A stretch of DNA of 64,000 nucleotides from Siderastrea radians (lineage: Eukaryota > Cnidaria > Anthozoa > Scleractinia > Rhizangiidae), in the NCBI GenBank assembly GCA_964017195.1, contig OZ024889.1, positions 53,476,711 to 53,540,710 of the forward strand. Direction: 5' to 3'. Shown one piece after another: positions 1 to 64,000 of this stretch; position 1 is the stretch's first letter; the number at the start of each line of letters is the position of its first letter. Made by a program: the position numbers and the translations under genes. Under the pieces are notes generated by a model. The model made no database searches. It saw nothing but the letters and a program-made list of their open reading frames with translations, and was not told where the DNA came from.

Positions 1-655
1 ACTTTCTTTTCAAATTGATGGCAGCGTTAGTGAAAAAGTCACAAAAACCGTTTGAGATGAATTTCTTATCGGTAGACTTCGTTCCATTTATCTGAAACGC
101 TGATCCTTGTTCTGATGGTAGTTTCGTTGGATACAGCTTTTTAATGGCACACCAGAATTTATCAGGAGAGTCGGCACTATCTCTTAGAATATCTTGATGA
201 TATTTGCTCTTGCATTTTTTAATAAGGCCTGTTACTCTGTTACGCTGTCGCTTGTACGATGACCAGTCCAATTCACAGTTAGTCCTGCGAGCTTTCCTAA
301 GTAAACCATCCCTCAAGTTCATCTCCCGTTTGACCTCTTGAGTCAACCATGGGCAGAGTCTCCCTTTGACCTTCTTTTCAATGAGCGGCGCAGGTTTGTC
401 GATACACTGTTGTAAAATGTTCTTTAAAACACTCCAGGCAGTGTTGACACAGGACGATGAAAAGACTTGCACAAAGTTCATGGAATTAAGCTCTTCGCAA
501 AATAATTTCGCATCGTAGTTTGCAAAATTTCGACAGGTAATGATCCTAGGATGATGTTTCACATTGTTTACTTTGCGAGAACAGCAGATCAATTCATGAT
601 CGCTCAAGCCAGCAGGGATTACTTTCACATGGTTGATTTTTGATATAAGGATATT
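1..655 (-). mobile_element. Non-LTR retrotransposon (CR1/jockey-like LINE) fragment, endonuclease C-terminus and linker
   Basis: The minus strand is open from about 655 to the window edge. It reads the C-terminal end of an apurinic-type endonuclease (GLSDHELICC, the terminal S-D-H signature), then the endonuclease-to-RT linker with the typical KGRLCPWLTQEV and RTNCELDWSSYKRQRN segments, and runs off the window before the RT domain. The fragment has no N-terminal endonuclease, so it is 5'-truncated, as is usual for LINEs. It starts within about 10 bases of the end of the receptor's transmembrane exon, in the same orientation. The clade is inferred from the linker style. The RT relic at 35.2-35.9 kb could belong to the same group. 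Confidence 0.8.
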
Positions 656-664
656 CTGTCCTAC

Positions 665-833
665 CTTCTTGACACGGGATTTCCGCGTACCCTTCTTTTG
701 TGTCTGAGCCTGTAGCAAACGACCGCAAAAACTATTGTGGCAAGGACAATTCCACCGACTATGCTAGCGATCCTTGTAGCGTCCGTTGTACTAATGTTGT
801 CGTTATTTTTAGCAAAAGAAATATCATTTTTAA
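665..833 (-). CDS. Receptor exon 9: transmembrane helix and short basic tail
   Basis: The acceptor TTGCAG precedes position 833. The exon reads a short stalk with N-linked sequon-like residues, then the hydrophobic helix IASIVGGIVLATIVFAVVCY and a basic stop-transfer tail RLRHKRRVRGN. The incoming phase 1 matches the FN3 exon, giving ACA GTT AAA across the join. The right-hand limit is ambiguous. An in-frame TAG at 661-663 would end the protein at SRR, but the same bases form a donor, AAGAAG|GTAGGA, which would splice to an exon beyond the window. A LINE fragment begins just past this point. Type I orientation follows from the N-terminal signal peptide. Confidence 0.65.
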
Positions 834-1805
834 CTGCAAGGTAAAAAAAATTACTTCCATTTAATGTCAAATTTACAAGTCGACCCGGCACACGATGCAT
901 AGAATATTTTAGCTATACCCCATACGAACTAAAAGGAATAAAACTTGATCATGAAAAAGTCTGCTATTTTGCATGTACTTTGGAAGAATGAGGCTAGTTT
1001 GTCTTGAAAATGCCACTTGAAATAATTATTTTGAAGGCCACAGATCATGTAAGCTAACGAGTTCTAAGTTTCATGGTCAATCGGTTTTCTAGAGTGTTCA
1101 AAATTGAAACCTTGAACATTTTTCAATTTATTATTCTATCATAATACGTGTACCCTAGAGCTACTATAAACTAACTTTCGAATTTGAGACGTTTTAGTTT
1201 GTGTAGTGGAAAAACAATACCATTATTTAACTGTAAGAGTACAACTGAAATGCTAAAGGAGTAAAAATCTTTCACGATGTTTGGACAGTTAACAGCTAGA
1301 CAACTTACTACCCTACCTTCACACGATGTTCAACTCGTTCAAGTCCAAATTTGAGATCACGTGAGCAACGACCGCTGATAATATAGTTGGTCCCAAAGCA
1401 TTATGGGTAGACCTTTCTTTCCTCCTTGCTCCCCTACATGGAGTAGGGTCCTTTGGACTATCTAGTGCTACGGATTTGTCGCATTTTGTTTTTGTTTGTT
1501 TTTTGTTTGTTTTAATTTTACAACGAAATCGAACATCATTTTGCGACCCTTTTAAGACTTTTCTCAATAAATTATAATTCGAAAATGAGTAGATGGTAGT
1601 ATGAAAATAATTTTTCGATGTTAGGCTACCTCATTACAGGAATCAAGACAACTTCCGTGGTTGTTTGGTTTCTACTTGCTACTTTACATGACTTTGCAAA
1701 AAGCACCTTTAATTACTGGAGGAAAATTTAATTTAGCCTAGGAAACTCTCCTAAAAAGTCTTTTGTGCAAGAAGATCTAGCATGTCCTCTAAAGTAATTT
1801 CACAC
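834..1805 (-). other. Receptor intron 8
   Basis: Intron between the FN3 and TM exons. It contains a short T/G-rich run near 1,490-1,520 and otherwise no coding signal or repeat structure that I can identify. Confidence 0.55.
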
Positions 1806-2108
1806 CTGTGTTGGTTTTTACTTGCCAAGAGGCTGACCAGTCACTTTCCATTTTTCCATTATGCGCTGACACTGCAAATTCATACTTTGTGTCACAGATG
1901 AGTCGTATGAAATAGAAGGTGTTCGAAACTTGGGAAACAGAAATTTGTCGCCGGTCAGTTTCACTGTATTGTGATGTTTTTTCTCTGTAGTGTATTATGT
2001 ACTTCGTAATGGGGCATGTATCTTTTCTTGAAGGACTCCATGTAAGATTCACGTTGCAACCATTTGTCTCAGTTCCTTTGTTGTTAACAACAGGAGGTGT
2101 CGGCTTGC
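1806..2108 (-). CDS. Receptor exon 8: fibronectin type III domain
   Basis: A symmetric phase 1-1 exon of 303 bases, with acceptor AAAG|GC at 2,108 and donor ACACAG|GTGTGA after 1,806. The translation starts KPTPPVVNNKG and shows FN3 hallmarks: the B-strand VNLTWSPS, ITKYIIHYREK for strand C, and the Y-E-F-A-V-S-A-H-N segment that carries the conserved tyrosine corner. Two cysteines (NGCNV and LICDTKY) are additional to the usual FN3 fold. It sits directly membrane-proximal, as FN3 modules often do in receptors. The exon splices in frame to the TM exon downstream and to the laminin-G-like exon upstream. Confidence 0.8.
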
Positions 2109-2137
2109 CTTTAAGTGATGGAAATTAATAGTTATAG

Positions 2138-2232
2138 TATTTATTTATTTATTTATTTATTTATTTATTCATTTATTCATTTATTTATTTATTTACTTAT
2201 TTATTTATCTATTTATTTATTCATTCATTCAT
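2138..2232. repeat. TTTA/ATTT microsatellite
   Basis: About 95 bases of near-perfect TTTA tetranucleotide with occasional C and A substitutions. It lies just intronic to the FN3 exon. Confidence 0.9.
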
Positions 2233-2600
2233 TTAGTTATATTGAGATATTGTGGAGGCGATTGATGTGCTTTAACCCTTTCCATAATGTTATCTACTTG
2301 ACAACATTTATGCTCACAATTTGCGGTTTTTGATAATTAGTTGATACCGAAAGTTGGTCTAACAACAATTATTGCTTGGCATTTGGGACTGAGACATTTG
2401 ATTGAGAAACCTCTTGCCAGGTGTAGAAGCCACTGGCCTTATAACCTATCCGTTTTTCAGATTGTGAAGTCAGGGAAATGAGCGAAATTCGAAAAACCTA
2501 GAAATTTATTGTTTCTAGAATACGAGCCCTATAACCTAGGAGGTCGGGGAGAATGGATTATAAGCGGAATACCTACGATTGGGAATTACAGCTTGCCATA

Positions 2601-2882
2601 GAGCGCTTTTCAAATGAGTGTCGTAAAACCAAAACCAAAGTAATTACCCCAGCCAATCACAACAAACACAAATTACCCAATGAACCAATCAGAACTCGAA
2701 GCAAATACATGTAATCAGCGCCAAGCCCGGGAAAACGCATGCGAGCAAGTCGCGATTGGTTTGAGTTTTACTTCTGATTGGTCTAGAAAGTGGAGCGAGA
2801 CTTTTTAACCAATCACAGGGCAAAGTAAAGCAAAACCAAAGCAAAACGCAAATTACTTTCGACACTCAATTGAAAACCGCTC
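2601..2882. mobile_element. MITE with TA target duplication, TIR GAGCGCTTTTCAA
   Basis: The two ends are inverted copies: GAGCGCTTTTCAAATGAGTG at the left, and its counterpart GAGCGGTTTTCAATTGAGTG read on the opposite strand at the right. Both are followed by matching CGTAA/CGAAAG-type sequence. TA dinucleotides flank both ends. There is no coding capacity, and the interior is rich in CCAATCA motifs. TA duplications suggest a Tc1/mariner-type mobiliser. The family is inferred. Confidence 0.75.
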
Positions 2883-3411
2883 TAATGAGCATTATGTTAC
2901 ATTGTGCTCAGGATTGACCAAAGGCTGATATTTTGGAAAGTCATTAGTGTTCTAGGCCGTGGATTTACGTTGCTTCAAGGCGTATAAATAATTTTTATGA
3001 GTCCATTCACGTATTTAATTACTGATAGACCAATACGTCTCGTGCATGCAAAAGTTCCTGGTAGATTTTCCTTCCTCAGTATATTTCCGACCACCTAAAC
3101 TTTCGAAAGCAAGGAGCGATGCACACTACTTAAAATCTAGAGCTCGTCTAAGATGATAAGTTCTGTTGCAAGCTAATAACCAGTTCTTTTTTTCGCGCGC
3201 TAATTTCTTCCTTTCACAGAGGCGATATTTTAAGCGCAATTATATGAGTGATGGACAGGAGGTTTGGAATCGCGGTATTAATTAGCATAGATCTTAACGA
3301 TTTCTGGCGAGCCTTTATTAAGTGGCTTTGCTCTATTAAGCAGCCACTTGCCCGTTTCCCTATGGTGGTCGCTTAAAGAGTTTTGCCTGTAATTGGGCAC
3401 AAGTTACTCAC

Positions 3412-3941
3412 CTTTGAACAGGTCAGAAATCTGTTCAACAGACAAAGCCATTCCAACAAAATAAAGATCCAAAACTGATCCAACAAACGGCTGGGTCATC
3501 AGGGGCATTTTAAACAAATCCGGATTATTTCCAATAATATGGTACGGCTCGTAACGATCTGAAGGTAGAAAGAAGTACTCGTTCCATCGTTCTTTTAATG
3601 CTCTTTCTGTGCCATTAACGAACACTTTAATTTTAAACTGCTCACATGTTACAGCCATATGATTCCAATCATTTATCCTGAAGTGTGCTTCTTCCAACGT
3701 GTTGTAAACCGACAGAAATACAATGGAACTTTTGATTGCCACGTAAAATAGTTTTCCACGAGTTGACCTGACTGCTATTATAGGCCCATCGGAACCAATG
3801 GATTTTACCCAAAATGCAATTGTGAAGTCACAGTTTGTGATGTTTATGTTAGGCACAGTAGCGAAGGAGCCGAGTTGACTGAAATGCGCGGCCATGCTAC
3901 CGGGACACCAGCCTTCAGTAAAGTTTCGAGAGCCAAAATAC
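3412..3941 (-). CDS. Receptor exon 7: laminin-G-like (concanavalin A-fold) domain
   Basis: A strong acceptor TTTTTGTAG precedes 3,941 and a donor AAAG|GTGAGT follows 3,412. The exon encodes about 176 residues beginning YFGSRNFTEGWCPGS. It contains the LamG/pentraxin-like jelly-roll pattern FTIAFWVKS, NDWNHMAVTCE, KVFVNGTE and FVGSVLDLYFVGMALS, the last being the usual terminal strand plus VEQISDLF helix of LamG_3-type domains. It ends in phase 1 and joins FN3 correctly. With the strong acceptor the exon begins in phase 2, which does not fit the phase-1 end of the discoidin exon. A weaker acceptor before 3,912 would restore phase 1. A missed small exon is the other explanation. Confidence 0.8.
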
Positions 3942-5265
3942 CTACAAAAAGAAAAACACCAACAAAGTTACAATTAGCAGAGCGTAAGAAGTGATTGAAC
4001 TAATCCGTCGTGTTGTGTTTCTCGTCAGGGGAAGATATATCTTAGTATATATAGTGTTGCCTATACCAAAGCACTTTTCCGAATTTAATATCTCTAATTA
4101 AATTCAAATTTCGTGACTGGAAATTGGTCGAAAGCTTTTTCAACATGTGGTCCACATTTTTTGATAAAGAAAAATGTTATATTGTTTATGTTATTAATAT
4201 TAAATTAGAGCGCCTTCTTAACTGCACATGCTATAGCATTTTCAGGTGAATTTAGGATATTACTATAAATTACACTCTGTAATTTTGTTCCCTAAGGTAA
4301 CAAAATGAACAGTTTGGAACATCCAAATTTCATCTACGGTTTTTGGAAAACTAGAGCTAAATTGAACTTTCGATGTCCACCGGAGTCTCGCCATTTCTTC
4401 CTGTTCTTTAAGTCTGGCTTCAACTGTATTTATAGTAACTATAATTATGGCTCTGGCCGGCCCTGCAACTTTCAGCGTGCATCCACAACTCGATGGGAGC
4501 AACCTACAGTTAAAGTTAATTCTATCTTACCTTACGTCTTGATCAGAACCATCCAAGAGCATGTGGCGGAACACTATGTTCCCTAAAAGGAAATATCAAT
4601 CTACTTATGGACTATTAGTGAAGAAACTGGTACTTGATCCTGTCATGTTGAATCAGAACAAACCAAGTTTCTTTCACAGGACCCACAATTTATGTAAAGC
4701 ACAAGCTTTCGATCCCGTCGCGGAATCTTTATCAATTGGTGGAGTTTGACGTTTTGTCACGTGATTTAGGATGGTGAAAAACACATGACAAAACGTCCCG
4801 GTAGATCACCGGGAGATCGTATCTGTTATCGCGATAGACTGTGTGTCTGAATGCGTTCTTTGTTTACAATGACATGTATAGTTTGAAATCAGAAACAGTT
4901 AACTGTAAATGTAGTTGTTTGCATATTCCAGCCATGAGGTTACATGACATGAAAAACTGAATTAGTTTTCTGAAAATTACTCTACGTATCCTGAGATTTC
5001 ATGCATGAGAGTTTTTCCATCGCTTCAAATTATATAGCTTTAAACTCTGTTACATCACACTTCTAAATTTTCCTCCTGAAAACGGAAAATCTTGTGGATG
5101 GACATCCCTGACAATATACAATTACCATGATCAACTAAACGTCAAATCTTTGCTGCACTTTCTTCCAGCCTCACGAAACGTTGCTCCAACTTTAATCTCT
5201 TTACCAGCACACAATAAAAAAGAAGAAAAATTTACCGCATTGTTTTAGCGGATAATCTTGATTAC
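3942..5265 (-). other. Receptor intron 6
   Basis: Intron with an imperfect hairpin near 4,749-4,799 (GACGTTTTGTCACGTG facing CACATGACAAAACGTC). The two overlapping open frames at 4.26-4.59 kb show no domain signature, although a short phase-adjusting exon might hide here. Confidence 0.45.
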
Positions 5266-5404
5266 CTTTACAGCCATATAGTTCCACCCTCAATGATATG
5301 TGGCTATGCCATGTTACTGGTCGAAAACGGATGTAACGTGCCATCATTGATGGATTAAGGTCATGATAAACAACAGTATTCTGGTCTGTGTTTCCAGCAA
5401 ACTC
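5266..5404 (-). CDS. Receptor exon 6: F5/8 type C (discoidin) domain, C-terminal half
   Basis: The acceptor CATTCAG|GAG starts the exon in phase 0, matching the phase-0 end of the preceding discoidin exon. The donor TGTAAAG|GTAATC ends it in phase 1. The translation EFAGNTDQNTVVYHDL, ARYIRFRP and ISLRVELYGC is the diagnostic end of a discoidin domain, with the final cysteine that pairs with the one near the start of exon 5. F5/8 domains bind phospholipid headgroups, glycans or collagen. The ligand here cannot be read from the sequence. Confidence 0.88.
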
Positions 5405-6139
5405 CTGAATGAAGGAGATAAGAAGCCATTGTTTTTTTTAATATAATATTCATTTTTCTCATGGCTTCTTCTTCCTTACCTACACCTCAGTAGTTGTGCA
5501 GAAAAACGTTATGTTCAGCAAAAAGGTTAATGATCTTCTGCCAATTTTGGAATGAAATTCACATTACTGTACTTCCAAGGTCCATCGAAGTTTTACATTC
5601 AGGTGTGTTGCGAAAAAATATATATTTATACCTATTTTCAATAAAAAAAACTACTTTTACGTCCGTGACGAAATTGCTTTATTCAGTGGTGAAAAACTAA
5701 AGATTTGATCCGTGACATATTGGAACAACGTGGATGTTTGTCTAGATTACATCCGAGAAGCTTTAAGGACTAGTTTAGAGGATAAGATCACAAGATCCCC
5801 TGCCAGTCTATCAAAGATTACAAACAATTATCGGGACGTTATCAGTTTAGGCATGTGCTGCATATCAGGTCTCAACCAACAAGTACGTACCACAGGTAGT
5901 TAAGGCTTTAGTTATGACTGAAAATCAATAAAATTACCTGAAGTCAACGTTAAATATCTTACCTCCTATGTGCGGTAACATTCTGCTTTTGCTTCTGAGT
6001 GACGTGCAATTTGCCTCTGACCGACGGGCAGTAGTGCAATTTTTTTGAAACTTCTAATGTTTAATGATTTATAAATATTTAACAGTATACCAAACAACTT
6101 ACGTTTTTTCAGTGTTTCGGTGTAGAAAACCTTTCTCAC
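5405..6139 (-). other. Receptor intron 5, within the discoidin domain
   Basis: A 735-base intron. Plus-strand open frames here (5,494-5,903) lack any domain signature and look incidental. Confidence 0.5.
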
Positions 6140-6468
6140 CTTGTTTACCCTTTTTCCTTGTTCTCTGTAGTACTGGAAGTCAATTCCATCGTAACTGTAC
6201 TGCAGTTTGTACTTGGTCACCCATTCACTGTCGTCATTTCTTCCTTGTGTTGCCACACGTGTGACTTTGGTGTGCTGATTACCCAGGTCAACCTGCAGCC
6301 ACTGATTGACGTCATTTGTACCAGCCGACCATGATCCTGCTTTGCTTAAAGTTTCTTGAAAGTTTAGTCTACCCTGGAAGGAGGCATGTTTGGCATCCCA
6401 CTGTGAAGACGCTTTAATCTGACGGTCAGAGATAGCACCACTCTCCATGCCGAGACCTTCTTGACATT
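6140..6468 (-). CDS. Receptor exon 5: F5/8 type C (discoidin) domain, N-terminal half
   Basis: Acceptor ACATCTAG|AA (phase 1) and donor AACAAG|GTGAGA (phase 0). The translation has the canonical discoidin opening CQEGLGMESGAISDRQIKAS, then NQWLQVDLGN for the core strand, KVTRVATQGRND, and VTKYKLQYSYDG leading to the spike region. Joined to exon 6 it gives a complete domain of about 150 residues with both terminal cysteines. The open frame continues past the donor into the intron, but that extension is not discoidin-like. Confidence 0.88.
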
Positions 6469-9400
6469 CTAGATGTCAGTACAAATCCAAGTTACTTAAA
6501 TTAGAAAGGAAAGGACATTTCCCTTCTTGTCCGTGACTATGCCCTGTAAGAATCATCATTTGCAAATGCTAATGCTCAGTATAACATGTAAGATGACACT
6601 ATTAGCTAAAATTTCTATATCAATTGAGCAAAACCTTCTAGTGTCAGCCCGGGTCACCGCATGTTCTCGTCAAAATATTGTCAGTGACCGTGACTCACTG
6701 TTCCACAACTTAGATGGAAAGTCATCCATAGAGTTTAGAAAATTGTAAATCGTCTGTTGATGGCTGGGCTTTGTAACCGTCGACTTGTCAAAGATCTGAT
6801 CGGTTGGTAAGTGTGGTATAACTTGTCTGTGAAGATTCCAGCATGGTCAGTTTTTCTCAGTTTTGGTCTTTTTGTTGCTAGCTTGTTTTTAAACTAAAAG
6901 AAACACACACTAATTAAAAACAATATTATAATTATAATAAGAACCTTCCCAGAATGCTTTGCACCAGAAAAATTTCAATGCAAAATAACTTAGTTAATTT
7001 GGGGTCGAAGAGAATGCTGTACCATGTGTTATTTACAACTTCGTGAAAGTTATCCCTCATATTAACGTTAGGGTGATGACGTCATTATTCACGTGACTAT
7101 GGCAAAAATATGTTTTAGCTCACTGCAAGAACAGGCCTCCATCAATTCAAAAGCAGATAACGTGCCCTGATAGACATTGGAATGGGCAATATGGAAATTG
7201 CCACTTGACATCTGGCATTTGAAAGTTAAGGTGGCTCTGTACAGGAGCATTTCCCAGGGGACTGGTAAGGAGTCAGTAACTATGGTAGTTTAAGGCGGAG
7301 AGAAACAAAGCTTGGCTGGTTAATAGTACTTCGCATGAAAGTAACGACCATGATATGCTCACTGTTGTGACGTCATTGGTCACGTGACCAGAGCGCACAG
7401 AAAATTCAAATCACTTTAAAACTGCTTTAAGCTCAATAAATTCGTAATTTCTCACAGTAATATCGCAGAAAAAATTGCAAGTTATTCAAAAACGTCCATT
7501 ATTATTTTTCCTTTTGAAAAAAGCACAATGAAAAATGAACCTTAAACTTTTGATAATCCCCTGTTTTGTGAGGTTTTAATATAAATGTAAAAACGAATCA
7601 GCATATTTGGTTTCAAACTATGCTCTTTCTAACTATGTTAACAGTTTTTTTTTAAAAATTCGTTTTCATAGAGCTCAGGGATGTGAATTTGCAGGCACGC
7701 GGAGTACTGGGCACCAATGTCACGGATTGCTCAGGAAGACTGGTGCACTTTTTAGGCGCAGCGGCATAGCTAGCGACAAAAGCTGAAAAATGGGGTGAAA
7801 AGGTGTTTTGCTAGCTTTCTGTCGGTCCATTTCTGCTAAAGAATTGTTAATGGTTTCTCCGAAAGAGGACAGCACTTCATTTCTCGCTGCATTGCTCATG
7901 TCAGGTACGTGTAATTATAGCTTTTTATTGTCTTCGGTAAACAGCTTAATATATTAGCAGGGCTTTACCGATCGATCATTTTTGTTTAATGTTTCATATT
8001 TATCGTTAGTCCAGTGCTTAAATAATCTGCCATTTTCGTTCCGGTAGCAAAAAGCCGAAAGATAGACACGTAGGTTGGTAGCTAAAGTTTATTAAGTTTC
8101 GTAAGTCTTTAAATAAACGTTATATGAAGTGATGTAGTTTTTGTACACTCGTCTGTGAATCGTACATGTATGTTCTTTGTTGGCCCAGTAAAAGTTTAGC
8201 ATCGCATCCTTTATGTTTTCAGTAGCTTTAATTACAGCGTTGCTGTTAAAAATTAATGTTTCAAACAGCTATTGCTTAAAGCAAGAAGGTCAGGCTATTC
8301 TCCTAATGTTGATACTGGCAGATAAGCTTAAATGTGTAGCATCATTTAAGCTTACGTGTTGTAAACATCTCATAACAACATAACATAACACATAACATAC
8401 TTTATTTTATCTCCATCTCCATTTGTTTATTAGCTGGGCTTTTCTTCACTGCTTGCAAATTATTTATACACATCTAATGACTCACGAATGTTTCTTAGAT
8501 CAAGTAAGGTTCAAAGCTATAGTTGGCATGATTTGATGACAAACAACAAATTTAAATTTCGAATTAGGTACATGTAAGACTTTTATTAAAAGTTATGTGT
8601 TGATCACTTTTGGGAAAATATGCTTAAGATAATCGAGTTCAAAGCAGGTGAATGTAATTGTTTTGTACATCTCGTTCTCTACTTTTACTGATTAAGTTAT
8701 TCCATAATTTGCAGGGTAAAAAATTAACTTCAGTGCTTGAATCATTGAATTGCAACTCGGGCCAGTATCCTTGAATTCCAACCTCGTCCCCAGGGTCTTT
8801 TCACTTGCTCGCTTAGTATAGTGGACCAGGCCATTTAGATAAAGTGGCTTTCAAAATCCTCTAGTCTAAATCAAAAAATTTAAAACCATATTTACTTGAA
8901 TAGACCCCTCCCAACCTGGGTGAGAAGTAAGTCTTTTATCCAGGGATTTCGACAATAATCATGTGGAAAAAGTACCACATACTGTAGAACTCTAAGTAAA
9001 AACAAACCTCAACTTTTAGTGGCCCTGGTCAGTTTTAAATTGCTACTGGCAACCAGGAGACTGTCAGTTTTTAGCCCTGAAGTTGTTGTTTTCACTGATC
9101 CTTTTTTTATCTATACTAGGCATGGTATATGTCAGCAGTGATCAGTGATGCAGCTTTTCTTACAGTGAAGGTATGCACATGGAAGATATCAATCACATAA
9201 TTATCCCAGCTTACGTACTATCTTACTGTTCAGTAAAATGAACTAGGTCAAATGCAATGATCGGTTTAATTTGGGTTCGGTAGTTGAACACAATTAAACC
9301 AATAATATGCATACAGCAGTGTTTGATTCCAATTTCTGAACCCAGTCAAACATAATTAAGCACAGTTAAACAGTTTAAAATCATTCAAATATACCAGAGA

Positions 9401-10289
9401 TTTAAACCATCTGCCTTTAAGTGCGTGAGAACAAGCACAAATTTCTTTAGTGTGGAATTTGAACATGATCTGTTTTATATTGTCATGTAAACACATAGAA
9501 GACTGGGTGGCTAAAACAGCCTTTTCGGAAAAAGAAAATTTGGCAGACTTCCAGACTTCCATTGGGGTAGGTGATGAAAACCTTATACCCACTTAAGTTA
9601 CAAAATCCATTTTTCACAGTGATGTAAGATTTATTCTTGGTGGTTAAAGGGTTAAAACTTAATGCAGAATGAATCAAACAGTTATACCATGTATGGGTTT
9701 CCGTACCACGGTGATTATTGTGACCCAGTACCACTACTGGGGCAAGCTCACACAGGTATGACTTGTACAGTTATGAGATTTTGTGCTGTAATCATGAAAC
9801 AAATACAGAGAAACAAGAGGAAATCGGGAGGAACTTGTACCAGAATGAAAATCATGCTGGTATTATGTAAACACCCCCTTAGCCTAAAGTCGAACAGCTC
9901 TTAAGAATGTTTCACAACATCCTCAGAGACCCAGGGGCAGTAACGCCCTGATTTCATGAGACCGGTGCAAACTCATACTGGTATGATTTTGTTTACATGA
10001 GACCAGTCTGAAAGTCAGACTTGCATGAAGTGTTTACCTGAGACCAATCTAAACTCTGTTTGTGTTAATATGGTCCGCAACCATCCCATCCTTAAAAATC
10101 CAGTTTATCTATAGTATTATCCAACAGCTTGGAATGCTCTAACGCCACTTGTTAAACGTGCATACCCAAAACAAATATCTCAGACCAATTGGGACCCTGT
10201 TCGTGCTTAAGTGGCTCCCCAGTCTGATTTCAAACCGTTCTGAGTCATTCATATTGGTTCAGCAGCAGTGATGAGTTAAACCAGCCTAA

Positions 10290-10571
10290 GGCCCTGTTTA
10301 CATGAGTGACTTTATCCCCGGATGTCACTTTCATCCCATCCCGGAGTGACTTTCATTGCGGTGTCTGGTCATTTACCTGTAAATGTTTACATGATTTGGA
10401 GCTGAAATGTGTTCACCCCAGGACGATTTCATCCCGGTCTTCAGCACCAGGATGAAATCGTCCCGGGGTAAACACCATTTCAGCTCCAAACCATGTAAAA
10501 ACTTACAGGTAAATAACCAGACACCGATATGACAGTCATCTCAGGATGAAGTCACTCGTGTAAACACAGCC
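10290..10571. mobile_element. Harbinger-type MITE, TIR about 21 bp, TAA target duplication
   Basis: A 282-bp palindromic element. The left end GGCCCTGTTTACATGAGTGA is mirrored by GGCTGTGTTTACACGAGTGA read from the right end, and the arms stay complementary almost to the centre (GGATGAAATCGTCC region). TAA is duplicated at 10,287-10,289 and 10,572-10,574. Three-base TWA duplications are characteristic of PIF/Harbinger. It has no coding capacity. Confidence 0.8.
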
Positions 10572-11479
10572 TAAGATGATATACTAGCTTCATGTTTCGT
10601 ACATTTCGTGTAAACAGAGGTAAGCATTTGGAGTCGATCTGAAGTCGTACCGGCCCAAGTTGGTACCATTCTCATAGACTACGAGCAGTCTCTCATTTTT
10701 CTCTGGCGCGTGCACACTGACTGTCCTACTATTGGTAATTGCGATAATTAAAGTCTACTTTGTTTTTCTTACAGGTTTTTATTCCATCAACCTGATGTCA
10801 GGAAAATATGGCAGTTTATTATAAGGGTTTGGTTAAGAAATTTATACTTTTAGTTATATTCCCAGACACACTTTATCAATTCAAATAAAAAATTTGAAGA
10901 GCAGTTTTGAAATAAGGTTATATATTTTTTTGTCTTTTTCTGCTTAACATTTTGATGTCATTGATTAGTTTGACTGTCCCCTCAGTACTACTAAGTGGAC
11001 GATGTATGAAAATGGAATGAATCCTGGAGTACACCTTTTAGGGCTCTACTTCAAAATATCTGATGAGCACACCCTGCCCCATATCTTTTTTGGGGGGAGT
11101 ATCCCCCCCCCAACTACTATCCCAGGAATGAAGAGTCAGACCTATTTGATTGAATTCTCTTTATGGGGAAAACTATATTGATTGACTGATTCACCACAGT
11201 CTGATCCCTTTTTGTCAGTTCATTGCCTGTTAGGTTTCAGACTATTCTGAAATGATTTAGGAAGAGGCTATTCCTTTTGTTTTTCTTTGGTACCAGATTC
11301 TGGCAATCAGTAACAATGCTTATTGGTGGCAAATTGTCAAACCAAAAAGAACTAAAGTCTCGAGATCTACTGCCATCACGGTCTGGGGTAGTAAGAGAGT
11401 GAGTCATAATCTGTGCATCAAATAAAGTCACTTGTCATTACTGGACCATTTGTTATTCGCATTGGCAACACTGAAGTGA

Positions 11480-11625
11480 CAGATTGATTGATTTATTGAT
11501 TTGTTGATTGACTGATTCATTGATTGATTGATTGAATGATTTATTTTTTAATTGGCTGATTGACTGATTTATCAGCCAGTTGGTTGAGTGGTTGATTGAT
11601 TGACTGATTGGTACTTAAAATAGTT
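11480..11625. repeat. TGAT-type tetranucleotide tract
   Basis: Degenerate TTGA/TGAT repeats over about 145 bases inside receptor intron 4. Confidence 0.8.
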
Positions 11626-11714
11626 GAATGAATTTATTCACCTGAATTACATGTTAATAATTACATGCATAATGCTGCACTTCTTCGCATCTTCGTCTGG
11701 CAGTAAAATAATAG

Positions 11715-11865
11715 GGCGATGTCGCAGTTCTTACAAGGTCTTCTCTGATTTGCTGAGAAAACAATATACCAAACAACAAAACAATGGACCCTAGCCCCGA
11801 AAACAATAGAGCTGCGTGATACCAAGGTCCAATGAAATTAGAGGTTGTTAAGAGCTGCGGGGCTA
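11715..11865. repeat. Dispersed repeat, copy 1
   Basis: About 150 bases share ordered blocks (GATGT-AG, AAGGTCTTC, AACAA, AACAATAGAGCTGC, GGTCCA-TGAAA) with 37,125-37,275 in the same orientation. This suggests two old copies of one repeat family. I cannot name the family. Confidence 0.5.
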
Positions 11866-12442
11866 CTCAAATAATACCCGGCATCAGTCGAGACATAAAA
11901 TAATTTTCAAGCCCCAATGTCATGACATAATTGTAAGCAAATAATTTATTTGTAATTAGCAAGTAGTAGGTAAGAAGGCGTATTAGAGAGCAGGACTATT
12001 AGAGCTTTTACAGTAATTTAAATTAAATTTCATATTAATTAACTCCAGTAAGGTACTCCTTCTGAGTAAGAAAGAAAGCAATGCCCTGGGATGTTTTAGG
12101 GTTCACTACTTCCTACTATTAATTTAACATCCCTGGGAATTAATACAAGTAAATAAGGTACATCATCATCATCATCATCATTCAACTATAGCGTCATTTT
12201 ACCATATAAGGAGAAAAATGTGAGTATAAGAGCGTCTTACAGTGTAGAAAACGTATTGCACTATAGTATCCCGGTTTCAAATCACTTATTGAATAAAGCA
12301 TTTAAATTGCTTAGATATTTAAGTTTAAATGTATATTACCTACAACAGAGGCTTATTTAAAATTTATGAAACACTGGTTCTAATTTGATGAGAGGTGTAT
12401 TACTAATGATTAACTAATAATTATAATATTGTTTTCCGGTCT

Positions 12443-12697
12443 CACTTGTAATAATAATAATCATAATAATAATAATAATAATTGTCCAGGGCTTTTCAGG
12501 GACAATGAAAAAAATAATCTAAATGAACTTAACAGCTTTAAGGACCCCAACTGGCAGGGAGGCAGTTTACAAGCGAGGCCGAGGAGTGGAACTCGGGGCT
12601 GCCGAGAACAACACCAGCTAGTGCTTAGGTGGAACTTGAACCCGGGACCTCCGAATGTCAAGTCAGGCTCCCTACCCAGTCGGCCATGCTGCCTCCC
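12443..12697 (-). mobile_element. tRNA-derived SINE with ATT-repeat tail
   Basis: Reading the minus strand from 12,697, the 5' region GGAGGCAGCATGGCCGACTG contains a pol III A box (TGGCCGACTGG, complement at 12,676-12,686). A B-box-like GGTTCAAGTTCC follows (complement at 12,631-12,642). The body ends in an (ATT)n tail at about 12,448-12,481. This is the standard layout of a tRNA-headed SINE with a simple-repeat tail, unlike the second SINE at 33.3-33.6 kb, which has a different body. Confidence 0.75.
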
Positions 12698-12809
12698 ACT
12701 ACCTCACTACGAACTACGAACACGATGGTAAAGGCTACAGCGTGTAACTAACCGGAAAGCAAAGCTTGCACAAATTTACAAATGACCTAAATAGTAACTA
12801 ATTGCAAAC

Positions 12810-13004
12810 CATTACAGCGGACTTTGTTTACATCCGCGCTCCAGTCTCCTCCTATTCCGCAGCGAGCAGCCGGAGGACCGCTGAGTTGGTAACCACGAGA
12901 ACATGAAAAAGAACAATTTAACCCGTAATCTTGATTGGTCGTGTTACAATGGTGAGGAGAAACGAGCACTCCACTCCTCAAAGGAAGCTTTTGGCACTTG
13001 TGGT
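12810..13004 (-). CDS. Receptor exon 4: sushi/CCP domain
   Basis: A symmetric phase 1-1 exon of 195 bases, acceptor TTAAAAG|AC and donor AATG|GTTTGC. The translation runs KCQKLPLRSGVL, then SFSCSRGYQLSGPPAARC, then GGDWSAD and VRCN. This has the sushi signature: the opening Cys, the F-x-C-x-x-G-Y-x-L-x-G core, and W between the last two Cys. Six cysteines are present rather than four (extra pair HHC and LNC), a variant known in some CCP modules. Sushi modules act as spacers and protein-binding units in complement-like and adhesion proteins. It lies directly after the lectin domain, as in selectins. Confidence 0.85.
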
Positions 13005-15528
13005 CTTTTAAGTCGTCCATTAGTAAAGAAATGAAAATAAAGCGAATTAGAAGAGAACAGAAGAAGAAAAGAAATCAGACAAAACCCTGCTGAGGGTATA
13101 AATATCTTGAACGAGGGATACTGAATGCTCTACTATTCTTCCTAGCGTTTCAAAGTTAAAACTTGTCTGTTCTGTTCACTTGTTTTTGTAACACTTCATT
13201 TTTTACCTTTAATAAATGCAGGCCACAACCAAAATGTCTTTTTCTAAATTTCTTAATTCTAAGAATGCACTGTGTTGCCCAGTATCCCACCACTTCGTTT
13301 TCAACTGTTCTATCTCCCTTTTATCGAGAAAAAAACTTCTGAATTTTAGAAATTTGACGAAAAAAGTTGACATTATTAGGTTTTCGTTCATTTTAGTTTT
13401 TTTAGTTCAGTAAGTTTTTGGAAAGCCCAATACATACAGTGGGTCCGGTATCCGACCACGGTAATAAGGTTGTTATCCATAAAACATGATTCGGCAGCCA
13501 ATCGAAATACTTATCTGTCGAAATAAGTATCCGATTTAGAAATAGAAATTGACTTTATAGGGTCTTAGCAAACGTGCAAATGATTTGACTAGAATAATAA
13601 CTGAGACCACTTTTTTTAACAGAAACGTCTGTGGTCAGCTATTGTAACAGCAGTCTTAACATCAGTAAAAGTAATTAAATTATTTCGTACAAAATGTAAA
13701 CAAAAATACTGGTCGGAAATTAGGCTTCCTGAATTTAAACTTGGTGAAAATGTCTAACTTCTATTATTCCTGAAAATTTGAGGTCTAATTCGAAATTCGA
13801 AATAGCTTTGCAAACTTGGTACAGTATTTCTAACTACACTCACGCCAAATACCTTGATATCTCCTCGAACATATCGCATTTAACAGACCCTTAGTTGAAC
13901 AACGGTAATTTTACTGGGCACAGTATTGGCCGCTCACAGATTTTTATGATAGATTTATCAACAAATACGCTTTTATCCCTCCGAGGCAATCTTAGCACGT
14001 GAACTATTTTCTGATTGCCTTTTGTGTCACTTCCCATACTGAACTATAGTTACACCTTAGATGTGATTTTGTCAAACAACGTACATCTGGCTGCATATCT
14101 GGCTGCCCGGGACATGAAGACACGGTTCGTAACATAAGCTAAATGCCCGGTACACCGGTTTTGAGGAATTAGATAGAAAAGTCAAATATTAAGAGCCTCT
14201 TTTCTTTGCATTGAGGTGGCATGTGATTCGAAACTATCGTGGTCTTTTTGGGCATATTTCTCGGCAGAGTAATAACTCCACAACATCAGTGACATGTCAC
14301 TATGGTGGCGTGACAGCTCAGGTCAGGTGGTCAGTTAGCGATATAGCCTGCGTGCAGACGTCACCTATTTCCTTTGCAAAGAAACAGGAGACGTCTTCAC
14401 GCAGGCTAAAGCGATCGAGCTTGCGAGTCTATATTATACTCAACTCAGAAAATTCGTCAACTACAAAACCGAATTGGTTTCTTGAATCGCTTGGCAATTC
14501 GAAACAAACTTCGACTACTCCTCGCACGTTTGCACGAGAATCCCCGTCCAAAACCACAATTTATACAGTGCAACGCTAAATCTTTGCGTGTTTCCATCGG
14601 TCGAAATCGGTCACGTGATGCTATAGTGTCTCTCCTCAGTGGGCGCCCATGTAGTAGTAAAGTAGGTACCGGTTAGGCCTTTTACTTGAGGTGGAATCTC
14701 ATTAATTTGAGGTGGAATATATTAACTTCGATGACGTCATAGGCTATCATCTTGCTCTCATAAATAAAATGCGGTGGATTATTATTAGCGTATAACCGGT
14801 TTGACTGGTTTCCAACTCACATCTCATTTGTGATTCAAAATCACTGAACTGTGACGTCATCGACGTTACGACGTCATTGACCTTAATATATTCCACCTCA
14901 AATTAATGAGATTCCACCTCAAAAAAAAAGGCCTAACCGGTCCCTACTATAGTACTTTATCAACGCATAGCGCCCGTGTTTGCCAATTTTCGCTCAAGAT
15001 TTAGCGTTGTACAATGAAAACAATACAGCTCTTCCTTCTCAGGCCCTTTGTATGATAGGTTCCTTCGGAAATGTGATGTTCAAACTTCATATAAGTCCAA
15101 ATTTGATGTTCAAACTTCATACATATGTTGTGAACATCAAATTTTCTCGGGCAACTTTTCACACGATAGTACCTTCGACAGAAGAACTCTATTGTATCGT
15201 GAACATAATGATTTTATAGTACGCCTAAGCCCGTAATTCGTCAATTACAAAACCAAAATATTTTTCTGATTCTAAACAAATATCGAATACTTTTCTAGAA
15301 CGTTTGAGTAAGCCTTTCCGTCCAAATGATTTGAAAATTTCGGACTGCCGGGCATTTAGTTTTGAAAGATCCGTGCCCAGCCGCCTGACTCCAAGACACT
15401 GCTTTTTTAATTTTAATAGCAACAGTTTTTCCCTTGACAGCAAATTTCCTTATTCGAATTGTTCGCACTGGTACGTTTTAACCAGTAAGGCTTAGACATA
15501 AATCTTTCTACAATTTTTTCTAACTTAC
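13005..15528 (-). other. Receptor intron 3
   Basis: Contains one TA-flanked MITE (14,665-14,944). The overlapping frames at 14.2-14.7 and 15.0-15.5 kb carry no recognisable domain. Confidence 0.5.
14665..14944. mobile_element. MITE with TA target duplication, TIR about 60 bp
   Basis: Left end GGTACCGGTTAGGCCTTTT and right end (opposite strand) GGGACCGGTTAGGCCTTTT continue into a shared GAGGTGGAATCTCATTAATT segment, in which GAGGTGGAAT is itself repeated. TA lies immediately outside both ends (14,663-14,664 and 14,945-14,946). It is 280 bp with no coding capacity. TGACGTCA-like sites lie inside. Confidence 0.75.
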
Positions 15529-15936
15529 AGCTGATTTCGCAGACGTAATGACGCTTGTCGCTGCAGATCCTGTCGTTCCATTTTCCTGGTCGAACGTTAC
15601 CCATAGAAGCCGGATATATCTCTCCACAATCCTCTGAGCCTATGCCCGTGGCTGTCTTGTTGTTGGGTTCTCCGTAATCCCAGTTAGTGTACATAGCAGT
15701 GGATCCGTCAACCCACAGCCATCGTGACCTGTTCTTGGGATCCCTGTGCAAACCAATCCACGTATGATGCGCTATATCTGGGGCAAGTACGTTTTGTTCA
15801 ACTTCTGAGCTCAACACTGCCAGATTCCCTCCTAGTGCATCACAGACCAATTTGGCTGAGTTCCATCCCAGGGTGTTGGAGGAGAGCTTGTAACAGGAAC
15901 CGTTGAGACCTTGCACCCAGCTCTCTGGGCATGGTG
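15529..15936 (-). CDS. Receptor exon 3: C-type lectin domain (EPN/WND)
   Basis: A symmetric phase 1-1 exon of 408 bases, acceptor TTATTTCAG|CA and donor ATCAGCT|GTAAGT. It encodes about 136 residues and a full long-form CTLD: an N-terminal Cys pair (PCPESW, GSCYKLS), AKLVCDALGGNLAVL, HTWIGLHRDP, WLWVDGS, then NWDYGEPNN. The EPN motif and the later GKWNDRICSD (WND) provide the Ca2+-site-2 ligands. YVCE closes the fold. EPN predicts mannose/glucose/fucose-type specificity by established CTLD rules. All core cysteines (LVC, EDC, RIC, YVC) are present, so the domain looks functional. Confidence 0.92.
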
Positions 15937-16189
15937 CTGAAATAACACAGTTGAGAAAATCCTGCCTATATATATATAGTGGTGCTGCTCGTAAAGACGC
16001 AAATTCAACAAAAAACGCTATGTTTGTTTAAGGAAGACTCTTTATCATATTTGGAGCTTTTCGTCAAAGAAAGGGTGCAGGGAGTTGAAATGACCATAAA
16101 ACAACGGATCTCGGGTTTTTTTGTTTGTTTGTTTGTTTGTTTTGAATTTTAAGCTATGAGGCACAAGCGAGCTTGAAGAAAAAAAGCCG

Positions 16190-16342
16190 CTTTACAAAAA
16201 AAGCCAGTGGTCATTGAAACCCTTTTTGTGTGGTTGTTTGTAAGTTGTTTCCAAGTTCAGTTGGAAGCTATGTTAATTCCTAAAAATTTATTACTTCTTC
16301 TTCGTTAATTTTCTGTTCGTTCAATTTTATCTCAACTCGTTC
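16190..16342 (-). pseudogene. LINE reverse-transcriptase relic, downstream half
   Basis: Read on the minus strand after the TTAA at 16,343-16,346, this continues the LINE RT interrupted at 35,173: EIKLNEQKINEEE, then with a frame change KFLGINIASN, a stop, and TWKQLTNN. The FLGI-x-I-x-x-N-L-x-W-K block is typical of the region just after the FADD motif in CR1/jockey-like RTs. Multiple stops and shifts show it is dead. Confidence 0.7.
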
Positions 16343-17374
16343 TTAAGAGCCATTTTCTGAGAATATCGAGAATCGAAAGACACTCACGAAAAATCGAATT
16401 TTTTTTTATTTTGCCAAAACATCCCTTTGGGTAAGCTAATTCAAGAAAGAATAATCCAAAGTTCCAACGAGTTATTTAACGACGAAAATTTAAAAAGTTC
16501 GAAAAATGCATAAAATGGCGGTTTTAGGGTCTCTAAACGGCTCAAATTCTCACTCAACTTTAGGAAGCCGGAGAGAGCGTAAAAAGGATTCTTTTAAAAC
16601 GAAACAAACCACGAACATTATTTAACCTTCTACTTTAAAACTGTGTAATAAATTTACCAATGTTTGGTTTCGAACATTTTCAAGCGGCGTTTTTATCGAG
16701 CCGCTCTTGACCTTGTTTATCACAAGGTAAAATGAAGGCCAACTTCGGCCGCTTAAAACGGCATCTGGTATGTATCGTTCAATGATTAAAACTACACAGA
16801 AAGAAAGCTCTGTCATTGTACTTTTCACCAGGAAAGTTACAGCTTTGGGAATCAAATACTTCCCCGTCAGAAAATTTTTACTCTTTAGTGATCTGAGCGG
16901 GTAGAATTATATGCAAATTACAGATTTAATTCCTGGAATACTGCTAACAATTACAAAGGTCGTTTAAGATAGGCTCACCATTAGTTACACAGGCACACAC
17001 AATGTTTTTCCTGATCTTTGAAAGAAAGTTCTGCTTTCTTGAGTCTTGGTGAGTCTTATTATGTTAAAACAAAGCAGAGTTTTAACGGCATTTCAACAAG
17101 ACAGGAATCCTCTCATTCAACTTAACCAAGATAACATGGAAAACACAGAGAAACGACGTACTATGCCGCCTACCTTGCCAACCGAAAACGCAACAATACA
17201 ACAGAAAAGCATTCCAAACTGTAAACAAACGAATTTTCAGTTTCCTGATTGTGCGAAGATATTTTAAACTCATCGCCCGGAGGAATACGCGGAAAGACAG
17301 GTGACCTCTGCACTGACCCGCACGTGTCACACCACAGGCGTCCCAAACTCACGATTCGAGAAATCGATCGAATA

Positions 17375-17437
17375 AATGATTTATGTAAGCGTATGAATGA
17401 TTTATGTAAGCGTATGAGTGATCTATGTAAGCGTATC
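17375..17437. repeat. 21-bp tandem repeat, three copies
   Basis: AATGATTTATGTAAGCGTATG repeated three times with few changes. The same array occurs inverted in the other arm of the palindrome at about 27,826-27,888. Confidence 0.85.
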
Positions 17438-18635
17438 GAGTGGGACGTGACTACTTGAAGTGCGCGGTGTTGTGTTACAATTTAGGCCGTTGGAAATTTG
17501 AGCGCTCTATAAGACTTTGTATGGAGTTTAAAATAACGTGGAATAAAAGCGCTCGACGAAATAAAATTTTACATTCTCTTCAATAAAATAAAGAAAATGT
17601 ACTCACCTTTCTTGATTTCTGTTGTCCTTTTGGGCTATTTCATCGTTTTTGGGGGGTTTTGAGGTTTTTGTCGTAGCCTTCATAAGACGAAGTCAAGGCT
17701 GGACAGAGCCATTTCGAACGAGCCGTGCCGCGAGGCCGTTTTCTCGCCAAAATTCGAATCCGCGGCTTGATTTTCCCTTCCGACGTAAAGAAGGAAAGTT
17801 CGTTTTTCTCCTCGTCTGGTCAGCTTGGAAAAAACTTCATCCTTTCCGCTCCAATTCGAACGATTTATGCATCACTACTGGAGCTTTCAGCTTTCCTGAG
17901 CACCTTGTTCCCGTCTTTTCGACTACGGCACAGTTGGAAATCAAACTTTGCGACCGCTCCAGCGTGACAACTGCGACTGACCGGACGGGTGCACAGTCAA
18001 AATTTTTCATAAAAATCTTACTCTTTCCCCACGACCCCACGGGAGCATTTTGACGCCCCTTTGTAATGTAATAATAATAATGTAAGACCAATCGCGTGAC
18101 AGATAAAGCGAAGACAGGAAAATCGAATTCAAAAACCGTTTCTTTGCGCTCGGCATGTAATTCCTTTATGCGTGATGCTTTCGAAGATGAAGAGATTAGC
18201 TGATATGGATTGCACCATAGCTTCGCTTCAAAAACCGTTTCTTTTCGCTCGGAAATTGTTTGTAATCTACTCTTCATGCAATGGATATACCTTATTTTCT
18301 GTTTAAGTGGACATTAGTTGTCATTGTCATGCTTTGTCATGTTTTATTTGCTAAATGCGTCGGCCTGTTGTAATTATTGATGCTAGCACGCCGCAATGGA
18401 AATCCCTGGCTCGTTGTCATTTTGTGCATTAACGTTAGAAATTGCTTTTTTATGCGGTTTTCACAGGAAGTCCCGGTAAATGCCCGGGTTGATGGTAAGC
18501 TGACGATTCTAAAGCCTCGTTGTTTTCGATTTATTATTATCTGAACGGTTTACATCAATTAAAGGTGAGAAAAATCGTCTCGCAAACTCATATCCGTTTC
18601 TTTGGGCCAGATAGAAAAGCTGGACTGGACTGGGG

Positions 18636-19563
18636 GAAGTAGCAAGGAGTGACAGGCCTGCACGACTTCTAACAATGGAAACATTTATGCAATGTCGCCT
18701 CTTTATATTTTTGCTCTGACAAGTATGTCATTTAGCGATTTACTTTTCTTGAAAGAAATGATCGGTGGCTCTTTGAAGATTTGTTGTAGAGGTGGCTGGT
18801 TCTGTATCAGGTGCCATTTTTCCATTAAAACATGTTTGAGTTTAGGCACCGCTGGTTGGTATTGTGTAACAAAAGGAAAGATATCTTTTCGATTGTCGTT
18901 TTTCTGCTGTAGAGCCGATGTCCTTTCTGTGAATTTAACATCTGATAAAAGCGTTTCTATCAGGCGTTTTGGGTAGCCTCTAGCAAGAAGTCGTGATTTG
19001 AATTTTCTGATATTCTCTTCAAATGTTTCTTTTGAAGAGTTAGTTCTTAGGAGTCTTAGGGCTTCGCCTTTTACGAATCCTTTTTTGACACCCGGTGGGT
19101 GGCTAGAGGAGAAATGTGTATATTGAAAGGTTTCAGTCGGCTTAAAATGTGTTTTAATGTCCAGGACGGATTGATCCTGGAATCGCTTGCCTTTGTACAC
19201 AATTGTGTCCAGAAAGGTAGTTTCAGTGTCCGAGATTTCAGCTGTAAATTTGATAGTAGGGTGATGTGAGTTTGCTCTTTCGATGAATGTTTGTATATCA
19301 AGTTTACTAATATCCCACAGTGAGAAAATATCATCAATGTAGCGTTTCCAAGCTGTTGGTTTTGCAATGCTTTCACTGAGAATTTGTGTTTCAATACTAG
19401 CCATGAAAATGTTTGCAAAAGCAACGGCCATTTTTGTGCCCATGGCAGTACCATGGATTTGAAGGTAGTCCTTTCCATTGAATCGGAAAGAATTTTCTTT
19501 TAGAATAAGTGTTAGCATTTGTCTGAGATATTTAGTGGGGATCGGAGGGTTGTTTCTGTGAGG
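18636..19563 (-). pseudogene. Penelope-like reverse transcriptase fragment, left copy
   Basis: The minus-strand frame (stop at 18,703, extending to 19,518) reads an RT core with GTAMGTKMAVAFANIFMA, the catalytic YIDDIFSLW and the downstream TTFLDTIVYKG and HPPGVKKGF blocks typical of Penelope-like RTs. It ends at ILVRAKI and a stop. The usual Cys-containing linker and GIY-YIG endonuclease are absent, and the N-terminal part of the RT is missing. It is near identical to the opposed copy at 19.6-20.3 kb, one visible difference being L versus P after DISK. Confidence 0.8.
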
Positions 19564-19565
19564 GT

Positions 19566-20390
19566 TGTTTCCATTGTTAGAAGTCGTGCAGGCCTGTCAC
19601 TCCTTGCTACTTCCCACTCTGAGTATTGAAACACAAATTCTCAGTGAAAGCATTGCAAAACCAACAGCTTGGAAACGCTACATTGATGATATTTTCTCAC
19701 TGTGGGATATTAGTAAACCTGATATACAAACATTCATCGAAAGAGCAAACTCACATCACCCTACTATCAAATTTACGGCTGAAATCTCGGACACTGAAAC
19801 TACCTTTCTGGACACAATTGTGTACAAAGGCAAGCGATTCCAGGATCAATCCGTCCTGGACATTAAAACACATTTTAAGCCGACTGAAACCTTTCAATAT
19901 ACACATTTCTCCTCTAGCCACCCACCGGGTGTCAAAAAAGGATTCGTAAAAGGCGAAGCCCTAAGACTCCTAAGAACTAACTCTTCAAAAGAAACATTTG
20001 AAGAGAATATCAGAAAATTCAAATCACGACTTCTTGCTAGAGGCTACCCAAAACGCCTGATAGAAACGCTTTTATCAGATGTTAAATTCACAGAAAGGAC
20101 ATCGGCTCTACAGCAGAAAAACGACAATCGAAAAGATATCTTTCCTTTTGTTACACAATACCAACCAGCGGTGCCTAAACTCAAACATGTTTTAATGGAA
20201 AAATGGCACCTGATACAGAACCAGCCACCTCTACAACAAATCTTCAAAGAGCCACCGATCATTTCTTTCAAGAAAAGTAAATCGCTAAATGACATACTTG
20301 TCAGAGCAAAAATATAAAGAGGCGACATTGCATAAATGTTTCCATTGTTAGAAGTCGTGCAGGCCTGTCACTCCTTGCTACTTCCCATTG
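19566..20390 (+). pseudogene. Penelope-like reverse transcriptase fragment, right copy
   Basis: The inverted near-identical copy of the left fragment, reading rightward to the stop at 20,317. It is shorter at its 5' side, starting at SIETQILSE. It is preceded by a copy (19,566-19,613) of the same terminal tag that ends the element (20,340-20,388, GTTTCCATTGTTAGAAGTCG and onward). Repetition of the element's end at the front of a 5'-truncated copy resembles the pseudo-LTR arrangement known for Penelope-like elements. YIDDIF is intact, but no complete protein is encoded. Confidence 0.8.
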
Positions 20391-21010
20391 TCTTAAAAAC
20401 TCTGTTGCAGGATGTAGGGTTTCGCATCACGGAGTGTGATCACGAAATTGAAGTTGCTGCTTCAATTGCGGCGTAGAGCTGTAGGAGGCCATCATACAAA
20501 TAGCAGATATGACCTTTATACAGTAACAGTCCTTGAAATGTGACGCCTTAATTTTAACAGCTCTATTCAGTCGCAATTTAAAAATCCTCCAGACTTAACC
20601 CACTACAAAAATACAAGAAGCTAAATTGGTCGAAAGACCGAGTGATCTGAGGTGCGGCTTACAAAGACGTGAAGTAAAAGTCGTGCAGGCCTTCCCACAC
20701 CCTTTTAAAACAAGCCAGAAAAAAGAAAACAATAGGTCTTATACTCACTAACAGGCTCCACGCAGATCGAAAATTATATCGCGCGAGCTGCGCGCTATGC
20801 TATCGTGGAGGAGCGTGGGTTTTCTGGTAAATTGTTAAAACGTTTCTAAAAACTGGTTCATAACTAAATTGAGTTGTTTTTTATTTAAGGGATGGACCAT
20901 TTTGTTTTATTTTTATTTTTTTGGAAGATGGGGGTGGGGGCAAATGCGAAAAAAAATTCCTGCACAACTTTTACAGGAGAAATATAAATCGTGCATAACG
21001 GCACAAAGCA

Positions 21011-21017
<7 letters not shown>

Positions 21018-21051
<34 letters not shown>
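21018..21051. repeat. AT dinucleotide microsatellite
   Basis: Uninterrupted (AT)n of about 32 bases after a short A run. Confidence 0.9.
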
Positions 21052-21052
<1 letters not shown>

Positions 21053-23846
21053 CAAATTAGTCTTGAAAAAATATTCATGCAGAAAAAATTTTCACTTTAT
21101 TTTTAATTATTAACTAATTAGTAAAATATTAAGTTCATTTCAAGTCAATAAAAGTCAGTCCGAAGTCCAGTCCAGAGTCCAGTCCAAAGTCCAGTCCAGA
21201 GTCCAGTCCAGCTTTTCTATCTGGCCGTTTCTTTGCGCCGTGTTTGTAATTACTCTGCGATGGATATACAGTATCTCACTTTATATCGACATTAATTGTC
21301 ATCATTTGTCTTTTTTCTATTTGGGAAACGCGTGGGTATATTGCCATTTTTGTCGCAAGTGCGATTGGTAATCCTTAGTTCGTTATCATTTTAAGCATCC
21401 AAAATAGAAATTGCTTCTTTTTAATGAAGTTTTTCACACAAACTTCCCGGAAATGGTTAATTGTTTTGGTATTTCGACTTGCCGTTTTACGATGGTAATC
21501 ATAAAGCTCTATTGTTAGGGGCCGACCATTTAACTTTTGAGGGGGGGGGGGGATGATTTCTGGTCAGCAAGCTTTTTTTTTTCCAGCAACCTGGTGGGCA
21601 GGATATTTTTTTTCCTTCTAAATGCTCTACAGGATATTTTTTTTGCTCTTCATTTCTCTGTAGGATTTTTTTTTCTCAAAAAAAAAAAGAGTTCTTACAT
21701 TAGTTTTCAATTCCAGCTGGAGCTTTGTTCACAGACAAGACAACAAATAGATAAATCAGAAGTGAAATGCATGGGCTTGAGTTTGTTTCATGGGATTATG
21801 AAAATCACTTAAACTATTTTTTTTGTATGAGCTTACTAATTAGGGTTTGACATATTATGCCGGCATAATTTCGAGCATAATACTATAGGTGGAGCATCGA
21901 GCATAATGCCGGCATAATAGTGCCATTTTGTGACATAACAGTTATTTATTTTTTTAGAGCTACAACTGTCCATTTATTAAGTTAAAACTACAAAATTTCA
22001 AGCTATTTTAATGTTCTTCGTGGTTCCCATTACTACCGAGCACTGTAGGCTTGTTCCCAGTGTATCCTCAAGTGGGTTGGATCTTTAGGCCTGGTTACTC
22101 TCATTATGCCAGGCTTCTATAAAGGCCTTCCTGGTTTTTATTTTCGCGCTTCAGGGGGGTCCGGGGAAAATTTTTTATGGCATAATTATATATCTCATTT
22201 TAAACTAGAAATACGTGACTCGCAGAACCTCGCGAAGCTCGGGCACGGGTGCACCACAAAACTGATTGATGGGGGTCGGGAGAGGATAGAATTTCGGTTT
22301 AACTGGAGGTGTGGATGGGTGGCCACAATGGTCCCGAATTGTGAGTTAAGATCAACATTCTGGTTCCCAGTCGTTTCCATGTAACTTGCATCCAATCCTC
22401 TGTCATGTATAAGAAAATACGTTCAGCCCCCACCCCACCCCCCCCCCCCCACTTCTCTTCATTCTCACATAAGGTAAATTGCTCTCTAGAGAGGATGTAT
22501 ATAGTATTGCTGTGGACCTGTTGTCAGGGCCAATGTGTGGTGTTTCTGTTTATTTTGGTTGGGTGAGAGTATAGGTTTATCAGAAATGCAGTTCAAATTC
22601 CAACTTGGAACTTGTTATCTCCAACATTTACCCAGCCATTTCCTTTAGATTCTGTTGTACAGCTTTTGTTCTATTTACTGGGTATTGACAAGTGTCAATA
22701 GCTAACACAATTCATTATTTCCCTTGAATGGTTGAGATACTGTAGCAGGAGTCTACTACAGCTGAAGAGTGATGCAGTGTATTAAAAAAAATTATCCATT
22801 TTTACCGAAAAATTGAAATAAGAATAATACAGAATAATGGCAAGCAAAGCACAGAGTTTCATATTGATGCAGTAGCATGTTTATTCATTCCCCCCAACAC
22901 ACTATAAAAATTGGATTAGATAATTGTCACAATAAAATAATAAGTTAACCCTTGAATCCCCAGTTACCAGCATCTCCCTACAATAGCAATGCTTTAATTA
23001 GGTCATCAGAATTAAGGAATTGATCACCAAACATGAATAGTGTTAATTTCAGTAGAAAGAAGTTCTCTGCACTAGTACTACAAGAAATGTATAAAGACCA
23101 GTAAGGAGAATTTGCAGGCTTACATTGGGGCTTAGGGAGGTCAGTTGGTATGGAAAGCAAGAGTAGCTAGTTAAGGGAAAGGGTGAATGTAGATTATAGC
23201 ATGTGAAACCTTCAGAAGTAAGTAAACTTTCACATAGACAGATCATGCTGAAGGTGATCAGGATCTCAATTCCCCTGATTTTGGTGCTTGCTTGTGCACT
23301 GCGAGGAGACCTGTGATGCTGGTCACTGTATGTATCATGAAATTATTGTCAATAATTAATGTCAAGCAGTAATTTTTGTTTCACATCAAATACATGCATG
23401 TATGTACCTATACCCGCTACACATTTTAAAGTGGTAATTGCTAGGCAGAGCAGTACTTGTGAGTGCATTCCAAACCAAATTGTGAACAGAAATTGTCCTT
23501 TCTGATCCATCTGAATATTATTTTTAAACTATTAATAGGGTCAATATCCATAACGGAAAACATAAACTTTTATAAATTCTTACTGATCCAATATGAATTA
23601 TTTCTTTCAAATATTTTTCGGGAACGTCCTAAACTTAGAATTTGAATTCTTTTTACTGCTCATACACAAATATGCAAATTGTTGTGGGAACTGACACCTA
23701 TTTTGTGAAATAATTTCATTTCTCTTGTGTAATCTGTAATTTTGATCATACTTGGAAAAGTAATTACATGTTGATAATAATTACTAGTACATCAAGAGTA
23801 AAGATAATGGTAGAGAGAGGAAATAATTTTGAGCCAACCTGTTCAG

Positions 23847-24413
23847 TCACCGCCCGTTGGAAAGGTAAATTTCTAGCAAAAGTATTTTGATGATCGTGCA
23901 TTTTTTGTCGCCTCTCGTTGCTTCTATAACAAAATCCTTTTGTCGAAGCACTTCTAGTCGGTGTCGCCGGTCCTGATCGGTTTCAGCACACATTTTCTCG
24001 AAGAGTTTGTAGCCGCTGAGTTCATTGTCATTATTCAATTGGTGTGACTGAGTTATAATTTCGAAGACCTTGTATCGCGCGATTCTGGCGTTGTTTCTCG
24101 CCTGTAATATTCCAGTCTCCTGTTTGTGTCCTGCTGACGGCTTTAGTCTTGCTAGGCTATTACCGGTAAACGATGTTCTCCTACCCGTGCTTTCTTGTCG
24201 TCGACTCTTTCGCCTTCGTTGCTCGCGCTGAATTTCAAGTCGGCATTCACGCTCAGTTTCAGTTGTAAATCTACCCCGGAATGGATTTTGAGCCACTTGT
24301 TAAACCAGGGGTTGCTGTCTAATTACTTGTTCACAGAAGATGAATAAAAATATCAGCACGTAAATGTACGTAGCGAAGCAGGCAAGAAATGAAGAAACAC
24401 GCCGAAGAAACAT
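23847..24413 (-). pseudogene. Small membrane-anchored basic protein frame broken by one stop codon
   Basis: From an ATG at 24,413 the minus-strand frame reads MFLRRVSSFLACFATYIYVL followed by a further hydrophobic run, i.e. one membrane helix or signal anchor. After 37 codons there is a TAA at 24,300-24,302, and the same frame then continues open for 149 codons as a strongly basic, charged segment (QREQRRRKSRRQ) with possible coiled coil. A single nonsense codon, or a sequencing error, therefore separates the halves. I do not recognise the protein. A consensus X-box precedes it by about 40 bases. The alternative is that only the downstream part is an exon reached through an unseen acceptor. 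Confidence 0.4.
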
Positions 24414-24450
24414 GAGAGTGCGCAACTGTCAGCGGTCGCGATTTGGTTTT

Positions 24451-24463
24451 GTTGCTAGGCAAC
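24451..24463. promoter_or_regulatory. RFX X-box palindrome GTTGCTAGGCAAC
   Basis: Imperfect palindrome matching the RFX-factor X-box (GTTNC-C/T...GGNAAC type), 38 bases upstream of the ATG at 24,413. X-boxes at this distance typically drive ciliary genes in animals. That link is by position only. Confidence 0.5.
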
Positions 24464-24599
24464 TGTGCGGACACCATCGAAATATCTACGGGCAGATCGA
24501 GATTTGACCACCCTTAGCAATCCTCGCGCGATCCCCACGCGACAAATTTATAAACTTTGCTACGCTCGGAGGGCCTTCGGCCCTCCTCGCTTCGCGAGG

Positions 24600-24915
24600 A
24601 AATATAAAAACATTGAAAATATAGATACATGTTACTGTTTACTTATTTATTTATTTATAGTTGACAACAAGAAAGGTTTGGATCTGTTTCTTTTTATACT
24701 GAATATATATTATAATAAAGACATATCTTATTTAAAAATATAAAAACATAGAAAAATATAGATACATGTTACTGTTATTTACGGTTGACAACAAGAAAGG
24801 TTTAGATCTGTTTCTTTTTATACTGAATATGTTATAATAGAGATATATCTTATTTACAAATATTTAAACATAGAAAAATATAAATACATGTTATTTACGG
24901 TTGGCAACAAGAATC
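24600..24915. repeat. Tandem repeat, about 130-bp unit, 2.5 copies
   Basis: The block AATATAGATACATGTTACTG ... GTTGACAACAAGAAAGGTTT ... ATACTGAATAT ... ATCTTATTT recurs three times in head-to-tail order, the last copy shortened. It is preceded by a GC hairpin GGAGGGCCTTCGGCCCTCC. Confidence 0.8.
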
Positions 24916-25279
24916 ATAGAATAGTTTCATAACAAGAATTAAGAATTTAACCAAGGTTTGAAATGGCAGAGGGTGGGGAATTTAAAAATTTTAGTGACCC
25001 AAAATATTTGAAAATGTCAATCATTATAGCCCTTGGGTAGGCCTGCACTCCCCCCATTGGGGCTAGACATTGATAGGTACATTACTAAAACATCGCAAAA
25101 ATCAAAAATGGCAAAAATGTTATATGTTATAAATGTTATGTTACATGAAAATGCTTCAGTTAAAAAGATTAAAAATGAACAAATTATTTTTCTTTGTCTA
25201 ATAAAACTTGATTCTTTAAATACCGGATAGAAAAATTTACCTCCATTACTGCTTGTGATATTATAAAGCTAACGAGTTT

Positions 25280-25600
25280 GGGTACTGTACGAGCCAGCGA
25301 GCCAGAAATCCCTAATCCCAATAAAAAGGCTAACCGCAAGCTACCTACAAAGGAACTGTAGGCTAACTGCAGTGCTAACTAGGTTAGCCAATGTGTAATT
25401 TAGGCTAACCATAATGGCTTGCATGACTCCTATGGCTCGCGAGCCTTGTGAACCGTGCAAGCCAGAAATCCCTTTATATCCCATTATATAGGGCTAACCG
25501 CAAGCTACTTGTTAAAGCTAATAACTGTAGGCTAACCGGAATGTTGTTTTGGCTAAACCAGAGTATGATTTAGGCTAACTGGAGTGGCTCGCTGGCTCAC
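25280..25600. repeat. GCTAACC/GCGAGCC-rich internal repeats
   Basis: Repeated short blocks (GAGCCAGAAATCCCT, GGCTAACCGCAAGCTAC, TTTAGGCTAAC) appear two to four times in this stretch of the Harbinger-like element. Confidence 0.6.
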
Positions 25601-28175
25601 AGATTGTGGGAGGGACCCTATAAAGCTAAGAATGCATTGCACATTCTGAAGCATAACCAACTCCAGAGTTTAAAGGGAGCAAGGGAAGAATGGTTGCAGT
25701 TTTGCTGGGATTTTGTAAAGTCCCCCTGGAATGATGAAATAGCTTTGCAACATTTTTTTTTCTTGCTTGCAGCAGTGCAAGAATTTTTTTTCTATTTCAT
25801 TTGTGCTGCATGCAATTTTTTTCTTCCGACAAGGGCTTGCAGGAAATTTTTTTCGAAATCATCCACGCCCCCCCCCTCAAGAGTTAAATGGTCGGCCCCT
25901 TATCAGAACGGGTTACATCAATTAGAGGTGAGAAAAATTTAGGTGCAAACTAAAACTCAAACATTTCGTGGCAATCAGAACACAAACCGTAGTGGTAGAC
26001 CGTAGTGGGAATGCACGGTAGATGCTTTTCTGGATTCATACACAGTACACGCAATTCCACTTGAACATACCACTGCCACCTTCAAACCAACAGCATTAAG
26101 ATTTGATATGATCTCTTCAACCACGGCGACTTTCCAGTTCCAGCCTGGCCAGTAATTAGTAAGTTATGGCCTCTAGAAGCCACACTCACAAACTTGACCC
26201 GGTGTTAAAACGCTCATTGTAATGTTGACCCTTACATTTTTCGACTACCACTGACAACCATTAAATAGAAACTAAAGACAAAATTTTCCCTGATCCGAAG
26301 TTTGTGTTCTGATTGCCACGAAATGTTTGAGTTTTAGTTTGCACCTAAATTTTTCTCACCTCTAATTGATGTAACCCGTTCTGATAACAATAGAGCTTTA
26401 TGATTACCATCGTAAAACGGCAAGTCGAAATACCAAAACAATTAACCATTTCCGGGAAGTTCGTGTGAAAAACTTCATTAAAAAGAAGCAATTTCTATTT
26501 TGGATGCTTAAAATGATAACAAACTAAGGATTACCAATCGCACTTGCGGCAAAAATGGCAATATACCGACGCGTTTTCCAAATAGAAAAAAGACAAATGA
26601 TGACAATTAATGTCGATATAAAGTGAGATACTGTATATCCATCGCAGAGTAATTACAAACACGGCGCAAAGAAACGGATATGAGTTTGCGAGACGATTTT
26701 CTCACCTTTAATTGATGTAAACCGTTCAGATAATAATAAATCGAAAACAACGAGGCTTTAGAATCGTCAGCTTACCATCAACCCGGGCATTTACCGGGAC
26801 TTCCTGTGAAAACCGCATAAAAAAGCAATTTCTAACGTTAATGCACAAAATGACAACGAGCCAGGGATTTCCATTGCGGCGTGCTAGCATCAATAATTAC
26901 AACAGGCCGACGCATTTAGCAAATAAAACACGACAAAGCATGACAATGACAACTAATGTCCACTTAAACAGAAAATAATGTATATCCATTGCATGAAGAG
27001 TAGATTACAAACAATTTCCGAGCGAAAAGAAACGGTTTTTGAAGCGAAGCTATGGTGCAATCCATATCAGCTAATCTCTTCATCTTCGAAAGCATCACGC
27101 ATAAAGGAATTACATGCCGAGCGCAAAGAAACGGTTTTTGAATTCGATTTTCCTGTTTTCGCTTTATCTGTCACGCGATTGGTCTTACATTATTATTATT
27201 ACATTACAAAGGGGCGTCAAAATGCCCCTTTGTAATGAGTAAGATTTTTAATGGAAAATTTTGACTGTGCACCCGTCCGGTCAGTCGCAGTTGTCACGCT
27301 GGAGCGGTCGCAAAGTTTGATTTCCAACTGTGCCGTAGTCGAAAAGACAGGAACAAGGTGCTCAGGAAAGCTGAAAGCTCCAGTAGTGATGCATAAATCG
27401 TTCGAATTGGAGCGGAAAGGATGAAGTTTTTTCCAAGCTGATCAGACGAGGAGAAAAACGAACTTTCCTTCTTTACGTCGGAAGGGAAAATCAAGCCGCG
27501 GATTCGAATTTTGGCGAGAAAACGGCCTCGCGGCACGGCTCGTTCGAAATGGCTCTGTCCAGCCTTGACTTCGTCTTTGAAGGCTACGACAAAAGCCTCA
27601 AAACCCCCCAAAAACGATGAAATAGCCCAAAAGGACAACAGAAATCAAGAAAGGTGAGTACATTTTCTTTATTTTATTGAAGAGAAGGTAAAATTTTATT
27701 TCGTCGAGCGCTTTTATTCCACGTTATTTTAAACTCCATACAAAGTCTTATAGAGCGCTCAAATTTCCAACGGCCTAAATTGTAACACAACACCGCGCAC
27801 TTCAAGTAGTCACGTCCCACTCGATACGCTTACATAGATCACTCATACGCTTACATAAATCATTCATACGCTTACATAAATCATTTATTCGATCGATTTC
27901 TCGAATCGTGAGTTTGGGACGCCTGTGGTCACACCACACTAACAGAGAGAGTCACGTATTCAATTTCTGTTATGTGATTTGAGATAAAAACTTGGTGTTG
28001 AATTATATGGTAGCACAAGCTCCACAAAGGAGTTTTTACGGTCACGACTCTCTCTATTAAGCGCGGTAATTTCGCAATGGCGTGCTGTTGTAATTTTACT
28101 ACTAATTTAATTACAGCTCATGAAATAAAATAAATATTGCAGTAAGTTACATTCACAGTGTGTAAGTACTGATAT

Positions 28176-28368
28176 ATGGCGTCGCGTAGTTTTTCCACTC
28201 TTCTGGAGAGGGTTACCGCCTGTGGATTAAGCAGTTGTTACCCAGGCCACGTTGAAGTTGTTTCCCTAAACGAATGCACAAGACGCATCTCGCGGCATCT
28301 TCAATTGCACGGACTAAGTGCAGATAAAGCGGTTGACAGTGAATTCAAGTTGTTGTTAGCCCGAGCAG
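28176..28368 (+). CDS. Exon-like frame in left TIR arm, unknown protein
   Basis: ATG at 28,176 begins MASRSFSTLLERVTACGLSS and continues for about 64 codons to SEFKLLLARAG, then a good donor GAGCAG|GTAATG. An inverted copy lies at 33,713-33,896 with its own ATG and donor and a few amino-acid changes, so both arms of the element preserve it. I do not recognise the family. It could be the first exon of a transposase or a captured host exon. Confidence 0.4.
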
Positions 28369-28493
28369 GTAATGTTATTGCATTTTGTTCTGGAATTACT
28401 GTGTTCCACAATTTTGGCCACAGATACTTCATAGCACTCGACGTCCCTTTAATCTAGGTTCTGCAGAGTCGCGCTACTCCTGTGCCCTCCGGC

Positions 28494-28643
28494 TGTAGTA
28501 GGACACTTTGTGTGTTATTATATAGCGTGCCAAAAGAGTCAGAACTGGTTAGAACCGGTTCGAGAGAGTTCGGAAAAAAGGAGAAACACGTGCAGTTGTT
28601 GTTGAATGTTGTCTTGTCTTTTGAGTTCAAATTCCCTACTACA
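28494..28643 (+). repeat. 5' LTR
   Basis: 150-bp repeat beginning TGTAGTAGGACACTTTGTGT and ending CCCTACTACA. Confidence 0.9.
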
Positions 28644-28678
28644 AATTGGTGGAAAATCCGGGATTCAAGCTGAACACC

Positions 28679-31300
28679 ATGCCTGCCACAGTAGAAGAGC
28701 TACAAGGACTAATTGCTGGACTAAGCGAAGTTGTTAAGGGCTTAGCCACAAATCTAAACACAGTCGCGACTCAAGTTGGCGCCGTTACCGCCGCGTCACA
28801 TGGTCAACAATCGAGCGAAGCCGACCCTGTTGTTACTCAGAATCCAAATTTGCGCCTTCCAACACTCCAGTTGCCCACTTTTCGACAGGATACTACGGTT
28901 CAAGACGACATTTCTTACTTTCTGGAAAGATTTCAGGAACACACAGCTCATTTAACGCCTCCTGTTCGACAAGCGCTCCTTGAACAACAATGCATTGGTG
29001 AGTGGCCTCGATCTGTGCTGTCGTTTTGTCGATCGACCGAAGGATTCAGCGCCCAAACGCCATCTCAGCAATTCGACATGTATGTCAAAGCCCTCCGAGA
29101 GGAATTTGAAGAGCCCAAAGATTCGAAATGTCGCCGCCTTGCTTCCGAGTTAAGTGCAATGGTGCAAGATCCTTCGGAGTCAATTGATCAATTTGCCTTC
29201 AAGTACAAGAATGTTTTACACAAACTGGACAAATTGGGGGAAAATCTCAGTAAAGCTTGTCCCGCTTACATTACCTCGCAATTCATTTCAAAGTTGCAGC
29301 CACACATTGCTCAGCACATCGTTTTGCAGGCGGATCAGATTACTCGTCTCGATAAAGCCATTGAAGTTGCTCGTCGAATTGAACAATCGTTTTCTGCTAA
29401 GACTCCTGCATCTCAGTCATTAACTTCAACCTCACCTGGTTCAACCTCCACCTCCACTCTTGCAGATTGGAAACCTTCGCGTTCAGCCCTAGTTACTACG
29501 CCTACTCGATTTAATTCACCCCGTGGATCTCATCAACAGCAACAAAACTCCTGCTGGATATGTGGTGACACAAACCACATCTCACGTGATTGCACAAAGC
29601 GTACGAAGCGACCTACCAAGAAAACTCCTGAAGTCTGTCGCAATTTTAACAAGTTCATTTCAGCTAACTGTGAGCAAGCCAACAACAAATGTTCTGCGGG
29701 AAGATTGCACAAATGTTCTAACTGCAACAAATGGGGATGTAAAGCTGTTCGTCACAAAGAGACACCCCCTCAATCTCTGGTCGCTGGTCTTCAGTCTACA
29801 GATAAACCAAGTGATGAAATTGCACCTGTGGGTCAAGACACTGCCGTCTTTGGCCTGCCAGCTGTTACCAACCCTGCTGGATCACTCAAGGAACGTCACA
29901 TCCTCTGGACCCCTGTCATCTCTGCTGGTGAAAGACTTCCACTACCCCTTGACAGTTGCTGCTCCGTATCTCTTGTCAGTCGCTCCCACGCTGACCTTGT
30001 TGCTTCAAAATGTCCAAAGTTAAAGTACCAGTCTCTTGAGAATCCTATTGCTGTATCTGTTGCTGATTCACAGTCTCAGTTGAAAGCCATTGGCACAATG
30101 GAAATTCCAATCCAATGGAACAATGGAAAAGAAAGCACCTTTCAAATGCTCGTAGTACCTGGTCTCTCTTGGCCCATGTTATTCGGTGAGAATCATTTAC
30201 ACGCCACTCAGGCCTTGGTGGATCATGCTGAGCCTAGCATCCACTTTCGACACCCCAGCATGTCATTCAAAATTGCCTGTTCTCTCCAGAACCCATTGAC
30301 AGAAGCACATGGTTGTAGCAGTAACACCCATGCTGGTGTCACCTGTCTGCTTACTGGTCCCTCATTTCCAGGCTATTCTCCAGGAAATTCTCAGCTAAAT
30401 CGTGGACTGAACTTTGTCTCTGTCTGCCTTACCGTTGGAACTGCACTCATGGCTTTTTCACCTTCTGACTTATGGGTCGATGGTCAAGACATACAGCCTG
30501 GTGTCAAAGTTTTAAGTGGCCCGTTCCACATGACTGCTGCCACAGACCAACTTGTTCCAGCCAAGTCATGCCATGCATCAGTTGTTAACATCCCAGAAAC
30601 TTCATCTGAATCCAGTTTTGTCCAACACATCTCAGATCCTCAGCCTGTGTACACTACAACCCTTGCTATCGTGTGCAAACGTAAACAAGCAGACATCCCT
30701 CAAAACATCATTCTTGGACATCTTCGGCCAATGCAGAAGGAAGACACTCAAGTTTATGAAGATGCAGCAGAGAATACAACATCTGTTCTCGCTGAAAGCT
30801 GGATGTCATGGGCGAATGGACAACAAGTACTGCCACCTTCATCTGCCATGCAGCCTCCATCAAACATTTCTTCAACTCAAACCTGGAAGTTATCTGAACA
30901 ACAGAAAGAATTAGCAACTGCAGGACTCGATTCCTCAGTTCTGTCCCCTTTCAGTGAAAACATTAGCGAGTTCAATGAACATGACAAGGAATTTGTGCCT
31001 CCCACAACCACACCACTGGATCCCTTTTCAGATGAGTATTACCAAGCACTTCTTACAGCACTGGCAGTTGATTCACCAAAGTATGCCCATGTTGATCCAG
31101 ACACCCTCCAACAATTCAAACAGCTTCTGCGGAAGTACCCCACTGCATTTCTTCTTCCTGGCTCTCCACTGGGTGAGATCAAAGGTTTTCAGCATCACAT
31201 CGACACAGAGAATGCCTTACCTGTCTACAAGCATCCTTACCGCAAAAGTCCCGAAGAGCTTCTTCTATCAAGAATGAGTTGCAGCGCATGCTTAAGATGA
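28679..31300 (+). CDS. Gypsy Gag-protease polyprotein, frameshifted before RT
   Basis: The first ATG is at 28,679 (MPATVEELQG). The frame runs about 873 codons. The N-terminal third is a retrotransposon Gag-like helical region. A CCHC zinc knuckle CWICGDTNHISRDC lies near residue 291, followed by a second Cys/His-rich segment (about residues 318-358). An aspartic-protease-like motif LPLDSCCSVSLVS lies near residue 423, where the usual D-S/T-G reads D-S-C. The end of the frame enters the RT entry segment (KHPYRKSPEEL), then shifts out of the RT frame near 31,257-31,266 and stops. One extra base therefore separates this ORF from RT. It lies within the element whose LTRs are at 28.5 and 32.2 kb. 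Confidence 0.85.
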   Translation: MPATVEELQGLIAGLSEVVKGLATNLNTVATQVGAVTAASHGQQSSEADPVVTQNPNLRLPTLQLPTFRQDTTVQDDISYFLERFQEHTAHLTPPVRQALLEQQCIGEWPRSVLSFCRSTEGFSAQTPSQQFDMYVKALREEFEEPKDSKCRRLASELSAMVQDPSESIDQFAFKYKNVLHKLDKLGENLSKACPAYITSQFISKLQPHIAQHIVLQADQITRLDKAIEVARRIEQSFSAKTPASQSLTSTSPGSTSTSTLADWKPSRSALVTTPTRFNSPRGSHQQQQNSCWICGDTNHISRDCTKRTKRPTKKTPEVCRNFNKFISANCEQANNKCSAGRLHKCSNCNKWGCKAVRHKETPPQSLVAGLQSTDKPSDEIAPVGQDTAVFGLPAVTNPAGSLKERHILWTPVISAGERLPLPLDSCCSVSLVSRSHADLVASKCPKLKYQSLENPIAVSVADSQSQLKAIGTMEIPIQWNNGKESTFQMLVVPGLSWPMLFGENHLHATQALVDHAEPSIHFRHPSMSFKIACSLQNPLTEAHGCSSNTHAGVTCLLTGPSFPGYSPGNSQLNRGLNFVSVCLTVGTALMAFSPSDLWVDGQDIQPGVKVLSGPFHMTAATDQLVPAKSCHASVVNIPETSSESSFVQHISDPQPVYTTTLAIVCKRKQADIPQNIILGHLRPMQKEDTQVYEDAAENTTSVLAESWMSWANGQQVLPPSSAMQPPSNISSTQTWKLSEQQKELATAGLDSSVLSPFSENISEFNEHDKEFVPPTTTPLDPFSDEYYQALLTALAVDSPKYAHVDPDTLQQFKQLLRKYPTAFLLPGSPLGEIKGFQHHIDTENALPVYKHPYRKSPEELLLSRMSCSACLR

Positions 31301-31965
31301 AGATAATCCAACCAAGTAAATCTGAATGGGGAGCACCTTGTATCCTTGTCCGTAAACCACTTGAAAATGGTCTTCCGCAACCACCGCGCTTTGTTGTTGA
31401 CTACAGAGGCCTCAACAGTGTAACTCGTGGTGATGGCTACCCCATTCCATCCATCGCTAGTGTCCTTGATTCAGTCTCACTGGGCAAGGTTTTTGGTCAC
31501 TGTGATCTTGCAAGTGGATATTGGCAGATTCCTCTCAGCCCACAAGATCGCCACAAAAGTGCCTTTTGTACTCACGTGGGACTTTATGAATTCTTGCGGT
31601 TACCATTCGGATTAAAAACGGCTCCTAACACGTTTCAAAGGATTCTTAACACAGTGTTTGCAGACTATCTACATCAGTGGATGACAGTGTATGTTGATGA
31701 CATCATCATGTGGGCAAGCACATACCGTGATGCACTTCATACATATGAACTGTTGTTTGCACGATCTGTACAAGCTGGCATTCAATTTAAGCCTTCAAAG
31801 TGCACCTTCTTTGCTAAGGAAATCCAAGTCTTAGGACCTTACCAAAACCTCAGTGCTATGCTTCTGAGGCTTGTAAAGTTGTTTATCAGAGCTTTCCAGA
31901 TGCTAGAGACATTCTTAACCGCCATGGTAAACTCAAAGGACTTGTTGCAAAATGCCCTTATTTAA
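31267..31965 (+). pseudogene. Gypsy reverse transcriptase, truncated
   Basis: Continues the pol frame after the shift: NELQRMLKMKII, GAPCILVRKP, FVVDYRGLNS, GHCDLASGYWQIPL, LPFGLKTAPNTFQR and the catalytic YVDDIIMW. After KPSKCTFFAKEIQVLG (about 31,832) the similarity to RT stops abruptly. The remaining residues are not RT thumb or RNase H, so a large internal deletion joins RT to the 3' end. A different frame across 31,860-32,040 (KVVYQSFPDARDILNRHG) is open up to a stop near the 3' LTR and may be the C-terminus of another element protein. Confidence 0.85.
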
Positions 31966-32150
31966 CACTGAACGGTGGACCGCATGGGGGTACATACCTC
32001 CTCACCTTGGACATGGGGCTTTTCCAGGAACTCAACAAGTAACACTCCCAAGAAGGGGTGGACTCATAAGCTAGCATTCGTTTTCCTTGATGTATTAGAC
32101 TTTCTGTTTTGTTGAATTTCTAAGCGTTTTAAACCCAAGAAGGGGTGGAC

Positions 32151-32301
32151 TGTAGTAGGACACTTTGTGTGTTATTATATAGCGTGCCAAAAGAGTCAGA
32201 ACTGGTTAGAACCGGTTCGAGAGAGTTCGGAAAAAAAGGAGAAACACGTGCAGTTGTTGTTGAATGTTGTCTTGTCTTTTGAGTTCAAATTCCCCACTAC
32301 A
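32151..32301 (+). repeat. 3' LTR
   Basis: Matches the 5' LTR except for one extra A in the A run and CCCC versus CCCT before ACTACA. Confidence 0.9.
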
Positions 32302-32339
32302 CGGCTCCCGGGGGTGGGGGGGGGAGAGAAAGGGGCTTT

Positions 32340-33292
32340 TAATCAATGTTTGGGTGCAGGGGTGACGCTGCGGGTTTGACACCCTGGCCCTGTTTAGGAT
32401 AGAAAAACGAAATGGAATGTCGATCGTACTGACCATACCCGGTTGGGGAAGATGCGCATAAAATAATTTACCATGTTTAGGGACAGAGACCAAAACCATA
32501 TCCTGTCCAGCGGCACACCCCAGTATAAACCACATTAGACAGTAACCTTCCCTTCCAGTGGGGGGGGAGTGCCGTGCTTAGCCTTAACTCGCTCAACTGT
32601 AGCACAATATTCATCGACAATAGCACGATGTGATTATTGAACGTCCCCTGATGTAATCTTCCTTGGCAGCAGTTTGAGCGAGCGAGACGCGGAAGCCACG
32701 CAGGCCCATGTGAGAACTCGCCCACATGATACCCTTTCTCGCTTTGCTATTTGGTTTTTGCGTCATGAGGTTGGAAGCCTAGAGTTCAGAGTATATTTAT
32801 CTTTGATTTTTGGTTATTTAGGCATTTTTTCAGTAGAAGAGTCTAAGCTTTCAACCCCATGACGCAAAAACCAAAAAAGGGCTAGCTAAAATGGCAAAGT
32901 GAGAAAAGGTATCATGTGGGCGAGTTCTCGCGTGGGCCTGCGTGGCTTCCGCGTCTCGCTCGCTCGAACTGCTACCAAGGAAGATTGCATTGAAGTTCAA
33001 TTTTCGGCGTCTGAAATTACATCGTGCTATTGTCATGCTAAACACGGCACCACCCCCCCCCCCTCCCCCCGCCCGGAAGGGAGGGTTACTCCCTTGTGGA
33101 GACTATACTGGGGTTTGCCGCTAGACAGGATACGGTTTTTGGTCTCTGTCCCTAAGCATGGTATACAATTTTATGCCCGTCTTCGCCAACTGGGTATGTT
33201 CAGTACGATCGACATTCCATTTCGTTTTTCTGCCCTTAACAGGGCCAGCGTGTCAAACCCGCAGCGTCACCTCTACACCCAAACATTGGTCA
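32340..33292. mobile_element. Foldback/MITE-like palindrome
   Basis: Arms of about 430-450 bases. AATCAATGTTTGGGTGCAGG at the left faces CTACACCCAAACATTGGTCA at the right, and the arms converge near GACGCAAAAACC at about 32,758-32,875. Identity is moderate with indels. No coding capacity. It lies in the core of the long-TIR element. Confidence 0.75.
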
Positions 33293-33295
33293 AAA

Positions 33296-33568
33296 TAAAA
33301 ATAAATAAATAAATACACTTTATTTCAGTAACGTGCATAATTACAGTCAAACTGTAGTCTCCCTTATGGCCCTACGTCCAGGTCGAATTGGAATTTGGAA
33401 ATGTTGGTTTTTATGGAGGGAGGAAAACCGGAGTACCCGGAGAAAAACCCCCTGAGCAAGGACGAGAACCAACAACAAATTCAACCCACATTTGACACCG
33501 GGACCGGGAATCGAACCCAGGCCATATTGGTGGAAGGTGAGTGCTGTCACCACTGCACCATCCCTGCC
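33296..33568 (-). mobile_element. tRNA-derived SINE with ATTT tail
   Basis: On the minus strand from 33,568: GGCAGGGATGGTGCAGTGGT with an A box (TGGTGCAGTGG, complement at 33,550-33,560), a perfect B box GGTTCGATTCC (complement at 33,507-33,517), a conserved body TCTCCGGGTACTCCGGTTTT, and a (TTTA)n tail at 33,296-33,316. It is in the core of the long-TIR element and differs from the SINE at 12.5 kb. Confidence 0.85.
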
Positions 33569-33712
33569 ACCCCCTCCCCCCCACGGGCGCCTGTGGACAC
33601 GGGAGTGGCGCGACTCTGCAGAACCTAGATTAAGGGACGCCGAGTGCCATGAAGTATCTGTGGCCAAAATTATGGAACACAGTAACTCCAGAACAAAATG
33701 CAATAACATTAC

Positions 33713-33896
33713 CTGCTCGGGCTAACAACAACTTGAATTCACTGTCAACCGCTTTATCTGCACTTAGTCCGTGCAACTGAAAATGCCGCGTGCATTCTTT
33801 TAGGGAAACAACTTCAACGTGGTCTGGGTGGTAACAACTGCTTAATCCACAGGCAGTAACCCTCTCCAGAAGAGTGGAAAAACTACACGACACCAT
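33713..33896 (-). CDS. Exon-like frame in right TIR arm, inverted copy
   Basis: Minus-strand ATG at 33,896 reads MVSCSFSTLLERVTACGLSS and ends LLLARAG at the donor GAGCAG|GTAATG (33,713). It is the counterpart of 28,176-28,368, with several substitutions and a short indel around KECTRHFQLHG. Preservation of frame and donor in both arms is notable, but there is no evidence of expression. Confidence 0.4.
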
Positions 33897-35176
33897 ATAT
33901 CAGTACTGACACACTGTGAATGTAACTTACTGCAATATTTATTTTATTTCATGAGCTGTAATTAAATTAGTAGTAAAATTACAACAGCACGTACATTGCG
34001 AAATTACCGCGCTTAATAGAGAGGGTCGTGACCGTAAGAACTCCTTTGTGGAGCTTGTGCTAACATGTAATCCAACAAAGTACTAGCTATCTGTTGCAAG
34101 TTTTTTTTTTCCTTTTTAACTTTCCACCAAGTTTTTATCTCAAATCACATAACAGAAATTGAATACGTGACTCTCTCTGTTAGTGTGGTGTGACACGTGC
34201 GGGTCAGTGCAGAGGTCACCTGTCTTTCCGCGTATTCCTCTAGGCGATGAGTTTAAAATATCTTCGCACAATCAGGAAACTGAAAATTCGTTTGTTTACA
34301 GTTTGGAATGCTTTTCTGTTGTATTGTTGCGTTTTCGGTTGGCAAGGTAGGCGGCATAGTACGTCGTTTCTCTGTGTTTTCCATGTTATCTTGGTTAAGT
34401 TGAATGAGAGGATTCCTGTCTTGTTGAAATGCCGTTAAAAATCTGCTTTGTTTTAACATAATAAGACTCACCAAGACTCAAGAAAGCAGAACTTTCTTTC
34501 AAAGATCAGGAAAAACATTGTGTGTGCCTGTGTAACTAATGGTGAGCCTATCTTAAACGACCTTTGTAATTGTTAGCAGTATTCCAGGAATTAAATCTGT
34601 AATTTGCATGTAATTCTACCCGCTCAGATCACTAAAGAGTAAAAATTTACTGACGGGGAAGTATTTGATTCCCAAAGCTGTAACTTTCCTGGTGAAAAGT
34701 ACAATGACAGAGCTTTCTTTCTGTGTAGTTTTAATCATTGAACGATACATACCAGATGCCGTTTTAAGCGGCCGAAGTTGGCCTTCATTTTACCTTGATA
34801 AACAAGGTCAAGAGCGGCTCGATAAAAACGCCGCTTGAAAATGTTCGAAACCAAACATTGGTAAATTTATTACATAGTTTTAAAGTAGAAAGGTTAAATA
34901 ATGTTCGCGGTTTGTTTCGTTTTAAAAGAATCCTTTTTACGCTCTCACCGTCTTCCTAAAGCTGAGTGAGAATTTGAGCCGTTTAGAGACCCTAAAACCG
35001 CCATTTTATGCATTTTTCGAACTTTTTACATTTTCGTCCGTTAAATAACTCGTTGGAACTTTGGATTATTTTTCTTGAATTAGCTTACCCAAAGGGATGT
35101 TTTGGCAAAATAAAAAAAAATTCGATTTTTTGTGAGTGTCTTTCGATTCTCGATATTCTCAGAAAATGGCTCTTAA

Positions 35177-35935
35177 AGATAATGCTTTGAATTTTCGCTA
35201 TATTTAACGAAAGATTGTTGGTCTGCAGCCAAGATGAAACTTTGACTAGCCCTTTAGTGAGTGGCAAAATATATTTGTATCATCTGCAAAAAGTATATCT
35301 GAACATCTGTTTATGCCCTTCTCAAAGATAAGAGAAAGCAATGGTCCTAGAATAAATCTCTAAGCTGAGGCAGATTTGTTTGATGTAATATCAGGAATCT
35401 CACCGTTGATATTTGTCTATGAGATGATTTTTATACTACTCAAGCGCTATGTCTGTTATTCAATAAGTTACTTGCAATTATATTCTGAACAGCAGTATCA
35501 AAAGCGTTCGATAGGTCCAAGACGATCGCAGCAGTAAATCCATTCCGCTCTATTGATTTCTGTCAGTTAGGTTGGCAAATTAACTATGGCCATTTCCATT
35601 GAATGATTTTTCCGAAATCCACACTGTTCGTAGTACAGTTCGTTATGTTTTTCAATAAGTTTTCTTACTATTTTCTAAATTTATGACAAGCACGGCAAAA
35701 CTGCAACAGACATATAGTTACAGAACAATGAATTGTCTTCATTTTTGCCCACTGGCACTACAAGTGAAATCTTGAGTTTGTTTGGAATTATGCCTTTTAA
35801 AAATGTTTAACTAAATATGGACGTGAGTGGCTGTACAATAGAAGAAGCAGTTTGACGCACTACCCGAGGACTAATCCCATCAGTTGCACGGCTTGCAGAA
35901 CGATTTAACATCTGGATTATCTGTTAAGTTAAATT
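35177..35935 (-). pseudogene. LINE reverse-transcriptase relic, upstream half (CR1/jockey-like)
   Basis: Frame-hopping minus-strand translation gives ordered RT blocks: ATDGISPRVVRQTASSIVQP, KISLVVPVGKNED, NYMSVAVLPCLS, YYEQCGFRKNHSMEMAI, AIVLDLSNAFDT, ILFADDTNIF and WLQTNNLSLNIAK. Several stops and shifts show decay. It stops at the TTAA where the palindromic element is inserted and resumes at 16,342. The relic predates the insertion and lies in the receptor intron, in the same strand sense as the receptor. Confidence 0.8.
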
Positions 35936-36018
35936 TGTTACTTAAATTAATACTGGAGCTCGTGAAGCACCATAGGTAAGCAAATTTGGTAACCCGTTGA
36001 TCCGAAAAATTTTGGTTC

Positions 36019-36391
36019 TGACGTCAGCGTACGTCCGTCCCCGCGTACAGACTCTGGGGGAGGGAGAGGGGAGTCCCAAGACAACCCGACCGGGGGAGGC
36101 GGAATGCCATCTTTTCTTTTAGCTGAAGTAAACAATATGGCGGCTGGTTCCTTGTACGCTCGATTTTCAATACGATAATTGTAATACATTCTTGGAATGA
36201 AGACTTGTAACAGTTCATCATGAAAAGGAAAAGGATTGCTTCAATCTCGATGGCGTATGTAGAAGATATTGGAGAGCTTGAAGGAAAGAAATCCTTGTTC
36301 GAGGACATACTTGATTTTTCCAAAGCTAAGGCGATCTGGAAAGAACCCGGCGACTTTCGTTTAGATTTTCAAGTCCTTCTTCAGTTCGGTG
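36019..36391 (+). CDS. Candidate first exon with promoter, unknown gene
   Basis: A GC-rich stretch contains a perfect CRE (TGACGTCA, 36,019-36,026) and a YY1-like CAATATGGCGGC (36,133-36,144). It is followed by an ATG at 36,220 and an open frame MKRKRIASISMAYVEDIGEL to a possible donor TTCGGTG|GTAAAG at 36,391 (phase 1). Without the splice the frame runs to 36,432. I recognise no family, and no downstream exon is evident. It lies inside the receptor intron on the opposite strand. It could be a nested gene, a transposon promoter, or chance. Confidence 0.3.
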
Positions 36392-36432
36392 GTAAAGTAA
36401 ATTACAGATTTGATTGTGGATTTACATTGTAA

Positions 36433-39170
36433 AAATTGTTTAATTGAGCGACCGACTTTACATGTTTAGTAAATTACGGTAATATTCTTGAAATGGTTTT
36501 TTTTTTTTTTTTTTTTACTTGTTTAAAATAGCTAGCTGTGAAATTACCTTGTAGTTCCCGTTTGCTGGGTTGCGATTAACTTCACTCGAGGGGAAAATTG
36601 AATGCAGTTTGTGTATGCTTCGTATGTGAATGACATTTCATGTTTTTGAAGGTTTCTTGTCCCTTTTTCTGTATTTATTCATTAAAGGAATTTTCATTAG
36701 TGAGCAATCTGATAGTTAGGCTTAATTAAGCTCAATTTCCTTTTGAACTTAAGTGCGTAATTTTCAATATTTTTCTTAAAGCAATTCTAGTGTATTTTAT
36801 TCGAAAAGTGGAAATCGTGACTTTTCTAGACTGAGTCTGTGTTGTTTTTTTCAATGTAGGTTGTTTGTCTTCGGCGACGTATATTGGTTTGTTTTGACTA
36901 ATTCGTAATTTAGTATTCAACACCTGAAGAGTCGCTCTGTCGTCATTTTTAAGTTTATAGTCTTAGTGTAAATGTCGCCGCTAAAGAACAGGCGAACGCT
37001 ACTTATATGACAATTTTATTTCCAGACCAAATTCACCGTAAGACACATTGTAGCAGGAAACAACACATCACAAGCAACGGTTCTGAAAATGCAAAGAAGG
37101 AATGAATCCTATAGATAACGGGAAAAGAAAACGGGCGATGTAGCAGCTGTCGTAAGGTCTTCCACGATTGGTCCGCTAAACAACAGAACAAACAAAAGAA
37201 ACAAAGAACGAGGCGTAAAAACAATAGAGCTGCTACATATAGCGGTCCAGTGAAAATACAAGCTTTTGAGAGGTGCTACACTACCGAAGAAAACGCGACA
37301 AGAAAAGCAAAAGCTAACGAAAGGAAAATACGGAAATTCTAATACAAAATGACGCAAACCTTATCGGTGGCTTTTCGGGGAGTCCATGAAACCGACACCC
37401 TATACATGCGAACTAATCACAGAATGCCAAAAAACTACTAACTTATAGCGTTTTATATGAATTCTGTGCGCTTTCGTGGGAATATAAAAGAATTAGCATA
37501 ACGCGCTAACATTCCGGCCCCGAAAGGCGCACGCTATAATTTGAAATTAACACAATGCGTTAACAGTAAAGCTACTTATGTTTTTGTTTTTTTTTCAGTT
37601 GTGGAATATTTTATCTTCTTTATATTATTATATTTTTTGGTTTCTTCATTTGAAATGAATGCCATTTCTGTCCCAATTTAGTGACTAAACTTAGAATCGC
37701 CGTTTCAGTGAGTGACTTCAGTGTGGCATGCTTTCGTGTTCGTTTTGTTTTTAACCGCTAAGCCATTTCAGCGTACTGTCTTGAGTTACAGATCGAAATG
37801 AAATCTTTATTTAAGAAACTATAAACAAAGCATTTCTCGGTTTAAGACTTTTTTTGTCTCAAATGAGACTAAAAGCTTCCTAAAATTAGTTCAGGGCGTG
37901 TTCTTGAAAGCGCCCGTCAATCAGGCTTCGCGGTTGAAAAACTTGTGCCATTTTCCCTTGATAATTATACGTGTGCTTGAGAGTTTCCGAAAACATTTTT
38001 TGGGTAATTTTTGTCAGTAAACGGTTTGATGCCGGGAAAATATTATTTATTTTAACAAGATAGATTTCGAGAAACGTTTCATGGTTTTTTTAGCAAATGT
38101 AGTTTTACAAGTACTCTTCTTGAACTTAATAAGCTAGCTTTTGAAATAATGCTACAAGAGCTGCCGGTGAAAGTCTTCTCTTATAAGAAAAATAAGCCAA
38201 CTCACAGTTTCATCAGCGATCTGCGTGTTTTCCCTTGCTGTTTTTCACCTCTTGGGGAATAACTGCACAATTAAAATTTACCGTATTTTACGGGCCAATA
38301 AGCATGAAAGAGAGATGTGGAGCTCCGCTTTTAGGCGTGGCTAAATCTATATATTAGCTCATATGTTTTGGCATACTTTTAAATCAGAACTTAACGTTTG
38401 GATCCCTCGCCTCCTTTGTCTCCTACAGATTCAGCTAGATGTCCACCATATCTTATAGACGCTTTCTACAAATTTGCTGCCACATCGCGCAGAATGCCTG
38501 GACATCATTAATTATACATGACCGCTGAAGCGGCAAATTTAAATCCGAGCGCGCTTTAAAAGGCCCACAATAAGAGAAGAAAGGGGCCAAATTAGCTCAG
38601 TAGCGTTCATAAAACTCGCTTTTCTGATTTCCAGAAGTCTCAACTGAAATATCCACGCATGGATTTTTGGAGAGGAAGGCTGTATCTGTCATTTTGTCTT
38701 TAAGCGAATGAGTTTTATAAAGTTTAAAGACTATCCCTTTACACTTGAAAATTCCAAAAAAACGGGCCCTTTTCGTGTGGAAGCCTCTTTCAAGAGCGAT
38801 TTTCTTGAAACTTACACCGTCTTCCAAATCTCCACGCATGGCAAATAGAAGATTGATCTTCCAGATGCGTTAACGGCTATCTTTTGGTTCACAGGGATGT
38901 GGAAAGAGGAAGTATTTGGCGAGTCGCGTCGGTACATACACCAACGTGTCAAATGTCAGCTCCCCGAAGGTAGTTGCACGGACCTCGGTAGGACCCAAGT
39001 TTAGAAGCCGCAGTTTTAGTAAATTGAGAAGTTTGGGTCCACCAGATCGATGTGTTGGGTAGCAAAAGGTTTCAATAAACTGCATATAGGTTTTTACAAT
39101 TAACGCGATTGTCGAATTGAGGTGTTTCACGTATATGTTCAAACATCTTTACTCCGTGTTTAATTTAGAA
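36433..39170. other. Intronic stretch without assignable genes
   Basis: Contains a T18 tract near 36,500 and the second copy of the dispersed repeat (37,125-37,275). Minus frames at 38,597-38,839 and 38,870-39,142 are open, but I see no domain in them. Confidence 0.4.
37125..37275. repeat. Dispersed repeat, copy 2
   Basis: Counterpart of 11,715-11,865 in the same orientation (shared AAACAATAGAGCTGC and GGTCCAGTGAAAAT-type blocks). Confidence 0.5.
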
Positions 39171-39177
39171 AGCATGC

Positions 39178-39702
39178 ACTAGAAAAAAGAATTTTTCCCG
39201 TTTTTTTCTTTGTTTGTTTGCTTGTTTTTTTTTATACTGGAAAACTAAGATAGGTCGCAGTAGACATCCTTTTTCCCATGATCCTTGAAAGTGATTTTTT
39301 TAAGTTTACTTTCTTCTGCAATTGCTAGTTTTATTCATAGAAAATGAAATTTTTAATTTATTCAAAATGGTGTAATGGGGCCGATTCATACCAATTTTCC
39401 GAAATAGCCCCACAAAGGGCCAAAACAGCTACATGGGCCAAGGGGCTGAATCGGCACTTTGGGGGTGAAACAGCTCTTTTGAATTTACAGTGCACTAGAA
39501 AAAAGAATTTTTCCCGGTTTTTTTTTTGTTTGTTTGTTTGTTTGCTTGTTTTTTTCTTTATACTGGAAAAACTAAGGTAGGTCGCAGTAGACATCCTTTT
39601 TCCCATGATCCTTGAAAGTGATTTTTTTTAAGTTTCCTTTCTTCTGCAATTGCTAGTTTTTTTTTCATAGAAAATGAAATTTTAAATTTATTCAAAATGG
39701 TC
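39178..39702. repeat. Direct duplication of an about 200-bp unit
   Basis: CACTAGAAAAAAGAATTTTT through ATTTATTCAAAATGGT occurs at 39,178-39,371 and again at 39,492-39,702, differing mainly in T-tract lengths. About 120 bases of unrelated sequence separate them. Confidence 0.85.
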
Positions 39703-40021
39703 TCATGTGACACCTATGAGAAAACAGTAGCAGAAATAGGCCGTGAATTTTTTGCGAGTTGAATCAGTTTTGTTTTGAAGCAGTTAATGCTTTTACTAAA
39801 ATGATCAACTGTCGCATGACGGGAGGAAGCTTCCAAGCCAGACCTCAGGCATTAAGCTTAAACCCAATGGAAGAGGTTCCAACATCCTTCCTTCGCACCT
39901 TGAATAACGAGGTAGGGTTATTACGATTCCATGTACATTAGAAAGAAAGTGATTCCTCAAACCATTGCTTTTAATAAAAAAAATGCGTTAGCCTAACAAG
40001 CTCGTATCCCATTGCACTTAC

Positions 40022-40194
40022 TAAGTTGAGCAGCGATGAACAATATTCGAAACCCTTTTTTCTGCACAATGCCGTCCGTGTGGAATGTTAACACTGCGTA
40101 GTCTCCACTGACAGCGACTTCCTTCCCGGTGAGTTCACCACAATATTTACCGACTTCCACGTTGTTATCATCTGTGATCTTCAAATAATCGTAG
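40022..40194 (-). CDS. Receptor exon 2b: CUB domain, C-terminal half
   Basis: Acceptor TTATTGCAG|C (phase 2 in) and donor CAACTTA|GTAAGT (phase 1 out), 173 bases. It reads YDYLKITDDNNVEVGKYCGE, then GDYAVLTFHTDG and KGFRILFIAAQL, the conserved CUB strands with the second-half cysteine (YCG) and the D-D calcium-type loop. The length and phases are identical to the paralogue exon at 53,380-53,552. The open frame past the donor (SKCNG) is intronic. Confidence 0.9.
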
Positions 40195-42084
40195 CTGCAA
40201 TAACAATGATTTTTACCTGTCATGATTCATTCATAATAACTAATCTTAAAGCCGTTATTAAGATTGCATGTCTGAGTGGTTTTAGAACAACATATCTGAC
40301 ACAACACCTAGACAGAGCAACATGAGCGCCTGTGCGACTCTCTCCCCACCCCTCCCCCGCAGTTCCGCAGGGACCTCAGAGCAGCTCCGACCCTCCCTGG
40401 GTTAGCCAACCCTTCACTCGAGGGAGTCCGCCTAGCGAGATAAACTCTCTGTGCACAGAGTCAAGCGATCAGTTTGCCCTAAACAGAAAGTTCACACTTC
40501 TCTTTCAGATCTCTCGCACAGCACAGCTAAGGTTAAGCCTCACTGTCCCCCCCTGAGTGAGCCCCAGACCCAACTTTCACAAGTGGTCACAAAGCTTGGT
40601 CCCCGGGGAGCACGGTGGTGTGCTGTTTGACAGTCCTCCCACCCCCCTCACTTTTGGTCGGCCGCCGAAGGCTTAGTCCTGGACTACGTCCAGGACAAAG
40701 CGAAAAAGTTACGACACAGTTTTTTGAAATTTGCTCAGATGTACATTGGAAGGAACGTGGTTCCTCAAACATCAAATCAAAGAGTTTTAACTATGCGTGT
40801 TTTAAGAGGCATGATCTTTCGCAGCTACATAGTCGAAAACAAAACAAAACCAAATTTTATGTTGTGCTGCAACAGATTACCTCCCTGCAGTTCAGAAACG
40901 ATTAATTACTGAAGACAGGGACATAAGAATGGTTGGTTTTAAATCAGTTTGACAGCTACTATCAGATAGATACATAACAACTTACAATTTAATCTATTTT
41001 TAATTATTAGCGACTCTGATTTTTGGTAAGGCTCGAAGAAGCTCGAAGAACTTTGGATCAGAACTTAAAGAACTGAAAATGTATACAGTGCAGGAAGATA
41101 GAACGGTTTCAAAGTATAGTTCATTGTTGTTCAAAAGGTGTCAATTTTGTGAGAATAAACTATCGCTCTTTCTGGTGGATTTTAAATTATCCTCTGTTCA
41201 GTGCTTGTTTAGTTTCCTTGAGTTTGAGCTGAATTCAGTGTGTTTGTTTTCATGTAGTGTTTGGGTATTTCGGTATCGAATTAAAAACTTGCCGTATCTT
41301 GAAAATCTAGCGCGGCTGTAAAATAAATTGCAAACACAGCGCCAAAGACTAAAGGAGCCTGATTTTTTTATTTCAGCATGGGTCTTCGTCCGTTCTTTTA
41401 AATTAAACACTCTGCAACCGAAATTCGATTTGCATTTCACTGAAGTTGTTGTAATTTCTCCCTAGGTTAACTCTACTGTACAAAGGGATTTTTTGCCGAC
41501 CACTTTTTGAGAAAACGTTTTTCAGTACTTCATCGGTGACGCGTTCTTGAGCATCTTTGTCAATAACAAAAAGTACAGGCTGGAAACCTCAGTAGTGTAA
41601 TAAGGTCTAGTTTCCTAATAACTAAAAAGGCTGCGGTGGGCTAAATTTATATGCAATATATTTTATGGCATAGCTGCATTCAGTCTTATTTTGTTTTTAT
41701 GAAAGGAATCCATCTGAGCAATCATAGGGGAAGATTTCTTTGAACATTTGATAAACTCTCATAAAGCACACTTATTTCTTTGGTTTCAATTACCGCAAAA
41801 CGTTCTAGAACAGTGAATGTCCCTAGTGAACACCGTAGAGAACAATGACGAAAGTTCAGCAAAGTCCAGCTGTACGTTCCTGGTTATTTTTTCGAGAGAA
41901 CAGAAAATTTAGCACTTTGACCCGTAAATAAGTGTAGATGCGATCTTTTTAGCTCCTGATTGTGTCCCTATGGAAATAACTTGTAATATCTTTGGCAGGT
42001 ACACAACTGTTTCAATGAAGTACTTTGTGTTGCTATTAGCTGAAAACATGTTTTTTGAGCGCCAGGCTGTCTTGTTTTACTCAC
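40195..42084 (-). other. Receptor intron within the CUB domain, with GC-rich island
   Basis: Contains a conspicuously C- and G-rich segment (about 40,330-40,690) with C runs and a hairpin GTCCTGGACTACGTCCAGGAC. The rest is AT-rich with no assignable feature. Confidence 0.5.
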
Positions 42085-42241
42085 CTGCAACTGAATATAT
42101 ACTCCAGCTCAAATTCTTGAAAGTTGATTTTCAGAGCCTTGCCATGTTGAATAGAAACATTATAAACGCAGTGCATATCTTTTGGGTAGTCCTTCGGATA
42201 TCCAGGACTTGTCAGAGTATTGTTTAAAACTGAACCACATT
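42085..42241 (-). CDS. Receptor exon 2a: CUB domain, N-terminal half
   Basis: Acceptor TTTTGACAG|AA (phase 1) and donor AGTTGCAG|GTGAGT (phase 2), 157 bases. It reads CGSVLNNTLTSPGYPKDYPK, the CUB opening with the SPGYPxxYP signature, then HCVYNVSI and INFQEFELE. It joins the signal peptide exon through GAA (Gln-Glu-Cys). Same length and phases as the paralogue exons at 51,414 and 55,224. Confidence 0.92.
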
Positions 42242-43420
42242 CTGTCAAAAGAAATGTATAATTGGTAGCTTTCTTACCAAACAAGGAACATTTATATACT
42301 GATATGTCCCATGCCGTTTATTTTCTACCGTCACGTTGTAGTAAACCGTTCCCCTTTATAATAATTCAGGAAGAGATATAACATAAAAGAAAGAATAAAT
42401 GAAAATGATTTGCAAAACAGCGCATTGGTTCTATTTTAAAAAATTAGTTTTTCACTGAGCGAAAAAATACAGACATGCAACCAATCCATTTCAAAAGCGT
42501 TCGGGCACTTTCAACGTTAGAATTAACTATTTTACGCCATGCCCAATCATCCTCCGCCAAGCGGCCAAAGTTCACCATTCACCATTCACGCGCGGACCAC
42601 CTTAAGTGTTCCACAATAAGGACCTTTCCAGACGCCTTCTCTCTTTAATGTTTCTGTTTTTAACTGGTCAAAGACCCTTCCCCTTTCCCAACAAAAGACG
42701 GCACTCAAGTTGGTTCCACCTACCACCCGACCGGGGAAAAAGCAAACATAAGCATTTAGTAATAATTAAGTTTAGCATAATTTTAGTGCTATATTCACCG
42801 CGCTACCGGTGAATATAACATTTCAAGGCGCGGCTGCTAAGCCAAGTTACTTTTTTTCGTGTGTTTTTTGTCAAGTTTTAGCCCGTTTTTTTTTTTTTTT
42901 TTCTTTTTGATGTCCACATCTCAAAATTGTACTAAAACAATTATTCGCCTCAGGCTCAGTAAATACTGGCGATTATTTAATTCGCCTTCGGCGAATAATT
43001 CTTAAGTATTAAATTATTACTTATTAAAAACAAATCTATACATTTACGTTTATTTTTAATGATCCATTCTCCCATTCTGGTATACCAATATAAAATTTAA
43101 AATTCGTCTTTTGATTAAAGGATGTCTAACGAGCTCAAAAGAGTTTCCAACTAGAGATATAAGCGAGACTATTATTTCAATTATACCTGTCCTAAGTCCT
43201 TTATATAAATAAAACGTAAATAAAATGCTTTTAGTGCTGTGTGAAGTGAACGTAGTCCTTTCATTAGTAATTAAGCTTCTGTTAGTTTAATGGAATGACA
43301 AAGTCATTAAAGACTAAGAGAAAGCCTATCCGCTCTTTTACTTTGTCTGCCACTTTTCAGACAACATGTTTTTTTCGGGTTTAGTTTTGTGGATATAACA
43401 AATATAATAACAATGCTTAC
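42242..43420 (-). other. Receptor intron 1
   Basis: Short hairpins near 42,780-43,010 (TTCGCCTTCGGCGAA) and T tracts. No coding signal. Confidence 0.5.
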
Positions 43421-43482
43421 CTTGTCCGTGACTAATGCTGCAAAACAGCAATATCGATAGCAGAAATAACAACTTCATTGTC
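43421..43482 (-). CDS. Receptor exon 1: start codon and signal peptide
   Basis: ATG at 43,478. It reads MKLLFLLSILLFCSISHGQ, a textbook signal peptide with a cleavage region near HGQ-E, followed by donor GGACAAG|GTAAGC in phase 1, which fits the CUB exon. Directly upstream, TTCCAACAG|GACAATG is a plausible splice acceptor and is conserved in the paralogue, so a 5' UTR exon may lie further upstream. Alternatively TATATATAG at about 43,498-43,507 could serve as a TATA box with a very short leader. The 58 coding bases equal those of the paralogue exon at 50,497-50,554. Confidence 0.85.
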
Positions 43483-44519
43483 CTGTTGGAATAAAATCTA
43501 TATATAGTGTGCACAGATCATAGAAAATCTACTGCAATGTTCATATTCAGTCTCATGTTCCTTTCCTGTGTAGTTTGACAACCTAGCTTGAAGAGTAGCT
43601 TACAACTGAGACAGGGTCACAAGACAAGGGGATTTTACTAACTGGTGATTGCATGCCGAGATCACATGGAAGCGTGAGGGGAAAAATACTGGGAGCTTTG
43701 TCATACAGGTTTAGAGGGTAACAAAATAACTACTTCCGGTTAGACATTGCCCCCAGACTATTGTCCAATAACTGAAACCTTGAGATAACAAAGCCAGTGA
43801 CAAATGAGTTATGGGTTTGACATAAACCACAGAGAGCATTAACAACAGTTTAAATGCTTAAACTTAGAATGAAAATTCCGAAAAGCATCTTTACGGATAG
43901 CCATATGTGTTTCTACCCTTAAAAAAGGTAATGGTACTTTTCTTCAGATTCGGTTTTAAATTAGCACAGCCAGTTGTCCTTCTCTACTGACAAGACAAAG
44001 AAACGTTTGAAAAACTACTGCCAAGACAAAGAAACGTTTAAAAAACGTTCTAGCAATTTTGAGGAGAAAATTTGATTATTATCGTTATAACAACAACAAG
44101 TCAATGTTCTGGTCGTGTTAAAGGCATAGTATGGTGGGGTGAGGTGCGTCCTGGCAACACAGACATACTTCGCACTTCTTGGGCTAAGACCAGGGAGATA
44201 AGACGTGCATTAGCGGTAGTCCAGCACGACTTTAATCTGAGTTTTCGAATACTAAGCGGCATGAAAATACTACAACTAACCACAAGCGACGTCGATGCTC
44301 TAGACAAACACGGCTTGTTGTAAACTGCGCAAAATACGCAATATCGTGCAGCTAACTGCACAATTTCTTGTAAAACGGTGCGTATGAACACCGGTCGACT
44401 TTGCAAAAGCGTATACTGTGCATGTACTAGAGCCCCACGAGGTTGAATCTCATGCATATGGATGAGTTCTGTGGTAAGTGTTTTGGTGTGAAAACGTCCT
44501 GCATAGGTTAAGTAAGCAT

Positions 44520-44685
44520 AATTTAATAGATTTTTAACTTTTTACCTTTTATCCTTTTATATGATGTATTTTATTTTTATATTGTTATATATATTTTTCT
44601 TTTACAGGACCCCTTTGATAACAGTACGCATGTACTGAAGGGCCATCCTGTTTAAAAATTCGTTATTATTATTATTATTATCTTT
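44520..44685 (+). mobile_element. Possible LINE 3' end with ATT tail
   Basis: The segment GGACCCCTTTGATAACAGTA ... GGGCCATCCTGTTTAAAAAT is followed by (TTA)n at about 44,663-44,681. An untranslated end leading into a trinucleotide tail fits 3' termini of CR1-like LINEs. There is no coding support. Confidence 0.3.
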
Positions 44686-44970
44686 AATAATCCTTTATAA
44701 ATGACGGTCATTAGATTATATACAATGCATGTTTCCTGATTTCCTGACAACAAGTTTCCTGATAACTGTTTTACCATCAGAGACAGATAGTTCTGCTGAT
44801 CAATCGTCCTCAAAATCGTATACGTATAGTGCATAATCAGTTGAAGTTTTCTTGTGGAAGCAACAATCGAGAAAAAGTTCCGGATTGTTGCGTAGAAAAG
44901 TCATTCTATTAAGTTTTTGCTAGTCGACCACTTGTCAAACAAACAGAAATGAACGCCGATTACGAGATAT

Positions 44971-45241
44971 TTAACCTGAGAAAACAGCCGACGTTTCCCG
45001 AGGTCGCCACTTGAGCCCTCGCATAACGACGTCTGAGTAACGAGCGCACAGATGACGCGCCACCACCCAGATCTTGGTAGTGCTTCTGATTGGTTGAAAG
45101 AAAATTCCAACCAATCAGAAGCACTACCAAGATCTGGGTAGTGGCGCGTCATCAGTATGGAATTTCTGCACTTGTTGCTCAGACGTCGTTTTGCGAGGGT
45201 CCAAGTGGTGACCTCCGGAAACATCGGTTGTTTTCTTAGGC
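44971..45241. mobile_element. MITE, Mutator-like, 11-bp target duplication
   Basis: TACGAGATATT is duplicated exactly at 44,960-44,970 and 45,242-45,252. The 271-bp element is one imperfect hairpin: CCTGAGAAAACAGCCGACGT at the left faces its counterpart CCTAAGAAAACAACCGATGT on the other strand, and the arms meet at TTCTGATTGGTTG/CAACCAATCAGAA. The central 45 bases of each arm are nearly perfect. Long TIRs with an 8-11-bp duplication suggest Mutator-like mobilisation. Confidence 0.85.
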
Positions 45242-45393
45242 TACGAGATATTGCGTATTTTCCGAATGGAAATTGCGCAGTTAACAGAATATTTCATATA
45301 TTTCACAGTTTACAAATTTCGGTATATTGCGTTGCGTTGCACAGTTTACAACAAGCCAATAAACACCAGTGTACTTAACTACTGACCCCTTAC

Positions 45394-45530
45394 CTTCTTT
45401 GAAACATCGCACGATGTAGCTGCTGCAAGCATGCATGGTCACATTCTCAATCGAAATCACCCAGTTGGCTTCATATGAACAATACTTTCTACACTCGAGA
45501 TGAAAATGAAATGAAGCACAAAAATCATAC
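45394..45530 (-). CDS. Candidate cysteine-rich exon
   Basis: The minus strand reads FHLECRKYCSYEANWVISIE and HACSSYIVRCFKEG up to a good donor AAAGAAG|GTAAGG at 45,394. A pyrimidine-rich stretch precedes it, but the acceptor is not clear. A 40-base part of it recurs at about 45,600-45,650 (TGTTCATATGAAGCCAATTG). The family is unknown. It lies upstream of the receptor on the same strand and could belong to another gene or be chance. Confidence 0.2.
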
Positions 45531-46894
45531 AAAAAAAAATTCATGCATGCGGTTTTCTCTTGAGAAAATGCTTAAGTCGGTCAGAATGGAGTAACATCGT
45601 GCGGAAATCACCCAATTGGCTTCATATGAACAACACTTTTAACACATTGTCCTTGCCTTAAGTGTCAGCAATAAGCCATGGATTTTAACTCTAAACTACA
45701 GCTAGTTTCATACCTTCCTGTTCCGTACATTTATCATAATTAAGGAGCCTTCGAAGGCCTTAAACCAGCAATTTTGTATCCATTTCATTTGTAAGTCAAT
45801 TTCAATTCAACAACTAAATTGTGTGAGCAAAATTTCATTAGCTGAGTCAGCAGGGAGGTACACTAGCCAGGGTGTATTCTCGTTTTTCTTTACGTTACGT
45901 CATCGCCGCCATTTGGGATGTTTATGTGATTCAACATGAAGATTGGGAGCTTCTAACTGATTCTAATATAGACGATTCTTAATTCTAACATGAACAACTT
46001 TAAAAGTTTAACGAAAGGGATATTTTGTTTCAAATGTTTTTTTTTTTCCATTAAACCTGATAAATCAACCAAAATCAGTCTCAAACGAGTAAGATTTGTC
46101 ATGGTAAACGATTTTGGGTAGTTTAGTTAATAACTTTCAATCAATGACTGACTCAGTTAAGATCACAAAATCGCCATCTGATGTGAAATCAAGTAGCACT
46201 GTGTGTTTGTCTTGGGAAAGAACGTTGACAAAAAAAATTTTCAAGTTCGTCGGCATGCTCTTATCTAACGTCTAAGTAAAAGTAGAATTCGGGAACAAAA
46301 ACGCACAAACATCGAACGGTAAGACAACTAGAAAAGGGTGAATGCGTACCTGTGTTAGTCGGAGCCTCAGCTCGTTGTTCTCAAAATTCCATTTTTAGTA
46401 AAGCATTACCAAAAAGCTGTTTGGAAACAATCACTGCAAGACTTGCACAGTGTGATACCACTTGTATCATTAAAATTCATAACATCAGCAAATTAACATC
46501 CAAAGCTGATAGCCCATTTTTCATCGGTTTCGCTCTTGACAAAATAAGTTAATTAAAGCGACGTTAAATCCCCTTGATTCGTGCGTGGAATACGCGTCAG
46601 ACAAACGTTTACTGAATGACCTTTTTACGTTCCTCTTGTAGCCCACGTCTAGTTTTAAAATTATGAGTTTGGTGGCCCACAACTGTCACAGCAATAATGA
46701 ATCGAATACAGCCAAATAAAAATGCCACAGCAATAGCATAATACTCACAGCATATCATACTGATCATAGAGAAACTGATTAAAAAGCTCCAATAAAAAGC
46801 AAGCACACTCGCAGCGAGTTCAAATCAATCAAATAAAATGCTTGCAAACAAAAGGTATTTTAGGGTAGCCCAAATAATAAAACACAAAACAATA

Positions 46895-47258
46895 GGCTCT
46901 TAGCATAAACATGTCACGTGACCTTGTCAATCATAATAAATGGTCGTGGTTCGAAATAGAGGCTGAAATGGAAGGGGCGTCATGAAATTAGATTTTAGGA
47001 CAGTTTGAAAGTTTGAAAATTATAAAAGATTTGTATGCTGGATGGCAAAGCTTGCCACCCAGCAGCTTTTTTCCCTATAAGTCTTGGTAATTTTTTGAAC
47101 ATTAAAATAACCGTTAAATGTCACACTTTAACGTCAGTAACCTCAGAATTGAAAATCTTACTAATTTCATCATGCTCTTTCCATTTCTGATATCTATTTC
47201 GTACTATTACCATTTTTTATGATTGACAAGGTCACGTGACACAGTTATGCAAAGAGCC
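46895..47258. mobile_element. MITE with TA target duplication, TIR GGCTCTTAGCATAA
   Basis: The left end GGCTCTTAGCATAAACATGT and the right-end counterpart GGCTCTTTGCATAACTGTGT both continue into CACGTGACCTTGTCAATCAT. TA flanks both ends (46,893-46,894 and 47,259-47,260). 364 bp, non-coding. Confidence 0.8.
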
Positions 47259-48149
47259 TATTTAACCGCCTATTTAACCGCTGACTGGGATGAAAGGAAG
47301 TCAAACGCAAGCAGGATTTCTCTTATCACAATCTTAATTCTCCTTACATGGTTTCAATGCATTGGCAAGAACACAAATAACTAGAAAACAACACCAAGTA
47401 GCACTAACAAAGGTTGTTTAAAAAATATGTTCTGGGTAAAACTTTTCCCCAAATGTCATTTTCTATTCCTGCATCAACACAGCTAATTTTAACGTTGTAA
47501 AGCTCTTAAGGAAGAGCATGTCTGGAATAGTTCAGCCGGACTTAATTCAGCAGAATTGAGAACTGAGAATAAAAAAATCTTTCATTGGTAAAAAGCAGGT
47601 GCGAGATTCTTTGATAACATGGAAATCATACAACGAATAAGGAATGCTACGAAGGTAAATGAAAATTGTTTGAAATGCCATATTGCAATCATGGTAAAAT
47701 AGCGTGATCAAGCTTTTTCCGAAGACTTCAGCTAGTTGCCACTTTAGAAATCAACCGATAGTGGTTGCGAGAGGCTTGTCACTAAAGTAACATTCGTGCT
47801 GGCTGGTTAAATAATCCCCCAAAACGATAAGTCATATTTATTCTGTGTTAAGCTGATGCACCGATAATTTGGCGCCACCTTTTCCTTTTCCTTCTTTTAT
47901 TAATGCTATCTTACTGTAGGCAACAAAAATTGTGCTACTTTGTCAGTTATGAATAACACGTGACTAAGACACACTCCACACCTCACTACTGAACGTCCTC
48001 CATTTCAGCTGCCGTGGCGCTAATCTAATCAATTTTTCAATTTTCCATTCAGGTAAAGCTCAATAAACAAGCTTTGTTTTTAACACTTTTGTTACTGACA
48101 ATGAATATATGATAAATCTATGATATGTGAACTGCGGAAATGAAATCAA

Positions 48150-48232
48150 ATGAAAACGATCCTCGCAGTGATGTACGCAATTAAAGAAATTGCGTACATC
48201 ACTAGGAGGATCATTTTCTTGATTTGACTTTT
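48150..48232. repeat. Inverted repeat/hairpin
   Basis: ATCAAATGAAAACGATCCTC ... GTGATGTACGCAATT faces AATTGCGTACATCAC ... GAGGATCATTTTCTTGAT, arms of about 38 bases with a 4-6-base loop. It resembles a degenerate MITE. Confidence 0.7.
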
Positions 48233-48414
48233 GTTACTCTCTTACCAATTTCTATATTGTCATTTTCTACCCGCTTTCAATTAAAGGGGAGAGACTAAGG
48301 GCGTTTATTTCCAAAAGGAGGAAGCTAATTCAAGGACTGGCTATTAACTGAACAAATACATGCATTTCTTTTTTTTCGATAAAACTCTTACTGCGTGTCA
48401 TACGCTGTTTTCAG

Positions 48415-48599
48415 AACACACAGGCACATCGGTGATCGCTGTTCCTTCCAGTATTGCGCTTTTTTGCACAAACATTTTTCAAGCATCATTTGCTAGCTAT
48501 TGTTTGTTAGACTGGTCAGATATTGGGCAGTTTTCTGTTGCATTTATCTTTGCAGGAGCGTTTCTGGAGGCGGTTTTAAATGGAAACTACAAAATTAAG
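48415..48599 (+). CDS. Candidate exon of an unknown membrane protein
   Basis: A pyrimidine tract and TTTTCAG acceptor precede 48,415, and a consensus donor AAG|GTAAGT follows 48,599. Between them the frame is open (phase 1 in, phase 0 out) and hydrophobic (SSIALFCTNIFQASFASYC, FSVAFIFAGAFLEAVL). I recognise no family. No partner exons are evident in the window. Confidence 0.25.
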
Positions 48600-49974
48600 G
48601 TAAGTAGGTCACCTTCTAATATTTCTAAATTTCCGAATTTGGCTTAGTTTCAAAGTTTACCAGCCAACCTTTGCCTTTATGTAGAATAAAACGTTAAAAT
48701 TTTGTTAAATTTGACGTATTTAGACCAAACCCGAATTTAAAATATTGCAATAGAAAAAGAAACTATTGCATCTTTTATTTACACTTAACACCTAGGAATA
48801 TTTAATTGGAGTCTTGATCAAACGCATAATCTTGAAAAGAAATTATATCAAATTGCTAATTTAATTTCTGACAGATGTAGTGCTCAATCGAGGTGAAAGA
48901 AAAGTGGTTATACGAGAGAAAAATTTGAAACAGTGATAATCCAAAAAAAGTTTCATTTAAACCATAAATATACGTGTTAAGACGTACGCGGAAAGACCTA
49001 AAGGGAGTTCGGCCCGTTCAATAAATACTAATGTGCTAAAACAACATGAGATAGGAGAGCGTTCAAATAAGCCGTAAGCAAAGGAAGAGCAATTTTAAGT
49101 ATTTTCTTAGCGTTTTTGCGTTTTACATGACAATTAATCCGATCAGCTGCTTGCCTTCTCGTGCGTCATGAAGATTTACATTCGCAAATGAGTGGAACAT
49201 TCGGGGAATCATTAAAGGGGCTATGTCACCAATACGTTTTATTATTTACATTAGAATCAAGGGAAACTCACAGATAGTACAGTGATAGCGGTTCAGTTTT
49301 GTTTTTTTAACATTCTACTAGTTTTCTCAAACTATAAATGCCTTTTTCTACGGATGGCCGGGATGGGAATGGATCTTAACTTTTTAACTTCTTTGCTCGT
49401 GTCTTGGAAATATTGCTTGAAACTTATTAGCTTGAAACTGATTTATGAGAACATAAAATCACTTCTTATCTTCCTCCGCAGTTTTGTTGTAGGAGCATTT
49501 CATGTGCTCAGTTTTAATTTCAGCAAACTTTTGATCAAAAAGCTAACATAGAAATCTCCATGACCGTAGCACTTTAACAACAGCAAAACCATCTATGCCC
49601 TGAGTGTATAGTGCTTCCGACGAAAAAAGAATTTAGTTGTTTTCTCACACTTGCCAATTTTCGAATCAAAACCAGGAGTCAGCGCTTAAAAGTTGACCTC
49701 TCTTTATCGTTGCAGTTAAGCCCAGGATTGAGACCTAACAGAGTTTAAGCTGAGCTATTTTAGAACGAAAACAACAAAACTACAAATTGCAGGCTGCGAA
49801 AACATCAGAAATTACCAGACTATTTCGTGTTGCATTCGTAATTCGTGATTTTCTTAGCTTAAGGACATTCCCCCGAAATAAAATTTAACATGCGATTTTT
49901 GTCCAAATGTCACAAGTTGTTATCTATCGAGCAATGTTTTGAAACATCAAATAAAAAGAATAGGTCCCCATGTC

Positions 49975-50345
49975 AGTTTACGAGATATCATCGTCTCAAG
50001 TTACCCCATAATTCCTTGCAATTTCGCCTAACGAAAACACGAATAAAGGTAAACGAAAGCACATGTACAAGATACATACACACAAACGGTAGCCATACAA
50101 AAATGAGTGCAAGCATGAAGAAATACAAATCTTTCCTTGTTGTTGTGCTCGTGTTTATGTTTTCGTCGTTGCGCCGCCCGTGTAAACCGGAATAACACAA
50201 GCACCGGTACAACCAGATGCACAACGAATTCCCCGTGTTGGATTAAAAGTGTGAACATTCTTGTGCTTAACTGAACATTGTGAAATAAAACTGAATCACT
50301 TGGACTTCTGTACGAAAACTTTAACCAGCGTAGAATACTTGGCAT
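49975..50345 (-). pseudogene. Possible class A GPCR fragment, frameshifted
   Basis: One minus frame reads FVVHLVVPVLVLFRFTRAAQ with basic residues after it, like the end of TM5 and the third loop. The overlapping frame reads KDLYFFMLALIFVWLPFVCM, with the W-L-P-F of TM6. A frameshift near 50,130 would be needed to join them, so this looks like a relic. No TM7 NPxxY or DRY motif is visible. The call rests on two short motifs. Confidence 0.3.
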
Positions 50346-50492
50346 TTCCTGAGTTCCTGTTAATAATCAGCAAGGTTAAACGTTTATTTTAACTTACGTA
50401 AAGACTGCAAGAGAATTTTGGATGCAACCAGCCTTTGATGTCCATGTTATTTTTTCCGATTGACTCTGTAGCACGAGTTTTTATTTCAACAG

Positions 50493-50554
50493 TACAATCA
50501 AGTTGATTTTTCTGCTTTCCCCTTTACTGGTTTGGAGCTTTGCTCAAGGAGAAG
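50493..50554 (+). CDS. Paralogue exon 1: signal peptide, start position ATC
   Basis: TTTCAACAG|TACAATCAAGTTG aligns base for base with TTCCAACAG|GACAATGAAGTTG of the receptor. The ATG position reads ATC at 50,497-50,499. The frame continues KLIFLLSPLLVWSFAQGE, a clear hydrophobic signal peptide, to donor GAGAAG|GTGGGT (phase 1). The 58-base length from the start position matches the receptor exon. No in-frame ATG occurs between the upstream TGA and this exon. Either the start was lost, a non-AUG start is used, or an upstream exon supplies the start through the conserved acceptor. Confidence 0.65.
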
Positions 50555-51413
50555 GTGGGTATGAAAATACGTGAAGGACATAAGTAGAAACATATATATA
50601 AAACCACTAACGTACTTTCAAAACAAAATGTAGTAGTCAATGTCAGGATGTGTGACTGTCCAGAGAGTAAGACAGTTATAAAATCTTAAGACAGGGCATA
50701 AGCACACGAGAACCAACACGCTCGTTTTTCTCACTGATACCTGTGCTTATGTACATAAGTCGCGCTTATGTCAAGGGAGGACACGCCGAAGCAAGATAAT
50801 TATGCTTTTGCTTGCGTTCGTGTCGCTAGTTATAAAACTGACTTTACTCACTCAGACGATTGTAGATTAATTCATAGAAAATGTCAAATTAAATAATAGC
50901 AATAATAAACTAAAACCCATGAAACAAAAATTAATACCGTCGTTTTGTCAAAATTAAACAAAAGAAGACAACGGAATTATTGTAGAATAGTAGCCAATTG
51001 TGTGTATGCGCGGCAGCGCAGTCAGTGGTCATTACGCCAAAAAAGGGTATGGATGAATCCGTTTCTCGAATACATACGTTTAAGAAGATAACAGGACCTG
51101 TCAAAGATGTTTCCCAGGAGCTGAATTCATGTGACAGTGAGAGCAAGAGGGATTTAATGTATAAAAGATAGCTGTTCTTTACTCATACACCTCCTGTGGA
51201 GGCGAGATAATGTAGTGGTCAGCTCGTCGGATCGGAATTTTGATCGAAGTCTCAACACAAATAACATGACGCCATGACGTTAATGTTTGAGTTCAATCGC
51301 TAATTTTATCCAACCTGGATATGAAAGACTAAGTCTCCATAAAAACCCACTATTAAAAATAAATTGAAGTCATAATTGAGTTGTTCATCTTAGGTGGAAA
51401 CTTCTTTTAGCAG
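50555..51413 (+). other. Paralogue intron 1
   Basis: No assignable features, apart from a faint tRNA-like segment near 51,200 that I rejected as a SINE. Confidence 0.4.
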
Positions 51414-51570
51414 GATGTGGTTTAGTGGTAAACAATACATTGAAAAGTCCTGGATATCCAAACAAATACCCTGGCAATGTGCACTGTGATTACAAGATTT
51501 CTATTCCACATGGCAAGGCGCTGAAGGTTAACTTTCAAGAATTTGATCTAGAGCACCATTCATCATGCAG
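51414..51570 (+). CDS. Paralogue exon 2: CUB1, N-terminal half
   Basis: Acceptor CTTTTAGCAG|GA and donor CATGCAG|GTAAGT, 157 bases, phases 1 and 2. It reads CGLVVNNTLKSPGYPNKYPG, HCDYKISIPHGKALK and VNFQEFDLE, the same CUB opening as the receptor. Confidence 0.9.
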
Positions 51571-51648
51571 GTAAGTAACAACAAATCAAGCATGTTTAAA
51601 ACGAACGCTAGATTGTGTGCGTTTTCGAATAGAAATGGCTATTACACT

Positions 51649-51698
<50 letters not shown>

Positions 51699-53379
51699 AT
51701 ATATAAGAGCGTATAATTTTGCCGCTGAGGCTGAACCGAAATTGAATGTTCTTATTTTTCTCACGTTTTGAGCATGAAACGTTCTTAGCGTGTTCTTAAG
51801 TTACGTGGTATAGAATTTCAGAAAACTGATATAAACGTGACCAGGAAACCTTAAAGCGCCCATGTCAAATTTCTTTGACATACATGCTGTTGTTGTTTTT
51901 TCTTCTCAGCAGAGTTCACTTTATTACTCTTTCACAGTTGAGAATGACAACAAAATAAAAGAAAGAAAATGTGACTCGATAGAAATCATGCTGTTACTAT
52001 GTGTTTTTAGCTCGATGCAAAAACGGGTGCGGAACTGAATCAGAAATTACTGCAGCTTTGTCTCTTCGTCTCAGCTTGGGTACGTTCTCACTATGTTCTT
52101 AAGATCTGCGTCAATTTCAGCCTCAACGTTCTTATATGAAAGTTTCTTATAAAAAAAAAAACAGAGTGTAAGCGGTGATACCTAAGGAGGGGTTTAGTCG
52201 TCGCGTAATGCAATTACAGTGTATTGCCCATTTTCTATGAGAATAATTACAGTTTTCGACAAATATAATTGCCCACACTTACAACGCAACCTTCTGAACC
52301 TTGCTACGTTAACATTGTGTAAAACTAACGTTACGTTTACAGCATGTTACGCTTACCCGTAAAAGTAGTGTTTAGGTTTTTTTCTTGCTGGTCGGAAAGC
52401 AGCTGACGAAAATATGGGGTAAAGTCGAGTTTGACGTCGGGTTAATGGTAGCTTTAACTTGCTGTCAGTGTGCTGTGCTGTTTACATTTACACTACTTCA
52501 CGCTAAATATACCCTTTGTTGTCTTTGAAGCTAAGTTTGCATGTATAAAGCTAGTGTCTTGAGACTCCTTTACGCTAAATATGCAGTTAGGTCTTCAAGT
52601 AAATCTTGAGTAGAACTTCAAGGGTTAGATTTCCCAGGTAGCTTGGAACAGATTAACTCTTGTATGGTATATTGGTGACATCTTGTCAGGTCGTGCGGAT
52701 CGTGGTTTATAATTAATTACTCGATTAATTATTTAATTAATTTCAGTAATAATAATTCAGGAGCAAATAGTTGTTGATCTCTTTTAAATGCAAAACAAAT
52801 AGAACGAAAAAGGGTGTTTACAACAGGAAAGCGTCGACAGCTTTCTTCCTTGGCAAGCTTGTTCATATCACGAAATCATCGTTCGCATCAAGAAAAAACA
52901 AAGGTTACAGGAAGAGCAGTTCTCTTCGGTAATGTTCTTCCGTTTATTTTGCCTGAAGCATGGAAGGAACTTAGACGTTAATTTTTGATACTTCTTTTGG
53001 TCTTAAGTAAACAGCTGGTTTTGATTCACAGATATATTACAAACTTGCACCCCCTTAATTTAGAGCTTCTACACTGAAGGGGTACAATAATAAAACCTTT
53101 GAAACACGGAAGTCCCTACGCTTTCTTCATATAATTATAGGAAGCATCAAAAGTATCACTCAAGAAGTAGGGAAAACACTCGCCTTTGGCTCGTATTATT
53201 GTGCCTTGTGTAGCTTCCTTAACTGAGGTTTCATAATAAGATGAGAAATTGGTGCGAGATACGACACAAAATTCACCGAGATAGATAGTGGAAGACAGTT
53301 GCGGCGTTAGCTTTTGCCTCAATGTGGGCGACGCGGCTGAATAAGTGAATGACAACACAGTATTATATTTTTCTTGCAG
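51571..53379 (+). other. Paralogue intron 2
   Basis: Contains an AT microsatellite (51,652-51,700). The minus-strand frame at 53,116-53,382 shows no domain. Confidence 0.45.
51652..51700. repeat. AT dinucleotide microsatellite
   Basis: (AT)n of about 38 bases followed by AATATAT repeats. Confidence 0.9.
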
Positions 53380-53552
53380 CAACGACTTTTTGAGAATTAC
53401 AGACGATAATAACGTAAAAGTTGGTCAGTATTGTGGCGCGCTCAATGGGAAGGAAGTTGTAGTAAGTGGAGACTATGCAGCGTTAACATTCCAGTCGGAC
53501 GACAACATTCAAAAGAGAGGATTTCGGATATTATTTACTGCTGTTCAACTTA
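53380..53552 (+). CDS. Paralogue exon 3: CUB1, C-terminal half
   Basis: Acceptor TTCTTGCAG|C and donor CAACTTA|GTAAGT, 173 bases. It reads NDFLRITDDNNVKVGQYCGA, GDYAALTFQSDD and KRGFRILFTAVQL. Completes CUB1. The donor and the following TGCAATGGGA are identical to the receptor copy, so conservation extends into the intron edge. Confidence 0.9.
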
Positions 53553-55223
53553 GTAAGTGCAATGGGAAACCAGCTTACTAACTATAGATTAAGACAAGTT
53601 TTTTGAATGGTGACGAATCTTGCTTAAAGAAAAGAACGTTAAACAACGCAGTTTCAGTACTCGGACGCTTATATATGCAAACTTTGCAAGCTTTACTCCC
53701 TGGTTCCCTGTGTAACAACCACGAGATCTCGTCCATGGGACGGTTAATTTTACTTATTTCATCACCTTCACATTAAAGTTTGGTTCACACTCACTCACAA
53801 TTTCAATAGTTTTCAACCGGAATGCATCCGAAACTTAACAGATTGGATCTTAGATTATTTACAAATCGGATCATGTTTGTTTGTTAACTTCCACACATCG
53901 TGTATAACGTAGGGCAGCTGTCGTAAAATCGATCTTCATGTATTGGGATGCCCACTTATTTGGATTGAAAAATATTTTGAATAAAAAAAAATGCCTATTT
54001 TTGTTTTGTAAACCTTTTCTTGTGAGGGAGGTGAAGGAGTCACAAGTGGGCCCAGCTTTTAAGGCTAGGCGACTCTTACTATTTTTCCTGTTAAAATACG
54101 TACTAAGGGATACACGACACCACAATCCAAATGCGACTCCCATATACTTGCCGATTTTATGAGTTTAGTACTCTGGTACTCCGGTACTCCGGTACTCCGG
54201 TACTCCGGTACTCCGGTACTCCGGTACTCCGGTACTCCGGTACTCCGGTACTCCGGTACTCCGGTACTGTTCTGCTTTCCACTGAGCCTTGGTTTTCTGG
54301 TGCGTTTTTATTTTGATTTGTTTTCATTTTGACAAAATGGGCATTTTTTTCAGCCGGTGTTTGTACATAAATTATAGATTCAATTTAGTATTCCAAAACT
54401 ACCCTCAGTGATACGAATAAAGCACAATAACATCGGTCGTAAAGGTCGAAGAGCTTCTTGTTCAATCATACTAAGAAAGGGTTCTGTATAACCGTTTTAC
54501 AAATATTGCGTTTTATTCAGTTTTATGCAGTAAACTAGGGCCATTGGATTTTTAGCATTTTGATTGGCTCAACGAAGACAGGTTATGAGCTAATAGCCCT
54601 GCCGCCAGAAATTTATAAATCTACCAGAAAGGGCGTCAGGTTTTTAGCTCTATAGATTTGACACTGGTTTGGCAGCAAAGGTCTTTGTTTTAGAAACAAA
54701 TTTCCTTTTGCCTGCTTGGATGTAGCTCTGAGGTCCAGCAGACCTAAATGTTCAAACCTTACAAGTAGAATGTACATTTACTTCGGAGCAGTCTTCTTGA
54801 TTCACTCAGTCTTTGCAAAGAAAAACTGCAACACTTCGCAAAGTTTTGAGTTTTTTTTTTTCGATCACTCGTGATCGACTCTTGTTCCCTTTTTCCTCTT
54901 TCTCTTTCTTTTTCTTTCGTGATTTTGTGGCTGATTAGTGGTTGAGTTAAAAAAAATTTTCTACTGGATCTTGCTGTATATTAAATTATTATAACCAACT
55001 CAGTGCTACGTGCCTCTTTAGTTGTTTATCATTTGATATCCATCCCCCCTTTCTAGCGGAATAACTGTGAATTTTTTTCATATTTTACGATTCTTTCGAT
55101 ATCAAACTTGAGTACAAACTGACAGTAAAACAAATCCGAATAACATGTATCGAGTGCCAGTATTTATTTCCGATACAATTCACTGTCAAAATGGGGAGAA
55201 CTGATTTACATTTCTATTGGTAG
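53553..55223 (+). other. Paralogue intron 3
   Basis: Contains an 8-bp minisatellite (54,175-54,268). No exon is recognised. Confidence 0.5.
54168..54268. repeat. Minisatellite, 8-bp unit GGTACTCC
   Basis: About twelve nearly perfect copies of GGTACTCC. The open frame through it (VLRYSGTP repeated) is a by-product of the 24-base periodicity. Confidence 0.95.
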
Positions 55224-55380
55224 GATGTGGTTCAGTGGTAAACAACACATTGACAAGTCCTGGATATCCAAACGCCTACCCAAACAAAATGCACTGTGTT
55301 TACAATGTTTCTATTCCTCATGGCAAAGCGTTGAAAATTAACTTTCAAAAATTTGACCTGGAGTATCATTCATTATGCAG
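55224..55380 (+). CDS. Paralogue exon 4: CUB2, N-terminal half
   Basis: Acceptor TATTGGTAG|GA and donor TTATGCAG|GTAAGT, 157 bases, phases 1 and 2. It reads CGSVVNNTLTSPGYPNAYPN and HCVYNVSIPHGKALK. It looks closer to the receptor's CUB (shared CGSV, TLTSPGYP and HCVYNVSI) than to its own neighbour CUB1. No matching C-terminal exon is found in the window. Confidence 0.85.
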
Positions 55381-57830
55381 GTAAGTAAACAAACATGTTT
55401 AAACAATGGGTAAGTAAATAAACATGTTTAAATAATCGAAGATTGTCTGGCTCATTTAATTTGCTAAACCATGAAAATAGTTACTGATATTCTCAAGACG
55501 TAGTTTAGACAGGATCAGGAGCTCGAACAACTAGTTAAGAGTACACCCAATGACGCGTCTTCGATTCAACGGTGATAAATCATGGCACTTGCCAAGCGAT
55601 CGAATCATAGATCAACCGCCTCTTTTAAGAGGCTGTCTCCCTAAGAGTGTTCCACTGGATCTCGGACTCAAAAATAGATTTCCTTCAAATTTCTACCACA
55701 AATACTACTATCTATCCCTACTACTAAAATGTAATTGAAATGATCCAAAAGTTTATTTTGCTCCCGTTTTGAGGGTTTGATTGTCAGTATACCGTAAGTG
55801 ACTAAAATTTGGCTATTTTGGGCGCCGTAGTACGGGGTTTTTCAATTATTGTTTAAAAAGACTTCGCAGCATCACAACCTTCAAATTTACACCCATTTGA
55901 TAGCTTATTTTACCGCTCCTGTGTCATTTTGACATTTTCCCGATCGAAATCGTATGAAACTGAAAATGATAAATGAACTAACTTAATAAGTCACTCGAAC
56001 TGGATGAAATAGTGCGTTTGAAACATGCCAAAATTCTCAATTGAGGCACTTAGGCCAGACATAAAAACCCGTTCTAGGCATAGACTAAGCACTGTTTCCT
56101 AGAATTATCCAATAAAACTTGCGGCAGAATGCGATTCTGAGAAATTGTGTCGAAGTTTAGTAAGCCATTTTCGCCAACGGTGTCTTGCGTGACATAGACT
56201 CCCATTCCAGTCGGAAGACTTGTGTCTTATTATGGTCGCTTAATTTATCAATAATTCTACCTAAATGAAGGGAAATCTGATTACATTTCTACATACAATG
56301 GCCTGTTCTTTCTCATGTTGCTATATCAACATCTATTCTTACGCTCCTTGGCCTGAGAAATCACCTCATTTGACGCCTACCTTGTTATTCAAAACTCTTT
56401 CCGTCGAACTCTTTGGCGGTTCATAAAATGTGCAACGTACAGTCTTTTTGTTCATCACAAGATACGAAGACGACACAGTAAAGATTTATAAGGAAGATAC
56501 CGAGATCCAGTCGCCATATTTCTGAAGAACAACCGATGAATTAAATGTTTCACGACTTGTGTAACAAAATATAAACAGGCCAGTAAAAATCGCATTTCCG
56601 GACTGCGGACAACGGACTTCAGATTATGGAATACAAACTTGGAACATGGGACTGAGTGTTTTGCGGACTAGCGTAAATATTACTCTGTTACAATCGATTT
56701 CACTCAACTTTTTCAATCTGTGAACTTAGCAACGTCATTCCGCCAGTTTGGAATTGATATGAGAATGGAAAAAAGCTCTGGTCTTCAAAACTTTTCAGAA
56801 AAATCGAATGATTTCGCAGATCAGTGGTCTCAAGTAGTATAAACTTTGTGGTTCTCAGGATGCAAGCGTTATGCTTTTCGAGTCAATTCGTCCGGAAGTA
56901 TTAGTACAAATCATTTAAGCTAGCGAAAATTTTATATTGTGGAACCGAGTGAGTATATAAAAAGTATATTCTAACTCGAAGTCCATATTCAGTGGTCCGC
57001 ACGCGAAGTCTCCGTCCGCCTCGAGGAATGCAGTAAGCTGATGCAAAAAGCACAGACGCATAACGTATCCCATATGACCGAAACTGCACAAGCGAAAACA
57101 GCCCGTGATTTCTTGCGAGCTGCTGGTAGGGCGAAACGGACAAACTGGCAAACTGCAAACTAGGGAATAAGCTTGAAAATTAGGGAGGTTCGCGCACAAG
57201 CAAAGAGCCTTATTCGCTTGTCAGGCAACGACATTACACGGCAACATCTCAAAGAAAAAACGAAAGCTTTGATGAACACTGGCCTAAATCATTGCCGCAT
57301 GTGGATAAATTATTAATATCATTTGGATATTGCGTCGCATCTGCGTCTGTTAAGACATACCCCTCCCCACCCCTTTCAGGGCCACTCCCTTGTAGACTTT
57401 AAAAGGAACGAGTCGCTAAATAAGTGATTCAACCGTCATGACCTCTGTCTTCATTGGGGTTTCTTTTACTGGAGCTGGTTTCACTTAGTCAAGCAAAGTT
57501 ATTTCCTTTCTACTACGTACGGGGCTTAGAGTGTTGCAAGCTAGAACAGCTCAGGTGGTTTCCGGAACCTAGTGGCTACCTCCCTGTGCGAGCTTCAGTC
57601 TACCCCACCCTTCCTAAACTAAGTACAGTTTGCGTGTCTAAAATGTGACTTTAGACCTTTTGTCGTACTACAACTTGAAGTGCTGTAATGTTCGTTCGTG
57701 CGATCAACATGAACACTTTAGAACATACATTCTGAAGGATGAGGGAGGGTGAAAAAGGACAAAATTTAAACTATAAATTAATTTTGAATCCTGACCACAA
57801 GACCATGGCAAAGTTGGACATGGGAGAAAG
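55381..57830. other. Unassigned stretch downstream of CUB2
   Basis: Expected site of the CUB2 C-terminal exon (about 57.2 kb by analogy). I searched for the Y-C-G, G-D-Y-A and R-I-L-F blocks and did not see them. Frames at 56.9-57.2 and 57.45-57.65 kb have no domain signature. Confidence 0.4.
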
Positions 57831-60800
57831 GCTGACCCAGATCACGTTCAAGCAAATAGCATACGTAATGCGCGAGCTTGACGTGCGGATGTGCGTTTGC
57901 TGAAGGAAAGCTTTCACGTCCTCAATTTCATATAAATCGCCGATAATTAATAATCCTTGGTTATGAAAGAAAACTGCCTAGGTCGACTCTTAGACAGCTA
58001 ATGCCTGGGGGTAAAAAACATAAGAGAGGGGCTCGTGGTTCAACTGAAGAAGATACCAACATTTCTAAACGCGCCAATATGGCCGCCACGGAAGACATGC
58101 AGGATCAGCAGCTAACAACTGAAGAACCAGCAATTACGGCCACCGAAACAAGCCTTGAGGAGCTCAAGGAAATGTTGGTCGACATCCAAATCAACATTTC
58201 AAATATTTTTTTAGAAAACAAAAGCATAAAGAATGACTTGGCCGAGCTCACAACAACTGTTCGGGAACAGAAGCTCGAAATCGTTCAACTCAAAACCTCG
58301 CTAACAAAGATTACCAAACAATGTGTTGATGCCGAATACGAACTAGCAGCAGCGAAGAAACGTGTCAACGAACAACAAGACGAAATATACGAACTGTACG
58401 AGCTACAAGACAGATTGGTAGCAATACACGAGGAAAAATTCTCTCGAGATACATGGTGTGCCAGAGAGCGCCTACAGCACGACAGAGGAGGTAGTATTGA
58501 AATTAGCAGAAGCGCTCGAAGTTCCTATTACTCCTCAGGATGTCGAAATTTCCCACAAGTTGAAACGAAAAGGAAACAAACCAATAATTGTTAAATTTGC
58601 CAACCACAAAATCAAGAGCAACATCTACAAATCAAGAGCCAAACTAAAAAACATCCAAGTATCTAATCTATTCCCTAGTGCTACTGCCGCAACTCGTGTT
58701 GCGGGAGACCGTATCTTCTTGTACGAAAACCTCACGTCTTACAGGAAGAAGATAGTAAATCGTGCGAACGAAATGAGAAGAGATGGCCTTTTGCTAAGCG
58801 TCTGGACCCTAGATGGCAAAATTTATGTGAAGACTTCACCAGAAGGTAGGCCGATTAAAATAAACGACCTGGAGGATCTGGAAAATCTTTAAAGGTATTA
58901 CAGAATTCCTAGGAATGATAAACTGTACATAAAATGGGGACGGAAACTGAACAGGAGCATGAGGATGGAACACTCTCAAAACTTTTGTGGTCTGTTTGTT
59001 GTGTGTAGGTATGTGTGTGTAGATGTTATTATTATCAATTCCGCTATTGTTGTCTTTATCCGGCAAACTTTCCTTCGATTTTACTTGGTTTTTCACCGAT
59101 CTCCATACATGTCCATTAACTATTTCGCTTTATTGAAATGGCTAAGTATACAGCATATGCTGTTACTCTTATCACTGCATGTAATAAAACTAGTCTTATT
59201 TACTATCTGTTCTTTAGCAAAAGTTTACATTGACAAAACTCGTCTAATTATTCTATGTCGCGTAAATTAAAACTGCTTTCTCTAAATGTGCGAGGTTTAC
59301 GCAATGTTAACAAAAGAAGAGCAATTTTCTCTTATTTGAAGGCTCAAAAAGCTACGATCTTTTGTCTTCAAGAGACATATTCATCAATCGAGGACGAAAA
59401 AGTGTGGCCTGCAGAATGGGGGGGCAAAATTTTTTTTTCGCATGGCTCTTCGCACTCCAGAGGCGTTTGCATTCTTTTGAATCCACATTCCACATTTCAC
59501 TTGCGACGCGTCGAAGCGGACTCAGAGGGAAGGTTTTTAATTGTTAAAGTCATAATAGATGAAGAATGCTTTTTCGTAACAAACATATATGCCCCGACGG
59601 ATTACCGTGACCAGGACTGTTTCATCCGTCTCTTAAGCGAACAACTCATTTCGAATACAGACACCTCAAAAGTCGTCATTTCAGGAGATTGGAATACAAC
59701 TCTCAATCCAATCGATAAGCGAGGTGGCCAGCCTTGGAAAGCTACAAACTATAGAAATTCTCTCATAAATCTCATGGAAGAACTCAATCTTACAGACATT
59801 TATCGACAAATCAATCCCACCAAAAAATATTTTACTTATGAGTCAAAACCTTTAAACTTAAAATCAAGGATCGACTTTTTCCTTATTTCTCGTCCTCTCT
59901 CTTGCTGCGTCAAGAACACAGAAATTCGAACGTCAATAGCACCCGACCATAAATCAATATTCCTAAACATCGAAATTAAAAATGAATTCGCAAGAGGCCC
60001 GGAATTATGGAAATTTAACAACACATTACTGGAGGATGACAATTATAAAGAACTCATCGAGTTCGATTACCCGCAAATTTTAGTTAAATACCGCGAAATT
60101 ACCGACAAACAACTTCTATGGGAATTGATAAAAATGGAGTTACGCGCGAAAACGATTAAGTACTCGAAAGAGAAAAGATCTAAGTTAAGAAACGAAGAAA
60201 AAGCTCTTCAAGAAGAACTACAAGAACTGGATGGAAAAATCTGCAACAACGATGCTTTCGATCAGGAAACCCTGGAAAAATACGAAGCCGCTAAGGATAA
60301 ATTAAAAAGGATACACGACACTAGAGGGAAAGAGGCTATATTTAGATCCAAGACGAAATGGTTCGAACAAGGAGAAAAGCCAACGAAATACTTTTTCAAT
60401 CTAGAAAAAAACAACTACGAGAAAAAACTAATTCGAGAAGTGAAGTCAGAAAATGATGAGGTAATTTCCAACTTTGTGCAGGTTAATAAAGAGATTGAGA
60501 ACTTTTATAGCAAAATGTATACCTCTAAAATCACTGGTAATAATACCAGCGATGTATCTGAACACAACAATAACATTCACAAATTTATCGAAGGTCTTAA
60601 CATCCCACAATTAAATGTAGAAGAACAAGAATCTCTAGAAAAGGATCTGACGTTCGAGGAACTAAAAGATGCTCTAACATCCTTTGCGGACAATAAATCG
60701 CCAGGAGAAGATGGATTCACAAAGGAATTCTATGAAGCATTCTTTGATCTCCTTTGGAAAGACCTTTTAAATTCTTATAACGATGCATTTAACAAAGGAT

Positions 60801-61316
60801 CATTATCAGTTTCCCAGAAGAGAGGAACAATAACGCTCATTCCGAAAGGTGATGAAAATCTGTCTGATTTAAAGAATTGGCGGCCTATAACTTTACTTAA
60901 TATCGACTACAAGATTCTTTCTAAAGTATTGGCCAAGAGAATGGAGCAACACTTACCTAAACTAATTCATTCTGATCAAACAGGGTTTGTCAACGGAAGA
61001 TATATAGGCCAAAATATAAGACTACTCAGTGACATAATGGAATTTTCAGATAGCAAAAACTTCCAGGGAATACTTTTGTTCGTAGACTTCGAAAAGGCAT
61101 TCGACACCTTGGAATGGAGCTTCATATCAAAAACCTTAGAAGTTTTTAATTTTGGAAAAAAGTTCAAAAAATGGTTTACTGTCCTATACAACGGCGTACA
61201 GAGCTCCGTCGTAAATGGCGGATTTATGACAAACTATTTCGAAATAACAAGAGGAGTTCGCCAAGGCTGTCCACTCAGCCCCTCCTTATTTATTCTTGCG
61301 GTCGAGTTGTTAGCCC
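57830..61316 (+). mobile_element. L1/Tx1-like LINE, interrupted within RT
   Basis: Contains a 5' leader, ORF1 (58,001-58,892, frameshifted) and ORF2 (59,255 onward), with the inter-ORF spacer 58,893-59,254. It is interrupted at TTAA 61,317-61,320, where another element begins. The 5' boundary is approximate. The preserved ORF2 frame suggests a fairly recent insertion. Confidence 0.85.
58001..58892 (+). pseudogene. L1-like ORF1 (coiled coil plus RRM-type C-terminus), frameshifted
   Basis: The first frame (58,001 to about 58,420) starts MPGGKKHKRGARGSTEEDTN and carries a long heptad-rich helix (SLEELKEMLVDIQINISN, LKTSLTKITK). Around 58,416-58,424 an extra base shifts the frame. The second frame then reads YTRKNSLEIHGVPE, the standard opening of the L1 ORF1p RNA-binding domain, and continues to 58,892 (KPIIVKFANHKIKSNIY, SYRKKIVNRA). 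Without the shift this would be a normal ORF1p that trimerises through the coiled coil and binds LINE RNA. The copy is therefore inactive for ORF1. Confidence 0.8.
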
Positions 61317-61336
61317 TTAAGAGCCAGTGTCTGTAA
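59255..61336 (+). pseudogene. L1/Tx1-like ORF2: endonuclease and truncated reverse transcriptase
   Basis: Starts MSRKLKLLSLNVRGLRNVNK. Endonuclease motifs in order: LQETY, TNIYAP, ISGDWN, RIDFFLIS and APDHKSI (residues 1 to about 235). A basic, helical linker follows, then the RT: SPGEDGFTKEFYEAFF, WRPITLLNIDYKILSKVLA, SDQTGFVNGRYIGQNIRLL, LLFVDFEKAFDTLEW and GVRQGCPLSPSLFILAVELL. The frame enters the TTAA-element termini after LAL and stops at 61,336. The catalytic YADD block and the thumb are absent. LINEs normally lose their 5' end, so loss of the 3' end here is best explained by the later insertion. Confidence 0.88.
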
Positions 61337-62895
61337 ATATCGAAAACCCGGCGCCAGTTGTGAAAATTTCAATTTCTTCATATTTTGCCTAAATAAACCC
61401 TTTAGTGAGTTATTTTCGAAAATACAATTAAAAGTTCCTAAAGCGCTTTAGTTTTTTCAAAATCGAGGAAAGTCTGAAAATCGCCATTTTGGCTTCCCGC
61501 TGCCATCAAAAAAAGGGTAAAATGGTCCATTTTCTTTTCGCTCGTACAGCTAAACGCAGTAATGTTTACCGATGTAATTTTAGCAAGTCATAACACCATT
61601 CCTGTTCTTTCCAAACCTGTAGTTTATTTGGGAAAAGCTTTTAAATTTTGTATCTTTCTAGCTGTTTTATCTACCCCGCTCTAAGCACTTCAGCGGATAA
61701 GCAAATTTTAGCTAATTTTTAAACCATAGAAAGCCCACTGGTACATTGAATTTCAAGCCAAAACTACAATGGTCTTTAAGCTTATACTTCGTATTATGCT
61801 GTGTGAAAATTTCTTCCGCGGCCCGACAAAAGTGTCCCGTTGAGAGACGGAAACGATGAGTCAATTTTGGCAACGCGACCAATTTGTACTGCAAAGAAAC
61901 GTCACTATAAATAAACCCAACATCAATCAAAAATCAGCTCAGGAAACCTTCTACAGTTCAATATCAGACATCATACACATTGTAACTTAAAATACTTTTT
62001 ATTTTGATGAAAACACATCCTACCTTTGGGTATTCGTCGTAAAATAGATGCTAAAAGAAGAAGCTTTGATTCTAGCTTTCGTTATCCGACACCGAATAGA
62101 TTACATCTCAACCACAGGTCCAAAAGTCAATGCAATCATCTGTTCGTCACACAAGGCTCGCATTTGAGTGTTTCCCTCCTTGTACTGCAAAATAACATGT
62201 TTATAGCAAGGAAATTAACTTATTATCTTGAAAAGTTAACATTCCTGGTACTTTAAGCGTTCTTAAAAGCAATTGAACATCTGTTTCCACTCGCTTACAT
62301 TTGCGTGACAAGAATTCGCTTGCTGCTACAGCGGCAAACTGTATCGAAAAGATAAAATGCAGTTTTCAATAGATTAAAACTGCTCACGGCAGGGACTATA
62401 TTGTAGAATTTGCGTTGACTAGTTACCGGCAGCGAGGAGGACTTAAAGTCCTAAAAGTAAAACAGTGACAGACTAGTGAAAGCCAGTCATTTGAAATTAA
62501 TTTCCAGGCAGTCTGTCCAGCTGAAATACCCTTGTTCTGAGAAAACACAACAAAGTGTAATATGGTTAAACTTACCAAGGTGGTTGAAGGATGATCAACT
62601 GGACTTTTAGTATTCTAGTAAAATAATAGGAATGTGTTTCTTGCCTAGCTAGTACTGAAGTCTGAAGACGGCCATGTCAAAGAGCCTGTCGTGACAAAAT
62701 TTGTTTTAGCGTGATTGGGGATTGGGGCGAACGCCAGGGAGAGTGGGTGGGGGCAAGGGGAAGGTAGGGCTTTCGGAGAAAAAAATATGCAGGTGTTACA
62801 CTAAAGGCTACATTACTGAAATTATATGAATAAAGAAAGTTACAATGCACATTGATATTTTTGTCTGTATTCCCGCTGTTATTTTTATAATAACG
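61321..62895. mobile_element. Second TTAA-target element, left end (right end not seen)
   Basis: Immediately after TTAA (61,317-61,320) the sequence GAGCCAGTGTCTGTAAATAT CGAAA resembles the end of the giant palindrome (GAGCCATTTTCTGAGAATAT CGAGA), with weaker similarity continuing (ATTTTGCC-AAA, GAGTTATTT-CGA). I do not see a matching CTCTTAA end before 64,000, so the right limit shown is only where the next element's duplication begins. The frames at 61.7-61.9 and 62.0-62.3 kb have no domain signature. Confidence 0.55.
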
Positions 62896-62915
62896 TTAAT
62901 CGACAATGATCCCTT

Positions 62916-63026
62916 AGTGGAACAATATCAGCAAAGGACCGCAAATGAAAATGCTGCACGTGTACGTAGGATCTAGTAAACCAGACCTAATCAGCCAAAG
63001 AAATACTCAAATGACAAACGAAGCAG
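62916..63026. repeat. Direct repeat, copy 1 of the retrozyme-like element
   Basis: Starts AGTGGAACAATATCAGCAAA and ends AAACGAAGCAG. Confidence 0.9.
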
Positions 63027-63106
63027 CAAGGCTGATCTGACTACGTAGAAAGATTTGACTCTGCAAGACATCAACACGACACTAAAAGAACTTTAACAGA
63101 GCAGGG

Positions 63107-63163
63107 TTGCAGCCGTAGACAGCTGTTTCGCTCTACTTAGAGCTCATCAGTACGGCATAGCAA
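63107..63163 (-). ncRNA. Type I hammerhead self-cleaving ribozyme
   Basis: On the minus strand, stem I GCCGTA (63,156-63,151) pairs with TACGGC (63,117-63,112). The core CTGATGA is 63,150-63,144. Stem II is GCTC-TAAGTA-GAGC (63,143-63,130). The core GAAA is 63,129-63,126. The very short stem III CAGCTG is 63,125-63,120, followed by TC (63,119-63,118), with cleavage expected after C63,118. Stem I extends past an asymmetric internal loop by TTGC/GCAA (63,163-63,160 with 63,110-63,107). All invariant core bases are present. A self-complementary stem III without a loop usually works as a dimeric ribozyme. Confidence 0.88.
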
Positions 63164-63410
63164 GACGGCGAAAATGCCGTAAAAATACCCGTGCAGTCTG
63201 TTAGAAGCCCTAAACGAGGACGCACGCCCACCAAATCACGCAATCACGTGTCTTGGAAAGGTCGAGAGTCCAAGTGTCGTGTTGATGTCTCGCAGAGCCA
63301 AAGATAGGATGGACAAAACCAACCTTATAAAGAAACATGGACAAAGCCATGCTATAAAGAACAGCATATCGGATCTATTAAAAAGACCTACGGGCCAAAA
63401 ACATACATAC

Positions 63411-63521
63411 AGTGGAACAATATCAGCAAAGGACCGCAAACGAAAATGCTGCATGTGTACGTAGGATCTAGTAAACCAGACCTAATCAGCCAAAGAAATA
63501 CTCAAATGACAAACGAAGCAG
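63411..63521. repeat. Direct repeat, copy 2 of the retrozyme-like element
   Basis: Matches 62,916-63,026 except two C/T differences (CAAACGAAAATG and GCATGTG). Confidence 0.9.
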
Positions 63522-63541
63522 TTAATGATTAATGATCCCTT

Positions 63542-64000
63542 AACCAGTGATATAAACAAAATTTATATTTTAAAAAATCTATTTGTATACATATACTCTG
63601 CCAGACTAACTGTTTTACTGTAACCTGAATCGAAAGTAAGAAATAATTTGTATAAAATCATTTCTCTTTCGTAAAACCCTTCCTGTTGCGGTAATATTGG
63701 TTTTTCGGCCCACGGCATAAGCTTTACAAATACAAATCAATCTTGCAGTGTTATTGTGTGGTCTTTTTAATTTACTCCACAGAGCAACTACAACAATCTA
63801 CTAATTCTTGAAGAAGAGAAATGTCGGGTACATTCCTCCGTTCTGGCGGGGTTGGTGCTTGAAGTTTCAAGGCAACCTCGCCTTTAGCTTTTATATTTCC
63901 TCAAGAGAAAATAAGGAAACAGAGAGGGACACTGAGGGCGTTGGTTGGGATATGTCAATTCCACAAAAGTTATTTATAGACTGGCTTTTCAACGAAATGT
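63542..64000. other. Unassigned right end
   Basis: AT-rich sequence. No gene, repeat or structured RNA is recognised. Confidence 0.4.

Follow-up and report, generated by a model that had tools for sequence, protein, structure and literature searches.

A young dispersed retrozyme family in the coral Siderastrea radians with insertion ends that point to Penelope-like mobilization

A non-coding element with a hammerhead ribozyme motif

The region analyzed here (the window) is a stretch of 64,000 nucleotides from contig OZ024889.1 of Siderastrea radians. It contains a 606-bp element at 62916-63521, for which the minus strand is the RNA sense. In the numbering of its unit (u1-u495, RNA sense, where u = 63411 minus the window position), the element extends from u385 round the unit to u495, equivalent to 1.22 units of 495 bp. 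This organization had been proposed in a first-pass annotation, and it is confirmed by a 111-bp direct repeat (98% identity, spacing 495) with minus-strand copies at 62916-63026 (u385-u495) and 63411-63521. The GC content is 44%. An ORF scan of 62916-63521 found no frame longer than 72 aa from ATG, so the element is non-coding and lacks the reverse transcriptase and GIY-YIG endonuclease that an autonomous Penelope-like element would encode. Comparison of the element with the rest of the window gave no match better than E 1.3 outside the element itself. Two arms of a 30-bp inverted repeat on the minus strand (63054-63083 and 63273-63302) can pair with each other, closing a predicted rod around the hammerhead described below.

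The element is flanked by an exact 12-bp target duplication, AATGATCCCTTA on the plus strand, located at 62905-62916 on the RNA 3′ side and at 63531-63542 on the RNA 5′ side. Base 62916 is common to the duplication and the element. A duplication of about 20 bp had been reported for this copy; its presence stands and its length does not, as the longer reading combined the exact part with an imperfect extension (82% over 22 bp). Nine extra bases, TTAATGATT (63522-63530), lie between the element and the duplication, and their sequence suggests an incomplete second copy of the target.

A type I hammerhead ribozyme motif was identified at 63107-63163 on the minus strand (u248-u304). The Rfam covariance model RF00163 matches 63156-63112 over 45 of its 45 positions with a score of 31.9 bits; the E value is 6.6e-6 when 751 bp are searched and 5.6e-4 when the search covers the full window. 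This bears out the earlier recognition of the motif, although the score is under the curated cut-off of 34 bits and the motif is therefore absent from a window scan at gathering level. By eye, stem I consists of 6 bp (GCCGUA/UACGGC) followed by an internal loop and four further pairs (UUGC/GCAA), and the core includes CUGAUGA, a stem II of 5 bp with loop AAGU, and GAAA. Stem III is formed by the palindromic ACAGCUGU, for which two base pairs under a four-base loop are possible; the ACAGCUGU sequences of two units could also pair as a longer helix. The predicted cut, 63118/63117, is at the NUH position of the motif, where the first-pass annotation had placed cleavage.

The family and its insertion ends

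A search of the 805 Mb genome with the element produced 81 listed matches, of which the long ones, besides the window itself, have 91-98% identity. There were 492 first-look places; the best 40 of the 492 were scored, so the sample represents the best-scoring part of the family. We fetched 39 further loci and mapped them on the unit together with the window copy. One of these, L041, shares its flanks with L036, which lies 1.6 Mb away on the same contig; the two represent a single insertion found at two places, and L041 was excluded. This left 39 distinct loci including the window. On average, the copies differ from the commonest base by 2.4% per site, and this low divergence indicates that the copies are young. 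The element in the window thus belongs to a young, dispersed family.

At 34 of the 39 distinct loci, a check of core and stems showed the hammerhead motif to be intact; counted by unit, it is intact in 48 of the 56 that cover it. Of the 39 fetched loci, this time with L041 included, 34 have a hammerhead match to the Rfam models at E of 0.1 or lower. Sibling-locus hammerheads are mostly best scored by the HH9 model, and only one, in L030, is above the Rfam cut-off (38.8 bits). Slower change in the ribozyme core than elsewhere found no support (P 0.27). The body of one locus, L014, starts at u294 (L014 position 1083), the base immediately past the predicted cut; a single instance among 39 loci does not exceed chance expectation.

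Direct runs of at least 1.5 units occur in 8 of the 39 distinct loci, which derive from the best 40 of the 492 places. Together with the 81 matches listed, they exclude a single copy without tandem relatives. Such runs would suit a satellite spread by DNA recombination, in which the hammerhead is a relic. We regard this explanation as extremely improbable, as it is contradicted by dispersed short insertions with fixed ends and by 26 copies with target duplications; a satellite without any retrotransposition is rejected on the basis of these duplications and ends.

By unrestricted BLAST mapping, the RNA 3′ ends of the main bodies fall at u376-422 or u487-495 in all 39 distinct loci. Target duplications of 9-15 bp (median 12, counted at a score of at least 9) were found in 26 of the 39 and are 12 or 13 bp long in 17 of these 26. 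The 13 loci with no clear duplication are L012, L013, L014, L016, L018, L024, L026, L028, L031, L032, L038, L044 and L046. The duplications set the end sites as A (u484-500, where u500 is u5 of the next unit; 63406-63422 in the window, minus strand) and B (u387-405; 63006-63024, minus strand, with a second copy at 63501-63519), and no other site is used in the 26 copies. The RNA 3′ end of the window copy, at 62916, is site A.

Bodies of the 26 copies with a duplication end at A in 14 cases and at B in 12; 19 of these copies have an inverted head and seven a direct one. In total, inverted heads were identified in 23 of the 39 loci; that of L036 has lost u298-471. The 19 inverted-head copies with a duplication comprise nine that join an A body to an inverted B head and ten that join a B body to an inverted A head, with no same-site pair (one-sided P for 19 of 19 mixed, 1.1e-5). 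When heads were placed without restriction on the unit, 17 of the 19 fell at the opposite site, for which the chance under random pairing is, by arithmetic, 1 in 24,310. L043 has a head of 10 bases that is unplaceable alone and is compatible with A; the head of L045 has 21 bases and precedes a rearrangement, and BLAST places it at u487-508, which is also compatible with A. The four headed copies without duplication include two that are mixed (L012 and L026), one at neither site (L031) and one that possibly has B with B (L044). Inverted heads and the two start sites were invisible to the first-pass annotation because it was based on a single copy. A two-site rule for retrozymes was not found among the papers listed in one open-access library.

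If each strand chose its site independently, about half of the pairs should be same-site pairs, and none was seen among the 19. Priming of both strands on one circle is the simplest reading, because a circle offers a single A and a single B and the ends are always unlike; two subunits on a single circle must therefore use different sites. The main rival invokes the same enzyme class with two RNAs, one per subunit, in an asymmetric complex whose two subunits occupy different sites, one of them A and the other B. In that case, the mixed-end rule would stem from an asymmetry of the protein rather than from the use of a single circle. The Penelope-like protein of a lizard is predicted to form a dimer (PMC11167929), and body and head can overlap on the unit, e.g., in L042 (u420-905 and u420-497), although a displacing polymerase could also produce such overlap on one circle. 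An extra asymmetry has to be assumed, and the lizard protein acted in vitro without a start-site difference between the strands, according to the available text of PMC11167929. We thus consider the use of two RNAs a secondary, though real, possibility.

Priming, RNA folding and candidate machinery

The RNA past the end matches the target by 1.89 bases on average at 45 junctions, compared with 0.53 when targets were permuted among junctions; none of 20000 permutations reached 1.89. In the 19 headed copies, the total duplication is 12.3 bp with a standard deviation of 1.38, which rises to 2.69 if the matching bases are left out. Given this difference, the duplication looks like an overhang of near-fixed length whose last bases pair with the RNA. 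Such a geometry would require 3′ overhangs at both sides of the break, each of them acting as a primer.

The 495-nt circle has a predicted fold of -178.7 kcal/mol (z -8.6 relative to 100 dinucleotide shuffles), within which ribozyme stems I and II form. In predicted folds averaged over 37 copies, B is the loop of a hairpin (u374-381/u415-422) and A is a loop near u487-497. The mean unpaired probability just past the junctions in these copies is 0.65, compared with 0.35 overall. By itself, a 276-nt stretch that contains the ribozyme and both start sites is not unusually stable relative to shuffled sequences (z -0.93). Near the foot of the B domain, 14 of 39 5′ stops fall in u345-385, a clustering that is not significant against a local uniform null (P 0.11).

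The circle could be dispensed with if a Penelope-like enzyme copied linear multimeric transcripts, in which case the 1.22 units would derive from a dimer transcript. Tandem loci would yield multimeric RNA, and mutants of the hammerhead had no effect on insertion of the lizard element in vitro (PMC11167929). The presence of several A and B sites on one transcript should, however, allow same-site pairs, which are lacking in all 19 copies. The unusual stability of the predicted circle fold also counts against linear templates, as do the retrozyme circles known from corals (PMC7229834), and we judge this route unlikely.

The reading that we prefer, with some confidence, is that of a retrozyme mobilized in trans by a Penelope-like enzyme, with both target strands primed on one RNA circle. 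In this scheme, the type I hammerhead would process a minus-strand transcript to units of 495 nt, which would close into a folded circle. A trans-acting Penelope-like reverse transcriptase-endonuclease, probably a dimer, would make a staggered break with 3′ overhangs of approximately 12-13 nt, as the duplications suggest. Each overhang end would then anneal by 0-6 nt to the exposed RNA loop A or B, and both ends would be extended. One cDNA would run round the circle to form the body, and the other, where kept, would form the inverted head. The window copy would represent the headless form, primed at A and extended for 1.22 turns.

The presence of a reverse transcriptase fragment in the window also speaks for this reading. 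A head-to-head pair at 18634-20386, with 765-bp arms that are 99.7% alike, carries a truncated reverse transcriptase ORF. We read this fragment as Penelope type based on a sequence motif and on its relatives, which are from the stony corals Oculina, Porites, Montipora and Acropora. Both outer ends of the pair stop at the same base and no duplication was seen; if this is a Penelope-like insertion, such like ends would depart from the mixed-end rule. A search for Penelope-type proteins in the flanks of the family loci gave matches only in the window. A large inverted repeat (16343-18608 and 26663-35176) has arms that are about 98% alike, one of which contains a nested insertion near 27929-34184. 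It was considered as the Penelope element of the family and rejected, as its outer flanks share no stretch of 9 or more bases and the 606-bp element matches nothing else in the window at better than E 1.3.

Other features of the window include an LTR-like element at 28493-32301, in which direct repeats of about 150 bp (98.7%) surround ORFs with a zinc knuckle and a reverse transcriptase-like stretch. A near-perfect hairpin at 45050-45154 shows weak matches to several microRNA models, all under cut-offs, and is probably a small inverted-repeat transposon. A tRNA-like sequence on the minus strand at 33496-33567 (31.6 bits relative to a cut-off of 29) is possibly part of a SINE.

An ORF of LINE type, in which Pfam domains of an endonuclease and a reverse transcriptase were identified, lies at 59255-61336. 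Twin priming is known for L1, and LINEs too can produce duplications of 12-13 bp. Mobilization by a LINE, with the inverted heads as products of ordinary twin priming as in L1, would be compatible with these duplications, with the short matches at primed ends and with the presence of this ORF in the window. Two internal start sites and ends without an A-tail are difficult to accommodate, and the head start is as fixed as the body start, whereas to our knowledge the second priming of L1 is not at a fixed site. A LINE is thus an improbable carrier. The target-primed route that the first-pass annotation preferred to an integrase is supported by the duplications and ends of the family. It had left the choice between LINE- and Penelope-type integration open, and here the two internal start sites, the inverted heads and the priming of both strands favor Penelope.

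Comparison with retrozymes and Penelope-like elements

Assignment of the element to non-autonomous retrotransposons of the animal retrozyme kind is supported, with a circle and a cleavage step that we infer. Animal non-LTR retrozymes of Acropora millepora, Mytilus and axolotl (PMC7229834) likewise have a type I hammerhead in short multi-copy repeats with tandem copies, lack a large ORF, are below 50% in GC, and have duplications longer than 4 bp and a highly paired predicted circle; each of these features was found here. The unit of 495 bp compares with 220-240 in A. millepora and exceeds both the 170-400 nt and the 150-450 bp given for animals (PMC7229834), in agreement with the earlier remark that the unit is larger than most. 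Such a size range is descriptive and not defining. Inverted heads and two alternative ends occur here, and the available text of PMC7229834 makes no mention of them for animal retrozymes. Plant LTR retrozymes are also non-autonomous and are thought to spread through hammerhead-made circles (PMC7229834; PMC7761336; see also PMC4918200). They differ from this family in having a type III hammerhead inside LTRs and 4-bp duplications, and they feature a tRNA primer site and a polypurine tract (PMC7229834; PMC7761336).

Penelope-like elements have been named as candidates for moving retrozymes because of their hammerheads, tandem occurrence and presence in the same genomes (PMC7229834; PMC7761336; PMC11722881, as far as the available texts go). 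The purified protein of one such element, Poseidon of the lizard Anolis, uses two adjacent internal start sites, the "tail" being the stretch between them, and this predicted dimer cuts and extends both strands (PMC11167929). In Adineta, Penelope has an inverted pLTR and a 9-bp duplication; the tail, where present, is located at one inverted pLTR, and movement of a gene in trans is also described (PMC3846280). The coral family shows two internal start sites, an optional extension that spans the interval between these sites at one end, priming of both target strands, an inverted first piece and short duplications. For Penelope-like elements, PMC11167929 and PMC3846280 describe the start sites, extension, inverted piece and duplications. 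In both cases the hammerhead is upstream of the start sites: the Anolis hammerhead cuts at +26 and starts are at +111 to +118, a distance of about 85-92 nt (PMC11167929), and about 105 nt separate cut and B here. There are also differences. Penelope-like elements carry an ORF and this family does not; the extension between sites is about 95 nt here compared with 30-40 in the Penelope-like elements of these sources; and the start sites here match the target briefly, whereas the lizard protein used a non-homologous site and needed no match (PMC11167929). The mixed-end rule was counted in this family, whereas for Adineta the tail is described as located at one of the inverted pLTRs (PMC3846280).

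For the question of which enzyme moves animal retrozymes, the ends of this family supply a structural fingerprint, and other genomes can be examined for it. We tentatively propose, at somewhat less than even confidence, that one dimer primes both strands of the break on one circle at two loops, that the pairing of A with B is the fingerprint of that single circle, and that animal retrozymes ride Penelope-like machinery. Steps of Penelope-like insertion still await validation, as stated in PMC11167929. The mixed-end rule bears on how Penelope-like elements complete insertion, as it predicts two active subunits on one template.
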